Shown: positions 1 through 61,549, counted from the first letter of the stretch. The stretch is 61,549 bases of DNA from Pseudomonadota bacterium (GCA_018901125.1 JAHIFE010000139.1:1-61549), one strand, 5' to 3'. Numbers and translations: made by a program. The notes: generated from the sequence alone by a model not told the origin.

Positions 1-174
1 GAAATATCCGGAGGAGATCCTGCTTTGATAATGAAAGATCCTTATGGAAAAGGCTGGCTTATCGAAATAGAAAAAACAGGCGATACGGATCTTAGTGAGC
101 TGAAGAAGGGTGATGATGATGAGACGAAGGAATGGATAGAGGAACAAGCAGATGATATTGTTCCCATGGCATAG
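1..174 (+). CDS. gcvH: Glycine cleavage H-protein-like lipoyl carrier, C-terminal part
   Basis: The reading frame is open from the window edge, so only the last 57 residues are present. They contain the typical H-protein tail, with DPYGKGWLIEIE matching the conserved 'DPYG.GWL..I' strand after the lipoyl-lysine half. H-proteins carry a lipoyl arm that shuttles aminomethyl groups or other intermediates; the lipoylated lysine itself lies upstream of the window. The acidic tail (residues about 37-57, many D and E) is longer than in ordinary GcvH. The next genes include lipoate attachment, lipoyl synthase and dihydrolipoyl dehydrogenase, which fits a lipoyl carrier. It could be an LbpA-like or other specialised H-protein rather than the glycine-cleavage one; no gcvP or gcvT is visible. 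Confidence 0.8.
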   Translation, partial: EISGGDPALIMKDPYGKGWLIEIEKTGDTDLSELKKGDDDETKEWIEEQADDIVPMA

Positions 175-213
175 GCAACTTATTAAATTAATATTTGATT
201 AGGAGTAATAAAA

Positions 214-1113
214 GTGTTGACGTTTGCTCAGGAACAAAAAACCTATACAATAGGTGATGTAACAATAGGCGGTCAGCCGGGTGAAAATCCAACTGTTCTT
301 ATGGGCAGCATTTTTTACCAGGGACATCGGATTGTAAGTGATTCAGACAAAGGCATATTTGATAAACAAAAAGCAAAAGATCTGCTGGAAAAGGAAGCGG
401 AGATGTCTTCAATTACGGGAAATCCCCGTATTATTGACGTCATTGGCGATACCACACCGGCCTTGATTAATTATCTCGAATTTGTGGCTGCCAATTCCAC
501 CTCGCCTATATTGGTTGATTCACCCATCGCAAAAGTTCGTATGGATGCTATCAGACATTTTGCCAAAACAGAGGTGTTACCGAGATTGATATATAATTCA
601 ATCGAAGACCATCACAGCGAAGAAGAATTAGCCTGTATAAAAGAATGCGGGATCAAGACGGCTGTAATCCTGGCTTTTAATGTAAAGTCTATCAGGCCCA
701 AGAAACGGATTAAATTGCTTGAGGAAAAATTGCTGGGTGCTGCCCAAAGAGCGGGTGTGGAAAATATGCTTATTGATACCGGAGTACTGGACATTCCCAG
801 CATAAGCTGGTCAAGCCAGGCAATCTGGGAAATCAAGAATAAGCTGGGATATCCCGGTGGTTGCGCACCTGCAAATGCATTGTACCAATGGAAGAAGAAA
901 AAACCCAAAGGCAGTCCTGAATTCGAGGTATGCGGAACTTCAAGTTATTTGTTGCCCATCAGTTGGGGTGCGAATTTTATCCTTTACGGTCCGATTGGAA
1001 ATGCTTCCTGGGTTTATCCGGCTTGTGCAACACTGGATGCAATAATCGCCTATGGTGAGCAGGGAAAAGGGATAGATATCAAAAAAGAGCATCCTTTGTA
1101 TCGTATGTTTTAA
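214..1113 (+). CDS. mtrH: MtrH-family (tetrahydromethanopterin/tetrahydrofolate S-methyltransferase subunit H-like) methyltransferase
   Basis: This 299-residue protein resembles MtrH along its length: near the N-terminus are GGQPGENPTVLMGSIFY and a GIFDK segment, followed by SITGNPRIIDVIGDT, all typical of the family's TIM barrel. MtrH proteins move methyl groups between a pterin or folate and a corrinoid protein. Bacterial homologues usually act with corrinoid proteins in methylamine, betaine or O-demethylation pathways. The start is a GTG preceded by AGGAG at 201-205 (spacing 8). It lies 39 bp after the H-protein and 12 bp before the lipoate transferase, so it is probably in one operon with them. 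No corrinoid protein gene is within the window; one would be expected upstream or elsewhere. Family assignment is firm, the substrate is unknown. Confidence 0.85.
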   Translation: MLTFAQEQKTYTIGDVTIGGQPGENPTVLMGSIFYQGHRIVSDSDKGIFDKQKAKDLLEKEAEMSSITGNPRIIDVIGDTTPALINYLEFVAANSTSPILVDSPIAKVRMDAIRHFAKTEVLPRLIYNSIEDHHSEEELACIKECGIKTAVILAFNVKSIRPKKRIKLLEEKLLGAAQRAGVENMLIDTGVLDIPSISWSSQAIWEIKNKLGYPGGCAPANALYQWKKKKPKGSPEFEVCGTSSYLLPISWGANFILYGPIGNASWVYPACATLDAIIAYGEQGKGIDIKKEHPLYRMF

Positions 1114-1125
1114 AGGAAGACAATA

Positions 1126-1962
1126 TTGGCAGACGCGGGGAATGCCTGGCGGTTCATAGATACCGGCATTAATGACGGCTTCATGAACATGGCTATTGAC
1201 GAAGCCATGCTGGAGATGCACCTTCAGGGACAAATTCCTCCTACCATTCGCATATACAGATGGAGCCCGCCAGCTTTGTCTATAGGTTATTTGCAAAGCA
1301 TTGAAAAGGATGTTGACCAAAATAAATGTCTGGAATTGGGCATAGATGTGGTTCGCAGACTTACCGGCGGTCGTGGTGTGCTGCATGGTGATGAATTAAC
1401 TTATTCAGTAATTGCTTCAGGAAAATGCGGATTGCCCGGTACTATATTACAATCTTACCGGATTATCAATGAAGGTTTAATTGCTGCGTACCGCATTCTG
1501 GGATTAGAAGTAAACCTGGTATCAAATGAGAAAGTACTTTCATCTGCTTCTTGTTTTGCAGGAGCTGCAACAGCAGATTTGACCTGCCGCGGGCGAAAAA
1601 TTGCAGGTGGCGCCCAGTTTAGAAGGGGCGATGCAATATTGCAGCATGGCTCTTTGCCTATTGTTCTTGATTTCGATTTATGTATTGCCGTTCACAAATT
1701 TTCAACCCCGGAAATACGCGGCAGAGCATTAAATACTTTACGTAAAAAGGCTACGGATATCAAAACGGCTTTAGGAAAACAAATTGATTGGCAGGAATTG
1801 GTTCATGCACTTTTTGCAGGATTCCAAAAATCATTGGGAATTAAACTTTACAAAGACAGATTAACATCTGCCGAGATTGAACTGAGCCGGAAGCTGGTGA
1901 AAGAAAAATATTGCACTACCGCCTGGAATGATTTTGGAGTGTGTAATGGTAAAAGAAGATAG
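1126..1962 (+). CDS. Lipoate-protein ligase A / LipM-type octanoyltransferase
   Basis: A 278-residue member of the BPL/LplA/LipB cofactor-transferase family. Visible motifs are RRLTGGRGVLHGDELTYS (about residues 77-94), GRKIAGGAQ with the conserved lysine near 158, and LQHGSL near 172. A cysteine at about residue 143 (SASCFAG) sits where LipM octanoyltransferases have their catalytic Cys, so it may transfer octanoate from acyl carrier protein to an H-protein rather than ligate free lipoate. The start is TTG with AAGGAAG 6 bp upstream. It overlaps the lipA start by 17 bp, which suggests translational coupling: octanoylation here, sulfur insertion by LipA next. The H-protein encoded at the window start is the obvious acceptor. 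LipM versus LplA is not settled by sequence alone. Confidence 0.85.
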   Translation: MADAGNAWRFIDTGINDGFMNMAIDEAMLEMHLQGQIPPTIRIYRWSPPALSIGYLQSIEKDVDQNKCLELGIDVVRRLTGGRGVLHGDELTYSVIASGKCGLPGTILQSYRIINEGLIAAYRILGLEVNLVSNEKVLSSASCFAGAATADLTCRGRKIAGGAQFRRGDAILQHGSLPIVLDFDLCIAVHKFSTPEIRGRALNTLRKKATDIKTALGKQIDWQELVHALFAGFQKSLGIKLYKDRLTSAEIELSRKLVKEKYCTTAWNDFGVCNGKRR

Positions 1963-2860
1963 CATTACTTCGCTGAGAATGCCTGCATGGCTTGTAAAAC
2001 CATTTCCTAAAAAAGCAAGTCAGGTTGGAGTCGGAAAGATTTTATCACGATGGCGGCTAAATACCGTTTGCAGGAGCGCCCAATGTCCCAATTTATGTGA
2101 GTGTTACTCACAGGGGACGGCAACATTTATGATTATGGGTGATATCTGTACCAGAAATTGTATGTTTTGCGCAGTTTCAGGCGGCATTCCCGGATCTTTG
2201 GAAGCAGATGAACCGGTAAGAGTAGCACTTGCAGTAAAAGATATGGGGCTAAGCCATATCGTAGTTACCTCAGTAACAAGAGATGATTTGCCGGATGGCG
2301 GTGCTATGCACTTTGCTGCAACTATTAATGCTATTCGAAAGGTTAATCCCGACACTACGGTTGAAGTACTGGTGCCCGATTTTAAAGGATCTCAGACTTG
2401 CGTTGAAACAGTTGTGAAAGCAGTACCCGACATCTTTGCTCATAATCTTGAAACGGTGCCAGGCTTGTATAAGAACGTTCGTCCAATGGCGGATTACCGT
2501 CGTTCTCTTGAAGTATTGAAGTCAGCGAAAGACTTAAATAAAGGCATATATACAAAATCCGGCATAATGCTGGGTTTGGGAGAGACGGAAGCAGAAATTA
2601 TTGCTGTGATGCAGGATCTTCGTATAATAGACTGTGATTTTCTTACTTTGGGACAATATCTGAGTCCTTCAGAGGATCATCTTCCGGTGAATAAATTTAT
2701 TTCACCTGAAAAGTTTGAGGATCTGGCACAGATAGGTCAAAAGATGGGATTTAGCGGAGTAGCCGCCGGGCCTTTTGTGCGCAGTTCGTATCACGCTAAA
2801 GAATTATTAAACATGAAAGAAGCAAGCATTCAAAGCCCGGATTGCAGCTTAGCTGTTTGA
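1946..2860 (+). CDS. lipA: Lipoyl synthase
   Basis: Radical-SAM enzyme of 304 residues that inserts two sulfurs into protein-bound octanoate. Both iron-sulfur sites are present: the auxiliary cluster C-x4-C-x5-C (C42, C47, C53 in VCRSAQCPNLCEC) and the radical-SAM C-x3-C-x2-C (C68, C72, C75 in CTRNCMFC). The C-terminal RSSY motif, which supplies a ligand to the auxiliary cluster, is also there (FVRSSYHA). I chose ATG 1946 because GGAG at 1936-1939 is well spaced; an in-frame ATG at 1928 would add six residues and deepen the overlap with the upstream gene. Located directly after the octanoyltransferase, as the pathway order predicts. Confidence 0.95.
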   Translation: MVKEDSITSLRMPAWLVKPFPKKASQVGVGKILSRWRLNTVCRSAQCPNLCECYSQGTATFMIMGDICTRNCMFCAVSGGIPGSLEADEPVRVALAVKDMGLSHIVVTSVTRDDLPDGGAMHFAATINAIRKVNPDTTVEVLVPDFKGSQTCVETVVKAVPDIFAHNLETVPGLYKNVRPMADYRRSLEVLKSAKDLNKGIYTKSGIMLGLGETEAEIIAVMQDLRIIDCDFLTLGQYLSPSEDHLPVNKFISPEKFEDLAQIGQKMGFSGVAAGPFVRSSYHAKELLNMKEASIQSPDCSLAV

Positions 2861-2965
2861 AGGTTCAGGGAGTTTCTTAAATTCCCATGATCGATTAATA
2901 TTATGCGTTATTTTTTGCATGTATGTATAACTATATAACTAAAATCATAAAAGAGGAGAGACGAT

Positions 2966-4210
2966 ATGATTAAACTTGGAAAGATGGAAAATGCCGGCCC
3001 GTATTACGGGAAAACACTCGAGGAATTAGAGAAAGCGGATCTGGGGTGGAGTCCGGAAGAAGAAAGAGAAATTGAGCGCTATTGTGAGCAAATTCACGCA
3101 AACTGCCAGGAAGAAGAAATGACGCCCATGGAGCGCTACAAGGCTACTTTTGCCGGTAAGGAAAGAGACCGTGCTATGATAGAGGTGGATTATTTTGCCA
3201 CATATGCAGTAAGAATTCTTGACTGTTTTGCCGGCGCATTAAAGCCTCTTGATGCTTACCAATTACCCAAATTATTGGTTAAATCCCATTTGGCAACAAC
3301 AGCCAGGTTCAAGACTGATACTCTTTTCTGTGGTCCGCTCTCTTATGGCGAAAATTTGTTCGGCTGTGATTCAAAAATTATAGACTACGGCAATCCGGTA
3401 CATATCGGAGACCCGCCGATAAAAACCGTTGAAGACCTTGAAGGTTTGGATGTTCCCGATCCGGACAAACATGCTATGTACCCTCAATATTTATGGTGGC
3501 TGAGAGAATCAAGAAGGATATTTGATAAATATGGTCTAAGCGATCTTATCCCGATCGAAGGCTCCCATTGTCACGGTCCGGACGGTTTTACTGCCGGGCA
3601 TTTATTGGGCTATAACCAGATGATGAAAGCCTTACGCAAAAATCCTGAACTTGTTCAGAAAACAATTAAATTAGCCACCGAATGGCAGATAAAGCTTGGT
3701 ATTGCTGTAACAAATCTTGGTAAGGTCGATTACAGTTATCAGTGCGGCAGTATGGGCTTTGTTCCTCACATAGAGAAGAATTTATGGATTGCTGATGAAT
3801 ACAGAGAAATCGGAAACGCAATAAAAGCGGCAATTCCTGCAGAAAATCCGATCGTATACGCCTGGGCAATGGAAGGCTGCGTTGAATGGCTGCCAACCGT
3901 ATGGGAGAAAAACGTAGCAGGTCCGGGAAGTTTTGACGGCATTATGGTAACCGGTGATATCACGAGTTATCAAAAAATATATGATTTCTGCCAGGAACAC
4001 GACATGTATGGGTCTGCTGCCCCATCTGACAGATTAATGGTAAGTGGTCCGTTATCAGAAGTTGAGGCCGAAGTTAAAGGACGCTGTGATTGTATAAAGA
4101 AATCACGTACAAATAAGTGTACTCTTTCAATAGGCGCTGTCGATTATTATACATCTCCCGAACATCTTGATTTTACAATAAATGCAGCGAAGAAACACGG
4201 GAAATTCTAA
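2966..4210 (+). CDS. Uroporphyrinogen decarboxylase-fold (MtaA/MtbA-type) methyltransferase-like protein
   Basis: A 414-residue protein of the UroD superfamily. The N-terminal MTPMERYKATFAG and the central IEGSHCHGPDGFTAG and GSMGFVPH segments fit the corrinoid methyltransferase branch (MtaA, MtbA and relatives) rather than heme biosynthesis. Several Cys and His residues that could bind a methyl-transfer zinc are visible, but I cannot assign the ligands. It has a strong Shine-Dalgarno (AGAGGAGAG) before ATG 2966. It follows lipA by about 105 bp and precedes dihydrolipoyl dehydrogenase; with MtrH upstream and a RACo-type activator downstream it probably acts in corrinoid-dependent methyl transfer. 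Substrate unknown. Confidence 0.75.
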   Translation: MIKLGKMENAGPYYGKTLEELEKADLGWSPEEEREIERYCEQIHANCQEEEMTPMERYKATFAGKERDRAMIEVDYFATYAVRILDCFAGALKPLDAYQLPKLLVKSHLATTARFKTDTLFCGPLSYGENLFGCDSKIIDYGNPVHIGDPPIKTVEDLEGLDVPDPDKHAMYPQYLWWLRESRRIFDKYGLSDLIPIEGSHCHGPDGFTAGHLLGYNQMMKALRKNPELVQKTIKLATEWQIKLGIAVTNLGKVDYSYQCGSMGFVPHIEKNLWIADEYREIGNAIKAAIPAENPIVYAWAMEGCVEWLPTVWEKNVAGPGSFDGIMVTGDITSYQKIYDFCQEHDMYGSAAPSDRLMVSGPLSEVEAEVKGRCDCIKKSRTNKCTLSIGAVDYYTSPEHLDFTINAAKKHGKF

Positions 4211-4272
4211 ATCCTATGCTATAGCTCCTGCTTTGCAAGGAAGAATTATAAAAGTTATACTGTAGTATTTAT

Positions 4273-4330
4273 ACCTCCTTTTGAGATAAGAAAACAGTGT
4301 TGATTCTGTGGCCGGAACTCAAAAGGAGGT
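4273..4330. promoter_or_regulatory. Inverted repeat pairing a Shine-Dalgarno-like and an anti-Shine-Dalgarno-like sequence
   Basis: ACCTCCTTTTGAG (4273-4285) is the perfect reverse complement of CTCAAAAGGAGGT (4318-4330), with a 32-nt loop and partly matching A/T flanks. The right arm contains AAGGAGG, a strong ribosome-binding sequence, but it lies about 32 nt before the lpd ATG at 4362, which has its own weaker GAGAGG. It could be a leader RNA structure, an attenuator, or a processing site between the methyltransferase gene and lpd. No long U-run follows, so a simple terminator is less likely. Confidence 0.45.
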
Positions 4331-4361
4331 AAATATAAGCTTTGTATTATGAGAGGATTAA

Positions 4362-5756
4362 ATGGAAACTAATAAAGATGTCGTTGTTATAGGCGGAGGT
4401 CCAGGAGGATATGTAGCAGCAATCAGAGCGGCGCAACTTGGCGCATCAACGGCACTAATAGAAAAAGAAGAGCTGGGCGGCACCTGCTTAAATGTCGGTT
4501 GTATTCCCACCAAAGCTTTTGCTAAAATCGCTGAGCTTTACGGCAAGATGAAAAAGAGTAATGAAATGGGCATTAATGTTGAAGGCATTTCTTTGGATTT
4601 TCAGGCCATGCAGGCACACAAACAAAAGGTTGTAAAAACCCTTAAGGGAGGAATTGCTTACCTTCTTGAGGAAAGCAATGTGCAAGTTATTCAGGGCAAA
4701 GCCGACTTAACCGGCCCCCAAAAAGTTACAGTTACGTCAAAAGATGGTCAAACTCAGATAATCAACGCCTCACATATAATTATAGCAACCGGTGCAAAGC
4801 CTATGGAATTGCCCGGACTGGAATTTGATGGCGATAAAATATTAAACAGCACTGATATGTTGCAGCTTGAAGAAATCCCCGAATCACTTATCGTTGTGGG
4901 CGGTGGAATTATCGGAATTGAACTGGCATGCATCTATGCGCAGTTCGGCACCAAAGTTACTATGGTTGAAATCATGCCGGAACTCCTGCCTTTTTGTGAT
5001 GCAAAAGTCACATCATTGTTAAAATCCGAGCTTACTGCAAAGGGTGTGTCCATAAGTATAAAGACAAAAGTAATAAAACATGAAAGAGATGAAAAGACAA
5101 TTACTGCCACGCTGCAAAAGGGAGAAAAGGTTTGGGAAGTAAAAGCTGATAAGATGCTGGTTGCCGCTGGACGCAAGCCTTTTATCGGCGTCGGAGGCAT
5201 TGAATCTCTGGGGATAGAAACTAATAACGGAGCCATTGTTGTTAATGAATACCTCGAAACAAATGTTTCCGGCATTTATGCCATAGGAGATGTAATCGGA
5301 GGGTACCAGTTGGCTCATGTTGCAAGCCATGAAGGTACAACGGCTGCAGAAAACTGCATGGGACATAAGAAAAAAATGGATTACCGGGTAGTGCCCAATT
5401 GCATATATACGGTTCCTGAAGTTGGAATGGTCGGCATAAACGAAAAACAGGCCAAGGAACAATACTCGGAAGTTCAGGTCGGCTCATTTCCTTTTTCCGC
5501 CTGCGGCAAGGCAGTTGCAAGCGGGGACACAAAAGGTTTTGTGAAAATTATTGCCGATAAAGAATCCGGCAAAATAGTAGGAACCTTTATAATTGGAGGT
5601 ACGGCTACGGATATGATCCATGAGGCGGCCTTAGCCATGCAAAAGGGCGTTACTATTGAAGAGATAATAGAGACTATACACGCACATCCGACATTAAGTG
5701 AGTCTTTCCACGAGGCGGCAATGATTGCAGCCAAGAGGCCACTGCATTTTATGTAG
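4362..5756 (+). CDS. lpdA: Dihydrolipoyl dehydrogenase
   Basis: 464-residue flavoprotein that reoxidises dihydrolipoyl groups with NAD+. Seen in order: FAD-binding GGGPGGY (residues 11-17), the redox-active disulfide GGTCLNVGCIPTK with C42 and C47, an NAD-binding GGGIIGIE near 187, the second FAD motif SGIYAIGD, and the C-terminal catalytic HPTLSE (H442, E447). All key residues are intact and the length is normal. It lies between a UroD-type methyltransferase and a corrinoid activator, not beside gcvP/gcvT or a 2-oxoacid dehydrogenase, which makes the local H-protein its likely partner. The activator gene starts 13 bp after the stop. Confidence 0.93.
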   Translation: METNKDVVVIGGGPGGYVAAIRAAQLGASTALIEKEELGGTCLNVGCIPTKAFAKIAELYGKMKKSNEMGINVEGISLDFQAMQAHKQKVVKTLKGGIAYLLEESNVQVIQGKADLTGPQKVTVTSKDGQTQIINASHIIIATGAKPMELPGLEFDGDKILNSTDMLQLEEIPESLIVVGGGIIGIELACIYAQFGTKVTMVEIMPELLPFCDAKVTSLLKSELTAKGVSISIKTKVIKHERDEKTITATLQKGEKVWEVKADKMLVAAGRKPFIGVGGIESLGIETNNGAIVVNEYLETNVSGIYAIGDVIGGYQLAHVASHEGTTAAENCMGHKKKMDYRVVPNCIYTVPEVGMVGINEKQAKEQYSEVQVGSFPFSACGKAVASGDTKGFVKIIADKESGKIVGTFIIGGTATDMIHEAALAMQKGVTIEEIIETIHAHPTLSESFHEAAMIAAKRPLHFM

Positions 5757-5769
5757 TTTGAGGCATTAA

Positions 5770-7569
5770 ATGAGTAGTATAGTATTTGAACCGATAAACA
5801 AACGAGTTCACTGTTCGGAAGGAATAACTATTGCCGAAGTTGCCCGTTATGCCGGAGTAAGTCTGGTTTCCTCCTGCGGAAGCCAGGGTACCTGCGGTAA
5901 ATGCAGGGTCTTTATTATTTCCGGCCGTGTATCTCCTTTAACGATTGAAGAAAAAGAGAAGCTAAGCGCAAAAGATATCGAACGTGGCTGCCGCCTGGCA
6001 TGTCTGACAAGGGTTTATGACGAAGTTAAGGTAAAAATTCCACCCAAAAGTCTGATCAGTTCACAACGGTTGCAGGTTGCCGGTAACGGCATGACAGCAG
6101 CCATAAATGCTGTTGTAAAAAGATATGACATAACACTCTCACCTCCCGATATGCTTGACCAAAAATCCGATCAAACGGCGCTTCTTGCGTATCTGGACAG
6201 TCAGTACGGATTAAAAGATTTACAGATTGATCTGTCGGCACAACGCAAGCTTTCCCAAGTTCTGCGTGCAAATGAATGGAAGGCTCAGATAGTATTGCGT
6301 GGCCGGGAAATAATTATGGCCGTAGAGTCAGGGAAAAGATTGCTTGGCTTAGCAGTGGATCTGGGAACAACAAAGATAGCAGCTTATCTGGCTGATCTTG
6401 AAACAGGTGAGATTCTGGCGGCAAAAGCTGTAGTAAACCGTCAGATGGCATATGGACAGGATCTGATGGCCCGTCTGAATCATGCCATGGGCAAAGAAGC
6501 CGAAACACTAAGACAGGCTGCTGCCGATGATATCAACCAGTTGGTAAGCGAACTATGTAAAGGAACAGACCTTTCCGGTGACCAAATCATAGAAGCTGTT
6601 GTTGTGGGCAATACTGCCATGCATCATCTTTTTCTGGGTTTGCCTGTCAGGCAGTTGGCGCTGGCACCCTATATACCGGCTGTAAGCGATTCTATGGATA
6701 TTAAAGCAAGAGATTTAGGCCTTGCCATTGCCCCCGGTGCATATGTCCATCTTTTGCCCAATATTGCCGGATTTGTGGGAGCCGACCATGTTGCAGTGCT
6801 TCTTGCAACCGGAATCTATAATACTGAAAAAACGACAATCGGAATAGATATAGGCACAAATACTGAAATAAGTCTTGCAGTAAAAGATCGCCTGCTTTCA
6901 ACGTCCTGTGCATCCGGTCCTGCTTTTGAAGGGGCCCATATAAAATATGGTATGCGGGCGGAAGGCGGAGCTATAGAAAAAGTTAAAATAACCGGTTCAT
7001 CGGTAGAAATCAGAACCATAAACAACGAGCCCCCCGTCGGCATATGCGGTTCAGGTATCTTAGATGTGGTTGCTCAACTACGAAAAGCCGGTATCATTGA
7101 TCGTATGGGCAAAATGCTTGCTCATCCGCGTATTCGGGCCAGTGAAAAAGGTCAGGAATTTGTTCTTGTGTACGAAAAAGAAAGCAAAAGTGTTAATGAT
7201 ATCACCATAACCGAAACGGACATAAGTGAAATACTTATGGCTAAAGCAGCCATAGGTGCTGCTCTAAATATTCTTCTGGAAGAAACAAAACTGACATGGG
7301 ATGAGGTTGACGAAATTTTGATCGCTGGCGCTTTCGGCAGCTACATAGATGTAGCAAGCGCCATAGAGATCGGGATGTTTGCAGCTGTTCCCATGAATCG
7401 GTTTTCCCAGATAGGAAATGCCGCAGGTACCGGAGCCAAATTAGCACTTTTATCAAAAGAACAGCGGGAGTTATCAATGGCTATCACCCGCAAGGCAAGC
7501 TATGTGGAGCTGACTAATCATCCTCAGTATTTGCGCAAATTCTCCCGCGCAATCCGGCTCCCGGCATAA
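5770..7569 (+). CDS. RACo-type corrinoid protein reductive activator (2Fe-2S ferredoxin plus ASKHA ATPase domain)
   Basis: 599 residues. The N-terminal plant-type 2Fe-2S domain has C36, C42, C45 and C78 (SSCGSQGTCGKC and GCRLACL). A linker leads to a C-terminal ASKHA-fold region with two phosphate-binding motifs, LAVDLGTTKIAAY near residue 194 and IGIDIGTNTEI near 356, and GICGSGILD near 418. This is the architecture of RACo/RamA-like activators (DUF4445 family) that reduce inactive cob(II)alamin to cob(I)alamin at the cost of ATP. Its presence implies that a corrinoid methyl carrier works with the MtrH-like and UroD-like proteins. RACo-like rather than RamA-like because the iron-sulfur domain is N-terminal 2Fe-2S and not C-terminal 4Fe-4S. 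Confidence 0.88.
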   Translation: MSSIVFEPINKRVHCSEGITIAEVARYAGVSLVSSCGSQGTCGKCRVFIISGRVSPLTIEEKEKLSAKDIERGCRLACLTRVYDEVKVKIPPKSLISSQRLQVAGNGMTAAINAVVKRYDITLSPPDMLDQKSDQTALLAYLDSQYGLKDLQIDLSAQRKLSQVLRANEWKAQIVLRGREIIMAVESGKRLLGLAVDLGTTKIAAYLADLETGEILAAKAVVNRQMAYGQDLMARLNHAMGKEAETLRQAAADDINQLVSELCKGTDLSGDQIIEAVVVGNTAMHHLFLGLPVRQLALAPYIPAVSDSMDIKARDLGLAIAPGAYVHLLPNIAGFVGADHVAVLLATGIYNTEKTTIGIDIGTNTEISLAVKDRLLSTSCASGPAFEGAHIKYGMRAEGGAIEKVKITGSSVEIRTINNEPPVGICGSGILDVVAQLRKAGIIDRMGKMLAHPRIRASEKGQEFVLVYEKESKSVNDITITETDISEILMAKAAIGAALNILLEETKLTWDEVDEILIAGAFGSYIDVASAIEIGMFAAVPMNRFSQIGNAAGTGAKLALLSKEQRELSMAITRKASYVELTNHPQYLRKFSRAIRLPA

Positions 7570-7632
7570 AAGAGAATAGCTCATAAGTTCATGAGCTGAT
7601 GAGTTGATAAGAAAAAAAGGTGTTTAATTAAT

Positions 7633-8244
7633 ATGGATCAGAAAACAGAAGAGAATTTGAGCACCTTATGCGAAGAGGCTAAAAAATTAGGTGCAATTGA
7701 TGCAAAAGCCATCAAAGCATCCGATATTATTGTTGACCCCAGAGTTAATTTGAAATGCCGGGTGCCCATATGTGGTTTTTATGGTAATAGTTTTATGTGT
7801 CCTCCCCATGTAATGAGTGCTTCCGAATTTCAGGAAATAGTATCCAAATATTCTTATGCAGTTATTATTCAAGACGTAAAGTCTTTTAAAGATGATGTAA
7901 CGCAAAATAAAGATGATTTTGCCGAAGTATTTAAGGATAAGAGTTACCAGAAGTCTTTGCTCTCAGCAGCAAAAGAATTTGGTGAAATAATAAATAAAAT
8001 AGAAAGCAAGTGCTTTGGTTTGGGATACCGTTTTGCGGCAGGTTTTGGCGCAGGTACTTGCGGGCTATGTGAAGAGTGTGCGGTAAAAATCCCCGGAGAA
8101 ACTTGCAGGCATCCGTTTAAAGCCAGACCATCTATGGAAGCAGTAGGTATAGATGTGTTTAGTACAGCTGAAAGGGCCGGATTCAAAGCCGATACGCCCA
8201 CAATGGATAAAGTAACAATTTATGGGATTGTTTTAGTTAATTAA
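7633..8244 (+). CDS. DUF2284 cysteine-rich metal-binding protein
   Basis: 203-residue soluble protein matching the DUF2284 pattern. Cysteines cluster in three places: CRVPICGFYGNSFMCPPH (about residues 42-60), a C-x2-C-x2-C group near residues 142-149 (CGLCEEC), and a final ETCRHPFKARPSMEA. Such spacing suggests an iron-sulfur or other metal site. Function is not established; family members are often found near methyltransferase and corrinoid genes in anaerobes. It follows the corrinoid activator by 63 bp, where a small hairpin (AGCTCAT/ATGAGCT, 7578-7597) sits, and precedes the MoxR gene by about 50 bp. A role in metal or redox maintenance of the methyltransferase system is inference. Confidence 0.7.
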   Translation: MDQKTEENLSTLCEEAKKLGAIDAKAIKASDIIVDPRVNLKCRVPICGFYGNSFMCPPHVMSASEFQEIVSKYSYAVIIQDVKSFKDDVTQNKDDFAEVFKDKSYQKSLLSAAKEFGEIINKIESKCFGLGYRFAAGFGAGTCGLCEECAVKIPGETCRHPFKARPSMEAVGIDVFSTAERAGFKADTPTMDKVTIYGIVLVN

Positions 8245-8293
8245 TTTTTGATATCATGATTGATATTTATAAGCTCATGGAAAGTTAAACTAA

Positions 8294-9235
8294 ATGCATG
8301 ATACTATAGCACAAATACAGCAATTGCACAGTATTATAGGCAGAGAAGAGGAATTGGAATTGTCCTTGATAGCAGCCGGGGCTGGAAAGCATATTCTTCT
8401 ATCCGGTACTGTAGGTGTCGGTAAAACAACAATTGCTATGGCTGTTGCATCTCACCTTGGAAGAAACTGCCTGAGAATAGACGGAGATGAACGTTATACC
8501 GAACAAAAACTGGCAGGATGGTTTGATCCGCCTCTTGTTATGGCAAAGGGCTATACGAAGGAAGCCTTTATACAGGGGGCTCTGACCTTGACTATGGAAG
8601 AAGGCTCCATTCTGTTGCTAAATGAATTAAACCGGATGCCGGAAGGAACCCAGAATGTTCTTCTTTCCGCTATGGATGAGAAGAAGATCTATATCCCGAA
8701 ATACGGCAAAGTGGAAGGCAAAGAAGGATTTCTGATTATTGCAACACAGAATCCCGATGAATATATAGGCACATCACAGTTAAGCGAGGCGCTGAAAGAT
8801 CGTTTTATATGTATCACACTCTTTAATCAGAATGAAGATGAGGAAATTGAGATTGTAAAGCTTCGTTCCAGGTGCCCCGACGAACAAATCATTACTCTTT
8901 CAGTAATTTTTACACGGCTAACCAGAGATAAACAGGCCATAAGACGTGGTTCGTCGATCCGCGGCGCCATTGATCTTGCTGATATATTTTACAGCGCCAA
9001 TAAATCATTTAACGATAATCCCGAAGCCTGGGTAAAATGCGCAAAGCTTGCTTTTTCCACAAAGATAGAGCTTAACGATTTCTCTCATGAAAATTTTCTT
9101 GAGCTTCTTAAAAAACTTGCGCTCATGTCCTTAGAAAAATATAAGCAGCGCTTAACTTCGCCAAAGCGTGATGTATCAGCTAATACAACTGCTACCCTCT
9201 CCGATTTCGACGGGGATCAAAAAAAAAATTATTAA
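8294..9235 (+). CDS. MoxR-family AAA+ ATPase
   Basis: 313 residues. The Walker A motif GTVGVGKTT is near residue 38, the Walker B region GSILLLNELNRMPEG near 105, and a sensor-like IIATQNPDEYIG near 148, followed by the arginine-containing LSEALKDRF. MoxR ATPases act as chaperones that insert cofactors or activate metalloenzymes, usually with a VWA-domain partner, and one is encoded directly downstream. The coding region ends in a run of ten A residues (9219-9228), after which the downstream gene's frame is open in the -1 frame. The role here could be maturation of the methyltransferase or corrinoid machinery; this is inferred from position. Confidence 0.85.
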   Translation: MHDTIAQIQQLHSIIGREEELELSLIAAGAGKHILLSGTVGVGKTTIAMAVASHLGRNCLRIDGDERYTEQKLAGWFDPPLVMAKGYTKEAFIQGALTLTMEEGSILLLNELNRMPEGTQNVLLSAMDEKKIYIPKYGKVEGKEGFLIIATQNPDEYIGTSQLSEALKDRFICITLFNQNEDEEIEIVKLRSRCPDEQIITLSVIFTRLTRDKQAIRRGSSIRGAIDLADIFYSANKSFNDNPEAWVKCAKLAFSTKIELNDFSHENFLELLKKLALMSLEKYKQRLTSPKRDVSANTTATLSDFDGDQKKNY

Positions 9236-9258
9236 TTGATGTTGATGATCAAAAATTT

Positions 9259-10179
9259 TTGCAGGAATTACGCAGCGCCATAGATTTTTTACATTATGAA
9301 GAAATTATTCCTCTTCTTTATCGTTTGCCCCGATCTTTGAATGACATTTTTAATAGCGATTTTTTCAACCCTTTATTGGAAATGGCAAAAAGTATGGAGA
9401 CCGGATTTTCCCAGGTAAAGCTCCTTTATCTTATGCAAAAACGTGCAAAATGGGAGCACAGGATGGAAGTCCATAAGATACTTTTGGGTAAAATTGTTTA
9501 TCTATCGTCAAAAATAGCATCACAAGCGGCCAGAAATACAATAACAGTAACCAGGCCATATATGCCGGGACTTGTAGACATTGATATAGATTATACCCTG
9601 GAGGAACAACCGGGAGATCCGTCTCTGATACATGAAAATCTTTACTGCCATGAAAAAATATTAAAGCAGAACTCCTATGTGCTTATGCTTGATGCATCAA
9701 ATTCCATGCGTCCTGAAAAAGCCGCAGTAGCAGCTATAGCTACAGGAGTATTTGCCGGAAAGCTTCGTAATGATTTTTACGGTGTGCTGTCTTTTGCCCG
9801 GGATACAAACATAATTAAGCGTCTTTATGAACCGCATGTTCTGGAACCTCTGGTTGATAAAATGCTTGATATTGAAACAGGCGGTGCCACGAACATAAGA
9901 AAAGCTCTTTTAGACGGTCTTTCTCTTTTGAACGAATCAAAAACAATGCACAAAACCGGTATTTTAGTAACTGATGGATGGGCAACAAAAGGAGGCGATC
10001 CGGTTGAGATTGCTGCAAAGTTTGATAGATTACATGTGCTTGGGATATCATTTGGAACCGGCGGTTCGGACCGGGCTACAAATGTGCTTATGGCTCAAAA
10101 AGGGCATGGGCGCTACAGATTTATTCAAAGATTTGATGATTTGCCGATAGCTATAGCAAAGATAATCGCCAATAAATAA
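9259..10179 (+). CDS. VWA-domain protein, MoxR partner
   Basis: 306 residues as read from TTG 9259. The C-terminal half is a von Willebrand A domain with the metal-ion-dependent adhesion site: YVLMLDASNSMRPEK (D-x-S-x-S pattern near residues 150-156), a threonine-bearing GGATNIRKAL, and GILVTDGWATKGG. The N-terminal half is helical with no recognised domain. VWA proteins pair with MoxR ATPases for metal insertion or complex assembly. No Shine-Dalgarno precedes TTG 9259, and the frame is open upstream through the A10 tract of moxR, so translation may depend on the upstream gene or on slippage. Confidence 0.8.
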   Translation: MQELRSAIDFLHYEEIIPLLYRLPRSLNDIFNSDFFNPLLEMAKSMETGFSQVKLLYLMQKRAKWEHRMEVHKILLGKIVYLSSKIASQAARNTITVTRPYMPGLVDIDIDYTLEEQPGDPSLIHENLYCHEKILKQNSYVLMLDASNSMRPEKAAVAAIATGVFAGKLRNDFYGVLSFARDTNIIKRLYEPHVLEPLVDKMLDIETGGATNIRKALLDGLSLLNESKTMHKTGILVTDGWATKGGDPVEIAAKFDRLHVLGISFGTGGSDRATNVLMAQKGHGRYRFIQRFDDLPIAIAKIIANK

Positions 10180-10503
10180 ATTTGTTCTGATAAGTACTTT
10201 AAACAATATATGCTTTTTGAGTACTACAACTACACCTGTAGCTGATTTAATAGCCGCCATGGCAAGTAAAAAAGAACAAAAATACCGTTTAATAAAGGCC
10301 CATTGATGGATGATAGTGTATATCAGAGTTCCCGGTTTTATTAAATAACGACTATAAAATAGGGAAGATGGAAAAATATGGGGATGAACCCCATATTGTA
10401 CTCATAGTTTTCTCGTCTTGTATTTAGTCAAATATGTGAGAAAATACATTAAAAATAACGGGAAAACTTTGATATTAACACTAAAAAGAAAGGATGAAAA
10501 AAA
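10180..10503. other. Intergenic region with a hairpin at 10375-10397
   Basis: No convincing gene. AATATGGGG (10375-10383) and CCCCATATT (10389-10397) form a perfect 9-bp stem with a 5-nt loop, which could be a terminator or leader structure. A 29-codon frame from TTG 10217 to the TGA near 10306 has protein-like composition but no ribosome-binding site. The OYE gene start at 10504 has AAGAAAGGA upstream. Confidence 0.4.
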
Positions 10504-12456
10504 ATGAGTGATCAATTTCAATATCTATTTACTCCTTTTAAGATCGGCCCTGTAACCATAAAAAACCGGATATTTTTTCCTGCCCACGGAACAAAATATA
10601 CTGACGAATCTCATATGATGACTCAAAGGTATGTTGAGTATCAAAGAGCCAGGGCTAAAGGAGGCGTTGGTCTGATTGTTGCCGGAAGCATGAACATAAT
10701 GTTTAACAGCAGAAATATTTACGGCATTATGGAAATGTATGATGAGCGCATTGTCGAAAGATTAAAAACGCTTGTTGAGGCTGTGCATGCTGAGGGCGCA
10801 AAGCTGTTTGTTCAGTTAATGCATGCCGGAAGAACGGCGGATACTGAGTTAACGCAAATGCCGCTTTGGAGCGCATCACCCACTCCGGCTGGAGGACGTG
10901 CAGTGCCCAAGGAGATGGAGATTGAAGATATTAAAGAGGTTATAGCTGCATATGCCAAGACCGCACAGTTTGCCAAAGATGCCGGTCTGGATGGTTTGGA
11001 GATTCACAGTGCTACGGGTTATTTGCCTGAACAGTTCATGTCGCCTTATACAAACAAAAGGACGGATGAGTACGGAGGAAGCCTTGAAAATCGTGTGAGA
11101 TTTCCTTTGGAGGTTATGGCGGCCATCCGGGAGCAAGTAGGATATGATATGGCTCTGGGTATAAGGATGCCCGGTGATGAGTTTGTGCCCGGAGGGCTTA
11201 ATATTGATGATACAACAGAGATCGGCAAAATCTTTGAGGAAAGCGGGTATCTTGACTATATTTCAATTTCAGGCGGATTCTACGAAGGAATATTTACTAT
11301 CGGAACAGGCATGCACACTCCGTTAGGGCTGTTAAATCCTTATGCCGCCCGTTTTAAAGAATCAGTAGATCTGGCCATAGGAGTAGCTCTCAGGATCAAT
11401 GATCCCATTCAGGCTGAAAAGATGCTTGCAGAAGGTCAGACGGATTTAGTCGGTATGTGCAGGGCATTGATAGCTGATCCTGAGCTGCCCAAAAAAGCTA
11501 TGGAGGGAAGAATAGATGAAATTCGTTCCTGCATAGCATGTAATCAGGGTTGTATAGGAAGAGCCATGAAAGGCAGGCCGCTTACATGCTTTCAAAATCC
11601 GGTTACAGGAAAAGAAAAAGAAATAGGAACCATTGAGCCTGCAAAAACGAAGAAGAAGGTTATGGTCATCGGTGGTGGTCTTGCAGGTATGGAGACAGCA
11701 AGGGTTGCCAAATTAAGAGGCCATGATGTTACTCTCTATGAAACAGCTAATGAACTGGGCGGTCAGATCCTTATCGCAGCCAAAGCGCCAAACAGAGCAG
11801 AAATTGCAGGTTCGGTGAGATACAGAGTCAGACAACTGGAATTGCTGGGAGTAAAGGTAAATCTTGGAGTGACGGTAACACCTCAGATGGTAGAAAAAGA
11901 AGCGCCAGATGCTGTTGTTGTAGCAACAGGTTCATTGACCGCTAAATCTCCGGTACCTGGTGGAGATCAGGATAATGTAGTCAATGTATGGGATGTGCTT
12001 TCAGATAAAGTTGAGCTTGGTGAAAATGTCATAGTTGTTGATGGCGGAGAAGGACACTGGCAATTTATGAGTACTGCAGAGTACATAGTTCAAAAGGGCA
12101 AGCAGGTGGAAATGGTGTCGGCTCTGACATTTATCGGGTTTGATCTTATTGCTACAACGGATTTACCGGCTTCTTATATAAGGCTTCGTTCCAAAGGTGC
12201 GGTATTCAGCCCCAATACGATAGTAAAAAGTATTTCAGGAAACACGGTGGAACTCATAGACATATATGCCGGTGCTGTAAGAAAAGTTGAAGGGGTTGAT
12301 AATGTAGTTATGGTTACTCACAACAGGGCTAATAACGAATTATATAAAAGCCTTAAAGGAAAAGTTAAAGAATTGCATTGTGTTGGTGACTGTGTAGCTC
12401 CTCGAAAGGGAATAGATGCAATTTATGATGGATATACAACAGGAATAAAAATATAA
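10504..12456 (+). CDS. Old-yellow-enzyme family NADH:flavin oxidoreductase (2,4-dienoyl-CoA reductase / 2-enoate reductase type)
   Basis: 650 residues with the three-part layout of 2,4-dienoyl-CoA reductase, BaiCD and 2-enoate reductase. First comes an FMN TIM barrel (residues about 1-335) with HAGRTA and DGLEIHSATGYL. Then a 4Fe-4S motif with C343, C346, C350 and C362. Last is an FAD/NAD(P) domain starting at VMVIGGGLAGMETA near 385. Such enzymes reduce C=C bonds of enoates or dienoyl-CoAs, or run in reverse. The FAD half lacks some length compared with fadH-type enzymes, but the motifs are intact. It heads a same-strand group with a SnoaL-like protein, a ferredoxin and an AOR-type oxidoreductase. 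Substrate not deducible. Confidence 0.88.
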   Translation: MSDQFQYLFTPFKIGPVTIKNRIFFPAHGTKYTDESHMMTQRYVEYQRARAKGGVGLIVAGSMNIMFNSRNIYGIMEMYDERIVERLKTLVEAVHAEGAKLFVQLMHAGRTADTELTQMPLWSASPTPAGGRAVPKEMEIEDIKEVIAAYAKTAQFAKDAGLDGLEIHSATGYLPEQFMSPYTNKRTDEYGGSLENRVRFPLEVMAAIREQVGYDMALGIRMPGDEFVPGGLNIDDTTEIGKIFEESGYLDYISISGGFYEGIFTIGTGMHTPLGLLNPYAARFKESVDLAIGVALRINDPIQAEKMLAEGQTDLVGMCRALIADPELPKKAMEGRIDEIRSCIACNQGCIGRAMKGRPLTCFQNPVTGKEKEIGTIEPAKTKKKVMVIGGGLAGMETARVAKLRGHDVTLYETANELGGQILIAAKAPNRAEIAGSVRYRVRQLELLGVKVNLGVTVTPQMVEKEAPDAVVVATGSLTAKSPVPGGDQDNVVNVWDVLSDKVELGENVIVVDGGEGHWQFMSTAEYIVQKGKQVEMVSALTFIGFDLIATTDLPASYIRLRSKGAVFSPNTIVKSISGNTVELIDIYAGAVRKVEGVDNVVMVTHNRANNELYKSLKGKVKELHCVGDCVAPRKGIDAIYDGYTTGIKI

Positions 12457-12572
12457 ACAAATGTTGTTATGAAAGATCCTGGTATATATTTTGAGAAAGT
12501 GATTAGTTAAAAACCAACCGTCAATAAATAAATTGAAATTGTTATCTTTATCGAATTTTAGAGATAAATCGA

Positions 12573-12617
12573 ACTTCAAACTTCGCATGCACAAAATGAT
12601 AGTGCGGAGTTTGAAGT
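12573..12617 (+). terminator. Hairpin after the OYE gene
   Basis: ACTTCAAACTTCGCA (12573-12587) pairs with TGCGGAGTTTGAAGT (12603-12617), a 15-bp stem with one G-T pair and a 15-nt loop. The sequence AGCATTTTAATT follows, a weak U-rich tail. It could be a terminator or a stabilising 3' hairpin between the OYE gene and the SnoaL-like gene. Confidence 0.5.
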
Positions 12618-12655
12618 AGCATTTTAATTATGATGGTTTTAAGGAAATATTAATT

Positions 12656-13144
12656 ATGGACGATAATAAAATACAAATGCTTTTAGATCGTACTGAAATT
12701 GTTGATGTGGTTATTCGTTATGCAACCAGTATAGGCCTGCACGACTGGGCCGGATTGCGTTCCTGCTATACTGACCAGGTGGAAATTGACTATACTTCCA
12801 TGATCGGAGGAAATCCAATAGTGTTTAAGGCAGATGATTGGGTAACCTGGGCACGGCAGAATGCTAGCGGTTTTGAATCCGTGATGCACTATACATCCAA
12901 TGATGTTGTTACCATAAGAGGTGATGAGGCTACATGCATGTCCTACGTTCATTCAGAGTTTTTTCTTCCGAATGATAAAGTAGACAGCATGTGGTCCGGG
13001 GGAGGTTACTACACAAATGAGATGGTTCGTACTTCCGAGGGCTGGAAGATTAATAAAACTAAGTTAACTGTAAAGTGGTCAAAGGGAAGTCAGGAACTTT
13101 TTGCGATTGCAAAAGAGCGGTATGAGGCATCTCAGAAAGCTTAA
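12656..13144 (+). CDS. SnoaL-like / NTF2-fold protein
   Basis: 162 residues of the NTF2-like superfamily. The N-terminal LLDRTEIVDVVIRYATSI, then DWAGLRSCYTDQVEIDYTS and the C-terminal SEGWKINKTKL are the classic pattern of SnoaL-like proteins (bile-acid 7-alpha-dehydratase BaiE, scytalone dehydratase, dioxygenase small subunits and polyketide cyclases share it). A conserved histidine is visible in VMHYTSNDVV. Function within the superfamily (dehydratase, isomerase or binding protein) cannot be decided. The neighbouring OYE gene is of the same class as BaiCD, so the OYE plus NTF2 pairing recalls sterol or bile-acid-like ring chemistry, but this is only an analogy. Confidence 0.75.
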   Translation: MDDNKIQMLLDRTEIVDVVIRYATSIGLHDWAGLRSCYTDQVEIDYTSMIGGNPIVFKADDWVTWARQNASGFESVMHYTSNDVVTIRGDEATCMSYVHSEFFLPNDKVDSMWSGGGYYTNEMVRTSEGWKINKTKLTVKWSKGSQELFAIAKERYEASQKA

Positions 13145-13412
13145 AAAGCTTTCTGCATAACTTTCTGATACCGTTCAGTTACGTCTTTTCCTAAGCACCT
13201 CTAATTCTAATACTAATTGTTCTTTGTACGGTTAACGATAATTCCCAGCTTTCTTTTGGAAGAGATGATCTTAAATAAGAATAAGCTGTATAATTTTTCA
13301 TCAATTCATAAAATAATGTTTGCATTGTTTTTTAGGTTTAAAGTCATTTTTTTGGCTGTAATGTAATTTACAGTATTTTATAAACATAACTGTATTTTTA
13401 AGGAGGATGTTA

Positions 13413-13904
13413 ATGGAAAAGAAAACAGATGGGGTTTCAGCAGATAAAACTGCATTCTATCCAAAAGCAATGGGATATATATCCATGGTTGATCCCAAGG
13501 AGTCGGTTTGCCAGGATTGCAGAAGCTGTGAGATGTATTGTGCAGCTGTCCATGATGCAGCATGCGGTCTGGAACTTAACAGAATATGGGAATCCAGGGA
13601 TCCGTTTCGCGGTGAGTATTTTGCTTATAGCTGTAAGCAGTGTATAGCTCCGTCATGTGTTGCAGCCTGCCCTGAAGACGCAATGTATATTGATGAGAAG
13701 ACCGGCGCCAGATGTATAGATGAGGAAAAGTGTAATGGATGTGCAGCATGTATAAAAGCCTGTCCTGTAGAACCTCCGAGGATCAACTATAATAGTGTGA
13801 AGAAGAAAGCTGTTAAGTGTGATCTTTGCAAAGACAGGCCTGATGGTCCGGTATGTGTTCAGATGTGTCCGACCATGTGTCTTACTTTAAAGAAATATAA
13901 ATAA
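13413..13904 (+). CDS. Polyferredoxin-type electron carrier with four cysteine groups, partner of the AOR-family oxidoreductase
   Basis: 163-residue ferredoxin of the DmsB/AOR-associated type. Cysteine groups: CQDCRSCEMYC, CKQCIAPSCVAACPE, CNGCAACIKACP, and CDLCKDRPDGPVCVQMCP; these fit up to four 4Fe-4S clusters. I placed the start at ATG 13413, 6 bp after AGGAGG (13401-13406); ATG 13407 is too close to that site. The AOR-family gene begins 17 bp downstream with its own GAGGAGGTG, so the two are almost certainly co-transcribed and this protein carries electrons to or from the tungsten enzyme. Confidence 0.88.
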   Translation: MEKKTDGVSADKTAFYPKAMGYISMVDPKESVCQDCRSCEMYCAAVHDAACGLELNRIWESRDPFRGEYFAYSCKQCIAPSCVAACPEDAMYIDEKTGARCIDEEKCNGCAACIKACPVEPPRINYNSVKKKAVKCDLCKDRPDGPVCVQMCPTMCLTLKKYK

Positions 13905-13921
13905 ATTGAGGAGGTGATAAA

Positions 13922-15913
13922 ATGAGTGAGCAATATGGATGGGCAGGACAAATACTGAGAGTTAATCTCACTACAGGTGAGTTCTCTACAGTTGATACGA
14001 TGAAATATGTTCCAAAATATATAGGCGGATATGGGATAGCGCTCAGGTTGTGCTGGGAAGAAATGAAACCTGGAATCAAGGCATTCGATCCTGAGAATAA
14101 AGTTTTTATTATGAATGGAGTTGCATCGGGAACCATGTCCCCATCTTCCGGAAGAGTTAATTTTCTTAGCATGTCGCCCCAAAGTTATCCCGAGCAGATG
14201 ACCAACACATCAATAGGTGGGCATTTCCCCGCAAGGCTTAAGTGGAACGGTTATGACGGAATTATTCTTGAAGGAAAATCTGCCGAGCCCTGTTATCTTG
14301 TAATTAAAAATGGCAAACCAAGCTTGGAATCGGCAAAAGGTCTCTGGGGATTGGGGCTGATTGACTCACAGCAACTGCTGCAAGACCGTCACGGTAAAAA
14401 CCGTTGCGACATCTATGGAATCGGTCCTGCAGGTGAGAATCTTATCCGTTATGCAATTGTTGGTTGCGGAGCACACAATGCAACAGGGCAAGGTGGAATG
14501 GGCGCAGTATTAGGTTCCAAGATGCTTAAAGCCATTGTCCTGGTCGGAGGAAAACATCAGGTTAAGGTCAAAGATACGGAAGCAGCTATTAAGGCAACGT
14601 TGGAATTTTATCCGAAAAAGAGAAAACGTCCTTTAATTTATGCTGATTTAGGAGATAAACCTAATAATCCGTGGTGGGAAGAATGGACAGGCGGAAAAGA
14701 CATGTTTGATAATCATGCCAAAGATTGGATGGGCAACATCCACAATATGCCTTATCCGATTTTTGCCAAATCATGTGCTACCGGTTGTCTTGGCGGCTGC
14801 GGTTTTTTCGAATTTAAAAATGTACCGGCAGTTTCCCGTCCAGGACTTATAACAGGAATGAGCGGCTGCGTACACACCCGATATGAGCAGTTTTTCGACA
14901 GGCTTGAGGGGGAAAGAAATTTCGAAAAAGGTTTTGAAGTCCATGTATTGGCCCAACAATTAGGTTTTAACCATCATGAGATTAACTACGGCATAGTACC
15001 CTGGCTGCATTATACGAAAGCATTGGGAATTGATACGGAATCTTTGATGGGTATGCCGACTGATGTTCGGAACCATGAATGGTGGATCAAGCTGCTAAAC
15101 ATGATTGCTTATAGAAAGGGTTTTGGAGATACGCTTGCCGAAGGTTTGAGAAGAACCGTTGAGAAACTTGGTCCTGAAAAATACTGGTATCCGGAATATC
15201 AAGGTCCTGAAGCAGCTCGTGAAGAAGCTGCAAACCCGGTAAAGTTTCCGGTAGCCGGAATCGGCGGATGGGGATATGCTTCAAGAGGTATTCTTGCCGA
15301 TCATGCTATGGGTCCAGCTGCCGCACTCCCGGGAGCCTTGTGCTGGATGATTGACACACGCGATCCTCATCACAATAAATGGCCTGATTGGATACACAAT
15401 GATTTTATCGGCTTTATAATGAAAGAGCCTGATAAGTATGGCAGCTCTTTTGTTGTGAAATGGGCCAAGGATGCCACAATGCGCGGGATTTTAATCGATT
15501 GTTTGCCTGCGTGCTTTCAGTTCCCATTAAGAAAGTATATGGGCTGGCTGTGGGATCATGAAGGGATTGGGGAAGGTTCTAAATCGACAGGCCTGGAGGC
15601 CAGGCTTTTCTCTGCAGTTACAGGTGTGGAAGTTACTGAAGCCGAGTATTATAAGGCAGGAGAAAGGATCAATACATTAACCCGTGCTATATTGTGCAGA
15701 GATAATGAAAGAACTGCCAAAATGGAATGGGATGAAATAGAAAAGGTTATGTATAAAAGAATAGATATGGAAAAATTCAAGATCACTGTAGGAAATTGGT
15801 ATGAAGCGTTGGGCTGGAACAGAGAAACCGGTTATCCGACCATGGAACATCTTAAGGATATGCAACTTGAAGATCTTGCTCCAGAACTGGAAAAGATCGG
15901 TAAGTTGGGATAA
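13922..15913 (+). CDS. Tungsten-type aldehyde ferredoxin oxidoreductase family protein
   Basis: 663 residues of the AOR family. The N-terminal GWAGQILRVNLTTGEF and YIGGYGIALRL, the GRVNFLSMSPQS segment and GQGGMGAVLGSKMLKAIV are hallmark features of the tungstopterin-binding domains. The cluster-binding cysteines appear as C285-x3-C289-x3-C293 (SCATGCLGGCGFF) with a later Cys at 527 or 531; the usual spacing is C-x2-C-x3-C, so there is one extra residue. The C-terminus (GWNRETGYPT) resembles BamB-like and other AOR members. It could oxidise an aldehyde or reduce an acid, CoA ester or ring, using the ferredoxin encoded just upstream. A hairpin at 16065-16112 lies after the gene. Confidence 0.87.
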   Translation: MSEQYGWAGQILRVNLTTGEFSTVDTMKYVPKYIGGYGIALRLCWEEMKPGIKAFDPENKVFIMNGVASGTMSPSSGRVNFLSMSPQSYPEQMTNTSIGGHFPARLKWNGYDGIILEGKSAEPCYLVIKNGKPSLESAKGLWGLGLIDSQQLLQDRHGKNRCDIYGIGPAGENLIRYAIVGCGAHNATGQGGMGAVLGSKMLKAIVLVGGKHQVKVKDTEAAIKATLEFYPKKRKRPLIYADLGDKPNNPWWEEWTGGKDMFDNHAKDWMGNIHNMPYPIFAKSCATGCLGGCGFFEFKNVPAVSRPGLITGMSGCVHTRYEQFFDRLEGERNFEKGFEVHVLAQQLGFNHHEINYGIVPWLHYTKALGIDTESLMGMPTDVRNHEWWIKLLNMIAYRKGFGDTLAEGLRRTVEKLGPEKYWYPEYQGPEAAREEAANPVKFPVAGIGGWGYASRGILADHAMGPAAALPGALCWMIDTRDPHHNKWPDWIHNDFIGFIMKEPDKYGSSFVVKWAKDATMRGILIDCLPACFQFPLRKYMGWLWDHEGIGEGSKSTGLEARLFSAVTGVEVTEAEYYKAGERINTLTRAILCRDNERTAKMEWDEIEKVMYKRIDMEKFKITVGNWYEALGWNRETGYPTMEHLKDMQLEDLAPELEKIGKLG

Positions 15914-15932
15914 AAGCAAGGGCAGGATTCAA

Positions 15933-16000
15933 GGGGCCGAGGGTTCAAGTTAAAAACCAATACTTCTAAATCTTGAATCCTCGAATCCTTAAACCCTGGA
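15933..16000. repeat. Imperfect inverted repeat of GGATTC/GAGGGTTCAAG motifs
   Basis: After the AOR stop, GGATTCAAGG and GAGGGTTCAAG are followed by CTTGAATCCTC and GAATCCTTAAACCC, giving an imperfect long hairpin. The arms look like direct as well as inverted copies of a GGATTC-type unit, as in small intergenic repeats. No coding frame is supported. Confidence 0.4.
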
Positions 16001-16064
16001 ACCCATTTGGTCGGAAAATGTTATTTTTCATAATTCCGGCGTGGGCTACACCGTAATTATCTAG

Positions 16065-16112
16065 TCCTGGGGCCTCCAGTAGATTGAAGAATCTATTTTG
16101 AATGCCCCAGGA
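16065..16112. terminator. Hairpin between convergent genes
   Basis: TCCTGGGGC (16065-16073) pairs with GCCCCAGGA (16104-16112). A second stem TAGATT/AATCTA (16080-16095) sits in the loop. It lies between the AOR-family gene and the oppositely oriented TusA-like gene, so it could end transcription from both sides. There is no long T-run. Confidence 0.5.
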
Positions 16113-16154
16113 TTACCACATGCGGGTCTTTTGGGGTAAGAGGGCAGAATCTCA

Positions 16155-16394
16155 TTAATCCTTTTTAAGGTAAATCCTGTATCCGCCGTCTTCCACCTCA
16201 ATTTTTTCGATATTCCAATCCTGGCTTTTTGCGGCCCGTGAAACGTTTTCTTTTGAAGTATCCGTATCTACCAGAACAAACATTTTTCCACGGCCCACTT
16301 TTTTCATTTCCGCAAGAGATATTAAAACAGGCTGAGGACAGGAAAGTCCGCGTGCATCAACTGTATTATCCATTCTTATTACCTCCTCAGACAT
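16155..16394 (-). CDS. TusA-family sulfurtransferase-like protein
   Basis: 79 residues. DARGLSCPQPVL contains the conserved CPxP motif of TusA/SirA/YedF proteins, whose cysteine carries persulfide sulfur (or selenium) to acceptors. The rest of the short alpha/beta fold is normal (VLVDTDTSKENVSRAAKSQ). Its start overlaps the end of the YedE-type membrane gene by 8 bp on the same strand, so the pair is co-translated. YedE and TusA-like proteins commonly occur together and are proposed to handle sulfur or selenium uptake; the ion is not determined here. Confidence 0.9.
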   Translation of the reverse strand: MSEEVIRMDNTVDARGLSCPQPVLISLAEMKKVGRGKMFVLVDTDTSKENVSRAAKSQDWNIEKIEVEDGGYRIYLKKD

Positions 16395-17481
16395 TTTTTT
16401 GTCTCATGGTAAAACCAATAAACATACAGACCAGAAGCCCTATAACTACGGCCGCTATCCCGTGGGGTCCTATTCCTTTGGGTGAGCTGGCCAAACCAAA
16501 ATTATGAGAGACAGCCGCCCCGACAATCATTCCAATCACAAACACTGCTGCATCTCCATCGCCTTCGCCAGCCATAAACAACTGTCTTCCCGGACAACCA
16601 CCTGCCAGAACAAAGCATAAACCTGCTAACAGCATGCCGGAAAAATTCCATATGTGCATGGTGTGTGCTACCGGCTGCCCCTCAAAACCCGGCTTAAACT
16701 GGCCAAGAACAAGGTTGGTTACAAAAGCAAAAACCAAAAGTGCCAGTAAACCTGAAAAAAGATGGAGTTGCCGAAATAAAAAAAGGTCTCGAAATGCGCC
16801 CATTGTACAAAACCGGCTTCTTTGTGCAAGAAATCCTACACCAAGACCAATTATCAGAGAAATTACAAGTGGTGCATGCATCGCACCTGGTCCCTTTATG
16901 CTGTAAAACAAAACGCCATTTTTATCGCTGTCTGGAATTTGTGGAAATATGAACATTAATATCAAAAAACCGGCCATAGACAGAGGCAACAGCCAGCCTA
17001 CAGAAATATAGGTTTTAGTGGTTCTGCCTAGGTTATACCCTCCTTTGAGAAATAATGTGCCTATATATATGCCTGTAGCAAGTCCGGCTATACCCAATAT
17101 AGCATTCCCGTCACCACCAGCAAGCCTTAAGAGCGCCCTCCACGGGCAACCGAGGAAAACCAGTGCTCCTACCATAGCAAACACTCCAAGCATGAACCGG
17201 ACAATTGGTGCTGACCCGGCTCTTGGACGAAACTCCTTAAACATATAAGCTGCAACAAGTGAACCGAGAACGAAACCGATTATTTCCGGCCGCATATACT
17301 GAACTACAGCTGCCTGATGAAGCCCGATTGCACCTGCGATATCCCGTTCAAAACATGCTACGCATACCCCCATATTGCCAGGATTGCCCCATTTCTGAAG
17401 CAATGCGGCAGAAACTCCGATAAAACCACCTACGCTGATTATACCCCAGCGGGCAGCGAAAAAACTTTTTATTGTTGCCAT
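16387..17481 (-). CDS. yedE: YedE/YeeE-family sulfur or selenium transporter
   Basis: 364-residue inner-membrane protein with about nine or ten hydrophobic segments in two related halves. First-half signatures are NPGNMGVCVACFERDIAG and FLGCPWRALLRLAGGDGNA; second-half counterparts are RSRFCTMGAFRDLFL and GGCPGRQLFMAGEGDGDA. The paired Cys and GCPxR motifs line the transport path in this family. The longer YedE subclass is linked to selenium metabolism, while YeeE proteins import thiosulfate. A TusA-like protein follows in an overlapping frame. The start ATG is preceded by GGGGGAG. Confidence 0.88.
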   Translation of the reverse strand: MATIKSFFAARWGIISVGGFIGVSAALLQKWGNPGNMGVCVACFERDIAGAIGLHQAAVVQYMRPEIIGFVLGSLVAAYMFKEFRPRAGSAPIVRFMLGVFAMVGALVFLGCPWRALLRLAGGDGNAILGIAGLATGIYIGTLFLKGGYNLGRTTKTYISVGWLLPLSMAGFLILMFIFPQIPDSDKNGVLFYSIKGPGAMHAPLVISLIIGLGVGFLAQRSRFCTMGAFRDLFLFRQLHLFSGLLALLVFAFVTNLVLGQFKPGFEGQPVAHTMHIWNFSGMLLAGLCFVLAGGCPGRQLFMAGEGDGDAAVFVIGMIVGAAVSHNFGLASSPKGIGPHGIAAVVIGLLVCMFIGFTMRQKNV

Positions 17482-17509
17482 CGTTTTATCTCCCCCCTTC
17501 CTTATATCC

Positions 17510-17604
17510 CGTCATTCTGGCGAAGGCCGGAATCTATCAATTTAAACATGTTATGGATACCGGTGCCTGTCCAGAACCACAATCCGACTTTCACCGGCAT
17601 GACG
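17510..17604. repeat. Palindromic intergenic repeat of the CGTCATTCYGGCGAA type
   Basis: CGTCATTCTGGCGAAGGCCG at the left end is an imperfect reverse complement of the right end, CCGACTTTCACCGGCATGACG read on the other strand. The 95-bp unit resembles short palindromic repeats scattered in many bacterial genomes. Just downstream, GACTTTTTACGAATCCATC (from 17612) is the reverse complement of a related stretch at 44071-44091. The whole gap 17482-17825 contains no supported gene. Confidence 0.6.
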
Positions 17605-17825
17605 ATTTGTGGACTTTTTACGAATCCATCAAAATTGATATCTTTATAAAAAGTAAAAAGTTGTTTTTGGGTTGATTGCTAAGATATCACTTCAGGTGTC
17701 TAGGTAAATTCATATTACAGCTATGTCAAATTGATAATATTGATTGGATAGGATTGAGTTATTACGATTATCTATTATTTGCTTAATTAAATTTGATCCA
17801 TAAACTTGTCTTCGTTGGAATTCCG

Positions 17826-18311
17826 TCAATATTCATCGAGATGATTAAATTCAGCATTTTCGAGCCAGAACTCTGGCCTTCTTATAAATTCAATAAGCTG
17901 CTCTATTAAGAATTTATGTTTATTTTCTTCTTCAATTATTTTTCCGATAACTTCTCGATGATTATCATTTCTTGTATTATCAAGAAGTTCGCTATAGATT
18001 TCGATACTATTCTGTTCATTTGCATAAGCAACCAGATATACTTCTTCCTGAGGAGTACCATTAGAAATTTGCACAGCTCTATCCCTTATGTTCTGAAAGA
18101 TTGCTTTGGCTTCTTTCAAAACGTTAGTATCGGTTAATTCAAAATCTCTTTGTTGTTCCATACTTTCAAAAATAATATAGTGCTTTTTTTCATCTTGTGC
18201 CAGTAAGGTGAAAATTTTTTTTAAGCCGACATCGGTTGTTTTATCGGCTAAATCCGTATAAAATTTTTCTCCGTTCTTTTCTACCTGCTTTGCAAGTTCA
18301 AATATTTTCAT
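17826..18311 (-). CDS. Rubrerythrin-like ferritin-superfamily protein (no rubredoxin domain)
   Basis: 161 residues, a four-helix diiron protein. Carboxylate/His ligand motifs are visible: ELAKQVEKNGEKFY, LLAQDEKKHYIIFESM (E-x2-H type), the third-helix YANEQNSIEIYSEL, and IIEEENKHKFLIEQL (E-E-x2-H). It lacks the C-terminal rubredoxin module of classical rubrerythrin. Probable function is peroxide reduction or iron handling. The start was placed at the ATG at 18311, behind GGAGG; an upstream in-frame start would lie within the ribosome-binding site. It is followed downstream by intergenic repeats and neighbours a stress-gene group. Confidence 0.85.
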   Translation of the reverse strand: MKIFELAKQVEKNGEKFYTDLADKTTDVGLKKIFTLLAQDEKKHYIIFESMEQQRDFELTDTNVLKEAKAIFQNIRDRAVQISNGTPQEEVYLVAYANEQNSIEIYSELLDNTRNDNHREVIGKIIEEENKHKFLIEQLIEFIRRPEFWLENAEFNHLDEY

Positions 18312-18648
18312 AATAAACCTCCTCATATTCCAGTGTGGGAAAATAATAAAACATTAAAGCAAACTCCAAACTGCTTTTAAACCAATTTTCCAGCATCTGA
18401 ACGATTCTATAAATCTTGTATAATGCGTTTTTATCGGTATCCAATCCCGGAATTTACTACTGCCACAAAACTCCATTAAAATATTATCATGTATAATACA
18501 GTAACACAATCTACAGCGGCAAAACAAGAAATGACAATTTTCATAAAACCGATCCTGTGCTTAAACAAACATATATTCCTTGACATAAAACAGTCTTTTA
18601 CTTAATCTTTCCAAATTAAAATATGAGTTCCGGCCAAACTGAATCACA
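18312..18648. other. Intergenic region without recognised feature
   Basis: AT-rich sequence between the ferritin-like gene and the first palindromic repeat. I see no gene, RNA or strong hairpin; it should contain the promoter of the minus-strand ferritin-like gene. Confidence 0.4.
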
Positions 18649-18792
18649 TGAGCCAGTTTCAAAACGTCCCATTTCGGCCGATCTCTGCGTTGGGTGAAAA
18701 TTTTAATCCTCGAAATACTACATGTATTCCTGCGGTTAAAATTTTCACCCGCCTTGACCTTGACCAAACTGAAACATTTTGAAAGTGGCTCA
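18649..18792. repeat. Palindromic repeat family, copy 1 (144 bp)
   Basis: The ends TGAGCCAGTTTCAAAACGT and the reverse-complementary ACATTTTGAAAGTGGCTCA form outer arms. An inner palindrome (18692-18750) is GGGTGAAAATTTTAATCC through GGTTAAAATTTTCACCC. Copies with 80-95% identity by eye occur at 20493, 25337 and 37779. The end carrying CCTTGACCTTGACC faces the DsbA-like gene, whose ATG is 22 bp away. No transposase is encoded; it has the shape of a MITE or a large structured leader element. Confidence 0.9.
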
Positions 18793-18814
18793 CATATATA
18801 AAAAGGAGCTTTTT

Positions 18815-19672
18815 ATGAAATCCAAATTGCTTATGCTTGTCATTACTATCTCAATTTTCTCTGTTGTTTCTTCGCCTTCTTTTGCTGAAGTTGAATGGAG
18901 CGTTCAAAGCCGGTTGCAGATGGATACTACGCCTGTGGATGTTGCAATTTCCTTGTATGACAAGTGGGTTTTCGTGTTAAATGATAAGGGGCAGATCCTT
19001 TGTTTTTCAAAAGACGGCGATTTGAAAGAAAAAATTCAGGTTGGAAATCAATTCGATCAAATCAGGGTTGGCCCAAGAGATAATCTTCTGTTTCTTACAA
19101 GCAGCAAAAACAAAACCGTTGATATTATAGAACTTGACTTTATATACAAAATTAACACAGCAGGTTCCCCTTTTAAAGGATCTTTCAATGCACCGGTTGT
19201 TATAATAGTTTTTACAGATTTTGAATGTTCTTACTGCGCACAGCTTGTCCCGATACTCGATCAGGTGCACAAACAATATCCGAAAGAAGTAAAAATAGTT
19301 TTCAAAAACTACCCGCTTCAAAGCCATAGATTTGCAATGAATGCCGCAATAGCTGCTCTGGCCGCTGAAAGCCAGGGAAAGTTCTGGGAATTCCATGATC
19401 TTCTTTTTAAAAATTACAATCAGCTAAATGACAAGAAAGTTGAAGAGATTATAAACAAAACAGGCATAAACAAACAAGAATTCGAGAAGAAGATACATGA
19501 TCCCCAAATCATACAAAAAGTGCAGCAGGACTATATTGATGGAACCAATGCTGACATAAGAGGTACACCTTCGGTTTTTATAAACGGGAAATTAATTAGA
19601 AACCTGTCAATGGAAGAATTCAGAAACGTCATAGACAAAGATCTGAAGAAAGCACGGAAAAGCATCAAATAA
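18815..19672 (+). CDS. Exported DsbA-family thiol:disulfide protein
   Basis: 285 residues from ATG 18815, chosen because AAAGGAG lies at the right distance and a signal peptide follows (MKSKLLMLVITISIFSVVSS, cleavage likely after SFA-E). The first 120 residues look like a small beta-rich domain (WVFVLNDKGQILCF). The second part is a DsbA/DsbG-like thioredoxin fold with the active site FECSYCAQ (C-x2-C) and a cis-proline loop RGTPSVFING. It probably reduces, oxidises or isomerises disulfides in the periplasm. A copy of the palindromic repeat family sits directly upstream. The Tat-exported SOD on the opposite strand may share the oxidative-stress theme. Confidence 0.88.
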   Translation: MKSKLLMLVITISIFSVVSSPSFAEVEWSVQSRLQMDTTPVDVAISLYDKWVFVLNDKGQILCFSKDGDLKEKIQVGNQFDQIRVGPRDNLLFLTSSKNKTVDIIELDFIYKINTAGSPFKGSFNAPVVIIVFTDFECSYCAQLVPILDQVHKQYPKEVKIVFKNYPLQSHRFAMNAAIAALAAESQGKFWEFHDLLFKNYNQLNDKKVEEIINKTGINKQEFEKKIHDPQIIQKVQQDYIDGTNADIRGTPSVFINGKLIRNLSMEEFRNVIDKDLKKARKSIK

Positions 19673-19735
19673 AAGTTCAAGGCTATAGGTATGATGTTGT
19701 TACCCATATTTTTAAAATCCTATTACAGGTTCACT

Positions 19736-20455
19736 CTAATTACCGGCATTATACGAAGCAAATTCCCAGTTGATAAGCCTGTCAAGCACAGCATTAACAT
19801 AATCTCCACGCCTATTCTGATAATCAATATAATAAGCATGCTCCCATACATCGATTGTCAACAGTAGTTTCATACCCATTTTCAATGGATTATCTGCATT
19901 GCCGGTCTTTAACACCTTAAGCTTATCGCCATCAATAACAAGCCATACCCAACCGCTACCAAACTGAGAAACAGCTGCACCCGCAAGCTCTTTCTTACAG
20001 GCTTCCACGCTTCCGAAAGAAGACTCGATTTTTTGCTTGAGCGCAGCAGGCGGATCACCCCCGCCTTTCGGCTTAAGACTTTGCCAATAAAAATTATGGT
20101 TCCAAACCTGGGCTGCATTATTGTAGATTGCGATATTATCTGCTTGCCCTGTCGTGCTGATAATAATTTTTTCCAATGATTGTTCGGCATATTCTGTTCC
20201 TGCAACAAGCTTATTAAGGTTGTCTACGTAACCTTTGTGGTGCTTCCCATAATGGAAACCCATTGTTCTGGCTGAAATTACAGGCTCCAATGCTGTCTCA
20301 GCATAAGGAAGCGGAGGCAAAACATGGGAAGTCGCCGATTGTGCTGCCCATGATAAACCGCCCAAAGCTAAAAAAAGGGCGGCGCTGGCGGAACCAAAAA
20401 TAAATTCCCGACGATCAAACGCAACAGATGAATTAACCATATTATTATTGTTCAT
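19736..20455 (-). CDS. sod: Exported Fe/Mn superoxide dismutase with twin-arginine signal
   Basis: 239 residues. The N-terminus has a Tat-type signal, [20 protein letters not shown], followed by ...WAAQ as probable cleavage region. The mature enzyme has the Fe/Mn-SOD pattern: ligand His in [12 protein letters not shown], His in [12 protein letters not shown], and Asp and His in [18 protein letters not shown]. All four metal ligands are present. Export by Tat fits a folded, metal-loaded enzyme acting in the periplasm, which is an uncommon place for a Fe/Mn SOD in an anaerobe. ATG is preceded by AAGGAG. A palindromic repeat copy begins 37 bp upstream of the start. Confidence 0.93.
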
Positions 20456-20492
20456 GTCTGCTCCTTATTGCTAATCGAAAAATTTATCAAAT

Positions 20493-20639
20493 TGAGCCAC
20501 TTCCAAAACGTTTCAGTTTGGTCAAGGTCAAGGCGGGTGAAAATTTTAACCACAGGAATATCTGGGGTATTTCGAGGATTAAAAATTACCGCCCACCGCA
20601 GAGAGATCGGTCAAAATGGGGCGTTTTGAAACTTGCTCA
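20493..20639. repeat. Palindromic repeat family, copy 2 (147 bp)
   Basis: Starts TGAGCCACTTCCAAAACGTT and ends GTTTTGAAACTTGCTCA. The inner core GGGTGAAAATTTTAACC...GAGGATTAAAAATTACCGCCC is slightly decayed. The end with TTTGGTCAAGGTCAAGG faces the minus-strand SOD gene, 37 bp from its start. Orientation relative to the gene equals that of copies 1, 3 and 4. Confidence 0.9.
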
Positions 20640-20784
20640 ACAGTTTATACATTCTTTTGTTAAATTATATGATGTAAAATATTCAATGCAAGTTTTTTTT
20701 ATAAGCTGCTGCTTGTTTTTTTATTTATCCTATCAAGCTGTGTCTTTCAAAGAATTAGGAAATTCTAATAATCAACTCCCAACT

Positions 20785-21654
20785 CTATAAACAGGCGCCG
20801 GGATATTCGGGAAAAGGAAAACCTGTTTTTGATTCTTCCGTTCCTTTAACTATCGTTTCAAGAAACGAAAAAGGAAAACCCATTCCTAACCTGTCGCCCT
20901 CAAATTTCGCAATTAGCCTTGCACCTAAACAATAGGGAGAAAAGTTTATTCCTTTCAATAAATACGGTCTTACAATTAAATCTGAGCATCCGGCTCGAAG
21001 TCCTCCGACATTTGCCTCAACCCGGTTTCCGGTTAAGTACTGATAACCTTGTATCAGTCTGCATAACTCCACAGGCCTTAAAGAAAGTATTACGACATCA
21101 GGCATAATCCTCACATCTTCAAAATCCGGGGAAAAATAGAATACTCCCTGAGTAGTTGGCGGCTGCAGAGACAGCATATCAGATATGGCCTTGCGAGCTA
21201 TACTCTTTGTTCTGTATCTACCGGAATCATCTTTGCCGAATAAAGCATAATCTTCTTTTTTTGAATCCTTAAACGCATAAACCGTACCATCGGCAAACTC
21301 AAGCGGTGAAGGCGGGATAAAGGAATCTCCTTTGCCACTGCTTCTTTTCATAATTTCAATATATTCTCTCGACCCTTTCAGGGGAGAAGATTGATACTTG
21401 TCAACTAAACCCAGGCTTATTGCAGCAGCAATACAGCCCATGCTGTGAACTGTCAGATAGACTGCATCCCCCATCATAGTTGTTCTCATTGAATGACAGG
21501 AAGTTATAGCAATTCCATCGGGTTCATATTTCATTACTTCTTCGGGAACACTTTCATATTTCTTAAATATTCTTACTCCGGCGGAAGGAATATTTATATT
21601 TGGTACATCCAATGCTTTTTCAAGTCTTATCATCAACTCATTAAATATATTCAT
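20785..21654 (-). CDS. DUF169 family protein
   Basis: 289 residues resembling DUF169 proteins, found mainly in anaerobic bacteria and archaea. Family-like segments are GIAITSCHSMRTTMMGDAVY near residue 48, GCIAAAISLGLV, VVILSLRPVELCRLIQGYQY and VRPYLLKGINFSPYCLGAR. Several cysteines are conserved-looking (SCHSM, MGCIAA, SPYCLGAR) and could bind an iron-sulfur cluster or metal. Function is unknown. It stands alone between the SOD repeat and a long gap; no operon partner is evident. Confidence 0.75.
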   Translation of the reverse strand: MNIFNELMIRLEKALDVPNINIPSAGVRIFKKYESVPEEVMKYEPDGIAITSCHSMRTTMMGDAVYLTVHSMGCIAAAISLGLVDKYQSSPLKGSREYIEIMKRSSGKGDSFIPPSPLEFADGTVYAFKDSKKEDYALFGKDDSGRYRTKSIARKAISDMLSLQPPTTQGVFYFSPDFEDVRIMPDVVILSLRPVELCRLIQGYQYLTGNRVEANVGGLRAGCSDLIVRPYLLKGINFSPYCLGARLIAKFEGDRLGMGFPFSFLETIVKGTEESKTGFPFPEYPGACL

Positions 21655-22302
21655 TCTGTTTTTCTCTTTGAAACATGGCTAAAAATTATGACTTTACCAC
21701 TAATATCGCACTCCATCCTCGGCGCAACTATGATCTTTCGATAAGCTCACAAACCCTGATTTCTGATACCTGACTCAATTCCCCATACCCTCTAAATGAT
21801 AAATAAGAGCTAATAAAAGCTCTCAATATCATATAGTTTGTATCGTAAAATACCGCAAGCCGATTTTGTGTGCTGCTATAGCTTAGCGCTTGTAATATTT
21901 AAACCGGGCATTTTGAGCCTGAATATTTGATTGGCTATTTAAAGATGCATTATTTTTCGTAACTAATTGACATTTGAAAGCGTTTCTGTTAGCTTCCAGA
22001 CGAAAAAATAACCGCACTCACTAAAATTATAATTTTGAATAAAGTAGAAAAAATAATGCCCCGGGGCTGAGTAAGCGCCAGGCCGGAAATTATAAAATCA
22101 GTCTTAAGCGGTATCGTAACCGCAGTTAAAGCCCAAATAAAAATCAGCACTATTAAACCGCAATAGCGGGCGCATTACCATAAGCCTTTAGCAGGATAAG
22201 AAGCAGGTCCAAAAAAGAAGCGAATAAGATTTCGAAAGTATAACTCCCATATATTTTGTTTAATTAACAGAGCGTTAATAATATTAGATAAGGAGAACCG
22301 CC
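21655..22302. other. Long intergenic gap, possible membrane-gene remnant
   Basis: No supported gene in 648 bp. On the minus strand, 22150 down to 21989 reads 53 codons from GTG with two hydrophobic stretches (VLIFIWALTAVTIPL and FKIIILVSAVIF), but it has no convincing ribosome-binding site and stops a few codons upstream, so it looks like debris of a membrane-protein gene. The promoter of the hcp remnant should lie near 22230-22290. Confidence 0.35.
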
Positions 22303-22597
22303 ATGTTTTGCTACCAATGTGAGCAAACCGCAAAAGGTACAGGCTGCACTGTTCAGGGCGTTTGTGGAAAACTTCCTGATGTAACAGCATTGCAGGATCT
22401 GCTGCTTTATTGTCTTATGGGACTTTCCCAGGTTGCAGTAGAAGAACGCAAAGTCGGTATCTCCGACTCAGACATCAATGTTTTTACCGTAAAAGCCGGC
22501 TTTTCTATCGCCAAATGTGCTCGATACCTTTATAAAAAATTTCGATATAAAACCCATTTCCACTCCTGACGAGGATCTTAAAGCCATTTTAGGATAA
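22303..22597 (+). pseudogene. hcp: Hybrid cluster protein (hydroxylamine reductase) gene with internal deletion
   Basis: The first ~75 codons are a good Hcp N-terminus, with the cluster motif MFCYQCEQTAKGTGC...GVCGK and QDLLLYCLMGLSQVA. The reading frame then stops at 22569, but in the +1 frame the final codons read NFDIKPISTPDEDLKAILG before TAA at 22595-22597, which is the normal Hcp C-terminus. Full-length Hcp has roughly 540 residues, so about 450 central residues, including all hybrid-cluster ligands, are gone and the ends are joined out of frame. A ribosome-binding site (AAGGAG) is still present. The gene cannot make an active enzyme. Confidence 0.88.
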
Positions 22598-22686
22598 AAT
22601 GTTTATATGCAAAACAAACTGCTCAAAATAAACCAAAAACTGAAAAAATTGCAATATAAAGCTTTGCAAAACAGTCAGGAGAAGAA

Positions 22687-22908
22687 ATGCCGCATATCAT
22701 CATAAAACTCTATCCGGGCAGATCGGAGGAGCAGAAGAAAAAGCTAACCGATGCAATAGTAAAAGATGTTGTCTCCATTGCAAATTGTGAAGCAAAAACC
22801 GTATCAGTTGCAATTGAAGAAGTTAATCCCAAAGATTGGGCTGAAAAAGTATACAAACCGGATATCTTGGGAAATAAAGACAAACTATACAAAGAACCTG
22901 GAGAATAA
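22687..22908 (+). CDS. 4-oxalocrotonate tautomerase family protein
   Basis: 73 residues starting MPHIIIKLYPGRSEEQKKKL. Proline directly after the initiator Met would become the catalytic N-terminal Pro-1 of the tautomerase superfamily. The rest (AIVKDVVSIANCEAKTVSVAIEEV, then PKDWAEKVY) fits the beta-alpha-beta fold, with a C-terminal extension of about ten residues. AGGAGAAG precedes the ATG. The physiological substrate is unknown. Confidence 0.85.
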   Translation: MPHIIIKLYPGRSEEQKKKLTDAIVKDVVSIANCEAKTVSVAIEEVNPKDWAEKVYKPDILGNKDKLYKEPGE

Positions 22909-23078
22909 TATCATCTGCTTAAGTCTCCTGGTGAATTCTCGCTGCACGGGCCGTAGTGCAGTTTCGACAGAGCGTATCTTGGCAGCTTAGGGGAAAGTAT
23001 TGCTATTCGTGATTATTACATAAGAAACTATTTTATTATTACTATCTGAACTGAATAACAACTTACTAAGAGATTATC

Positions 23079-23417
23079 ATGAATGACACCGATACAAAAT
23101 CTGACAGAAGAAAAGAAAACAGGCTTTTCGGCGATCAATACCATAGCGTTCAAATTGCAAAGCCTGAGTTTGAACTTGCTTATCACTTCAGGATAAGAAA
23201 TATTTCTACTAAAGGAATGTGCATTATAGTTCGGCAAGATTCAAAAATAATGGAGCATCTGAACGTTGGTGACATATTTGAAATGCAGTTTTATCCTATG
23301 AAAGAATCAGATCCCGTTGAAAATGCAAAAGCCGAAATCAAACACATTTCCAAAGATGATTTAGGAAAATTCCGGGGACATTATCTAGTTGGTTTAAATA
23401 AATTAGAGCCTGAATGA
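23079..23417 (+). CDS. PilZ-domain protein
   Basis: 112 residues matching a stand-alone PilZ domain, the usual receptor for cyclic di-GMP. The two binding motifs are recognisable: SDRRKENR (R-x3-R type) near residue 8 and IRNISTKGMCI (D/N-x-S-x2-G) near 39. The rest is a beta-barrel pattern ending HYLVGLNKLE. It has no attached output domain. It is a single gene flanked by gaps, so its target is not evident. Confidence 0.78.
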   Translation: MNDTDTKSDRRKENRLFGDQYHSVQIAKPEFELAYHFRIRNISTKGMCIIVRQDSKIMEHLNVGDIFEMQFYPMKESDPVENAKAEIKHISKDDLGKFRGHYLVGLNKLEPE

Positions 23418-23770
23418 TTTCATATCAGGATTTCATGATTATTTTATAGCTATAGCTAATCTGAAATCAATCCGAATTCCTTAATACCGGAGATCCCAGT
23501 CTGTTTAGAACGGAAATCTTAAATTTACTTCAAGTGACGGATAAGCAGCGCCTTTCTTCCATCTTGTCTTCGATTTTAGACATTAAATATTGCACCCTGA
23601 TCCATATAAGGATAGAATAAAAAAAATAAAGTTTCGACAATAATTATAGTCATAATTATATGGTGGAACTCAAAGCCTGCGTATTTTCTCTTTATGCAAA
23701 CTCATATCGCAGTTGTTAAAGGCATTAAAGATGTTTTTATAATATATAAATATTGAAAGGAGACCAAGAT
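23418..23770. other. Intergenic region without recognised feature
   Basis: Nothing beyond AT-rich sequence is seen between the PilZ gene and rubrerythrin. The last 15 bp contain the AAGGAG ribosome-binding site used by rubrerythrin. Confidence 0.4.
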
Positions 23771-24265
23771 ATGGCTAAGACGGAAAAGAATTTATGGGAA
23801 GCTTTTGCAGGTGAATCTCAGGCAAATCGTAAGTATCTGGCATTTGCAAAACAGGCCGAAAAAGACGGATATCCCCGCATAGCAAAGCTTTTTAGAGCTG
23901 CTGCCGAAGCCGAAACCATTCATGCTCACGCTCATTTGAAGGTCGTTGGGGGTATAAACAGTACCTCAGAAAACCTTAAGGAGGCCATAGAAGGCGAAAC
24001 CCATGAGTTTAAATCAATGTACCCTGAAATGATAAAAGCAGCAGAAGAGGAAGGAAATAAGGCGGCAGTCAGAACATTTTCTTACGCCAATGAAGTCGAG
24101 AAAGTCCATGCGGCTCTTTATCAAAAAGCTCTTGATAATATGGACAAGAAGGAACCGGTTGATTATTATATCTGCACAGTATGCGGATACACCTGTGAAA
24201 ATGAGCCGCCTGATTCATGCCCCGTATGCAATTCAAAAGCAAAAGCTTTTGTGAAAGTAGACTAA
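23771..24265 (+). CDS. rbr: Rubrerythrin
   Basis: 164 residues from ATG 23771; AAGGAG at 23757-23762 decides this start over an in-frame TTG at 23753. The N-terminal diiron domain has FAGESQANRKYLAFAKQAE, AAEAETIHAHAHL and SYANEVEKVHAALY ligand motifs. The C-terminal rubredoxin module has CTVCGYTC and CPVCNSKAKAF (two C-x2-C pairs). Rubrerythrin reduces hydrogen peroxide in the cytoplasm of anaerobes with electrons from rubredoxin or NADH-linked partners. The MetE-like gene begins 7 bp after the stop, so they may be co-transcribed. Confidence 0.95.
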   Translation: MAKTEKNLWEAFAGESQANRKYLAFAKQAEKDGYPRIAKLFRAAAEAETIHAHAHLKVVGGINSTSENLKEAIEGETHEFKSMYPEMIKAAEEEGNKAAVRTFSYANEVEKVHAALYQKALDNMDKKEPVDYYICTVCGYTCENEPPDSCPVCNSKAKAFVKVD

Positions 24266-24272
24266 TATACCT

Positions 24273-25298
24273 ATGCCAATCCCGGGAAATCTTCTGACAA
24301 CTGCAATGGCGGTTATGCCTCATACGAATGTGGATCGAGCGTTAGAGATAGCTTTATCTCTTGATATTCCGTTCTGGCCACAACTTCCGAATTACAGCTA
24401 TTACGAAGATATGTATGTTCAGGCTGCGGAGCATTTTCCGGGCATTCTTCTTGATATAAAAAACAAGACCCTCCGGTTTTCACTCGAAAAATTCATCGGC
24501 GAATTTGAAGAGACGATGAGTCATTTTGATGAGCCCGAATATTTCGATATCAGTAATACCTATTCTGAAGTTTATCATAAATTTCTTTCCCGCGATTTAT
24601 CCGACAGACCGGCAATCCGTGGCCAGCTTGAAGGGCCCATTAGTTTCGGCTTCAATATTATGGATGAAAATAAGCGCCCTATCCTTTTCGATGACACCGT
24701 TCGCCCTTTTATGCTTGAATTTATGACAAAGAGAATAAACATTCAGCTTTCCCGATTAAAAAAACTTAACAAAAACGCATTTATGTTTATAGACGAGCCC
24801 GGACTTCAGTTTCTTTTCTCAGCCATGTCAGGATTTGGTGATATGAAAGCCAAAGGCGATCTGGATCTTTTTTTCTCGATGCTTGATCGCCCTTGCGGCA
24901 TACACCTTTGCGGAAATCCTGACTGGGATTTTCTGCTTAATCTAAACCTGGATATATTGTCTTTGGATATATATACCAATGCCGAAATATTTTCATCTTA
25001 TGCATCATCTATTAAGCGTTTTATAGATCGGGGCGGTGTTATAGTCTGGGGCATTGTGCCGACTGGTTTTGAAAATTTTGAAAAAGAAAATATAGCGTCT
25101 CTTATAAACCGTCTTGAAGAGACGTGGCAGGTTCTATCAAAAAAAGGAATCGATATAAATTTTTTGTTAAGTAAAAGCCTTCTCTCTCCTGCAACTTGTT
25201 GCCTGGTAAATCCCGATAAGGAAAAAACTGTTGAAAAAGCCTTTGAAACAATAAAATCGATATCAGGGAAACTAAGAGAAAAATACCGGCTTGATTGA
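24273..25298 (+). CDS. MetE-core / UroD-like (cobalamin-independent methionine synthase family) protein
   Basis: 341 residues resembling the C-terminal catalytic barrel of MetE without its N-terminal half. Possible zinc ligands are present: GIHLCGNPDW (H-x-C) near residue 211 and a late SPATCCLVN near 309, the MetE/core-MetE pattern. IDEPGLQF and GQLEGPISFG also match. Core-MetE proteins of anaerobes and archaea are thought to methylate homocysteine from a corrinoid donor instead of methyl-folate, but the donor here is unknown. A rubrerythrin gene lies 7 bp upstream. A palindromic repeat follows 38 bp after the stop. Confidence 0.72.
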   Translation: MPIPGNLLTTAMAVMPHTNVDRALEIALSLDIPFWPQLPNYSYYEDMYVQAAEHFPGILLDIKNKTLRFSLEKFIGEFEETMSHFDEPEYFDISNTYSEVYHKFLSRDLSDRPAIRGQLEGPISFGFNIMDENKRPILFDDTVRPFMLEFMTKRINIQLSRLKKLNKNAFMFIDEPGLQFLFSAMSGFGDMKAKGDLDLFFSMLDRPCGIHLCGNPDWDFLLNLNLDILSLDIYTNAEIFSSYASSIKRFIDRGGVIVWGIVPTGFENFEKENIASLINRLEETWQVLSKKGIDINFLLSKSLLSPATCCLVNPDKEKTVEKAFETIKSISGKLREKYRLD

Positions 25299-25336
25299 GT
25301 ATGCTGATCAAGTAAAATTGAAGCAAATAATTCTGT

Positions 25337-25479
25337 TGAGCCAGTTTCAAAACGTCCCATTTTGGCCGATCTCTGCGTTGGGTGAAAATTTTAATCCTCG
25401 AAATACTCTGAGTATTCCTGCGGTTAAAATTTTCACCAGCCTTGACCTTGACCAAACTGAAACGTTTTGAAAGTGGCTC
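25337..25479. repeat. Palindromic repeat family, copy 3 (143 bp)
   Basis: Nearly identical to copy 1 by eye: TGAGCCAGTTTCAAAACGT at the left, inner GGGTGAAAATTTTAATCC...GGTTAAAATTTTCACC, and CTTGACCTTGACCAAACTG then AACGTTTTGAAAGTGGCTC at the right. The CTTGACC end faces marC, whose chosen ATG lies 50 bp downstream. Confidence 0.9.
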
Positions 25480-25529
25480 TGTTATTCATGATCATAATTC
25501 CCTTAACCAGGACTTTTCGGAAAGAATAT

Positions 25530-26117
25530 ATGGATATTTTTCAATCTTTCGTGCCGACCCTTATTCCTCTTATGGTTGCTATGGACGCTCCCGGAATTCT
25601 TCCGCTTTATATAGGTATGACAGAAGGAATTAATAAACAGGAACGTAAAAAGATTGTCCGTCAATCAATAATCACGGCCTTTATAGTTACAGTCGGTTTC
25701 ATTCTTCTGGGGCAGGTCATATTTAATGCCCTAGGAATACTTGTTGAAGATTTCATGATCGCAGGCGGCGGTGTGCTGTTGATCATAGCCGTTGCTGACG
25801 TTGTTCGCGCCGGTGAAAGACAAATTGAGCGAAGCCCGGAATTCGGCGTAGTCCCTTTTGGCACACCTCTCATAGCTGGTCCAGGCACACTCACCACTGC
25901 TCTTGTTCTTGTTGGAACAAACGGCTATATCCCCGTCATCTTTTCGCTGATAGTAAACCTCTTATTTGCATGGCTTATATTTAACCAATCGGAACGTATC
26001 ATAAACTTTTTTGGAATAAGCGGTTCCAGAGCTTTTGCCAAAGTTGCTTCACTCATCCTTGCAGCCTTTGCAGTTAAGATGATAAGAAGCGGAATTATGA
26101 AATTAATACAGGGTTGA
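25530..26117 (+). CDS. marC: MarC-family integral membrane protein
   Basis: 195 residues with about six transmembrane segments. The family motif FVPTLIPLMVAMDAPGILPL is at the N-terminus, and PEFGVVPFGTPLIAGPGTLT around residue 110 is the highly conserved second-half loop. The function of MarC/YchE/SnatA proteins is uncertain; one relative is reported as an amino-acid transporter. ATG 25530 (GGAAAG upstream) gives the usual family start; an earlier in-frame codon would begin inside the repeat element and add a non-homologous leader. Copy 3 of the repeat occupies the upstream region. Confidence 0.88.
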   Translation: MDIFQSFVPTLIPLMVAMDAPGILPLYIGMTEGINKQERKKIVRQSIITAFIVTVGFILLGQVIFNALGILVEDFMIAGGGVLLIIAVADVVRAGERQIERSPEFGVVPFGTPLIAGPGTLTTALVLVGTNGYIPVIFSLIVNLLFAWLIFNQSERIINFFGISGSRAFAKVASLILAAFAVKMIRSGIMKLIQG

Positions 26118-26167
26118 TAAGTGGCGGATTTGAAGAACAACCAAAAAAAATGGTTTTGATTATTTTT

Positions 26168-27205
26168 TTACACCGGCCTTGCCTCAATTAAACTAAGCGG
26201 GCACTGAGTCGGGATAATATCCGCAAGTTCAAATCCACCCCTATCTAATATCGCTTTAAATTCAGACCTGCTACGTTCCAACCCTCCGGAAAGCGTAAGC
26301 ATACTGATATCCACAAGTTTGCCGAAGTCAGGTTCGTTTCCCGGAGGAATCACCCTCTCAATTATCAAAAGCCTGCCGGAACCCGCCATTGCCCTGTGGC
26401 AGGATTTAAGAATAGCAACAGCCTGTTCATCATCCCAATCATGCAGCACCCGCTTTAGGATATATGCATCACCACCACCCGGTATTGATTTAAAGAAGTC
26501 TCCGTTAATAAGTTCACAACGATCAGTTACACCTTGCTTATCCAGAATGCTTCTGGCAGCTTGATCAACAGCTCTGAGATCGAAAACCTTTCCGCGAAGC
26601 CCGGGATAAGTTTTAAGAATTTCTGCAAGCATAGCTCCGTGTCCACCACCAACATCGATAATAGTCTTAAATTGTGAAAAGTCGTAGGCAGTAACAACGG
26701 GCGCCAATTCATGCCCGGAGAAACTGGTCATTGCCTCATTAAATTGCTTTGCTGCTTCGGCATCATTATTAAGATATTCATGGACATCCATGCCGAGGGC
26801 ATGTGTAAAAGCAGGTTTGCCGGTTCTCACACTGTATAGAAGCTCGCCCTCCACCCTCCATGACCAGGGCTCACCAACCATAATGGCATAAGCGGCAAGT
26901 GAACCGGGAATTCCGGTTTGAAGATGTTTGGCAAGAGGCGTCAGCTGAAAACACCCGGCTTCATTTTCACAAAATATTCCGACACTCGCCAGAGCCCGAA
27001 GTAAACGAAAAAGGGCGCGTGGATGTGCATCAACTGTCCGAGCCAGTTCCTCGCTATTTTTTGGTCCGTCCTGCAAGAGATCGGCAATTTTCAGTTTTGC
27101 GGCAACATATATTAATTGCGTTATCCTGCTTCCATGTATCATATGCATCAATGCAATCTCTTGCGAAGGTTGCTTTATGTCTTCAGAACAATTCTTTGCA
27201 GTCAT
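26168..27205 (-). CDS. SAM-dependent O-methyltransferase (family 2, hydroxyneurosporene/acetylserotonin type)
   Basis: 345 residues. An N-terminal winged-helix dimerisation domain (residues about 15-100, PRALFRLLRALASVGIF) precedes a Rossmann methyltransferase domain with the SAM motif IIDVGGGHGAMLAEILKTYP near residue 187. The post-motif LKRVLHDWDDEQAVAIL contains the conserved His-Asp that acts as catalytic base in plant and carotenoid O-methyltransferases. Similar enzymes methylate hydroxylated carotenoids, polyketides or small phenols. It overlaps no other gene and ends close to marC, convergently. AAGGAG precedes the start. Confidence 0.85.
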   Translation of the reverse strand: MTAKNCSEDIKQPSQEIALMHMIHGSRITQLIYVAAKLKIADLLQDGPKNSEELARTVDAHPRALFRLLRALASVGIFCENEAGCFQLTPLAKHLQTGIPGSLAAYAIMVGEPWSWRVEGELLYSVRTGKPAFTHALGMDVHEYLNNDAEAAKQFNEAMTSFSGHELAPVVTAYDFSQFKTIIDVGGGHGAMLAEILKTYPGLRGKVFDLRAVDQAARSILDKQGVTDRCELINGDFFKSIPGGGDAYILKRVLHDWDDEQAVAILKSCHRAMAGSGRLLIIERVIPPGNEPDFGKLVDISMLTLSGGLERSRSEFKAILDRGGFELADIIPTQCPLSLIEARPV

Positions 27206-27589
27206 TGGTTTTCTCCTTGGATGATTAAAAAATTGGATTTTTATGTTGCCTATATATGAACCATCATGTGAGAGTGCATCTTAAAGCAATTTATGATTTG
27301 CAAATTAATAGCTTATTTGCTTACAGGAAACAAGGCTGATAAAAAGAAATGAATTATCAGTGCTAAGGTTGTCAATACAGCATCGTCTAATAGTAATATC
27401 CTTTTTCGTTTCTTGACTTTTAAGCATTCAGACTATAAATATTCAAACACAAAGAAAATGATTTGAATGTTTCCAATAAGCCTTGAGAGCTTTGAGTAAC
27501 TCTTATTCGTACCAGACTATACATAGTTTATGATGGATGCCATGCATAGGTCTCGCTTTTTAATATAAATTATAATTTATCAGGAAAAT
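27206..27589. other. Intergenic region upstream of kdsA
   Basis: Separates the minus-strand methyltransferase from the long plus-strand kds-lpt operon, so it holds divergent promoters. The only sigma70-like pair I could pick out is listed separately at 27413-27439. Otherwise no gene or strong structure is seen. Confidence 0.4.
27413..27439 (+). promoter_or_regulatory. Possible sigma70-type promoter for the kds-lpt operon
   Basis: TTGACT (27413-27418) and TATAAA (27434-27439) are separated by 15 bp, a little shorter than the usual 17. The position, about 150 bp before the kdsA start, is plausible but unproven. Confidence 0.25.
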
Positions 27590-28408
27590 ATGTTAACTAC
27601 TATAAATATAGGTAATATATCGATTGGAAACAATCATCCGCTAGTCATAATTGCCGGGCCATGCGTTATTGAGAACAAAGAGATTACTTTCAAGATAGCA
27701 CATTATCTTAAAGATCTTTCTGAAAAACTTGATATATCTCTGATATTTAAAGCTTCTTACGACAAGGCAAACCGAACTTCATTAAACTCATACAGAGGGC
27801 CGGGACTGTTGAGCGGGCTTAAAATTCTGGACGAAATAAAAAAAGAGCTGGGCCTTATAATTCTGTCTGATCTTCATTCAATTAATGAAATTGATAAAGC
27901 AGCCGATATATTAGATATAATCCAAATACCGGCTTTTCTTTGCAGACAGACCGATTTCATATTAGAAATTGCACGTACGGGAAAACCCGTAAATATTAAA
28001 AAAGGACAATTTCTTGCACCATGGGACATTGTAAATGTGGTTGAAAAAATTGCTTCTACCGGAAATAATAATATACTTATAACAGAACGCGGCACTATGT
28101 TTGGTTATAACAACCTTGTTGTTGATTTCAGAGGCATTAAGATAATGCAGGAAACAGGCTATCCTGTAATATTCGATGCAACTCACAGCATACAGCTCCC
28201 GGGTGGTGCAGGCAAAAGTTCCGGCGGCGAACGAAAATTTGCGCCAATACTTGCTAAAGCCGCTGTCGCAGCCGGGGCTGACGGTATATTTATGGAAGTT
28301 CATCCTGATCCGGACAAAGCACTTTGTGATGGTCCAAATTCACTGTTTCTTGACGGCCTTTATGCGTTGATTAAACAGCTTAAAGCAATACGTGAGGCTG
28401 TTTTATGA
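27590..28408 (+). CDS. kdsA: 3-deoxy-8-phosphooctulonate synthase (KDO-8-P synthase), metal-dependent type
   Basis: 272 residues. Condenses arabinose-5-phosphate with phosphoenolpyruvate to KDO-8-phosphate for lipopolysaccharide. VIIAGPCVIE carries Cys-25 at the position where Aquifex-type metal-dependent enzymes have their metal-binding Cys, while the E. coli type has Asn. FKASYDKANRTSLNSYRGPG, ITERGTMFGYNN and IFDATHSIQLPGG are the other conserved blocks. It overlaps kdsC by 4 bp (ATGA), as first gene of a tight operon. Confidence 0.96.
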   Translation: MLTTINIGNISIGNNHPLVIIAGPCVIENKEITFKIAHYLKDLSEKLDISLIFKASYDKANRTSLNSYRGPGLLSGLKILDEIKKELGLIILSDLHSINEIDKAADILDIIQIPAFLCRQTDFILEIARTGKPVNIKKGQFLAPWDIVNVVEKIASTGNNNILITERGTMFGYNNLVVDFRGIKIMQETGYPVIFDATHSIQLPGGAGKSSGGERKFAPILAKAAVAAGADGIFMEVHPDPDKALCDGPNSLFLDGLYALIKQLKAIREAVL

Positions 28409-28938
28409 TATTCAGAGTATCTGATGTAAAGAGCAAGCTCAAACAAGTAAAGTTGTTACTTCTTGATGTTGACGGCGTAATGACTGACGGTACTATTATT
28501 TATGATGACAATAATATACAAACTCAAACTTTTTATGTTAGAGACGGTCTTGGAATCAGGCTTCTTATGTTGGCGGGAATAGAAGTCGGAGTGATTACCG
28601 GGAGAAAATCGGATGCTCTGCATCACAGATGTAAAAATCTTAATATCCGGTACATATACGATAGCGTTAAAAACAAGGTTGAAATACTTAATGAAGTAAT
28701 TGCAAAAACCGGAATTAAAGCTGAAGATATTGCTTACATGGGTGATGATCTTCCGGATGTTTCAATTATGAAGGCTGTTGGAATCCCGATAGCTGTTGCT
28801 GATGCCCATGAGATAATAATTGAAATATCAGATATTGTGACGTCGGCCAAAGGCGGATCTGGTGCTATTCGGGAAATAAGCGAAGCTATACTTAAAGCTC
28901 AAAATCGCTGGAATTTTGTTATGGAAAGATTTAAATAA
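28405..28938 (+). CDS. kdsC: KDO-8-phosphate phosphatase (HAD superfamily)
   Basis: 177 residues. Motif I LLLLDVDGVMTDGT supplies the nucleophile Asp-21 and Asp-23; motif II region GVITGRKS follows at about residue 70; motif IV YMGDDLPDVSIMKAVG is near 110. No cap domain, as in KdsC tetramers. It removes the phosphate from KDO-8-P made by the upstream gene. The 4-bp overlap with kdsA and the 1-bp overlap with lptC indicate translational coupling. Confidence 0.96.
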   Translation: MIFRVSDVKSKLKQVKLLLLDVDGVMTDGTIIYDDNNIQTQTFYVRDGLGIRLLMLAGIEVGVITGRKSDALHHRCKNLNIRYIYDSVKNKVEILNEVIAKTGIKAEDIAYMGDDLPDVSIMKAVGIPIAVADAHEIIIEISDIVTSAKGGSGAIREISEAILKAQNRWNFVMERFK

Positions 28939-29522
28939 TGATTTTGTTAAATAAAATCAGTAATAAAAAAATAAAGATCGCTTTAATTACAGTGATTGCA
29001 ATTACAATTACTTCGGTTTTTGCTGTTATTATTGGATACCGCTATTTTTCAAAAAAGCCTTTAAAATTGCTCCCGGCTGTTCTTGACGGAACAAGCATAT
29101 CAATAGAAAGAATAAATCAAATCTCCACAAAAAACGGTATTATGGAATGGAGCCTTGAGGCGCGTTCGGCACTTTATAGTGAAGACAAAAAAGAGGCTTA
29201 TTTTGACGATCTTACGGTTACTTTTTTCACAAAAGATAACCAGGAAATATATCTTTCAGCCGACAAAGGAACTTTAAAAACAAAATCCGGTAATATAGAA
29301 ATCAATGGCAATGTAATAATTAAAAACAGTGACTATATCTTAAAAACCGGAAAAATATATTATGATAATAAAAAACATATTATACAATCAAATGCGCCGG
29401 TTGAGTTAAACAGCAAGTCTTCAAATCTTGTTGCAAGCTCCATGGCTATAGATTTAAACACAAATAAAGCTGAGTTGATTGGTAAAGTGGAAGGGATATT
29501 TGGTGACAACTTATCATTATAA
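28938..29522 (+). CDS. lptC: LptC-family LPS export protein
   Basis: 194 residues. One N-terminal transmembrane anchor (IALITVIAITITSVFAVIIGY, residues about 14-33) is followed by a periplasmic beta-jellyroll with the repeated pattern seen in LptC/LptA, for example LSADKGTLKTKSGNIEINGN. LptC docks the inner-membrane LptBFG transporter to the LptA bridge. ATG overlaps the kdsC stop (TAATG). Sequence is divergent, as usual for this family, but the order kdsC-lptC-lptA-lptB supports the call. Confidence 0.88.
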   Translation: MILLNKISNKKIKIALITVIAITITSVFAVIIGYRYFSKKPLKLLPAVLDGTSISIERINQISTKNGIMEWSLEARSALYSEDKKEAYFDDLTVTFFTKDNQEIYLSADKGTLKTKSGNIEINGNVIIKNSDYILKTGKIYYDNKKHIIQSNAPVELNSKSSNLVASSMAIDLNTNKAELIGKVEGIFGDNLSL

Positions 29523-30069
29523 AAAAAAATATCACTTTCATCTGCTGTTTGTCGCAGTTTTGTTATTCTTTTCATTCCATTCGGGATATATATTTGCTGC
29601 AGATAAAACAACAAAGCTTCAGAAAGGCGGGGGGGTTGAAAAAACACATATTACAGCAGATACATTGATTGTTGACGGAAATTCAGATAGAGCCGAATTT
29701 ATTGGAAATGTAAAAGTTGTTCAGGGAACAACCGTTATTACATCAGACAGATTGAAAATTTTCTATCAAAAAGATATTGCCAAACCGGAAGATAATGTAA
29801 AAGGAAAGGAATCAATAAAAGAAATAATAGCAACCGGAAATGTAAATATATTATTTGATGATAAAATTGCTAAGACTCAACATGCTGTTTATACGGCTAA
29901 AACCAGAATATTTACATTAACCGGGCCCGGATCAAAAATTACAAGCAAAAATAATTCCATATCCGGATCAAAAATTACCTTTTTCAGAGATGACGGACAT
30001 GTTAAGATAGAAAGCAGCAGAAGCAATCGTGTTGAAGCTATCATTGAATCTGATGGAAAAGGAATATAA
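29503..30069 (+). CDS. lptA: LptA-family periplasmic LPS transport protein
   Basis: 188 residues from GTG 29503, which has AAGGGA upstream and overlaps lptC by 20 bp; a TTG at 29479 would lengthen the leader without support. A signal peptide (HFHLLFVAVLLFFSFHSGYI, ending near FAAD) precedes an OstA-like domain: ITADTLIVDGNSDRAEFIGN and VVQGTTVITSDRLKIFY. LptA forms the periplasmic bridge for LPS. The lptB start codon follows the stop directly. Confidence 0.9.
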   Translation: MTTYHYKKKYHFHLLFVAVLLFFSFHSGYIFAADKTTKLQKGGGVEKTHITADTLIVDGNSDRAEFIGNVKVVQGTTVITSDRLKIFYQKDIAKPEDNVKGKESIKEIIATGNVNILFDDKIAKTQHAVYTAKTRIFTLTGPGSKITSKNNSISGSKITFFRDDGHVKIESSRSNRVEAIIESDGKGI

Positions 30070-30792
30070 ATGTCAAAATTGCTTCTTGAAAAACTTGTTA
30101 AAATATACAGAAGAAGAAAGGTTGTAAATTCAGTCGATCTTAATGTCGAAAGCGGCAAAGTATTCGGACTTCTTGGCCCGAACGGGGCAGGTAAAACCAC
30201 GATATTTTATATGGCCGTTGGAATGATAAAGCCGGATGAAGGCAAAATCTCCATCGATGATGAAGATATCACCAACTGCCCAATGTACATAAGGGCGCGC
30301 AAGGGATTGGGTTATCTTCCCCAGGAACCGTCAATTTTCAGAAAGCTTACGGTAAGAGAAAATGTAATGGCAATTTTAGAAATGCAGCCTATTCCGCCAA
30401 AGGAACAGAATGAACGCGCAGACAGGCTTCTTGATGAACTTGGCATTAGTCAGCTGTCAAACCAGAGGGCATCCCTTCTTTCAGGGGGAGAAAAAAGACG
30501 CCTTGAAATTTCACGCACTCTGGCAACAGAGCCCACTTTTATCCTTCTTGATGAACCCTTTGCAGGAATAGATCCGCTGGCTGTACTCGACATAAAAAAT
30601 ATTATTATACATCTTAAAAACCGCGGAATAGGTATTCTGGTTTCAGATCACAATGTAAGAGAAACACTTGATGTATGTGATATGGCATATATCATCAGCG
30701 ACGGGAAAATTATTGAGGCGGGTTCTCCCGAAAAAATTGCTTCCAGCGAAATTGCGCGCCGCATCTATTTAGGAGATGAGTTTAAACTATAA
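30070..30792 (+). CDS. lptB: LPS export ABC transporter ATPase
   Basis: 240 residues. Walker A GLLGPNGAGKTT, Q-loop YLPQEPSIF, signature LLSGGEKRRLEI, Walker B FILLDEPFAGIDP and switch His in VSDHNVRETLD are all intact. This is the cytoplasmic motor that drives LPS extraction with LptFG, which are not in the window. It begins with no gap after lptA. The rpoN coding region follows within 2 bp, the widely conserved lptB-rpoN arrangement. Confidence 0.97.
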   Translation: MSKLLLEKLVKIYRRRKVVNSVDLNVESGKVFGLLGPNGAGKTTIFYMAVGMIKPDEGKISIDDEDITNCPMYIRARKGLGYLPQEPSIFRKLTVRENVMAILEMQPIPPKEQNERADRLLDELGISQLSNQRASLLSGGEKRRLEISRTLATEPTFILLDEPFAGIDPLAVLDIKNIIIHLKNRGIGILVSDHNVRETLDVCDMAYIISDGKIIEAGSPEKIASSEIARRIYLGDEFKL

Positions 30793-30793
30793 T

Positions 30794-32230
30794 ATGGCTC
30801 TTGAATTCAGACAACAGCTCAAATTATCTCAGCAACTGGTAATGACTCCACAGCTCCAAATGGCTATAAAGCTACTACAACTTTCCCGTCTTGAGCTTGT
30901 GGAAACAATCCGTCAAGAGCTTGAAACAAACCCTGTGCTGGAAGAATCTCTTGATTCACATCCGGATGACACACCTGTCGAACGGAGTGAAAACCCGATT
31001 CAGCAGGAACTTCCGGCAGACAAAGAAATAAAAATTGAAGAAAAAATCAATTACGACGTCGACTGGAGTAATTATATCGACGAATATAATACTCCGGGAA
31101 AAGTTCATTTTGAAACCGAAAAGAAAGAGTCCATAAATTATGAAACTTTTATTTCCGGCACTGAATCTTTAAACGACCATCTGCTATGGCAGCTTCTTAT
31201 GGTCTGCACAACAAAAGAAGAAGAAGAAATTGGCAGTTTGATTATCGGCAACTTAAACTCAGACGGATATCTGGACAATTCTATTGAAGATATATTTATT
31301 AACAGCAATTATACAATCGACAAGATTGAAAAAGTTTTAGCCCTGTTGCAAACTTTTGATCCTCCAGGTGTTTGTGCAAGAGACCTTAGTGAATCACTTT
31401 TAATCCAGGCAAGGCAGCTTAACCTTGATAATACTTTAGTAACTGATATTATTCAGCATCATCTCAATTATGTTCAAAATAGAAACTATAAAGCCATATC
31501 AAAGGAGCTTAAAGCCGATCTCAATGAAATTCTGGCTGCCATTAATATCATAAAAGGTCTTGAGCCAAGGCCAGGAAGAAAATTTTCGGATGAAGAACCT
31601 CAATATATAACTCCGGATATATACGTACACAAGATGGAAAACGATTTTGTAATAATTTTAAACGACGACGGAATGCCGAAATTAAAAATTAATTCATATT
31701 ATAAAAATACAATCAGCGGCGGCGGTAAAATAAATAAAGACGCCAAAGAATATATAAATGATAAAATTCGTTCCGCCGCCTGGCTTATAAAAAGCATTCA
31801 ACAGCGCCAGAAAACGATATTCAGAGTCATGGAAAGCATACTCAAATTCCAGCGGGAATTTTTTGAAAAAGGTATAACTTTCATGAAGCCCATGGTGCTA
31901 AGAGATATCGCACAGGATATTGAAATGCATGAATCAACAATAAGCAGAGTTACAACAAATAAATATGCATATACACCTCAGGGAATTTTTGAATTGAAAT
32001 ATTTCTTCAATAGTTCTATAAATCGGAGCAATGGCGAGACTATTGCGTCTTCCGGCGTTCAGGAGATCATAAAAAAAATTATTGAATCTGAAGATCCTAA
32101 AAAACCCTACAGTGATGACAAACTTACCGAGATTCTTGCGAAACACAACATAAATATTGCTAGAAGAACTGTTGCTAAATACAGAGAAATGTTAAAGATA
32201 CTATCTTCTAATAAACGCAAACAACCATGA
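30794..32230 (+). CDS. rpoN: RNA polymerase sigma-54 factor
   Basis: 478 residues from ATG 30794, giving the family start MALEFRQQLKLSQQLVMTPQ; an earlier in-frame ATG at 30776 lies only 2 bp behind AGGAG, so it is less likely. Region I is glutamine- and leucine-rich (residues 1-50), an acidic region II follows (DDTPVERSENP), then the core-binding part with LNSDGYLDNSIEDIF and LQTFDPPGVCARDLSESLL. The C-terminal RpoN box is ARRTVAKYRE. Sigma-54 controls enhancer-dependent promoters. Followed 12 bp later by hpf. Confidence 0.97.
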   Translation: MALEFRQQLKLSQQLVMTPQLQMAIKLLQLSRLELVETIRQELETNPVLEESLDSHPDDTPVERSENPIQQELPADKEIKIEEKINYDVDWSNYIDEYNTPGKVHFETEKKESINYETFISGTESLNDHLLWQLLMVCTTKEEEEIGSLIIGNLNSDGYLDNSIEDIFINSNYTIDKIEKVLALLQTFDPPGVCARDLSESLLIQARQLNLDNTLVTDIIQHHLNYVQNRNYKAISKELKADLNEILAAINIIKGLEPRPGRKFSDEEPQYITPDIYVHKMENDFVIILNDDGMPKLKINSYYKNTISGGGKINKDAKEYINDKIRSAAWLIKSIQQRQKTIFRVMESILKFQREFFEKGITFMKPMVLRDIAQDIEMHESTISRVTTNKYAYTPQGIFELKYFFNSSINRSNGETIASSGVQEIIKKIIESEDPKKPYSDDKLTEILAKHNINIARRTVAKYREMLKILSSNKRKQP

Positions 32231-32242
32231 GGAGGATTTAAC

Positions 32243-32773
32243 ATGCAAACATCCGTTACTTTTAAAAATCTTGATCCTTCCGACAATCTTAAAGATTATA
32301 TTTCTGACAAACTGGACAAGCTTGATAAGTACTTAGACAATCCGGCAGAAGCAACTGTAGTATTTTTAATAGAAAAATTCCGTCATATCGCCGAAGTAAA
32401 TATCACAGGCGACAGGCTGAATATATACGGAAAAGAAGAAACAAATGATATGTATTCGGCTATAGATATGGTTATTGACAAGCTTGAAATACAGATAAAG
32501 AAAAACAAGCAGAAAATACGCAAGCGCAGGGTAAACCATAGAGATAAATCGGTAGCTGAAGGCCAGGAAATTGGTTTATCTGAAGAATCAAACATGGGGC
32601 AGATAAAGATACGGAATATAGAATATAAACCAATGGATATTGAAGAGGCCGTATTGCAGATGGATCTTGTTAATGATAATTTTCTTGTATTCACAAATGC
32701 GCGATCAAGTAAGATCAACGTACTTTATCGAAGAAAAGATGGAAATTACGGTCTGATTCAACCCTTAAGTTAA
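32243..32773 (+). CDS. hpf: Ribosome hibernation-promoting factor, long form
   Basis: 176 residues. The N-terminal S30AE domain (residues 1-95, VTFKNLDPSDNLKDYISDKL and AEVNITGDRLNIYGKE) is joined by a linker to a C-terminal dimerisation domain (KPMDIEEAVLQMDLVNDNF, then YRRKDGNYGLIQP). The long form joins two 70S ribosomes into inactive 100S dimers. GGAGG precedes ATG. Position after rpoN and before ptsN is conserved in many Gram-negatives. Confidence 0.95.
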   Translation: MQTSVTFKNLDPSDNLKDYISDKLDKLDKYLDNPAEATVVFLIEKFRHIAEVNITGDRLNIYGKEETNDMYSAIDMVIDKLEIQIKKNKQKIRKRRVNHRDKSVAEGQEIGLSEESNMGQIKIRNIEYKPMDIEEAVLQMDLVNDNFLVFTNARSSKINVLYRRKDGNYGLIQPLS

Positions 32774-32825
32774 TAAACTGTCTTGAAACCAACCATTTGT
32801 GTACTTGCGGGTATGATGGAATAAA

Positions 32826-33284
32826 ATGAGAATTCTTGAAGTATTACAAAAAGATACTATAAATACCGAACTAAAATCAACGGATAAAAAGGGGGTTATC
32901 GAAGAGCTTATTGATTCTATTTCCAGAATAACAGGCAAAGACAGCGAAGAACTTGTAAATGTTATTATGGAAAGAGAGCGACTCGGAAGCACCGGAATTG
33001 GCGGAGGCATTGGGATTCCACATGGAAAATTAAAAAATCTTGAATCACTTATACTGGGTTTTGGTTTAAGCCGAAAAGGGGTGGATTTTGAATCCATGGA
33101 TGGGCGACCGACCCATCTTTTTTTCTTGATTTTAACACCTGAAAACTCGACAGGTCTGCATTTAAAACTGCTTTCACGTATTTCAAGAATTCTTAAAAAT
33201 GAATCTTTCAAAAAAAAATTATTAAAAGCAACCGATAATAACGAGGTTTATTCCATAATCAGAGAAGTTGATGAAGATTTTTAA
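32826..33284 (+). CDS. ptsN: PTS IIA-like nitrogen regulatory protein
   Basis: 152 residues of the EIIA(Fru/Ntr) domain. The phosphorylatable His is in GIGIPHGKLKNLESL near residue 66. LKSTDKKGVIEELIDSI and MERERLGSTGIGGGIG are other conserved blocks. It most likely works in regulation rather than in sugar uptake, since no EIIBC genes are close. Sits in the rpoN-hpf-ptsN-rapZ gene order. Confidence 0.95.
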   Translation: MRILEVLQKDTINTELKSTDKKGVIEELIDSISRITGKDSEELVNVIMERERLGSTGIGGGIGIPHGKLKNLESLILGFGLSRKGVDFESMDGRPTHLFFLILTPENSTGLHLKLLSRISRILKNESFKKKLLKATDNNEVYSIIREVDEDF

Positions 33285-33301
33285 AAGCAATATCTTTTGA
33301 A

Positions 33302-34165
33302 GTGAAAAATCTAAAAATATTTATAATTACTGGACTCTCAGGGTCGGGCAAAAGCACTGCAATTGCGGCATTTGAAGATGCCGGATTTTATTGCGTTGAC
33401 AATATGCCTGTTGCTCTTCTTGCCAGTTTCCTCAAACTTCCCATAAAAAGCTCGGATGAAATTGCAGGGCTCGCTTTTGTAATGGATCTGCGTGAAAAAG
33501 ATTTTTTAACTAAATACAAATCGGTTTTTGATTCAATAAGGCGAAATGGTTATGATTTTGAAATTATGTTTCTTGAGGCTGATGAGGAAATTTTATTACA
33601 GCGCTTCAGCCAGACTAGAAGACACCACCCACTTTCCCGCGAGAAAACACTTATTGAAAACATCAGAATCGAGAAAGAACAATTAAAGGATTTAAAAACA
33701 GTCTCCGACAGGGTATTAAATACATCCCGCCAAAGCGTTCACGAACTTAAAGCTGTAATTTCCGATATTGCCTGCAAAAGCAAAAACGTATCTCCTATGA
33801 AGGTTCACATTCTTTCATTTGGTTATAAATATGGCATACCCATAGATTCAGATCTGATTATTGATGTCCGTTTTCTTGCAAATCCCTACTTTAAGCCCGA
33901 GCTGAGAGATCTGGACGGAGAAGATGAAAAAGTAAATAATTTTGTACTTAAAAACAGGCAAACAAAAACTTTTTTAAAAAAATATCGTGAGTTGCTTGAC
34001 TATTTAATCCCTTTATATGAAAAGGAAGGAAAAGCATATTTAACCATTTCTATCGGATGTACAGGAGGCAGGCATCGTTCTGTTGCTATTGCCGGAAATA
34101 TTTTTAAGCACTTAGAAAAATCAGGAATACGTATCAGTATCTCACATCGAGATATCGGCCGTTAG
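33302..34165 (+). CDS. rapZ: RapZ-family nucleotide-binding protein
   Basis: 287 residues. Walker A is IITGLSGSGKSTAIAAFED near residue 8, and DNMPVALL and MDLREKDF follow. The C-terminal region has LSFGYKYGIPIDSDLIIDVR and the conserved SIGCTGGRHRSVAIA. In E. coli RapZ binds small RNAs that control glucosamine-6-phosphate synthase; the role in Desulfobacterota is not known. The start is GTG at 33302 with TTTGAAGT only loosely similar to a ribosome-binding site; no better start is near. Confidence 0.95.
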   Translation: MKNLKIFIITGLSGSGKSTAIAAFEDAGFYCVDNMPVALLASFLKLPIKSSDEIAGLAFVMDLREKDFLTKYKSVFDSIRRNGYDFEIMFLEADEEILLQRFSQTRRHHPLSREKTLIENIRIEKEQLKDLKTVSDRVLNTSRQSVHELKAVISDIACKSKNVSPMKVHILSFGYKYGIPIDSDLIIDVRFLANPYFKPELRDLDGEDEKVNNFVLKNRQTKTFLKKYRELLDYLIPLYEKEGKAYLTISIGCTGGRHRSVAIAGNIFKHLEKSGIRISISHRDIGR

Positions 34166-34219
34166 TTATATCTCTTTGCGGTCTGTTCACAATTTGCCGG
34201 AATTACATACAGGAGCTTT

Positions 34220-34633
34220 ATGATTGGAATCGTTATCGTAACTCATCAAAAACTTGGAGATGCGCTGATAGATGCTGCTGAATTCATACTGGGGAACCGC
34301 CCTGACAAAGTAGTTTCTGTTTCCATAAACATTAATGAACCTGCCGATAAGCTCAGAGAAAAAATATCCGAAGGCATTAAAAAGGTAAATGAAAATGAGG
34401 GAGTGATAATCTTAACTGACATGTTTGGCGGAAGTCCTTCCAATTTAAGTTATTCGTTCCTCGAAGAAGGCCGCACAGAAGTCATATCAGGAGTAAACCT
34501 TCCCATACTGATAAAAGCCATAAATTCACGAAAAGATATGGATGTTGCAAAGCTTGCTCAATGCATTGAAGCTTATGGTAAAAAAAGCATTTCGCTGGCA
34601 AGCGGTATTTTGAAAGGAAATAAAAGGACTTAA
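34220..34633 (+). CDS. PTS system mannose-type EIIA domain protein
   Basis: 137 residues. The phosphorylation-site His is at residue 9 in IVTHQKLGDALIDAAE, and GVIILTDMFGGSPSNL near residue 60 is the conserved active-site loop of EIIA(Man)/DhaM-type domains. It is a single domain with no EIIB or membrane components nearby, so it probably acts in signalling with ptsN and rapZ. Conserved as the gene after rapZ in deltaproteobacterial rpoN clusters. Confidence 0.9.
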   Translation: MIGIVIVTHQKLGDALIDAAEFILGNRPDKVVSVSININEPADKLREKISEGIKKVNENEGVIILTDMFGGSPSNLSYSFLEEGRTEVISGVNLPILIKAINSRKDMDVAKLAQCIEAYGKKSISLASGILKGNKRT

Positions 34634-34637
34634 TTTA

Positions 34638-35114
34638 TTGCAGTGGCAGCTTTTTGAGCTTATCCGATCCGATATAGAACAAATTCTTGAAATTGAAGAG
34701 ATATCATTTAAAGAACCGTGGTCACTCACGTTGTTTCTTGAAGAACTTATATGCAAAGATTCTTTTGATTATGTGGTTAAAACTTATGGGAGCAAAGAGC
34801 CTGAAACTGTTATAGCATATATATGCTCCCGCATTATAGGCGACGAAATGAGCATCTTGAGGATAGCCGTCTCAAAAAAATGGCGGTGTATTGGTATTGC
34901 TTCCTGGCTGTTAAACAAACTTTTTGAAAAGGCGATTTTTAGGGGAGTAACATCAGTATTTCTCGAGGTAAGAAGCTCTAACAATGAAGCTTTAGCTCTT
35001 TATAATAAATCAGGATTTACAAATATAGGCAGAAGACCAAACTATTACGCTGAAACGGGAGAAGATGCTCTTGTTTTAATGAAAAGATTAACCTCATATT
35101 CCACTATAGATTGA
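34638..35114 (+). CDS. rimI: Ribosomal-protein-alanine N-acetyltransferase (RimI-like GNAT)
   Basis: 158 residues of the GNAT fold. EEISFKEPWSLTLFLEEL near the N-terminus, IGDEMSILRIAVSKKWRCIGIASWLL (the acetyl-CoA loop) around residues 70-96, and FLEVRSSNNEALALYNKSGF near 115 are the RimI signature. It acetylates the N-terminus of ribosomal protein S18 in E. coli. The start is a TTG 4 bp after the EIIA stop; no ATG in frame gives a better N-terminus. Confidence 0.87.
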   Translation: MQWQLFELIRSDIEQILEIEEISFKEPWSLTLFLEELICKDSFDYVVKTYGSKEPETVIAYICSRIIGDEMSILRIAVSKKWRCIGIASWLLNKLFEKAIFRGVTSVFLEVRSSNNEALALYNKSGFTNIGRRPNYYAETGEDALVLMKRLTSYSTID

Positions 35115-35136
35115 GGTTATTAACAAGGAGATTATC

Positions 35137-35904
35137 ATGAATAGCCGTAAGCCATTTATTGCAGGCAACTGGAAAATGTACAAAACCTGCTCTGAGGCTG
35201 TTGAAACTGCCGGAAAATTAGTAAAACTTTTATCACAAACCAGTGATGTTGATATTATGATAGCACCTGCTTACATAGCGCTTGCACAAGTCCATGAAGC
35301 TGTAAAAGGTAGTTTCGTAACGCTTGGAGCACAAAATCTTTTCTGGGAAAAAGAAGGAGCCTACACAGGAGAAATATCCCCGGAAATGCTCGTTTCGGCT
35401 GGATGCACATATGTTATTATCGGGCATTCCGAGCGCAGGCAGTATTTTGGCGAAACCAATGAAACCGTAAACAAAAAAATCAAAGCCGCAATTAACTACA
35501 ATCTTAAACCTGTTCTTTGTGTAGGCGAATCGGAAAAAGAGCGGGAAGCAAATGATACATTTAATGTTCTTGACAAACAGATAAAAATGGGTTTAGAAGG
35601 CTTTCTGCATGACGATATGCAAAACATAACTTTGGCGTACGAACCTGTATGGGCAATAGGAACCGGCAAGACCGCCTCAAATAAACAGGCTCAAGAAGTT
35701 CATTTGTTTTTGCGTACTCTTATTGAAAAGCTTTTTGGAAAAAACATTGCCGAATCAATAAGAATACTGTATGGTGGAAGTGTAAAACCGGAAAATATAA
35801 CAGAACTTATGACGATGCCCGATGTTGACGGCGCCCTTGTTGGGGGGGCAAGTCTCGATGCCGACAAATTTTCGCGTATTGTAAAATTCAAAACGGTTGG
35901 GTAA
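35137..35904 (+). CDS. tpiA: Triose-phosphate isomerase
   Basis: 255 residues. Catalytic Lys in FIAGNWKMYKT (residue 12), His in YVIIGHSERRQYFGE (near 97), and Glu in LAYEPVWAIGTGKTA (near 167) are all present, as are the phosphate-binding ILYGGSVKPEN and GALVGGASLDA. Interconverts DHAP and glyceraldehyde-3-phosphate. GGAG precedes ATG. secG follows 8 bp later. Confidence 0.97.
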   Translation: MNSRKPFIAGNWKMYKTCSEAVETAGKLVKLLSQTSDVDIMIAPAYIALAQVHEAVKGSFVTLGAQNLFWEKEGAYTGEISPEMLVSAGCTYVIIGHSERRQYFGETNETVNKKIKAAINYNLKPVLCVGESEKEREANDTFNVLDKQIKMGLEGFLHDDMQNITLAYEPVWAIGTGKTASNKQAQEVHLFLRTLIEKLFGKNIAESIRILYGGSVKPENITELMTMPDVDGALVGGASLDADKFSRIVKFKTVG

Positions 35905-35912
35905 ACTTCTAT

Positions 35913-36275
35913 ATGTCAATACTTTTAGTAATAATACATGTTATTGCTTGTGTGGCGATAATAATGGTGGTCCTGCTTCAGACAGGAAAAGGAGCCGATA
36001 TTGGTGCGGCCTTCGGAGGAGGGGGAAGCCAGACTCTTTTCGGAAGCTCAGGTGCTTCTACTTTTTTGAGCAAGGCAACTACCGTTATAGCTATCGTATT
36101 TATGATCACTTCGCTTTCTCTTGCTTATATGTCAGGGAACAGAAACAAAAGATCGATCATGAAAAATATTAAAATACCTGTAGCTGTCGAACAAAAAGCA
36201 GCTCAAAGCAGCGATGTTGTTCCTGAAGAGCAAACAGCTCCAGCAGCACTGCCTGATACAGGTGAAAAGAAATAG
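35913..36275 (+). CDS. secG: Preprotein translocase subunit SecG
   Basis: 120 residues. Two transmembrane segments (ILLVIIHVIACVAIIMVVLL and ATTVIAIVFMITSLSLAY) flank the conserved LQTGKGADIGAAFGGGGSQT loop. The C-terminal tail of about 40 residues is rich in A, Q, E and P and longer than E. coli SecG. SecG assists the SecYEG channel in the inner membrane. The tpiA-secG-tRNA-Leu order is common in this phylum. Confidence 0.96.
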   Translation: MSILLVIIHVIACVAIIMVVLLQTGKGADIGAAFGGGGSQTLFGSSGASTFLSKATTVIAIVFMITSLSLAYMSGNRNKRSIMKNIKIPVAVEQKAAQSSDVVPEEQTAPAALPDTGEKK

Positions 36276-36278
36276 AAT

Positions 36279-36365
36279 GCCGAAGTGGTGGAATTTGGTA
36301 GACACGCTATCTTGAGGGGGTAGTGTCCTACGGGCGTGCGGGTTCAAATCCCGCCTTCGGCACCA
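36279..36365 (+). tRNA. tRNA-Leu (GAG)
   Basis: Folds as a class II tRNA. The acceptor stem GCCGAAG pairs with CTTCGGC, followed by discriminator A (36362) and an encoded CCA (36363-36365). The anticodon stem CTATC/GGTAG encloses TTGAGGG, with anticodon GAG. A long variable arm (TGTCCTACGGGCG) is present, and the T arm GCGGGTTCAAATCCCGC is canonical. It begins 3 bp after secG. Confidence 0.95.
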
Positions 36366-36366
36366 A

Positions 36367-36417
36367 AATAACTAAAAAGGCGCAATTTTTTTTACAAATT
36401 GCGCCTTTTTAGTTATT
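36367..36417. terminator. Strong terminator after tRNA-Leu
   Basis: A near-perfect 22-bp stem: AATAACTAAAAAGGCGCAA... pairs with ...TTGCGCCTTTTTAGTTATT around a short loop, with T-runs in both directions. It would end the long kds-to-secG operon and the tRNA. Confidence 0.92.
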
Positions 36418-36489
36418 CGTTATTGCGAATTTCAAAGCAGTCTCTAATGCGAGGATAACGCCTATCGGGCAAATAAGGCCATCACTCTA

Positions 36490-36594
36490 TAAACTTTGCA
36501 GAACGTTCAATTTTGCTCAGCTCAGGGAAGGATAAAATATCAACCAAGGGATACGCTGAGCATTTCAAAGAAGATCGTTAGGCAAGATCTCATA
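36490..36594. repeat. Divergent member of the palindromic repeat family
   Basis: AACTTTGCAGAACGTTCAAT, TTTTGCTCAG, then AAGGATAAAATATCAACCAA and GCTGAGCATTTCAAAGAAG, ending GATCTCATA. It aligns along its length with the divergent copy at 56697 read on the opposite strand and, more weakly, with the core of the full copies. It abuts the unrelated inverted repeat that starts at 36595. Confidence 0.55.
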
Positions 36595-36711
36595 CCAAGT
36601 TGCATTCAAATTATAGCTGCGTTGGCTTCGTCGGTTCTATCCTCGGTATATTACATATGCACCTGTTGGAAAACCTCCTTGCCGCCTTGCTATCCTTTGA
36701 ATGCAACTTGG
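36595..36711. repeat. 117-bp element with perfect 16-bp terminal inverted repeats
   Basis: CCAAGTTGCATTCAAA (36595-36610) and TTTGAATGCAACTTGG (36696-36711) are exact inverted repeats. The interior, AGCTGCGTTGGCTTCGTCGG onward, has no coding frame. The right end is 8 bp from the stop codon of the epimerase gene. It looks like a MITE or a small non-autonomous repeat; a bidirectional hairpin terminator is also possible. Confidence 0.8.
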
Positions 36712-36718
36712 CATCACT

Positions 36719-37744
36719 TTACTTTTTTCCATAATATTCAACATACCAGTTTACAAACTCTTTTATTCCTGTTTCAAGCAAAGTGCCGGGCTTAAATCCC
36801 ACATCTTTAATAAGATCATCAACATCGGCATATGTTGAAACAACATCGCCGGGCTGAAGATCAAGAAACTCCATATCTGCCTTTTTACCTATAGTATCTT
36901 CTATAAGCTCTATAAACTTTATGAGTTCGACAGGATTGTTGTTGCCGATGTTATATATTTTATATTTTGCATATGAGGTACCGGGATCAGGACTGTTGCC
37001 ACTCCAGTCCTGATTTGGCTCTGGGGCTTTCTTCATGATTCTTGCAACCCCTTCGATAATATCGTTGATATAAGTAAAATCGCGCGTCATTTTACCATGA
37101 TTGAAAACTTTTATTGGCCTTCCCTCTAGAATTGCATCTGTAAAAAGAAAGAGCGCCATGTCGGGACGACCCCATGGCCCGTAAACCGTAAAGAATCTGA
37201 GCCCTGTGCAAGGCAAATCATAAAGGTGGCTGTATGAATGAGCCATTAGTTCATTTGCTTTTTTTGTGGCCGCATAAAGAGAAACCGGATGATCAACATT
37301 ATCATGAACCGAAAAAGGCATTTTCGTATTTGCTCCATAAACCGAGCTTGATGAAGCAAATACAAGATGCTGCACATTATTATGCCTGCAGCATTCAAGG
37401 ATATTTGTAAAACCGACTACATTAGAGTCAATATATGAATAAGGATTTTTCAATGAATATCTTACACCTGCCTGAGCTGCAAGATTTACAACAACGTCAA
37501 ATTTGTTATTTTTAAAAACTTCTTCCATAGCATTCCTATTTGAAATATCCGCTCCTATGAAAGTAAAATTTTCGTAATTCATTAGCTGAACAAGCCTGGA
37601 TTCTTTAAGGCCAACATCATAATAAGGATTCATATTGTCAATTCCGGTCACATAAACACCTTCCTTAAGCAACCTTAACGACAAATGATAACCAATAAAT
37701 CCGGCAGCGCCCGTAACAAGAACCTGTTTAATATTAATATCCAT
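36719..37744 (-). CDS. NAD-dependent nucleotide-sugar epimerase (UDP-glucuronate 4-epimerase type)
   Basis: 341-residue extended short-chain dehydrogenase. NAD-binding [10 protein letters not shown] near residue 12, [20 protein letters not shown] near 88 (a signature of the UDP-GlcA 4-epimerase/CapI branch), FASSSSVYG near 125, and the catalytic Tyr-x3-Lys in [30 protein letters not shown] is also characteristic. Likely provides UDP-galacturonate for surface polysaccharide or LPS. Upstream, 34 bp before the start, is repeat copy 4, with the same end facing this gene as in the other copies. Confidence 0.9.
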
Positions 37745-37778
37745 TGCATGCTCCGTTTGTTAAAAAGTAATATATACC

Positions 37779-37922
37779 TGAGCCACTTTCAAAACGTTTC
37801 AGTTTGGTCAAGGTCAAGGCGGGTGAAAATTTTAACCGCAGGAATACATGAAGTATTTCGAGGATTAAAATTTTCGCCCAACGCAGAGATCGGCCAAAAT
37901 GAGGCGCTTTGCAATTGGCTCA
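37779..37922. repeat. Palindromic repeat family, copy 4 (144 bp)
   Basis: TGAGCCACTTTCAAAACGTT at the left and GCGCTTTGCAATTGGCTCA at the right; inner GGGTGAAAATTTTAACC...GGATTAAAATTTTCGCCC. The TTTGGTCAAGGTCAAGG end faces the minus-strand epimerase gene 34 bp away. Confidence 0.9.
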
Positions 37923-38023
37923 TACTTATATACAAGAAATTATCTGCTTTCAATACCAAATAGAATAAATCAAACGATAGGATTCTTGGAAAATATTTAT
38001 CTTCTTCCGAAAGGCTTAACAGC

Positions 38024-38150
38024 CGAGCCAGTTTCAAAACGTTTCAGCTTGGTCAAGGTCAAGGCGGGCGGAAATTTTAACCGGAGAAATGCGAAGAGTG
38101 TTTTGAAGATAGCGCTATGCTTCTTCACGCAAAATTTGAGTCCAGGGCTG
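38024..38150. repeat. Palindromic repeat family, copy 5 (decayed 3' half)
   Basis: CGAGCCAGTTTCAAAACG..., then CAGCTTGGTCAAGGTCAAGG and GGAAATTTTAACCGGAG match copy 4. From about 38085 the similarity fades and the closing arm is not recognisable. Same orientation as copy 4, about 100 bp away, so a tandem pair. Confidence 0.75.
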
Positions 38151-38197
38151 CCATACCAACTGACACATTCTATACACTCAAATGTGTTTTTCCCGAA

Positions 38198-38243
38198 GCT
38201 ATTATGCAACGTCAGCGTGAAGACTCTGATGTTGCATAATAGC
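38198..38243. repeat. 13-bp inverted repeat between repeat copy 5 and the FAD oxidoreductase gene
   Basis: GCTATTATGCAAC (38198-38210) and GTTGCATAATAGC (38231-38243) are perfect inverted repeats around a 20-nt loop. It lies about 65 bp from the stop codon of the flavoprotein gene on the minus strand. May be a terminator, or another small mobile repeat. Confidence 0.6.
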
Positions 38244-38308
38244 GTGGGCAGAACTGACAATATTAAAATTGAGCGCTCCCGGTGCTTTTGTCTTTCGTAT
38301 TCTGAGTT

Positions 38309-39724
38309 CTAAAGACTGTTAACACCGAGAATCATCTTGGCTACATTTGCACCGGTACTGGAAGTACCGTCTGTAATCTGGCCATACATAGGCCAGGTCG
38401 CTTCACCACAGAAATAAAGTCCTTCCACATCCGGGGACTTCTGCCTGATCTTGGGAAGCGAACTGAACTCGTAATGTGAGGGATGAACGGCACCTTTAGG
38501 AGGAGTTTGGAATTCAATTGCTTTCTTGAAGCCGGGATAGATTTCTTCAAAATTCTCATTCATCTCTGCAACTATCCCGTCTAATCCAAGCCTGTTAAAG
38601 TCTTTCTCTGTCCTTATCGAGTAAGACCAGACCAGTTGCTTACCAGCTGGAACATTCCAGGGCTGTTCGATGTTCTGTGCGCATCCGCCCTGTATGCTCG
38701 AACCCGTTTGGGGATCGTACGCCATGAAGAAAGCTCCATCTAGTGTAATTGAATCATTTAGACCTGTTATCAGAAACACGCCGCCCATTTTTTGATTCAG
38801 AGGCATCCGCAGAGTCTGTGCAACTGAATCCGGCATAGTCTTGAACAGATTTAAGTAGTCAAGCCATGTTGTGGCCAGGATAACCCGGTTGGCTTTGATG
38901 ATTTCATCAGGTTTGCCCTCACGCTTGATGGCTACCCCTGTTGTCTTGCCGTTCTCTATGAGCACTTCGGAGACATCCTGGCTTGTCCTGATCTCACAAC
39001 CGAAGTTATTAGTAATTGCGTTAGCGATTGGCTCGCAGATGCCCTTGTGCACATCCGGAATAGCAACACTCATCAGTCCCTGGCCGCCGATCCATATCCT
39101 GAACATGACAGAACCTTTGCCCATGGAACCACGCTCCCAGGTAAACTCAGCATCTCCCGTCCATACACAACCTGCCCAGAGGCTTGTGAACAGGTACTTG
39201 ATCGATGGATTTGACGATCTTGCCTCAACCCATTCCTTAACTGAAATCTCATCCCACTCCTCGCACATCTGCTTGAAGTCCTTAGTCAGTATTTCATCAA
39301 CCATTGGAAACAGTTCTTTATACAGGCCATCTTTAACAAGATCCGGGCGGGCAGCATCAAGAAACTCGATCATCCAATTTGTAGCCGCATCAGTTGTTAA
39401 ACATTTCGGAATAGTTATGAAAGCTTTTTTGGAACCCTTGAAATAAAGGCGCGGTTCCCGGCTGGTATGATAGCGGATGTTTGCGCCAAAGTCTTTCGCC
39501 GCATTCGCCCAGCCGTAACCACCGCCATTGTTGAGCGTTGTCATAACAAGGGGCAGGTGCATAACCACGTTGTATCCGTTAAAACTATGCGCGGCCGCGC
39601 GGCCGCCAATTACGGGCCCCTTTTCGAGCAGCAGTGTCTTCTGTCCCCCTCTGGCCAGATACCCACTACACACTAAACCCGCAAAACCGGCACCTACTAC
39701 AATGTTTTCATAACTTTTCTCCAT
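38309..39724 (-). CDS. Phytoene-desaturase-like FAD-dependent oxidoreductase
   Basis: 471 residues of the amine-oxidase/carotenoid-desaturase superfamily. The FAD-binding Rossmann motif is VVGAGFAGLVCSGYLARGG near residue 10, followed by LLLEKGPVIGGRAAAHSF. The C-terminal FAD motif is EGLYFCGEATWPMYG and GTSSTGANVAKMI. No phytoene synthase is near, so carotenoid synthesis is unlikely; family members in anaerobes often have unknown substrates. A second family member begins at the end of this window (61436). GGAGG precedes ATG. Single gene flanked by repeats and the lipoprotein genes. Confidence 0.83.
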   Translation of the reverse strand: MEKSYENIVVGAGFAGLVCSGYLARGGQKTLLLEKGPVIGGRAAAHSFNGYNVVMHLPLVMTTLNNGGGYGWANAAKDFGANIRYHTSREPRLYFKGSKKAFITIPKCLTTDAATNWMIEFLDAARPDLVKDGLYKELFPMVDEILTKDFKQMCEEWDEISVKEWVEARSSNPSIKYLFTSLWAGCVWTGDAEFTWERGSMGKGSVMFRIWIGGQGLMSVAIPDVHKGICEPIANAITNNFGCEIRTSQDVSEVLIENGKTTGVAIKREGKPDEIIKANRVILATTWLDYLNLFKTMPDSVAQTLRMPLNQKMGGVFLITGLNDSITLDGAFFMAYDPQTGSSIQGGCAQNIEQPWNVPAGKQLVWSYSIRTEKDFNRLGLDGIVAEMNENFEEIYPGFKKAIEFQTPPKGAVHPSHYEFSSLPKIRQKSPDVEGLYFCGEATWPMYGQITDGTSSTGANVAKMILGVNSL

Positions 39725-39894
39725 GGTTGCTACCTCCTGTTAATAAATTTATAAAATCTTTACTTCAGACACATCTTTACTTTAGCTAAAATGGAAAGGT
39801 TCTGATTTTATCCGTTTTTTCCTTTATCGCTTCTTTTTCTCTAATCAAACCAGGGAAAATTGTCTAACTATTTTTTTGAAATTCAAAAGCACCG

Positions 39895-40575
39895 CTATTT
39901 AGCTCCATATTGTTCTAAAAGCTCAGCAGCTCTGAAAAGCTCAAATTCACGGCAAAAACTCAAAAGGCTCTTACTGCCACCATTGTGCTCAACTATAGTG
40001 CCGGGTGATCCGGCAAACGCAAATGTACTTTCTATTTTACCACTTTTCTGCGAAAACCTATACACAGACCTGTATCCATCGATCCGTCGGGAATTCGGAT
40101 CGGCACCTTCCTTTAGAAGTTTTTCTAATTCCGGTATTAATAATTTTTGGCTGTTTTCCGGACTCCAGCCGGTTGGAACATTACGATAGTTACTATCCAG
40201 TATAATCTTTGTTGGAGGAGCCATTTTCAAAACAACATTTGCAAGTGCCGTATCCTTTAAATAATGTTTTGCTTTGCTGGAAAACTCACTTTGCGGATGC
40301 TTATCCAAAAATTGCTGATATGCTTTCTCAGCATTTAGACTTTGAGCTTTTGCCCAGTCTTCTTCCATTATATGACGTTTCGCCCCGTTAGAAAATTCAC
40401 TTTGCGGATGCTTATTCAAAAAGCGTTGATACGCATCCACGGTATTAAGTCTTTGAGCTTTTTCCCAATCCCCTTTAACTGTTGCACATCCCACAAATAA
40501 CCCAACCAGGAGTCCAACTGTCATAATTCTTAATCCTGAATTATTGATTTTAAAAAAACTCTTCACAATTACCAT
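39895..40575 (-). CDS. Putative lipoprotein with two 33-residue repeats and an ankyrin-like segment
   Basis: 226 residues. The N-terminus has a signal peptide and lipobox ending LVGLFVGC, so it is probably a lipoprotein. Two tandem repeats follow, each with W-x-KAQ-x-LN, AYQ-x-F and a KHPQSEFS block (about residues 36-103). Further on, LEKLLKEGADPNSRR near residue 152 is a typical ankyrin-repeat beginning, and LLEQYGAK ends the protein like another ankyrin edge. I recognise no specific function. It starts 20 bp downstream of a broken lipoprotein gene on the same strand and has GGAGGTG before ATG. Confidence 0.7.
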   Translation of the reverse strand: MVIVKSFFKINNSGLRIMTVGLLVGLFVGCATVKGDWEKAQRLNTVDAYQRFLNKHPQSEFSNGAKRHIMEEDWAKAQSLNAEKAYQQFLDKHPQSEFSSKAKHYLKDTALANVVLKMAPPTKIILDSNYRNVPTGWSPENSQKLLIPELEKLLKEGADPNSRRIDGYRSVYRFSQKSGKIESTFAFAGSPGTIVEHNGGSKSLLSFCREFELFRAAELLEQYGAK

Positions 40576-40594
40576 TCTTATGCACCTCCGATCA

Positions 40595-40970
40595 TTATGT
40601 TAATAAAGAACGCCAATCGGCTATTTTCAAAGTGCACGGTGGACTATCGACAGTATTCCATAGTTCATACTTCACATGGTAAAAAGCACTCGTATCTCTC
40701 TTTGAATTAAAATTAACCCCGCCGATCATTTTCTTAATATAAGCTGTTAAAGCAAATTCCGCAGTTTCGCCTGATTTTATATCTCCCGGATCAGGATCAA
40801 TAATTACGCGCGCTTCCCGTTTCTCTCCGGGCTGCATTAATTGAGGATCAGGATGCTTGACCCAGCTACTCTAAAGTTACGGCATTGGGCTCGGGTATAC
40901 AGGAAAGATTGGTCAAGACGCCAAACAGCAAAACAAATACATGGAATAATAAATTATTTATTCTTTCCAT
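40595..40970 (-). pseudogene. Frameshifted lipoprotein gene
   Basis: From ATG 40970 (GGAGG upstream) the frame encodes a signal peptide with a lipobox-like LTNLSC and then reads PEPNAVTLE before a stop at 40866-40868. Immediately after, another frame continues without a start as SSWVKHPDPQLMQPGEKREA and runs to 40595, ending DWRSLLT. Dropping one base near 40869 would join them into a protein of about 123 residues. The second part looks like a small beta-sandwich (SGETAEFALTAYI, DTSAFYHVKYELW). Either a real frameshift or a one-base sequencing error. Confidence 0.7.
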
Positions 40971-41127
40971 AGCTTCCTCCTTATTATAGTTTTTTCACTG
41001 ATTATTTCTCTTGTAATTACAGGATAGGCTTGGATAAAATCTTAACGGTTGGTTGCCTAAAGCTCCTTTCTCAAAAGCTGATAATTTACAGAAAAATATC
41101 AGGCATCGGTATTTACTTCGCAACGAT

Positions 41128-41928
41128 TTAGAAAATTTCCCCGGGCAGACCCCGGATCACCTTGCTGCTTCGGCATTCATATGAAGATAACAAAATGTAA
41201 ATGCCAAATGCAGCCACTATATGTTTAACGGAATGGCCGCTTATTAAACCTGTAGCAGTATAGACTTGCTCATCAAAATGTTCAAACAGTTTGGCGATTA
41301 TGTAAGCTATCAGCAAACACCAGTAAGACAAAACTTTAGTATGCTTTGAATTAAATGTGATAAGTATTATAGGTATTATCAGCATTGGAAGAAATTGAAT
41401 TATCGCATAGAATCTTAGATCACCCTTTCCTGATAATTCGGTAAAATGCCAATAAAGCACTGAGCAAATACCGCATATAATAAACGGCAGGAATAATGCT
41501 TTCCCAAGGCGGGATGAAACAAACTCACCAATGACAATGGAAAACAATGCCATAAAGACTATAGTCATTGGCAGTCGATCCCATACCAATGTCTGATTAT
41601 CAGGCCATATATGGTAATAACCGGAACCGAGTGCTACTAAAATCAGACCGGAGAATAACCAATAATATGCAAATTTAATATCAGAGACGATCTCTAATCT
41701 ATCCGGGGTTCTTAGTTTCAATACTCCCAGAGCACCCACAATCAAAAAAGCAATATTTGAAACAACATTCCAGAAATTAGGTATTGTCAGAATCAATTTT
41801 GAATCCATAAACTGATGATATTTTGTATCCTGCGGTATTGGCTCCATGAACAGAAGCCCGGCGATTGCAGTAGTTGCTACCAATATTATTAATGCAATGC
41901 CGATATTTTTCTTTTTTTGTATATCCAT
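41128..41928 (-). CDS. CREST/ceramidase-like integral membrane hydrolase
   Basis: 266 residues from ATG 41928, with about seven transmembrane segments. The family signatures are NFWNVVSNIAFLIVGALG near residue 50, SGYYHIWPDNQTLVWDRLPM near 105, and the C-terminal ISGHSVKHIVAAFGIYIL with two His. The conserved Ser/His/Asp and paired His would form the zinc site of alkaline ceramidase and PAQR relatives. The substrate is probably an amide or ester lipid, not necessarily ceramide. An in-frame TTG at 41934 is a less likely start. No operon partner is clear. Confidence 0.78.
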   Translation of the reverse strand: MDIQKKKNIGIALIILVATTAIAGLLFMEPIPQDTKYHQFMDSKLILTIPNFWNVVSNIAFLIVGALGVLKLRTPDRLEIVSDIKFAYYWLFSGLILVALGSGYYHIWPDNQTLVWDRLPMTIVFMALFSIVIGEFVSSRLGKALFLPFIICGICSVLYWHFTELSGKGDLRFYAIIQFLPMLIIPIILITFNSKHTKVLSYWCLLIAYIIAKLFEHFDEQVYTATGLISGHSVKHIVAAFGIYILLSSYECRSSKVIRGLPGEIF

Positions 41929-42178
41929 AATCAAGTTCGTTGTCCACCAGGCATATTATTCACCAGCTGGTGTGGAGCGAAGCTTAACAAAAATGTTTCT
42001 TAGAATTCAAACTTTACCATATCAGTCTTTTTGTCTGTTCAATTCGACAAAAGTGAAGACCTGATTCCTATGTCTTTTCAAGTTAAAAATCAACTACTTT
42101 TCCATATACCAGTATAGCGTCCAATCTTATCAAAACCGAACGCTATACTTTAAAGTTCGGCGAAAGGCGTTGGTTAAG

Positions 42179-42508
42179 TTACACGATCTCAGCTTTGAAA
42201 GGGATTATTCCTTTCTTCAGATATTCAGCAATATAGACTCTCACATCGACTTCGGAAATATCCAAACGACGCGCGATCTCGTATGCATCGATTTTGCCGT
42301 CCTTGTGCAACATCTGTAACGCAAACTCGGCAACAGTTTTTTTTTGCTTGAGATACTTGCTTCCAAAGAAAATAAGCAATCCCCCACCCGTTAAAAAGAG
42401 TAAGCCTATGACCACAGAACTTGCGGGGCCATGTTTACTATGTCCTGCTGAAACAAGACAGAGTAATCCGAATGTGCCCAGAATAATACCACAAACCAAT
42501 CTATTCAC
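42179..42508 (-). CDS. Small membrane protein with C-terminal winged-helix-like domain
   Basis: 109 residues, function not recognised. Two hydrophobic segments (LVCGIILGTFGLLCLVSA and VVIGLLFLTGGGLLIFFG) at residues about 4-51 are followed by a soluble tail with AEFALQMLHKDGKIDAYEIA and RRLDISEVDVRVYIAEYLKK, which reads like a small helix-turn-helix. AAGGAGG precedes ATG. A terminator hairpin lies just upstream (42591-42628). It could be a membrane-bound sensor or regulator. Confidence 0.6.
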   Translation of the reverse strand: MNRLVCGIILGTFGLLCLVSAGHSKHGPASSVVIGLLFLTGGGLLIFFGSKYLKQKKTVAEFALQMLHKDGKIDAYEIARRLDISEVDVRVYIAEYLKKGIIPFKAEIV

Positions 42509-42590
42509 TTTTATCCTCCTTACCTTTTTGACTCTTTAGCCGAACGTTTGCTCTTGAGCGAAGCTTATCAGTTTTGACGGATGGGAAATA

Positions 42591-42628
42591 AAGAAAGACT
42601 GCGGATTATAGCGGCCGCAGTCTTTCTT
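42591..42628. terminator. Bidirectional terminator
   Basis: AAGAAAGACTGCGG (42591-42604) pairs perfectly with CCGCAGTCTTTCTT (42615-42628), with a 10-nt loop and T/A-rich flanks. It separates the small membrane protein gene from the broken HD gene. Confidence 0.85.
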
Positions 42629-42757
42629 TTAATAACGTTGATCGATTCGCTTTAGTTTGAACCATACGTTGGTACTGAATAACTATTTAGAATAAAATAT
42701 TTAAATATCAATATTTTAAAGTGGTTAAAGCAAATAAACACTATTCATCATAGTATG

Positions 42758-43100
42758 TCAATAATTTTTTAAAGTAACAAGCAGTCGAATTTTACCTGTT
42801 GAAATGCTTCCTGAATATAAAGGCAGGTCAAGATAAGACATGATCTCTTCGCACCCTTTCATTATCGAATGCATAAGGCCTGTATATGGCATCGTGAAAC
42901 CAAATAGCAGTTTCAACTTCAACAGCATTTTCTGTAAGGTTGATGACTGAATCAAGTTCCGACAGGCAGTCATTTATATGAACTTCCGTATGATAATATC
43001 GATGAGGTTCTGAATAAGCGCGCTTAAGTTTATTATATGTTTCTAATGACGGCGCTACTCCAAGCGACTTCATCAGATCGAGCCATCGTGATTGATTCAT
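42758..43100 (-). pseudogene. Broken HD-superfamily phosphohydrolase gene
   Basis: The first 90 codons, from ATG 43100, give RAYSEPHRYYHTEVHINDCL and VETAIWFHDAIYRPYAFDNE, the N-terminal half of predicted metal-dependent HD phosphohydrolases (normally about 200 residues). The frame then stops at 42828. A different frame continues with IMSYLDLPLYSGSISTG down to 42758, which resembles the later FLDLDLSILG block of the family. The middle and end are missing, so the gene is deleted and frameshifted. Confidence 0.72.
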
Positions 43101-43432
43101 TTTGAAACCCTTGGTGCATCATCTTTACGAATGTTTACTGCCTGGAGGAGGTTATTGCCCGCAAGCACGAAGTACGGCCAAGCTTTACGCCATCTATTGC
43201 CGGAAAGTACAATGTGAATGTTTATCTGGTCAAGTAAAAACGGACACTCGGTTAAGCTGCTTTTGCCATAAAAATTCACTGTATCTCATCGGGCGAATGT
43301 GATACAAAATATAAAACACCTTAAAAGTTCACATTATTATTTTATTAAATGACCAACTGCCATGCCCGATCCGGTTAACTTCTGGTATAGGGTGATAAAC
43401 AAATCAGATCAATTTATTTGAGGAGAAAGGCG
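43101..43432. other. Intergenic region without recognised feature
   Basis: Between the broken HD gene and the rubredoxin fusion. No supported gene or RNA. The region ends with GAGGAGAAAGG, the ribosome-binding site of the next gene. Confidence 0.4.
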
Positions 43433-44074
43433 ATGCGGAAATGGAAGTGCACTGTATGCGGATATATTCATACCGGTGATGAGCCACCTGAAAAATGTCC
43501 GGTTTGTGGAGCAGATCGCAGCAAATTCATCGAGATCACCGATGAGAAAGAGTGGGTGAATACAGCCGCTTCCAAACCCGACGACACAAAAAAGCAGAAT
43601 GCAGACACCACGGATCAAAAGGGTTTTAAAAAGGGTTTTATTGACAAAATTGGAAAGTTAATGGTTAAACATCATGCCCATCCCATTTCTGTTCATTTCC
43701 CGAATGGTGTTTTGCCAGTTGCGGTATTGTTCGTTTTTATAGCCGCCGTGTTTGATTTTCATAATTTGGGGCAGGCAGCATTTTATAACATGGTTTTTGT
43801 GCTTTTGACCATGCCCTTGGTTCTTTTTTCAGGATACAATGAGTGGCGTCGTAAATACGGCGGAATTATGACCCCGTTAATTATAACCAAAATGATTTGC
43901 GGGGGTGTTGTTACATTATTGGCAACTGTTTTGGTCATCTGGAGTATTATTAATCCCAATGTAATAGCCGCCCAATCCGAACATCGCTGGATCTATATCG
44001 GCTTAGGCATCCTCATGGTTGGGGCTGCCGGGGTAGCCGGTTTTCTGGGCGGAAAATTGGTATTTAAAGATTGA
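43433..44074 (+). CDS. Rubredoxin-DUF2231 membrane fusion protein
   Basis: 213 residues. Residues 1-36 are a rubrerythrin-type rubredoxin module, [17 protein letters not shown] and [11 protein letters not shown] with two C-x2-C pairs. A charged linker of about 40 residues ([16 protein letters not shown]) leads to a DUF2231 domain with four transmembrane segments, containing [20 protein letters not shown] and [13 protein letters not shown]. The paired His could bind heme or another metal. The fusion suggests electron transfer from soluble rubredoxin partners to a membrane quinone or heme. Start ATG 43433 has AGGAGAAAGG. A hairpin terminator lies at 44144-44166. Confidence 0.85.
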
Positions 44075-44143
44075 CGGCTTCGTAAAAAGTCAAGAAACGA
44101 CTAATTATTCGGCGGGAAAGGGCTTATCCGCTCCCGGCCTGTT

Positions 44144-44166
44144 GACGGACTATTTATGAGTCCGTC
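44144..44166 (+). terminator. Terminator of the rubredoxin-DUF2231 gene
   Basis: GACGGACT (44144-44151) and AGTCCGTC (44159-44166) form an 8-bp stem with a 7-nt loop, followed by ATTACTTTTATTTC. A related motif, TTGACGGCTTCGTAAAAAG (44071 on), overlaps the stop codon. Confidence 0.75.
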
Positions 44167-44173
44167 ATTACTT

Positions 44174-44752
44174 TTATTTCCTCAAAAAATATCTTGCACC
44201 AAAAATGCTTTTAGCCGACATCCCTGTTGTACCGTTACTTATCATTTTTACATCTTCTGTTGAATAAAATGCTTTTGGATTGTATTTTTTAATTATCTTT
44301 ACCAGCTCCGGGATATCTTTTCTCTTAACAATGGAAAACACAAGCCGTACCCTTCCGCTAAGTCCGCTTGCCCCGACAACCGTTACCCCGTAATTTTTTT
44401 CTCTTATATGCTCAACCAGCTCCGTTGCATCTTTTTGCGCGATTATTCTCAAGGCCACATAACCTACGGCAAGTTTTTCCTCAAGGAAAATACCGATGAT
44501 ATTACCCGAAGAAAAGCCTGCTGCATATGTAACATAAATCAGCCAATTGGATAAATTTTGCATGATCTGGGTTATAGCAACCAGCCATACAAGAACCTCA
44601 AAAAAACCACACAAAGCCGCAAGAAGTTTTATGCCTTTGGAAACATATATAATTCTTAAGGTTCCGATGGAAACATCAATAACTCTTGCAAAAAAAACAA
44701 GAGCGGGCAGTACTACCCAACTAATGAATTCTGCGTTGTGAAAATCTATCAT
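44174..44752 (-). CDS. UPF0316 / DUF2179 membrane protein
   Basis: 192 residues. Three transmembrane segments in the first 95 residues (WVVLPALVFFARVIDVSIGT, LLAALCGFFEVLVWLVAI, LIYVTYAAGFSSGNIIG) carry the UPF0316 pattern, including DVSIGTLRI and GFSSGNIIGIFLEEKLA. A DUF2179 domain follows (KNYGVTVVGASGLSGRVRLV). Such domains occur in YitT/YebE-like proteins; the function is unknown. Its stop is close to the terminator of the convergent gene. Confidence 0.88.
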   Translation of the reverse strand: MIDFHNAEFISWVVLPALVFFARVIDVSIGTLRIIYVSKGIKLLAALCGFFEVLVWLVAITQIMQNLSNWLIYVTYAAGFSSGNIIGIFLEEKLAVGYVALRIIAQKDATELVEHIREKNYGVTVVGASGLSGRVRLVFSIVKRKDIPELVKIIKKYNPKAFYSTEDVKMISNGTTGMSAKSIFGARYFLRK

Positions 44753-44804
44753 TATTTCATCTTTTATATTAAAAAAATTAAGTACAATTTATCCCTGAAA
44801 AATT

Positions 44805-46973
44805 TTACTCCCTGATTGTATTTATATCCAATGAACATTTATCGTTTAAAATAATACGCGCATCAACAATCTGGATACCGTTTTCATAGACTATTACGGG
44901 ATTCAAATCCATTTCCATAATTTCCGGATATGATTCAACCAGTTCGGAACATAGCAACAATAATTTTTTAATTGCTGCCTTGTCATATGGTTTTTCTCCA
45001 CGTATGCCGTTTAGTAAAACCGTCCCTTTGATTTCTTCCATCATGTGTTTTGCTGAACGGGGAGAAATCGGCAAAACCCTGAAAGACACATCTTTTAAAA
45101 CTTCAACCATAATACCGCCCAGCCCGAACATGATTACCGGTCCAAACTGGTCATCAATCTTTGTTCCTATAATTATTTCAAGGCCTTTTTTTGCCATTGG
45201 TGATACAAGAACACCACGAATATCCGCATCCGGTTTGTATTGTAAAGCATTATGCATAATATCATCAAAAGCTTTCCGGATTTCACTTTCGGTATTAAGA
45301 TTAAGCAATACACCCCCTGCATCGCTTTTGTGGAGTATATCAGGAGATACTATTTTAAGGGCAACTTTATCTTTATATTTTTCTGCAATCTTTACTGCTT
45401 CATCGGCTGTTTTGGCCAGAGCATCACTGCTGACAGCAGCGCCGTGCAGCCTTAAAAGTTGTTTAGCTTCAGGTTCAAGCAAAAACCGGCGATTTTCTTT
45501 GATAGCTTCATTAATAATACTGGCACCCTCAGGTTTTGCTTTTTGCCTCCAGTTAAAAATAAAGTTCATCTTGGCATGATATTCATTTATGTATTGCCCC
45601 CTTTCGGATAGAGCGGCAATACATCTGCAGGAAACATCCAAAGAATCATAAACAGGAACTTTATAATATCTCAAAAGATCAAGAGCGCGTGGTTTTACAG
45701 AACTGTAGAGACTGTGAACTACTATTGGTTTACCTTGCTTTTTAACAAGTTTGCCTAATTGATGTGCAGCATCTTCTTCCTGTAATGAAAGACTCTCGGC
45801 AAAACGAATACCATAACCACCGAAAAGCCCAACCATTAACAAACCTCCTACATTGTGGTCTTTTAAAATTATCTTTGCACATTCGGCAAAAAGTGTGGGA
45901 TCTGAATCGGTGCCCCCCGCCACATCCACAGGATTTCTGACAGAAGCGGTAAATGGAAGTATTTTAGTTAATTTTTGCTGAGTATGTTCGCTAAGCTCCG
46001 GAATTAATACTCCAAAATCGGACAATATATCGGCAGCGATTGTGGCATGGCCGCCACCATCCGCCAATATTGCAATCTGATTATTCTTAAGCAGAGGAAG
46101 ATTTGACAGGGTTTCTGCAACGGGAAAAAGAGCATCCGATTTCTCAACCACTATTATGCCTGCTCTTGTAAAGGCTGACCGGGATACTTCCGAAATTCCC
46201 GCCAGTGCCCCGGTATGTGATCCTGCTGAAAGTTGTCCCGTTCTGGAGCGACCACTTTTAAGAAGTATAATGGGTTTATGCAGTGTGGTTTTGTATGCTT
46301 CCTGAAGAAAACGACGGCCATCGCGCATTCCTTCCACATACATAAGAATAGCCTTTGTGTCGGGATCATTTTTAAAAAATTCAAGATATTCATGAAACCG
46401 TATATCCAGCTCATTTCCTACTCCGACATAATATGAAAATCCTTTTCTGCTTTTTAAACTAGCTTCCGTAATAAGACTTAAGGCCATGTTTCCGCTTTGT
46501 GAGATAAGAGCAATATCCCCCTTTGGAACATCATGTAAACCAACAAGATTAAGATTATTTTTCAGATTCATCATTCCGGAAGTATTGGGCCCGATTAATC
46601 TGATGTTTTGTTCCCTTGCGGTTTTCATCAGTTCTTCTTCGACTTTTCTGCCCTTTTCTCCAAGCTCCCTAAAGCCTCCGGCGATTATTACGGCTCCCGC
46701 AACACCCTTTTTGCCGCAATCTATCAAAACATCCCGTATAGTGCTGGCTGGTGTTGTTATAAGCGCAATATCAACAGGTTCCTTTATGTCCGAAACCTTC
46801 TTGTAACATGAGATTCCAAGTATTTTATTTTCTTTCGGGTTAACCGGATAAATTTTTCCCTCAAATTTTCCGTCAAGCAGTGTCCGAATAGCCTGGAAAC
46901 CACGTTTTGTATCGGTTTTTGAGGCACCCACAATGGCAACGGATTCAGCGTTTAAAACCTGGTCTAACGGCAT
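44805..46973 (-). CDS. ADP-forming acyl-CoA (acetyl-CoA) synthetase, alpha-beta fusion
   Basis: 722 residues. I chose ATG 46973 (GGAG upstream, protein begins MPLDQVLNAESVAIVGAS); a longer frame would run into the neighbouring crotonase gene. The N-terminal part has the CoA-binding domain, then SAGSHTGALAG with the phosphorylated His of the alpha subunit near residue 255. The C-terminal ATP-grasp domain is marked by VALKIVSPDILHKSDAGGV near 540 and ends with IMEMDLNPVIVYENG. It makes ATP and acid from acyl-CoA, or the reverse. The crotonase-type gene starts upstream on the same strand, 55 bp away, so they are a probable operon for acyl-CoA turnover. Confidence 0.9.
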   Translation of the reverse strand: MPLDQVLNAESVAIVGASKTDTKRGFQAIRTLLDGKFEGKIYPVNPKENKILGISCYKKVSDIKEPVDIALITTPASTIRDVLIDCGKKGVAGAVIIAGGFRELGEKGRKVEEELMKTAREQNIRLIGPNTSGMMNLKNNLNLVGLHDVPKGDIALISQSGNMALSLITEASLKSRKGFSYYVGVGNELDIRFHEYLEFFKNDPDTKAILMYVEGMRDGRRFLQEAYKTTLHKPIILLKSGRSRTGQLSAGSHTGALAGISEVSRSAFTRAGIIVVEKSDALFPVAETLSNLPLLKNNQIAILADGGGHATIAADILSDFGVLIPELSEHTQQKLTKILPFTASVRNPVDVAGGTDSDPTLFAECAKIILKDHNVGGLLMVGLFGGYGIRFAESLSLQEEDAAHQLGKLVKKQGKPIVVHSLYSSVKPRALDLLRYYKVPVYDSLDVSCRCIAALSERGQYINEYHAKMNFIFNWRQKAKPEGASIINEAIKENRRFLLEPEAKQLLRLHGAAVSSDALAKTADEAVKIAEKYKDKVALKIVSPDILHKSDAGGVLLNLNTESEIRKAFDDIMHNALQYKPDADIRGVLVSPMAKKGLEIIIGTKIDDQFGPVIMFGLGGIMVEVLKDVSFRVLPISPRSAKHMMEEIKGTVLLNGIRGEKPYDKAAIKKLLLLCSELVESYPEIMEMDLNPVIVYENGIQIVDARIILNDKCSLDINTIRE

Positions 46974-47028
46974 TTTTCTCCTTTCAATTGATTTTCGTGT
47001 ATTACTGAGTGAAAACTGCAATAGCTTT

Positions 47029-47793
47029 TCAGGTTCTCTTCCTTTCTTCAAAATCTTGTAATGACGTTTCTCTTTCTTTAGTCGAAACACAGGCAAGACA
47101 AGCTTCGATTTCATAATCCATAAGAGCTTCCATGCTTACCTCATCTGCCATATTAAGCCCCTTTTTAATCATCTTTAAAGAAAACGAGGAATTCTGCACA
47201 ATTTCCTTAGCCATATTTCTTGTCGTTTCCATAAGCAATTCTGAAGAAACGGAAAGGTTAACAAGCCCGATCCGTTCCGCTTCTTTGCCATTAATATTTT
47301 TTGCTGTAAAAAGAAGTTCTTTTGCTTTACCGGGGCCGATGAGTTTCTGGATCAGGCGCATAGCACCACCTGTGACAGAAGAATTAACTCTTGCTTCAGG
47401 AGAACCGATTTGTGCGTCATCTGCTGCAATCCTGATATCACATGCAAGGGCAAGCTCATACCCTGATCCAAGAGCAAATCCATTAATTGCTGCAATTGTA
47501 GGTTTTTCAAAGCGGATAATTTTTCGGGACGCTTCCTGCAGCTCTTGCAGATAATCACGATAAGCTTCAGCACTTCTTGTTTTAGATTCCTTAAGATCAG
47601 CGCCGGTTGAAAATGCACGCCCCTCTCCTGTTATTATGAGAGCTTTAACATCAGGATCATTTCCGGCATCATCAAGAGCAGCTTTCATATCGATCCACAA
47701 TTGTTTATTCATGGCATTAAGAACCTTGGGACGGTTAAGCTTTATCGTCGCTATCATATCCGATTTGTCATATAATATGCAGTCAAATTCCAC
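47029..47793 (-). CDS. Enoyl-CoA hydratase/isomerase family protein
   Basis: 254 residues of the crotonase superfamily. TIKLNRPKVLNAMNKQLW, GEGRAFSTGADLKE (CoA-binding oxyanion region), AAINGFALGSGYELALACD and GSPEARVNSSVTGGAMRL are visible; both glutamates used by hydratases are present (GYELA and SPEA). The start is GTG at 47793 behind GGAGG. Divergently transcribed from the TetR gene, with a 312-bp shared control region. Exact substrate not known; the ADP-forming synthetase downstream suggests acyl-CoA breakdown. Confidence 0.87.
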   Translation of the reverse strand: MEFDCILYDKSDMIATIKLNRPKVLNAMNKQLWIDMKAALDDAGNDPDVKALIITGEGRAFSTGADLKESKTRSAEAYRDYLQELQEASRKIIRFEKPTIAAINGFALGSGYELALACDIRIAADDAQIGSPEARVNSSVTGGAMRLIQKLIGPGKAKELLFTAKNINGKEAERIGLVNLSVSSELLMETTRNMAKEIVQNSSFSLKMIKKGLNMADEVSMEALMDYEIEACLACVSTKERETSLQDFEERKRT

Positions 47794-47985
47794 AAAAACC
47801 TCCTTTAGTTGATTTGTCGTCTGTTAAAAGTATGCAAAAAAAGGCGCTGTCTGTCAATAGCTGATACCTTATTGATCCATCTCTTATTTGTAGTTGACAG
47901 AACAAATTCATTATTATACAAAAAATAAACGTTGTTTCGATATTTTTGAATCTTTGTTAAGGCCTTAATTAATTTATATTTAATG

Positions 47986-48093
47986 TCAATATGTTATTAA
48001 TTATTTTAAATGAGAACATCATTTTTCAATAGCAGATCAGTTTTTTAGAATATTTATATAATAAGTTATTATATTTTATTTTCAATATGTTAT
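47986..48093. promoter_or_regulatory. AT-rich divergent control region with a 12-bp direct repeat
   Basis: The gap 47794-48105 separates the minus-strand crotonase gene from the TetR gene. TCAATATGTTAT occurs at 47986-47997 and again at 48082-48093. It may be part of a regulator binding site, but neither copy is clearly palindromic. No gene is seen in the gap. Confidence 0.3.
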
Positions 48094-48105
48094 AATAGGC
48101 ATACT

Positions 48106-48723
48106 TTGAAAGACGAAAACAGGATAAATCCGAATAGTAACAAAGTTTTTAAACCGGAAACACAAAAGCGGCTTGAAGCGGCGGCTTTGGAAGTTTTTTC
48201 CGAATCGGATTTCCATAAGGCCAATATACGCACTGTTGCCAAAAAAGCCGGGGTTAGTTTCAATGTTATTTACGGTCATTATGGAAGTAAAGAAGGGCTT
48301 GTTTTTGCAGTTGCGGATATCTGGCTTGGAAGACTTACGGACAGGATTATCGACCATCTTCAGGGAATAGAAGATTTAAAGGAAAAACTTAGAAAAGTTT
48401 TCTGGGTTCAGATGGATTATTATGAAAAATATCCACAGCTTGGTAAAATATTATTTATGACGCTTCCCATGAAAACATGGATGTCTGATAAAACCTTTCA
48501 ACAAAAGAAAATGATAAATTTGTTTCTTGAGGTTTTGCGTCAGGGCCAGAAAGAGGGAATCCTGAATCCCGATGTGCGTGCAGGCATATTGCTTGATTTT
48601 ATGCTGGGTTTTGTCCAGAGGTCGTTTTTTATGTGGGTATCCAGAGGACAGAAAGAAAGCCTGGTTGCAGAGGCCAATACGCTCTTTGAAATGGTGTGGC
48701 GGGGAATTTCCAATCCAAGATAA
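48106..48723 (+). CDS. TetR/AcrR-family transcriptional regulator
   Basis: 205 residues. The N-terminal helix-turn-helix is clear: TQKRLEAAALEVFSESDF then NIRTVAKKAGVSFNVIYGHY and GSKEGLVFAVAD, at residues about 22-70. The C-terminal ligand domain is helical and unassigned. The start is TTG with a poor ribosome-binding site, so the regulator may be made at a low level. Its position, divergent from the crotonase/ADP-synthetase genes and upstream of the methylmalonyl-CoA genes, suggests that it senses an acyl-CoA and controls one or both sets. Confidence 0.87.
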   Translation: MKDENRINPNSNKVFKPETQKRLEAAALEVFSESDFHKANIRTVAKKAGVSFNVIYGHYGSKEGLVFAVADIWLGRLTDRIIDHLQGIEDLKEKLRKVFWVQMDYYEKYPQLGKILFMTLPMKTWMSDKTFQQKKMINLFLEVLRQGQKEGILNPDVRAGILLDFMLGFVQRSFFMWVSRGQKESLVAEANTLFEMVWRGISNPR

Positions 48724-48803
48724 ATGAAATACGATGAACATCGTTACAAGTCCGTAAATTTATTAAAGTTATATTATAAAAATATTAATTATAGGAGTAA
48801 GTT

Positions 48804-49208
48804 ATGAAAATTTTAAAAATAGACCATATTGGCATTGCCGTAAATAAAGTAGATGAACGGAAAAATTTCTGGACTGATGTTATGGGTTTAACGCATACAG
48901 GCTCTGAAACTGTTGAAGAGCAAAAAGTGCTGACGGCATTTTTCCCGATAGGAGAAAGCGAAGTGGAACTTTTAGAATCGACATCTCCGGACGGGCCCAT
49001 TGCCAAATATATTGAAAAACGTGGAGAAGGCATTCAGCATATAGCTTTCTGCGTGGAAGATATCGACGCTGCTCTGGATGAATTAAAAGCCAAAGGCATA
49101 AAGCTTATCGATGAAAAAGCCCGTATCGGAGCTGGTGGCGCAAGGATTGCTTTCCTTCATCCCAAAGCAACAAACGGAATTTTGGTTGAGCTGTGTGAAA
49201 GAAAGTAA
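48804..49208 (+). CDS. mce: Methylmalonyl-CoA epimerase
   Basis: 134 residues of the glyoxalase/VOC fold. IDHIGIAVNKVDE (metal His near residue 8), VEEQKVLTAFFPIGESEVEL, GIQHIAFCVEDIDA (second His) and NGILVELCE (metal Glu) match MCE. It converts (S)- to (R)-methylmalonyl-CoA between the carboxyltransferase and the mutase. AGGAG precedes ATG; the mutase follows 39 bp later. Confidence 0.94.
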   Translation: MKILKIDHIGIAVNKVDERKNFWTDVMGLTHTGSETVEEQKVLTAFFPIGESEVELLESTSPDGPIAKYIEKRGEGIQHIAFCVEDIDAALDELKAKGIKLIDEKARIGAGGARIAFLHPKATNGILVELCERK

Positions 49209-49247
49209 TAAGCGTTCAAAAACTAATAATTTGAAGGAGTATAAGAA

Positions 49248-51368
49248 ATGTCAAATATAAATGATTGGGCTGAGCTGTGTGCAAAAGAGATCAAGAAGCC
49301 TGTCGAATCCCTTAACTGGCAAACACCGGAAGGAATTACGGTAAAACCTCTTTATACCGCCGAAGATCTTGAGGGACTGGAATTTGTCAATTCTCTTCCG
49401 GGATTTGAGCCTTATGTAAGAGGCGTCAAGGCCAGTATGTATTCCGGAAGACCATGGACTATCCGGCAATATGCCGGTTTTTCAACTGCGAAAGAATCAA
49501 ACGCATTTTACAGAAGAAATCTTGCCGCAGGTCAAAAGGGGCTTTCCGTTGCATTTGACCTTGCGACTCACAGGGGTTATGATTCGGATCATCCCAGAGT
49601 TGTCGGCGATGTCGGAAAGGCCGGAGTTGCTGTTGATTCAGTGGAAGACATGAAAATTCTTTTCGATCAGATTCCGCTTGATGAGATGTCCGTATCAATG
49701 ACAATGAACGGCGCTGTTCTTCCCATTCTTGCAGGTTATATTGTTGCAGCGGAAGAGCAGGGAGTCGCACATGAGAAATTAAACGGCACAATCCAAAATG
49801 ACATTTTAAAAGAATATCTTACAAGAAACACATACATCTACCCGCCTGAACCGTCCATGCGGATCATATCGGATATAATCGGTTTCTGCTCTAAAAATAT
49901 GCCCAAATACAATACCGTAAGCATAAGCGGTTACCATATGATGGAAGCCGGTGCTAATTCTGTTCTTCAGACGGCTTTTACGCTGGCCGATGGACTTGAG
50001 TATGTGAAAGCCGCACTCGCAGCAGGCCTTGATATAGATGCTTTTGCTCCGCGCCTTTCCTTTTTCTTTGGGATAGGAATGAATTTTTTCATGGATATAG
50101 CAATGTTAAGAGCGGCTCGTTACCTGTGGACCGATATAATCAGCCGGTTTAATCCGAAGAAAAAGGCGTCACTCATGTTAAGAACCCATTGCCAGACATC
50201 CGGCTGGAGCCTCACTCAACAGGATCCTTACAACAATATAATAAGGACTACTCTGGAATGCCTTTCGGCAGTGCTTGGAGGAACCCAGTCTCTGCATACT
50301 AATGCTTTTGATGAAGCTGTCGGATTGCCGACGGATTTTTCAGCAAGGGTTGCACGAAATACACAGATAATTGTTCAGGAAGAATCTCAGGTATGCCATG
50401 TGGTTGATCCTCTAGGCGGTTCTTATTATGTTGAATCTCTTACAAATGCGATTATCCGGGAATCAAAAAAGATAATTGCGGAAATCGAAGATCTTGGCGG
50501 AATGGCTAAAGCCATAACAACCGGCATGCCTAAAATGAGAATAGAAGAAGCTGCGGCAAGAAAGCAGGCAAGAATAGACCAGGGCAAGGATGTTATTGTC
50601 GGAGTTAATAAATATAAAGTAAAAGACGAACTGCCGTTGGAAGCCCTGGAAGTATCTGCTGCTGTGCGCGATGAGCAGGTTGCAAGATTAAAGGAAATTA
50701 AGGCGAAAAGAGATTCCGCCGAGGTTAAAAGAACTCTTGAAGCATTAACCAACTGCGCAGAAGCTGGAGGTAATATTCTTGAAGTATGTCTTCCTGCGGT
50801 GCGCGCCAGAGCAACAATTGGGGAGATTACGGATGCCATGGAAAAAGTATTCGGAAGATATGTTGCAACTACCCAGTGCATTTCAGGAGTTTTTGCTGCG
50901 GAATACGGAGACAGTGAGATAATTGCTTCCATCAAGAAAAGAACGGATGATTTTCTTGAAAAAGATGGAAGAAGGCCAAGAATTTTACTCACGAAAATGG
51001 GGCAGGATGGTCACGACAGAGGCGTTAAGGTTGTAGCCACAGCTTTTGCCGATCTGGGTTTTGATGTAGATATCAGCCCGATGTTTCAGACACCTGAAGA
51101 AGCAGCCCGGATGGCGGTGGAAAATGATGTTCATGTTGTGGGAGTATCCAGTCTTGCGGCAGGACACAAGGTCCTTGTTCCACAGCTGATTGAATCCCTT
51201 AAGGCCGAAGGCGGAGAAGATATTCTAGTTGTTGTGGGAGGCATAATTCCTCCTGCGGATTATGACTTTCTTTACAAGGCAGGCGCAGTGGGAATATTCG
51301 GTCCCGGTACGCCGATTACGGAATCTTCAAACAAGGTATTAAATGCGCTTTTTGAAAAACGCAAATAG
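49248..51368 (+). CDS. mcm: Methylmalonyl-CoA mutase, single-chain
   Basis: 706 residues with both halves in one chain. The substrate barrel is at the N-terminus ([47 protein letters not shown]), and [20 protein letters not shown] is the conserved middle block. The C-terminal B12-binding domain has the base-off motif D587-x-H589-x2-G (GQDGHDRG). It isomerises (R)-methylmalonyl-CoA to succinyl-CoA with adenosylcobalamin. Flanked by its epimerase and its MeaB chaperone, 23 bp downstream. Confidence 0.96.
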
Positions 51369-51391
51369 TTTATTAATTATATAGTGATATT

Positions 51392-52411
51392 ATGTCAGCA
51401 AATAAAAAACCGGAAGATCCGCAATACTATGTAACAGGACTCTTTGAAAAAAACAGGCGTATCCTGGCAAAGACCATAACTGTTATAGAAAGTTCGCATC
51501 CGTCTCATCAGGATCTTGCAGGAGCCATTGTAGACCGGATTCTTCCAAACACCGGTAAAGCCGTTCGTTTGGGTGTTACCGGTGTTCCGGGTGTCGGGAA
51601 AAGCATGTTTATAGAAAGCTTTGGCATGATGCTTGTCAATAAAGGCCTCAAACTGGCTGTTCTTGCCGTCGATCCCAGCAGCAGAAGAAGCGGCGGAAGC
51701 ATTATGGCGGACAAGATGCGCATGGAAAAGCTTTCTGTAGAACCAAATGCTTTTATCAGGCCATCACCTTCGGGAACTACGTTGGGTGGTGTGGCTAGAA
51801 AGACAAGAGAAGCAATGCTTGTCTGTGAAGCCGCGGGTTTTGACGTAATAATTGTTGAAACCGTAGGCGTTGGTCAGTCGGAGACGGAAGTTTCTTCAAT
51901 GGTTGATTTTTTTCTTGTTCTTATGCTGGCCGGAGCAGGAGACGGATACCAGGGAATAAAAAAAGGAGTTCTGGAAATTGCAGATGCTATAGCCATTACC
52001 AAAGCAGATGGCGATAATGTTGAAAAAGCTAAGCAGGCAAGAATGGAATATGAAAATGCCCTTCATATTATAGCCCCGCAGTCCAAAACATGGTCACCAC
52101 CTGTTGTTGTTTGCAGCTCTTCGGAAAAGACAGGAATAGAAGAGATCTGGAATATCGTTATAAATCACAGAGAAAAGATGTCAAAAAGCGGAGAGCTTGA
52201 GATAAACAGAAAAAAACAGATGGTTAACTGGATGTGGGCGCTTATCGAAGAAGGGCTTAAGGAAAGATTTCATGGCAACCCTGATATAAAAAAGCTTCTT
52301 CCGAAGATCACCCGTGATGTTGAAAACGGAGTTAAAGCACCAACCATTGCATCAGATGAGCTTCTTTTTTTTCTTGACAATAACAGTGTTACCTATAAGA
52401 AGCATGCTTGA
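51392..52411 (+). CDS. meaB: MeaB/ArgK-family GTPase, mutase chaperone
   Basis: 339 residues. The Walker A motif GVTGVPGVGKSMFIE is near residue 60, VDPSSRRSGGSIMADKMRM is the switch region, VETVGVGQSE the switch II and ITKADGDN the NKxD-like base-recognition motif. MeaB proteins load and protect methylmalonyl-CoA mutase in a GTP-dependent way. Placed directly after the mutase gene. Confidence 0.95.
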   Translation: MSANKKPEDPQYYVTGLFEKNRRILAKTITVIESSHPSHQDLAGAIVDRILPNTGKAVRLGVTGVPGVGKSMFIESFGMMLVNKGLKLAVLAVDPSSRRSGGSIMADKMRMEKLSVEPNAFIRPSPSGTTLGGVARKTREAMLVCEAAGFDVIIVETVGVGQSETEVSSMVDFFLVLMLAGAGDGYQGIKKGVLEIADAIAITKADGDNVEKAKQARMEYENALHIIAPQSKTWSPPVVVCSSSEKTGIEEIWNIVINHREKMSKSGELEINRKKQMVNWMWALIEEGLKERFHGNPDIKKLLPKITRDVENGVKAPTIASDELLFFLDNNSVTYKKHA

Positions 52412-52531
52412 GGTAAATTTTAAAATTAATCACATAAATTGTGGATTAGGCGAGTATAAATATCAGGATATCTGACATATAACATCAAATATCTTAAATT
52501 CGTGGTTCGTACCATGATCCATAGATCAGAG

Positions 52532-52570
52532 AGATCTTGAACGTTTAATTTTGCTAAAGCTTAAGAGTCT
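52532..52570. repeat. Fragment of a divergent repeat-family end
   Basis: GAGATCTTGAACGTTTAATT, TTGCTAAAGCTTAAGAG matches the reverse complement of the right end of the divergent copy at 56697-56825 over about 35 bp. The rest of the element is not recognised. The carboxyltransferase start is 22 bp downstream. Confidence 0.4.
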
Positions 52571-52592
52571 CTCAGAGGAAAGGAACTTTGTT

Positions 52593-54146
52593 ATGGGTAA
52601 TGTGAAAGATAAAATTAAAGATCTTAAAGATCGTGAAGCTAAAGCCCTTATGATGGGCGGTGAAAAGGCAGTTGCCAAGCAGCGCAAGGATGGACGCCTT
52701 ACAGCCAGAGACAGGCTGAATCTTTTGTTTGATCCGGGTACTTTCCGGGAAATTGATATGTTTGTCACCCACAGATGTGTAAATTTTGATATGGAAAAAG
52801 TTGAAATCCCTGCAGACGGAGTTATTACAGGTCATGGCCTTATTGATAAAAGGCCCGCTTTCGCATTTTCGCAGGATTTTACTTCAAGAGCCGGAAGTCT
52901 TGGTGAAATGCATGCCAAGAAGATATGCAAAGTAATGGACCTTGCGTTAAAAGCGGGAGTACCCTGCATAGGCCTTAATGATTCGGGCGGTGCAAGAATT
53001 CAGGAAGGAGTCGACGCTCTTTCCGGTTATGGCCAGATCTTTTACCGCAATTCACTTGCCTCAGGTGTAATACCCCAGATATCTGCTATCATGGGACCTA
53101 CGGCAGGCGGTGCGGTTTATTCTCCGGCTATGACGGACTTTGTTTTCATGGTAAAAAATACCAGTTATATGTTTATTACCGGGCCTGAGGTTATAAAATC
53201 GGTTACAGGTGAATCCATTACTTTTGAGGAACTTGGCGGAGCCATGACTCATAATGAAAAGAGCGGAGTCGCCCATTTTGCCTGTGAAAATGATACAGAT
53301 ACTATAATGAACATTAAAAAGCTCCTTTCCTATCTTCCAGCCAACAATATGGAAGATCCTCCTGTAATTCCGACAGGCGATAACCCGGGACGTTTGGCAC
53401 CTCAGCTTGATAAAATCATTCCTGAAAACGCCAACCAGTCCTATGATATGAAGGAAGTAATCAAAGCTATTGTTGATAACGGAGAATTTTTTGAGCCTCA
53501 TCTGTATTATGCCCGTAATATTATAATCTGTTTTGCAAGACTTAACGGAAGAACTATCGGAATAATAGCAAACCAGCCGAATGAAAAAGCCGGATGCCTT
53601 GATATCAATGCTTCAGATAAAGCCACAAGATTTATAAGATTTTGTGATTCTTTTAATATTCCTCTTCTTACCATTGCCGATGTTCCCGGTTATCTTCCGG
53701 GAAGCGACCAGGAATGGAGCGGGATTATCCGGCACGGCGCAAAGCTTCTCTGGAGCTATTCCGAGGCGACCGTTCCTAAAATGCTTCTTGTAACCAGAAA
53801 AGATTATGGCGGATCATATCTTGCAATGTGTTCGAAAGATCTTGGTGCGGACATGGCCTTTGCGTGGCCGACTGCCGAAATTGCAGTAATGGGTGCCGGC
53901 GGAGCAGCAAATGTAATTCACCGTAAAGAAATAAATGACGCAAAAGATCCCGTTGAGAAGCGCAAGGAAAAGATAAAAGAATATGAAGATCTGTTCTCCA
54001 ACCCATATTGTGCTGCAACAAGAGGCTATATAGATGCCGTTATCATGCCGAGTTCAACCAGACCGCGCCTGATAGATGCTCTTGAAATAATGTGTACCAA
54101 ACGTGAGATAAGGCCATCTAAAAAACATGGAAATATTCCTTTATAA
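52593..54146 (+). CDS. Acyl-CoA carboxyltransferase (propionyl-CoA/methylmalonyl-CoA, 12S-like)
   Basis: 517 residues from ATG 52593, behind GAGGAAAGGA; a longer frame from 52551 would start within the repeat fragment. Two crotonase-like halves are visible: GVPCIGLNDSGGARIQEG with PTAGGAVYSPAMTDF in the first, and NIPLLTIADVPGYLPGSDQE with AVMGAGGAANVIHRKEI in the second. This is the PccB/MmdA/12S family. With the downstream pyruvate-type carboxyltransferase carrying a biotin domain, it can serve as 12S subunit of a methylmalonyl-CoA:pyruvate transcarboxylase, or as part of a decarboxylase. Confidence 0.92.
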   Translation: MGNVKDKIKDLKDREAKALMMGGEKAVAKQRKDGRLTARDRLNLLFDPGTFREIDMFVTHRCVNFDMEKVEIPADGVITGHGLIDKRPAFAFSQDFTSRAGSLGEMHAKKICKVMDLALKAGVPCIGLNDSGGARIQEGVDALSGYGQIFYRNSLASGVIPQISAIMGPTAGGAVYSPAMTDFVFMVKNTSYMFITGPEVIKSVTGESITFEELGGAMTHNEKSGVAHFACENDTDTIMNIKKLLSYLPANNMEDPPVIPTGDNPGRLAPQLDKIIPENANQSYDMKEVIKAIVDNGEFFEPHLYYARNIIICFARLNGRTIGIIANQPNEKAGCLDINASDKATRFIRFCDSFNIPLLTIADVPGYLPGSDQEWSGIIRHGAKLLWSYSEATVPKMLLVTRKDYGGSYLAMCSKDLGADMAFAWPTAEIAVMGAGGAANVIHRKEINDAKDPVEKRKEKIKEYEDLFSNPYCAATRGYIDAVIMPSSTRPRLIDALEIMCTKREIRPSKKHGNIPL

Positions 54147-54169
54147 TAGTCTTGAGGAAATAAAATATT

Positions 54170-54388
54170 ATGAAAATAAGCAAGAAAACTGCTGCAATAA
54201 TATCTGCAACAATAGTGGAATATATAAGTACTGAAGAAAAGATGTTGTCTGCTCAACCCGGAAGGCAGCCACTTGCGGGTGCAGGTGCTCTACCTCCGGT
54301 TAATCTCTGGGGCATAAGTGGCAGACAGGATATTATGCAGATGCGAAGCCTTATGCAGTACAGAGCTTTCAATAAATACAGAGGCTGA
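54170..54388 (+). CDS. Small conserved-looking protein of biotin carboxyltransferase cluster
   Basis: 72 residues. The start KISKKTAAIISATIVEYIST followed by EEKMLS resembles small 'ISKETAAAISAAV' proteins next to biotin-dependent carboxylase genes in anaerobes. No transmembrane segment, so it is not a full OadG/MmdD. The rest is rich in P, G, A and R (GALPPVNLWGISGRQDIMQM). GAGGAAATAA precedes ATG. It lies 23 bp after the 12S-like gene and 50 bp before the 5S-biotin gene, so it is probably a subunit or assembly helper. Function is inferred from position only. Confidence 0.65.
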   Translation: MKISKKTAAIISATIVEYISTEEKMLSAQPGRQPLAGAGALPPVNLWGISGRQDIMQMRSLMQYRAFNKYRG

Positions 54389-54438
54389 ATTATCCGAACT
54401 GAAAGTTCTGTAATGATATTTAATAGGAGAATTATAAT

Positions 54439-56409
54439 ATGACCGATCACGATCAAGTTAAAAAAGCGGCCATGAAATACGGAAAAGACAGGCCTAAAGC
54501 TAAAAACCCGGTCTTGATAGAAGATCTGACTCTTCGCGACGGACACCAGTCTTTATTTGCAACCAGAGGACGAACCGAAGACATGATCCCAGTTGCTGAA
54601 ATGATGGATGAAGTTGGGTTTTGGGCTTTGGAAGTCTGGGGCGGAGCAACTTTTGATACCATGCACCGCTTTTTGAATGAAGATCCGTGGGAAAGAATAA
54701 GGACTCTGAAGCGCTATATCAAAAAGACTCCTTTTTCCATGCTTCTTCGTGCTCAGAATCTTGTTGGATACAGAAATTATGCAGATGATGTCGCACGCGC
54801 CTTTGTTGAAAGAGCAGCCGTAAACGGCATGGATATATTCAGAACATTTGATGCACTAAATGATTACCGTAATTTTGAAACGGTTGTTCCTGTAATAAAG
54901 GACTGTGGAAAACATTTTCAGGGTTGCATATGTTATTCCCTCACGGAAGCCAGGATGGGTGGTGATGTATATACTCTTGAATATTATGTAAAAAAGGCTA
55001 AAGAACTTGAAAAAATAGGAGCGGACAGTATCTGTGTTAAAGATATGGCCGGTCTTATAGCGCCTTATGATGCTTACGATCTTATCAAGGCCTTAAAAGA
55101 CGCTGTAAAAATTCCTATTCATCTTCACAGCCATTTTACCTCAGGCATGGCTCCCATGTCTCAGCTAAAAGCCATTGAGGCCGGTGTTGACATACTTGAT
55201 ACCTGCATGACTCCTTATGCATACAGGACATCTCATCCTGCAATTGAGCCGCTTGTCATGACTCTTCTCGGCACAAACAGGGATACGGGTTTTGATATTA
55301 AGCATCTTGCTGCGATTAATGAAATCTTTGAAAGAGACATTCTTCCCAAATACAGGCATCTGCTTGATGATTCAAAAGTTTCGATTATAGATATCAATGT
55401 CCTTCTTCATCAGACTCCTGGCGGAATGCTATCAAATCTTGTCAACCAGTTAAAGGAAATGAATGCCCTTGACAAGATAGATAAGGTTTATGCGGAGTTG
55501 CCGAAAGTCAGAAAAGACCTGGGACAGATTCCGCTTGTCACACCTACAAGCCAGATAGTGGGCATTCAGACAGTTAACAATGTTCTTTTTGGCGATGAAA
55601 AAGACAGATACAAAATGATTACCGATCAGGTTAAAGATCTTTGTTACGGCCTTTATGGTAAAACTGCCGTTCCTATCAATTCTGAGCTGCAGAAAAAGGC
55701 TCTTAAGGGATATCCTCGCGGCGAAAAACCAATTACATGCAGACCGGCCGAAGTCCTTAAACCTGAGCTTGAAAAAGCAAAAGAAGATGTTAAGGATCTT
55801 AGTACCGATATTGATGATGTGCTAATTTATGCACTTTATCCGGTTACCGGTAAAAGATTTTTAAAATGGAAATACGGCAAAGAAGAGCCTCCTGAAGAAG
55901 TGAAACCCAAGACCCTTGAGCAGGTTAAAGCCCAGGCAAAGGCCGAAAAGGAAATTATGGCCAGGGCAAAGGCAGGAGAGCTTGTTGAAAAAGTTGAAAA
56001 GAATAACGCTCCAATAAAGGGGGACAAATTGCGTAAATTCAATGTTTTTATAGACGGGGAATATTTTGAAGTAGGAGTTGAAGAAATTGGAGGCGCAGCA
56101 CCGGTTGTAAGTTATATTCAGCAGGTTGAACCTGCTGCTGCAGCCCCTGTCCAGGCTGCTGCAACTCCAAAAACTGCTGCACCAGCTGCGGCAGGAGGAA
56201 TTACTCTTAATGCACCAATGCCGGGAATGATAATCTCATATTCCAAAAATGTCGGAGATGAGGTTAAAAAAGGAGATACGGTAGTAATACTTGAAGCCAT
56301 GAAGATGGAAAATGCCCTTCCTGCACCTGCAGACGGAATAATAAAATCTATAAATTTTAAAAGCGGGGATTCCGTTCCTAAAGACGCTGTTTTGTGCGTA
56401 ATAGGTTAG
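54439..56409 (+). CDS. Pyruvate/oxaloacetate carboxyltransferase (5S) fused to biotin carrier domain
   Basis: 656 residues. The N-terminal HMGL-like barrel has LIEDLTLRDGHQSLFATRGR near residue 27, then MCFYSLTEAR-like CYSLTEARMGG and IHLHSHFTSGMAPMS. The PYC/OADA region follows (GGMLSNLVNQLKE). An Ala/Pro-rich linker (about residues 555-585) leads to a biotinyl domain with EAMKMENALPAP, Lys-622 being the biotin site. Equivalent to the 5S and 1.3S subunits of propionibacterial transcarboxylase in one chain, or to OadA without a sodium pump. No OadB/OadG gene is present, which favours transcarboxylation. Confidence 0.92.
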   Translation: MTDHDQVKKAAMKYGKDRPKAKNPVLIEDLTLRDGHQSLFATRGRTEDMIPVAEMMDEVGFWALEVWGGATFDTMHRFLNEDPWERIRTLKRYIKKTPFSMLLRAQNLVGYRNYADDVARAFVERAAVNGMDIFRTFDALNDYRNFETVVPVIKDCGKHFQGCICYSLTEARMGGDVYTLEYYVKKAKELEKIGADSICVKDMAGLIAPYDAYDLIKALKDAVKIPIHLHSHFTSGMAPMSQLKAIEAGVDILDTCMTPYAYRTSHPAIEPLVMTLLGTNRDTGFDIKHLAAINEIFERDILPKYRHLLDDSKVSIIDINVLLHQTPGGMLSNLVNQLKEMNALDKIDKVYAELPKVRKDLGQIPLVTPTSQIVGIQTVNNVLFGDEKDRYKMITDQVKDLCYGLYGKTAVPINSELQKKALKGYPRGEKPITCRPAEVLKPELEKAKEDVKDLSTDIDDVLIYALYPVTGKRFLKWKYGKEEPPEEVKPKTLEQVKAQAKAEKEIMARAKAGELVEKVEKNNAPIKGDKLRKFNVFIDGEYFEVGVEEIGGAAPVVSYIQQVEPAAAAPVQAAATPKTAAPAAAGGITLNAPMPGMIISYSKNVGDEVKKGDTVVILEAMKMENALPAPADGIIKSINFKSGDSVPKDAVLCVIG

Positions 56410-56436
56410 TGCAGAATAAACCGTTTGAATTTGAAT

Positions 56437-56474
56437 CAGGCGGCGGGAAAGGGAAACCACTTTCCCGCCGCCTG
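56437..56474 (+). terminator. Terminator after the carboxyltransferase operon
   Basis: CAGGCGGCGGGAAAG (56437-56451) pairs perfectly with CTTTCCCGCCGCCTG (56460-56474), an 8-nt loop, followed by TAAAATTCCCTTTTTG. Confidence 0.9.
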
Positions 56475-56696
56475 TAAAATTCCCTTTTTGCTTTATTAAA
56501 AGGTGGCAGTAAACAATAAAAGGCTAAATGACGCACATCGATTTAGAAGTTTTATTTTCAAAGTGCTGCGTTTAATATACTGGTCTATACCAAAGACCTG
56601 AAACAAGCTATAAACAAAATACTATCATAAATCATCATAATACAATGATGCATGATATATAGAGACCTTTGTATAACGCTCCTATTTGCCTGACTA

Positions 56697-56825
56697 CAGT
56701 TTCTGTTTCAATAAAGAGCGCGTCAGGCAGAAATTTCAATCATCGAAATGCTTAATATATTCCTGTGGCTGAAATTATCACTTTCCTTAAACTTTAGCAA
56801 AGTCGAACGTTCTTATAAGATCTCA
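56697..56825. repeat. Divergent palindromic repeat upstream of sucC
   Basis: CAGAAATTTCAATCATCGAA, ATGCTTAATATATTCCTGTG and GGCTGAAATTATCACTTTCC follow the same plan as GTGAAAATTTTAATCC...GTATTCCTGCGGTTAAAATTTTCACC in the full copies, and the right end reads AACGTTCTTATAAGATCTCA. About 70-75% similar in the core by eye. The end corresponding to CCTTGACC... faces sucC, 29 bp away. Confidence 0.6.
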
Positions 56826-56854
56826 TACAGTTAATAAAAGGAAATTGACATAGT

Positions 56855-58018
56855 ATGAAAATTCATGAGTACCAGGCAAAAGAATTATTCAGAAAATACG
56901 GCGTTCCTGTTCCGAATGGAGGCGTTGCATTCAATTCTGAAGAAGCGATTAAGGTTTCAGATTCGCTTGGTTGTTTTCCGGTTGTTGTAAAGGCTCAGAT
57001 TCATGCCGGCGGGCGCGGAAAAGGAGGAGGCGTCAAACTTGCCAAATCCGCTGATGAGGTAAAAAGTACTTCTAAAAGTATTCTGGGAATGAACCTTGTT
57101 ACCAATCAGACTGGGCATGAAGGAAGACTTGTGAAAAAGGTGCTGGTTGAACAGGGGCTTAATATTAAAAAAGAGCTTTACCTTGGAATTATCCCGGACA
57201 GGTCTACGGCCAAGTTTGTTATTATGGCAAGCGAGGCCGGAGGTATGGATATAGAAGAGGTATCTGAAAAGACACCTGAAAAAATTATAAAAATTTTTAT
57301 CGATCCCATATCAGGAATCTATCCATACCACTGCCGGGAGGCAGCATACGGACTTAATCTGCCGGCAGGCTCGGTAAAAGAATTTACCGGAATGCTTAAC
57401 AGCCTCTACAAGCTTTTTGTAGACTACGACTGTTCTCTTCTTGAGATAAATCCACTTGTAATTACGGCTGAAGATAAGGTTATTGCTCTTGATGCAAAAA
57501 TCACTTTTGATGATAACGCTCTTTTTCGCCACAAGGATATTCTTGAATACAGGGATATCGATGAAGAAGATCCACTTGAGGTGGAAGCATCAAAATTTAA
57601 TCTTAATTACATCAAAATGGATGGAAATGTCGGGAATATGGTAAATGGCGCCGGCCTTGCGATGGCTACGATGGATATCATCAAGTTTGCGGGAGCCGAG
57701 CCTGCTAATTTTCTTGATGTAGGCGGCGGAGCGAGTGCTGAAATGGTTGAAAATGGCTTCAAGATCATACTTGGAGACAAGAACGTAAAAGGAGTTTTCA
57801 TAAATATTTTCGGCGGTATCTTAAGATGTGATGTTCTTGCGGAAGGCGTTGTCAAGGCGGCAAAAAAGACTGGTATTGCCGTTCCTGTGGTTATCCGCAT
57901 GGAAGGAACAAATGTGGAGATAGGAAGGAAGATACTTTCGGAATCAGGGCTTAATCTAATTACGGCTATAGATTTACAGGATGCAGTCGGCAAGGTGGCC
58001 GCTATAGTAAATTCATGA
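56855..58018 (+). CDS. sucC: Succinyl-CoA synthetase beta subunit
   Basis: 387 residues. The ATP-grasp N-terminus ([40 protein letters not shown]) and the C-terminal CoA-ligase part ([36 protein letters not shown]) are complete. Together with SucD it converts succinyl-CoA to succinate with ATP or GTP formation. A divergent repeat-family copy lies in its upstream region. sucD starts 37 bp after the stop. Confidence 0.96.
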
Positions 58019-58055
58019 TTTCAGGTGGTTATTTAAATACGTGAGGTAATGTAAA

Positions 58056-58934
58056 GTGAGTATTTTTGTTAATAAGAATACGCGGCTTGTTGTTCAGGGT
58101 GTTACAGGCAAAGAAGGACAATTTCATACGCGCCAATGCGTTGCTTATGGAACCAGCGTTGTTGCCGGTGTTACACCAGGAAAAGGCGGCCAGAAAATGG
58201 ATGATGTACCGGTTTTTGACACAGTAAATGAAGCCGTGAAAAAAACAGAGGCAAACTGCAGCATGATTTTTGTGCCTCCTCCTTTTGCAGCCGATGCAAT
58301 AATGGAATCAGCCGATGCCGGAATTGAACTTATAGTTGTTATTACAGAAGGAATTCCGGTTATGGACATGATGAAAGTTAAAAAATATATTTCGGGAGGA
58401 AAAAGCAGGATCATAGGGCCTAATTGTCCCGGTATCATCACACCGGGAGAGTGCAAGGTTGGAATTATGCCCGGTCATATCCATAAGCCGGGAGGGCCTA
58501 TCGGGGTGGTATCAAGATCAGGTACTCTCACATATGAGGTTGTTCATCAGTTGACACAAAAAGGTATAGGTCAGACCACCTGCATAGGTATCGGAGGAGA
58601 TCCGGTAAACGGCACCAGTTTTATCGACTGTCTCGATGCATTCCAGAAAGATGAGCAGACTAAAGGCATAGTTATGGTAGGTGAGATCGGCGGAACCTCG
58701 GAAGAAGAGGCTTCTGAATTTATTTTAAAGAATGTTACAAAACCGGTTATTGGTTTCATAGCAGGGCTTACGGCTCCGCCGGGACGGCGAATGGGACATG
58801 CAGGTGCTATTATAAGCGGTAAAAGCGGAACTGCCCAGGGCAAAATTGATGCAATGAAAAAAAGCGGAATACATATATGTGAGAATCTCGGTACTCTTGG
58901 CGAGATATGTGTTTCGGTATTCAAAAATGCATGA
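58056..58934 (+). CDS. sucD: Succinyl-CoA synthetase alpha subunit
   Basis: 292 residues. The CoA-binding motif [20 protein letters not shown] is near residue 12 and [20 protein letters not shown] near 126. The phosphorylated His is H248 in [12 protein letters not shown]. Starts with GTG. Works with the upstream SucC as the energy-yielding last step of methylmalonyl-CoA to succinate conversion. Confidence 0.96.
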
Positions 58935-58981
58935 AACATTTACTGTTCAATGAGTTACCCATTGCCGGGCCAGGCTTTAAC

Positions 58982-59001
58982 CAAGAATAATATTCTTGAC
59001 A
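58982..59001. promoter_or_regulatory. 17-bp palindrome overlapping a possible -35 element
   Basis: CAAGAATA-A-TATTCTTG (58982-58998) is a perfect palindrome around a single base. Its right side runs into TTGACA (58996-59001), which could be a -35 hexamer; no good -10 is at the standard distance. It is about 95 bp before the enoyl-CoA hydratase start and may be an operator. Confidence 0.35.
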
Positions 59002-59091
59002 AGGAAGTCTTTTCAAGATAGGAACCACGCAATAATAGCTTGTAATATATAATAAATTTATTAACCGAAGAATTGAGAAGGGAATAGAATC

Positions 59092-59868
59092 ATGGATTAT
59101 TCGACTTTAACTTTCAATAAAGAAAACGGGATCGGAACTATTACCTTAAACCGTCCCAAACAGAAAAACGCTATCAATGGTGAAATGATAAATGAATTAT
59201 CAGTGCTTATCAAGGCTATTTCCGTAGATGACGAAGTAAAAGTAGTAGTCTTAACCGGAGGAACTGATTACTTTGCAGCAGGTGCGGATATCAACCTTGT
59301 ACAAAGCGTTGATTCACCTATGAAAGCATATGACTTCAGCCGTACAAGTCCGATTTCGGATCTGGATAAACTTGAAAAACCGTCTATAGCTGCTATCAGT
59401 GGTTTTTGTTTGGGTGGTGGGCTTGAATTGGCGCTGGCCTGTGATTTGAGAATTGCTTCGGAGACTTCTATGCTCGGGCAACCGGAAATTAACCTGGGAA
59501 TTATTCCGGGATCAGGCGGAACCCAGAGATTAACAAGAATAGTCGGCATAGCCAAAGCAAAAGAATTGCTTTATACGGGAGATATAATAAATGCTGCTGA
59601 AGCTCATCGTATAAATCTTGTAAACAAAGTAGTTCCGGTAGATAGTCTGATGGATGAAGTTAACAAGATGGCAAAAAAAATTGCCAGTAAGCCTGCCTTG
59701 GCCATGAAGGTTACCAAGGTAGTCGTTAATACGGGAATTAACATGGATCTGGAATCGGCATTAAGGATGGAGTCACAATCATTTGCATTGCTTTTTTCCA
59801 CTGAAGACAAGACAGAGGGTGTGGCGGCTTTCCTTGAAAAGAGAAAGCCGAATTTTAAAGGTAAATAA
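59092..59868 (+). CDS. Enoyl-CoA hydratase
   Basis: 258 residues, a canonical crotonase. GTITLNRPKQKNAINGEMIN, DYFAAGADINLVQS (oxyanion/CoA loop), ISGFCLGGGLELALACDLRI with Glu-1 and GQPEINLGIIPGSGGTQRL with Glu-2 are all intact, so hydration of trans-2-enoyl-CoA is likely. It is closer to classic hydratases than the crotonase gene at 47029. The SDR gene follows about 100 bp downstream on the same strand and could oxidise its product. Confidence 0.92.
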   Translation: MDYSTLTFNKENGIGTITLNRPKQKNAINGEMINELSVLIKAISVDDEVKVVVLTGGTDYFAAGADINLVQSVDSPMKAYDFSRTSPISDLDKLEKPSIAAISGFCLGGGLELALACDLRIASETSMLGQPEINLGIIPGSGGTQRLTRIVGIAKAKELLYTGDIINAAEAHRINLVNKVVPVDSLMDEVNKMAKKIASKPALAMKVTKVVVNTGINMDLESALRMESQSFALLFSTEDKTEGVAAFLEKRKPNFKGK

Positions 59869-59967
59869 ATTTAAGGTTTTAATGTTGGATTTTCCAATAA
59901 TTGTATTGGATCTTTTAAGTAAAGATGATTTTAACGGATTCAATAAACATAAAAGACAGGAGGAAAT

Positions 59968-60726
59968 ATGGATTTAGGAATTAAAGATAAAGTTGCATTA
60001 ATTACCGGATCAGGTGGAGGACTCGGCCGCATAGTTGCTTTACAATTGGCTCAGGAAGGATGCAAAATAGTTATAGCCGATGTTAGAAAAGAAGGCGTCG
60101 ATAAGGTAGTTGAAGAAATTAAAGGATTGAACGTCGAGGTTATCGGTTTTCAGTGCGACATTACAAAAACTGATCAGATAGAAGCGATGCTTGCTGAAAT
60201 TACTGCCAAATGGAAAGCAGTTGATATTCTTGTCAACAATGCTGCTGTGTTGGATAATATGGCTCCGATTGAAAAAATGAAAGATAATCTGTGGCTAAGA
60301 GATATAGCAGTTAATCTTACCGGAACTTATTATATCACCAAAGCATGTTTTACTGCTATGAAAGCTCAGAAATGGGGCCGTATTGTAACTATGTCTTCGG
60401 TTGCCGGTGCTTTGGGTGGATTCGGACAAGCCAGCTATTCAGCTTCAAAGAGCGGCGTAATTGGTCTTATGAGAACCGTAGCTTTGGAAGGCGGAAGATA
60501 TAATATTACTGCTAACAGCATTGTCGGTGGTATTATCGCAACAGAAATATATCCCACAATACGTGAGGATATGAGAGAAAGACTGGAAAAGAGAACAGTG
60601 TTTTTACGCCCCGGCAAGCCTGCTGAAATTGCTGATTCAATTGTTTTTCTTTGCTCCGAAAGAGCCAGCTATGTTACCGGTACCGAAATGTATCTGACGG
60701 GTGGAATTCATCTTTTCACATTTTAA
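59968..60726 (+). CDS. Short-chain dehydrogenase/reductase (FabG-like)
   Basis: 252 residues of classical SDR type. TGxxxGxG motif is LITGSGGGLGRIVAL near residue 12, NNAA is in DILVNNAAVLDN near 85, and the catalytic Ser-Tyr-Lys is in VTMSSVAGALGG and ASYSASKSGVIGL. It ends CSERASYVTGTEMYLTGG. Likely a 3-hydroxyacyl-CoA or similar dehydrogenase acting with the enoyl-CoA hydratase upstream. AGGAGG precedes ATG. Terminator at 60758-60787. Confidence 0.9.
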   Translation: MDLGIKDKVALITGSGGGLGRIVALQLAQEGCKIVIADVRKEGVDKVVEEIKGLNVEVIGFQCDITKTDQIEAMLAEITAKWKAVDILVNNAAVLDNMAPIEKMKDNLWLRDIAVNLTGTYYITKACFTAMKAQKWGRIVTMSSVAGALGGFGQASYSASKSGVIGLMRTVALEGGRYNITANSIVGGIIATEIYPTIREDMRERLEKRTVFLRPGKPAEIADSIVFLCSERASYVTGTEMYLTGGIHLFTF

Positions 60727-60757
60727 TTTTTTCATATAAATTTTCTGTTATTACAAG

Positions 60758-60787
60758 AGGCGGGAAAGATTAAGCTCTTTCCCGCCT
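60758..60787 (+). terminator. Terminator after the SDR gene
   Basis: AGGCGGGAAAGA (from 60758) pairs with TCTTTCCCGCCT (to 60787), with a 6-nt loop. The stem GGCGGGAAAG is like that of the terminator at 56437. Confidence 0.85.
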
Positions 60788-61435
60788 GGTTAAAATCGTT
60801 ATTTGTCTTTTTTTAAAAGCATTTGACGTTAATATCGAAAAGTGTTATCAATATTTAGCTTGTATTTTAATATAGCTTCTGACGAAATTTTCTCAATTTC
60901 CTGCTGTTGTTTCTGCCTGCTGTACCGGAAAGCCAATCAAGCCTTTTTATGATATATAGCATATTATACCATATGCTATATAACTATTTTTGGTATATCA
61001 TAAATTCGTTTTATAAAATTGGCTGTTCCACGCATGATGATATTTATCGTATTGATATAATTAATATTAAAATATTGGCATGGTTTAAGCAATATATCTT
61101 CAATTTAAAATAGGTTTTTATACTTATTATCTTCTACTATCTTGTAAAGGCTTATTGCCTGAGATCTTTTAAAAACGCATAGATTTAGCCTGATATAAAA
61201 GCGGTTAGGTTTTTAACTATCTATATATAAAATACAAAATACAAAAACAAAATTTGTTATGCCTGTCTTTTATCAGTTATATGTATAATAACGATTGTGG
61301 CGGTTAAAAACAAATTTTGAGTCGGAGATGTTCGGTGAACCAAATATATTTTAGATAAAGTTATCTTACCGCCGGATCAAAGTGGCGGATGAAATTAATT
61401 AGTAAATCAAACAACCTGAAAGGAGAGGAAAAATT
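60788..61435. other. AT-rich gap with a palindrome
   Basis: No supported gene; the longest frame (60907-61113) has no family resemblance and no ribosome-binding site. ATATAGCATAT (60954-60964) and ATATGCTATAT (60971-60981) form an 11-bp inverted repeat with a 6-bp spacer, a possible operator. The region probably contains the promoter of the FAD oxidoreductase gene. Confidence 0.4.
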
Positions 61436-61549
61436 ATGTCAAAGTATGATGTAATCATAGCAGGTGCAGGTCATAATGGATTGATGGCCGGATGTTATCT
61501 TGCAAAAGCTGGTCTTAATGTATGTGTTGTAGAGCATCAGGATCAAATC
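61436..61549 (+). CDS. Phytoene-desaturase-like FAD oxidoreductase, N-terminal fragment
   Basis: Cut by the window end after 38 residues. ATG 61436 has AAGGAGAGG upstream. The visible part MSKYDVIIAGAGHNGLMAGC and CVVEHQDQI has the FAD dinucleotide-binding motif GAGHNGLMAG typical of the NAD(P)/FAD-dependent or CrtI-like superfamily. This is the second such gene in the window (the other at 38309-39724). Substrate unknown. Confidence 0.85.
   Translation, partial: MSKYDVIIAGAGHNGLMAGCYLAKAGLNVCVVEHQDQI

Follow-up and report, generated by a model that had tools for sequence, protein, structure and literature searches.

A predicted lipoyl carrier and its assembly enzymes in a corrinoid methyl-transfer gene module of a Pseudomonadota bacterium

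Genes at the locus

The window analysed here is the whole 61,549-nucleotide stretch of DNA and constitutes the entire contig C195 of a Pseudomonadota genome (G000; 4.45 Mb, 98.4% complete), so that nothing lies upstream of its first gene in this assembly. Its first 10.2 kb had been annotated initially as ten genes in a single same-strand run. All ten were found on that strand and at the positions initially given, with short gaps between them, as follows.

1–174, + strand: H-like lipoyl protein, C-terminal 57 amino acids (PF01597 positions 81–114, 24.1 bits)
214–1113, + strand: MtgA-type methylcorrinoid:tetrahydrofolate methyltransferase, MtrH family (PF02007, 260 bits; NCBIfam MtgA, 412 bits against a cut-off of 550; PDB 6SJ8, E 2e-105)
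1126–1962, + strand: octanoyl/lipoate transferase (PF21948, 121 bits; closest solved structure the lipoate ligase 2ARS, E 2e-24)
1928–2860, + strand: LipA lipoyl synthase (TIGR00510, 362 bits against a cut-off of 310; both Cys triads and RSSY present)
2966–4210, + strand: UroD-fold methyltransferase, type B, lacking the H-x-C-G motif (PF01208, 25.6 bits; model pLDDT 82.5; best PDB matches 4AY7/4AY8)
4362–5756, + strand: Lpd dihydrolipoyl dehydrogenase (TIGR01350, 571 bits against a cut-off of 409; GGTCLNVGC disulfide and HAHPTLSE motifs)
5770–7569, + strand: RACo-type corrinoid activator with an N-terminal 2Fe-2S domain (PF14574, 282 bits; PF17651, PF17650 and PF00111)
7633–8244, + strand: DUF2284 putative metal-binding protein, accessory (PF10050, 151 bits)
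8294–9235, + strand: MoxR-type AAA ATPase, accessory (PF07728, 78 bits; Walker A GTVGVGKT)
9259–10179, + strand: VWA-domain protein paired with the AAA ATPase, accessory (PF13519, 33 bits; DASNS MIDAS motif)

The intergenic gaps from the H-like gene to the VWA gene are, in order, 39, 12, −35, 105, 151, 13, 63, 49 and 23 bp, and the next gene, encoding an Old-Yellow-Enzyme flavoprotein, follows 324 bp past the VWA gene. The short gaps and the shared strand make one transcription unit plausible, and bases 1–7569, from the H-like gene through MtgA, the transferase, LipA, UroD and Lpd to RACo, look like one operon. Purifying selection acts on all of the module genes that were tested (dN/dS 0.02–0.32). 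The second gene, initially called MtrH-like, does belong to that family; its closest match is MtgA, although it scores below the MtgA cut-off, and the closest solved structure, 6SJ8, is a methylcorrinoid:tetrahydrofolate methyltransferase. The cysteine motif of the transferase is one that we take to be of the LipM type.

The module in related genomes

The genes that the contig edge removes can be read in two relatives, G009 and G005. On contig C23 of G009 (locus L029) the order is UroD/corrinoid protein/H-like/MtgA/transferase/LipA/VOC-like/Lpd/RACo.

445–1680: UroD
1687–2379: corrinoid protein
2529–2978: H-like protein, motif ETSKAV
3020–3919: MtgA
3933–4763: transferase
4702–5658: LipA
Between LipA and Lpd: VOC-like gene, broken by Ns and named by eye, with no Pfam match
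6268–7762: Lpd, split by Ns
7775–9574: RACo

The VOC-like gene stands where the window has its second UroD type. DUF2284, MoxR and VWA are absent from this syntenic locus, where the module ends at RACo and other genes follow; these three genes are thus, as far as gene content indicates, not part of the conserved module core. The suggestion that the MoxR/VWA pair acts as maturation factors accordingly found no support. DUF2284 also adjoins other corrinoid methyltransferase loci (L098 and L099), but it falls outside the core.

G005 carries three H-like genes, each immediately after a corrinoid protein gene and immediately before MtgA. Two of them lie in UroD/corrinoid protein/H-like/MtgA sets, while the third is preceded by a corrinoid protein gene and followed by the start of MtgA, within which the contig stops. 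A short G005 contig opens with the last part of an MtgA gene, followed by transferase/LipA/UroD/Lpd as in the window. Against its three H-like genes, G005 carries a single LipA and a single module-clade transferase. The order corrinoid protein/H-like/MtgA therefore occurs at four loci in these two genomes, with UroD in front at three, and the corrinoid protein directly upstream carries DVHFIG at all four. This recurrence, together with the purifying selection, argues that the arrangement is more than chance. It also answers what lies upstream of the H-like gene: gcvP and gcvT at that position would have pointed to an ordinary glycine cleavage operon, and the relatives have UroD and the corrinoid protein there instead. 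A further set in G009 (L101) lacks an H-like gene, though its MtgA is truncated.

The module was found in three genomes of one genus. Across the phylum, MtgA matches at E<1e-40 were limited to 11 of 395 genomes; beyond the genus, the nearest ones (53–54% identity) lie in MttB-like/corrinoid protein/MtgA/RACo sets that have no lipoyl gene, and the more distant UroD sets likewise have none. No lipoyl gene was seen near the UroD or MttB/corrinoid protein/MtgA/RACo sets L095–L100, L117 and L118. Among 389 genomes of the order, the best matches to the H-like protein outside the genus reach 33–44% identity, and in all five genomes inspected these lie in true glycine cleavage system (GCS) operons. 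A scan of genome contigs with two MtgA peptides (QAIWEIK and LYQWKKK) matched the G009 record alone, which says little about other phyla because both peptides are clade-specific.

The H-like protein and the lipoate genes of the genus

The contig edge cuts the window's H-like gene, which starts before it, and the lipoyl-lysine region is therefore not visible in the window. The remaining fragment is 68–70% identical to the G009 protein, which bears the lipoyl-lysine motif ETSKAV. In all four full-length H-like proteins (one from G009, three from G005) the lipoyl lysine is kept at the hairpin turn, and the modelled structure (pLDDT 81) has the H-protein fold, with TM scores of 0.77/0.90 against lipoylated Escherichia coli H protein (3AB9). 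The proteins nevertheless score below both NCBIfam GcvH cut-offs (81.8 versus 117 and 63.3 versus 115.85). The H-protein phylogeny called for initially places them in a separate clade with 100/100 support on a long branch, in a part of the tree where, according to a warning of the program, long branches meet.

In E. coli H protein, His13, Glu14 and Ser67 hold or gate the aminomethyl arm during glycine cleavage (PMC7733448). The four full-length H-like proteins have Phe or Leu in place of His13, Leu in place of Glu14 and Arg in place of Ser67. His-Glu-Trp and Ser67 are found in the 25 GCS-type H proteins compared; because these were chosen by a pattern containing HEW, Ser67 alone gives a comparison unaffected by that choice.

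Ten genomes of the genus were compared, and the module genomes among them are G000, to which the window belongs, G005 and G009. The H-like clade occurs in exactly these three, and the transferase clade is likewise limited to them among 146 relatives (E<1e-130). LipA is present in five of the ten: once in each module genome, inside the module, and in G004 and G001. The G004 gene adjoins a glycine cleavage operon (GcvT, GcvH, GcvPA, GcvPB, LipB and LipA), and the G001 gene adjoins E1/E2/Lpd of a 2-oxoacid dehydrogenase. GcvP was found in G004 alone, which serves as the positive control, GcvT in G004 and G002 alone, and the 2-oxoacid dehydrogenase E2 in G001 alone; genome-wide searches found none of the three in G000, G005 or G009. 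The initial observation that no gcvP or gcvT is visible thus extends to the whole 98.4% complete genome, and neither glycine cleavage nor a 2-oxoacid dehydrogenase could be retained as the client of the module's lipoate genes. Since each LipA in the genus has a client beside it, the client in the three module genomes should be the H-like protein.

As to lipoate genes elsewhere in the source genome, no LipA was found other than the one in the module, but a second lipoyl system is present on contig C238, with GcvH, Lpl, LipS1, a LipS2-like gene and two GlcD/HdrD-type pairs. The C238 GcvH, unlike the H-like protein, scores above the GcvH cut-off.

Taken together, the retained fold and lipoyl lysine, the loss of three aminomethyl-arm residues, the lack of GcvP, GcvT and E2 and the placement of LipA inside the module mark the H-like protein as a predicted lipoyl carrier dedicated to a corrinoid one-carbon system. 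The proposal of a lipoyl H-protein that, with its own assembly set, is dedicated to corrinoid methyl transfer is strongly supported by the genome-wide lack of gcvP and gcvT, the position of the sole LipA in the operon and the presence of the module in two relatives. Because the module genomes lack those classical lipoate users that were looked for, lipoic acid probably fills a previously undescribed role in them.

Proposed function and alternatives

All parts of a four-component corrinoid methyltransferase are present as homologues: the UroD type (matching PF01208 both in the window and in the relatives), the corrinoid protein (in the relatives), MtgA and RACo. The model of the UroD protein resembles uroporphyrinogen decarboxylase and the Methanosarcina mazei methyltransferase 4AY7/4AY8, which is of the methylcobalamin:coenzyme M methyltransferase type; searching the PDB by sequence gave chance matches only for the UroD protein. 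In an alignment, the H-x-C-G motif is missing from the window's protein, whereas UroD proteins encoded at other corrinoid loci have it, and a zinc-thiolate reading of the protein is weakened by this loss. CdmB and similar UroD-type enzymes without zinc function as methyltransferases I and act on the substrate (PMC13222342), and MtrH-type transfer to tetrahydrofolate has been demonstrated for MtoA (PMC8630106). Judged from gene content and homology, the locus is very probably a corrinoid methyl-transfer module equipped with a lipoyl H-like carrier and with assembly and redox enzymes. The methyl group would pass from the substrate-side UroD-fold methyltransferase I to the corrinoid protein and on through MtgA to tetrahydrofolate, while the transferase and LipA would build the lipoyl arm of the H-like protein and Lpd would cycle it between redox states.

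Methyl transfer itself would need no redox enzyme, whereas repair of the corrinoid would. We infer that Lpd, using NADH, would hold the arm as dihydrolipoyl, and that the arm would dock on its own corrinoid protein and give electrons to it either directly or via the 2Fe-2S cluster of RACo, so that Co(II) would be re-reduced to Co(I) during the ATP-driven RACo reaction. The potential of lipoate is about −290 mV. The Co(II)/Co(I) couple moves from −530 to −250 mV when activator and ATP are present, and the cluster of the activator lies at −330 mV (PMC6739815). The lipoate value falls between −330 and −250 mV, and a dihydrolipoyl arm replenished through Lpd with NADH could feed the corrinoid. Such a relay would account for an H-like protein of its own in each corrinoid protein set, yet only one transferase and one LipA per genome. 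As a counterpoint, a dithiol donates two electrons and a corrinoid accepts one. Corrinoid electrons can also have other sources, as the UroD and MttB sets with no lipoyl gene nearby indicate. We regard the explanation as a whole, a lipoyl module in a corrinoid system whose arm relays electrons to the corrinoid, as likely; the step from NADH through Lpd and dihydrolipoyl to corrinoid re-reduction, considered separately, is put forward tentatively, at somewhat less than even chances.

The arm might instead bear the methyl group itself, as S-methyl-dihydrolipoyl, before or after transfer to tetrahydrofolate, in the manner of a bacterial, protein-bound counterpart of coenzyme M. The fold relationship of the UroD protein to 4AY7/4AY8, its closest solved relatives, would fit this, as would the position of the H-like gene between corrinoid protein and MtgA in each set that has one, and Lpd would keep the thiol free. 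We nevertheless consider it unlikely: the H-x-C motif expected for zinc-thiolate chemistry is lacking, zinc-free enzymes of the CdmB kind work at the substrate end, tetrahydrofolate can already be reached through MtgA, and in G009 the VOC-like gene takes the place of the second UroD type. It is also improbable, but conceivable, that the cargo of the arm is the substrate, a sulfur atom or a more oxidised one-carbon unit, on which the UroD enzyme would act while it is bound to the lipoyl group. LbpA, which resembles GcvH, comes with lipoylation genes of its own and is thought to carry cargo in sulfur oxidation (PMC6067878, PMC10332631), is a precedent, the altered arm cavity of the H-like protein suggests a different cargo and Lpd would reset the redox state. 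The locus, however, has no sHdr, GcvP or GcvT genes (GcvP and GcvT being found nowhere in the genome), and the catabolic flavoenzymes that adjoin it vary from locus to locus.

A further account, in which ordinary lipoate assembly genes serving glycine cleavage or some other H protein happen to lie beside unrelated methyltransferase genes, draws on the C238 GcvH, which LipA could serve as well given that this protein passes the GcvH cut-off. It is very improbable in view of the lack of GcvP, GcvT and E2 in all three module genomes, the separate Lpl, LipS1 and LipS2-like set of the C238 protein, the recurrence of the H-like/methyltransferase order at several loci and the loss of the aminomethyl-arm residues.

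The module shares a UroD-fold methyltransferase I with MtvBCA-AE, MtoABCD and CdmBCA (the glycine betaine system MtgABC uses an MttB type instead), a corrinoid protein with DxHxxG and a RACo-type activator with corrinoid O-demethylase/methyltransferase systems, and an MtrH-type methyltransferase II with MtoA and MtgA. It differs from these systems by an extra H-like protein per set and by the shared transferase, LipA and Lpd. With GcvH and its LipM/LipA/Lpd enzymes it has in common the H fold, the lipoyl lysine, the assembly enzymes and Lpd, and it is set apart from GcvH by the features described above. Like LbpA of sHdr systems, the H-like protein is GcvH-like, has its own lipoylation genes and belongs to a pathway other than glycine cleavage, but its module contains LipA rather than LipS1/LipS2 and sits in a corrinoid methyl-transfer operon; inspection by eye showed no sHdr cluster around the four full-length copies. 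GcvH-L, presumably represented by 5A35 from the SirTM/macrodomain operons of streptococci and staphylococci, is likewise a GcvH-like lipoyl protein outside glycine cleavage. 5A35 is only a distant structural match, and no sirtuin or macrodomain protein was found among the ten window proteins scanned.

What is new here is the predicted lipoyl component in a corrinoid methyl-transfer system; the literature searched, which covers few subscription papers, yielded no published link between the two. Lipoate uses described comprise five lipoate-dependent complexes and the sHdr/LbpA system (PMC6067878, PMC10332631), and a lipoyl carrier built into corrinoid methyl transfer would be a further kind. Ferredoxin or flavodoxin is given as an example of an electron source for corrinoid activators (PMC6739815); the relay, if true, would suggest a route by which these activators receive electrons in the cell. 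The module is compact and its proteins are expressible, which makes the question directly testable. Elsewhere in the source genome, contig C16 carries MetV/MetF-like, HdrA-like and MvhD-like genes (named by eye except for HdrA), whose products could, judging by these assignments, oxidise methyl-tetrahydrofolate. The genes neighbouring the module vary between loci and include flavoenzymes, DUF1329 proteins and AveC-like proteins.

Lipoyl-domain proteins apart from the corrinoid module

A separate, non-canonical lipoyl system is found in the source genome (contig C238, L026:4521-17097) and in the same-genus genome G005 (contig C139, L031), with a similar H protein in G001 (L119:12995-14711). Its GcvH-like protein is flanked on each side by a GlcD/HdrD-type oxidoreductase pair and is accompanied by Lpl, a geranylgeranyl-reductase-like flavoprotein, and LipS1 and LipS2-like enzymes. 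Glu14, one of the E. coli H-protein residues that hold or gate the aminomethyl arm in glycine cleavage, is absent from this protein (EHIW), its lipoyl motif is QSAKWI, and the genomes carrying the system are without GcvP. The G001 protein has ESGKWV and is followed by an Fe-S protein.

Contig C16 of the source genome encodes two GCV_H-domain proteins of 307-329 amino acids:
L027:12868-13791, minus strand, GCV_H-domain protein
L027:13894-14883, minus strand, GCV_H-domain protein
Both combine N-terminal cysteine-rich stretches with a GCV_H domain that has lost its lipoyl lysine; HdrA-like, MvhD-like and MetVF-like genes lie nearby.

Further methyl-transfer sets and DUF2284

L068:13673-17771 (G005, contig C11), second methyl-transfer cluster: two 373-residue UroD proteins, another corrinoid protein, an EtfA-like protein
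L101:2731-5088 (G009, contig C101), UroD/corrinoid protein/MtgA set that lacks an H-like gene
L098:7417-8145, L099:14518-15159 and L099:17876-18382 (other genera), DUF2284 genes

The L068 cluster lies directly downstream of an H-like/MtgA set and is not adjoined by MtgA; the MtgA of the L101 set is truncated (~130 amino acids). The DUF2284 genes adjoin unrelated corrinoid methyltransferase loci, and such systems may repeatedly be partnered by DUF2284.

Genes downstream of the operon

10504-12456, Old-Yellow-Enzyme flavoprotein
13407-15913, pair made up of a ferredoxin-like protein and an aldehyde ferredoxin oxidoreductase-like protein

With the mycofactocin OYE_2 model, whose cut-off is 793, the flavoprotein reaches 700 bits. 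G005 has a similarly scoring homologue close to an H-like set (L070:1393-3351).
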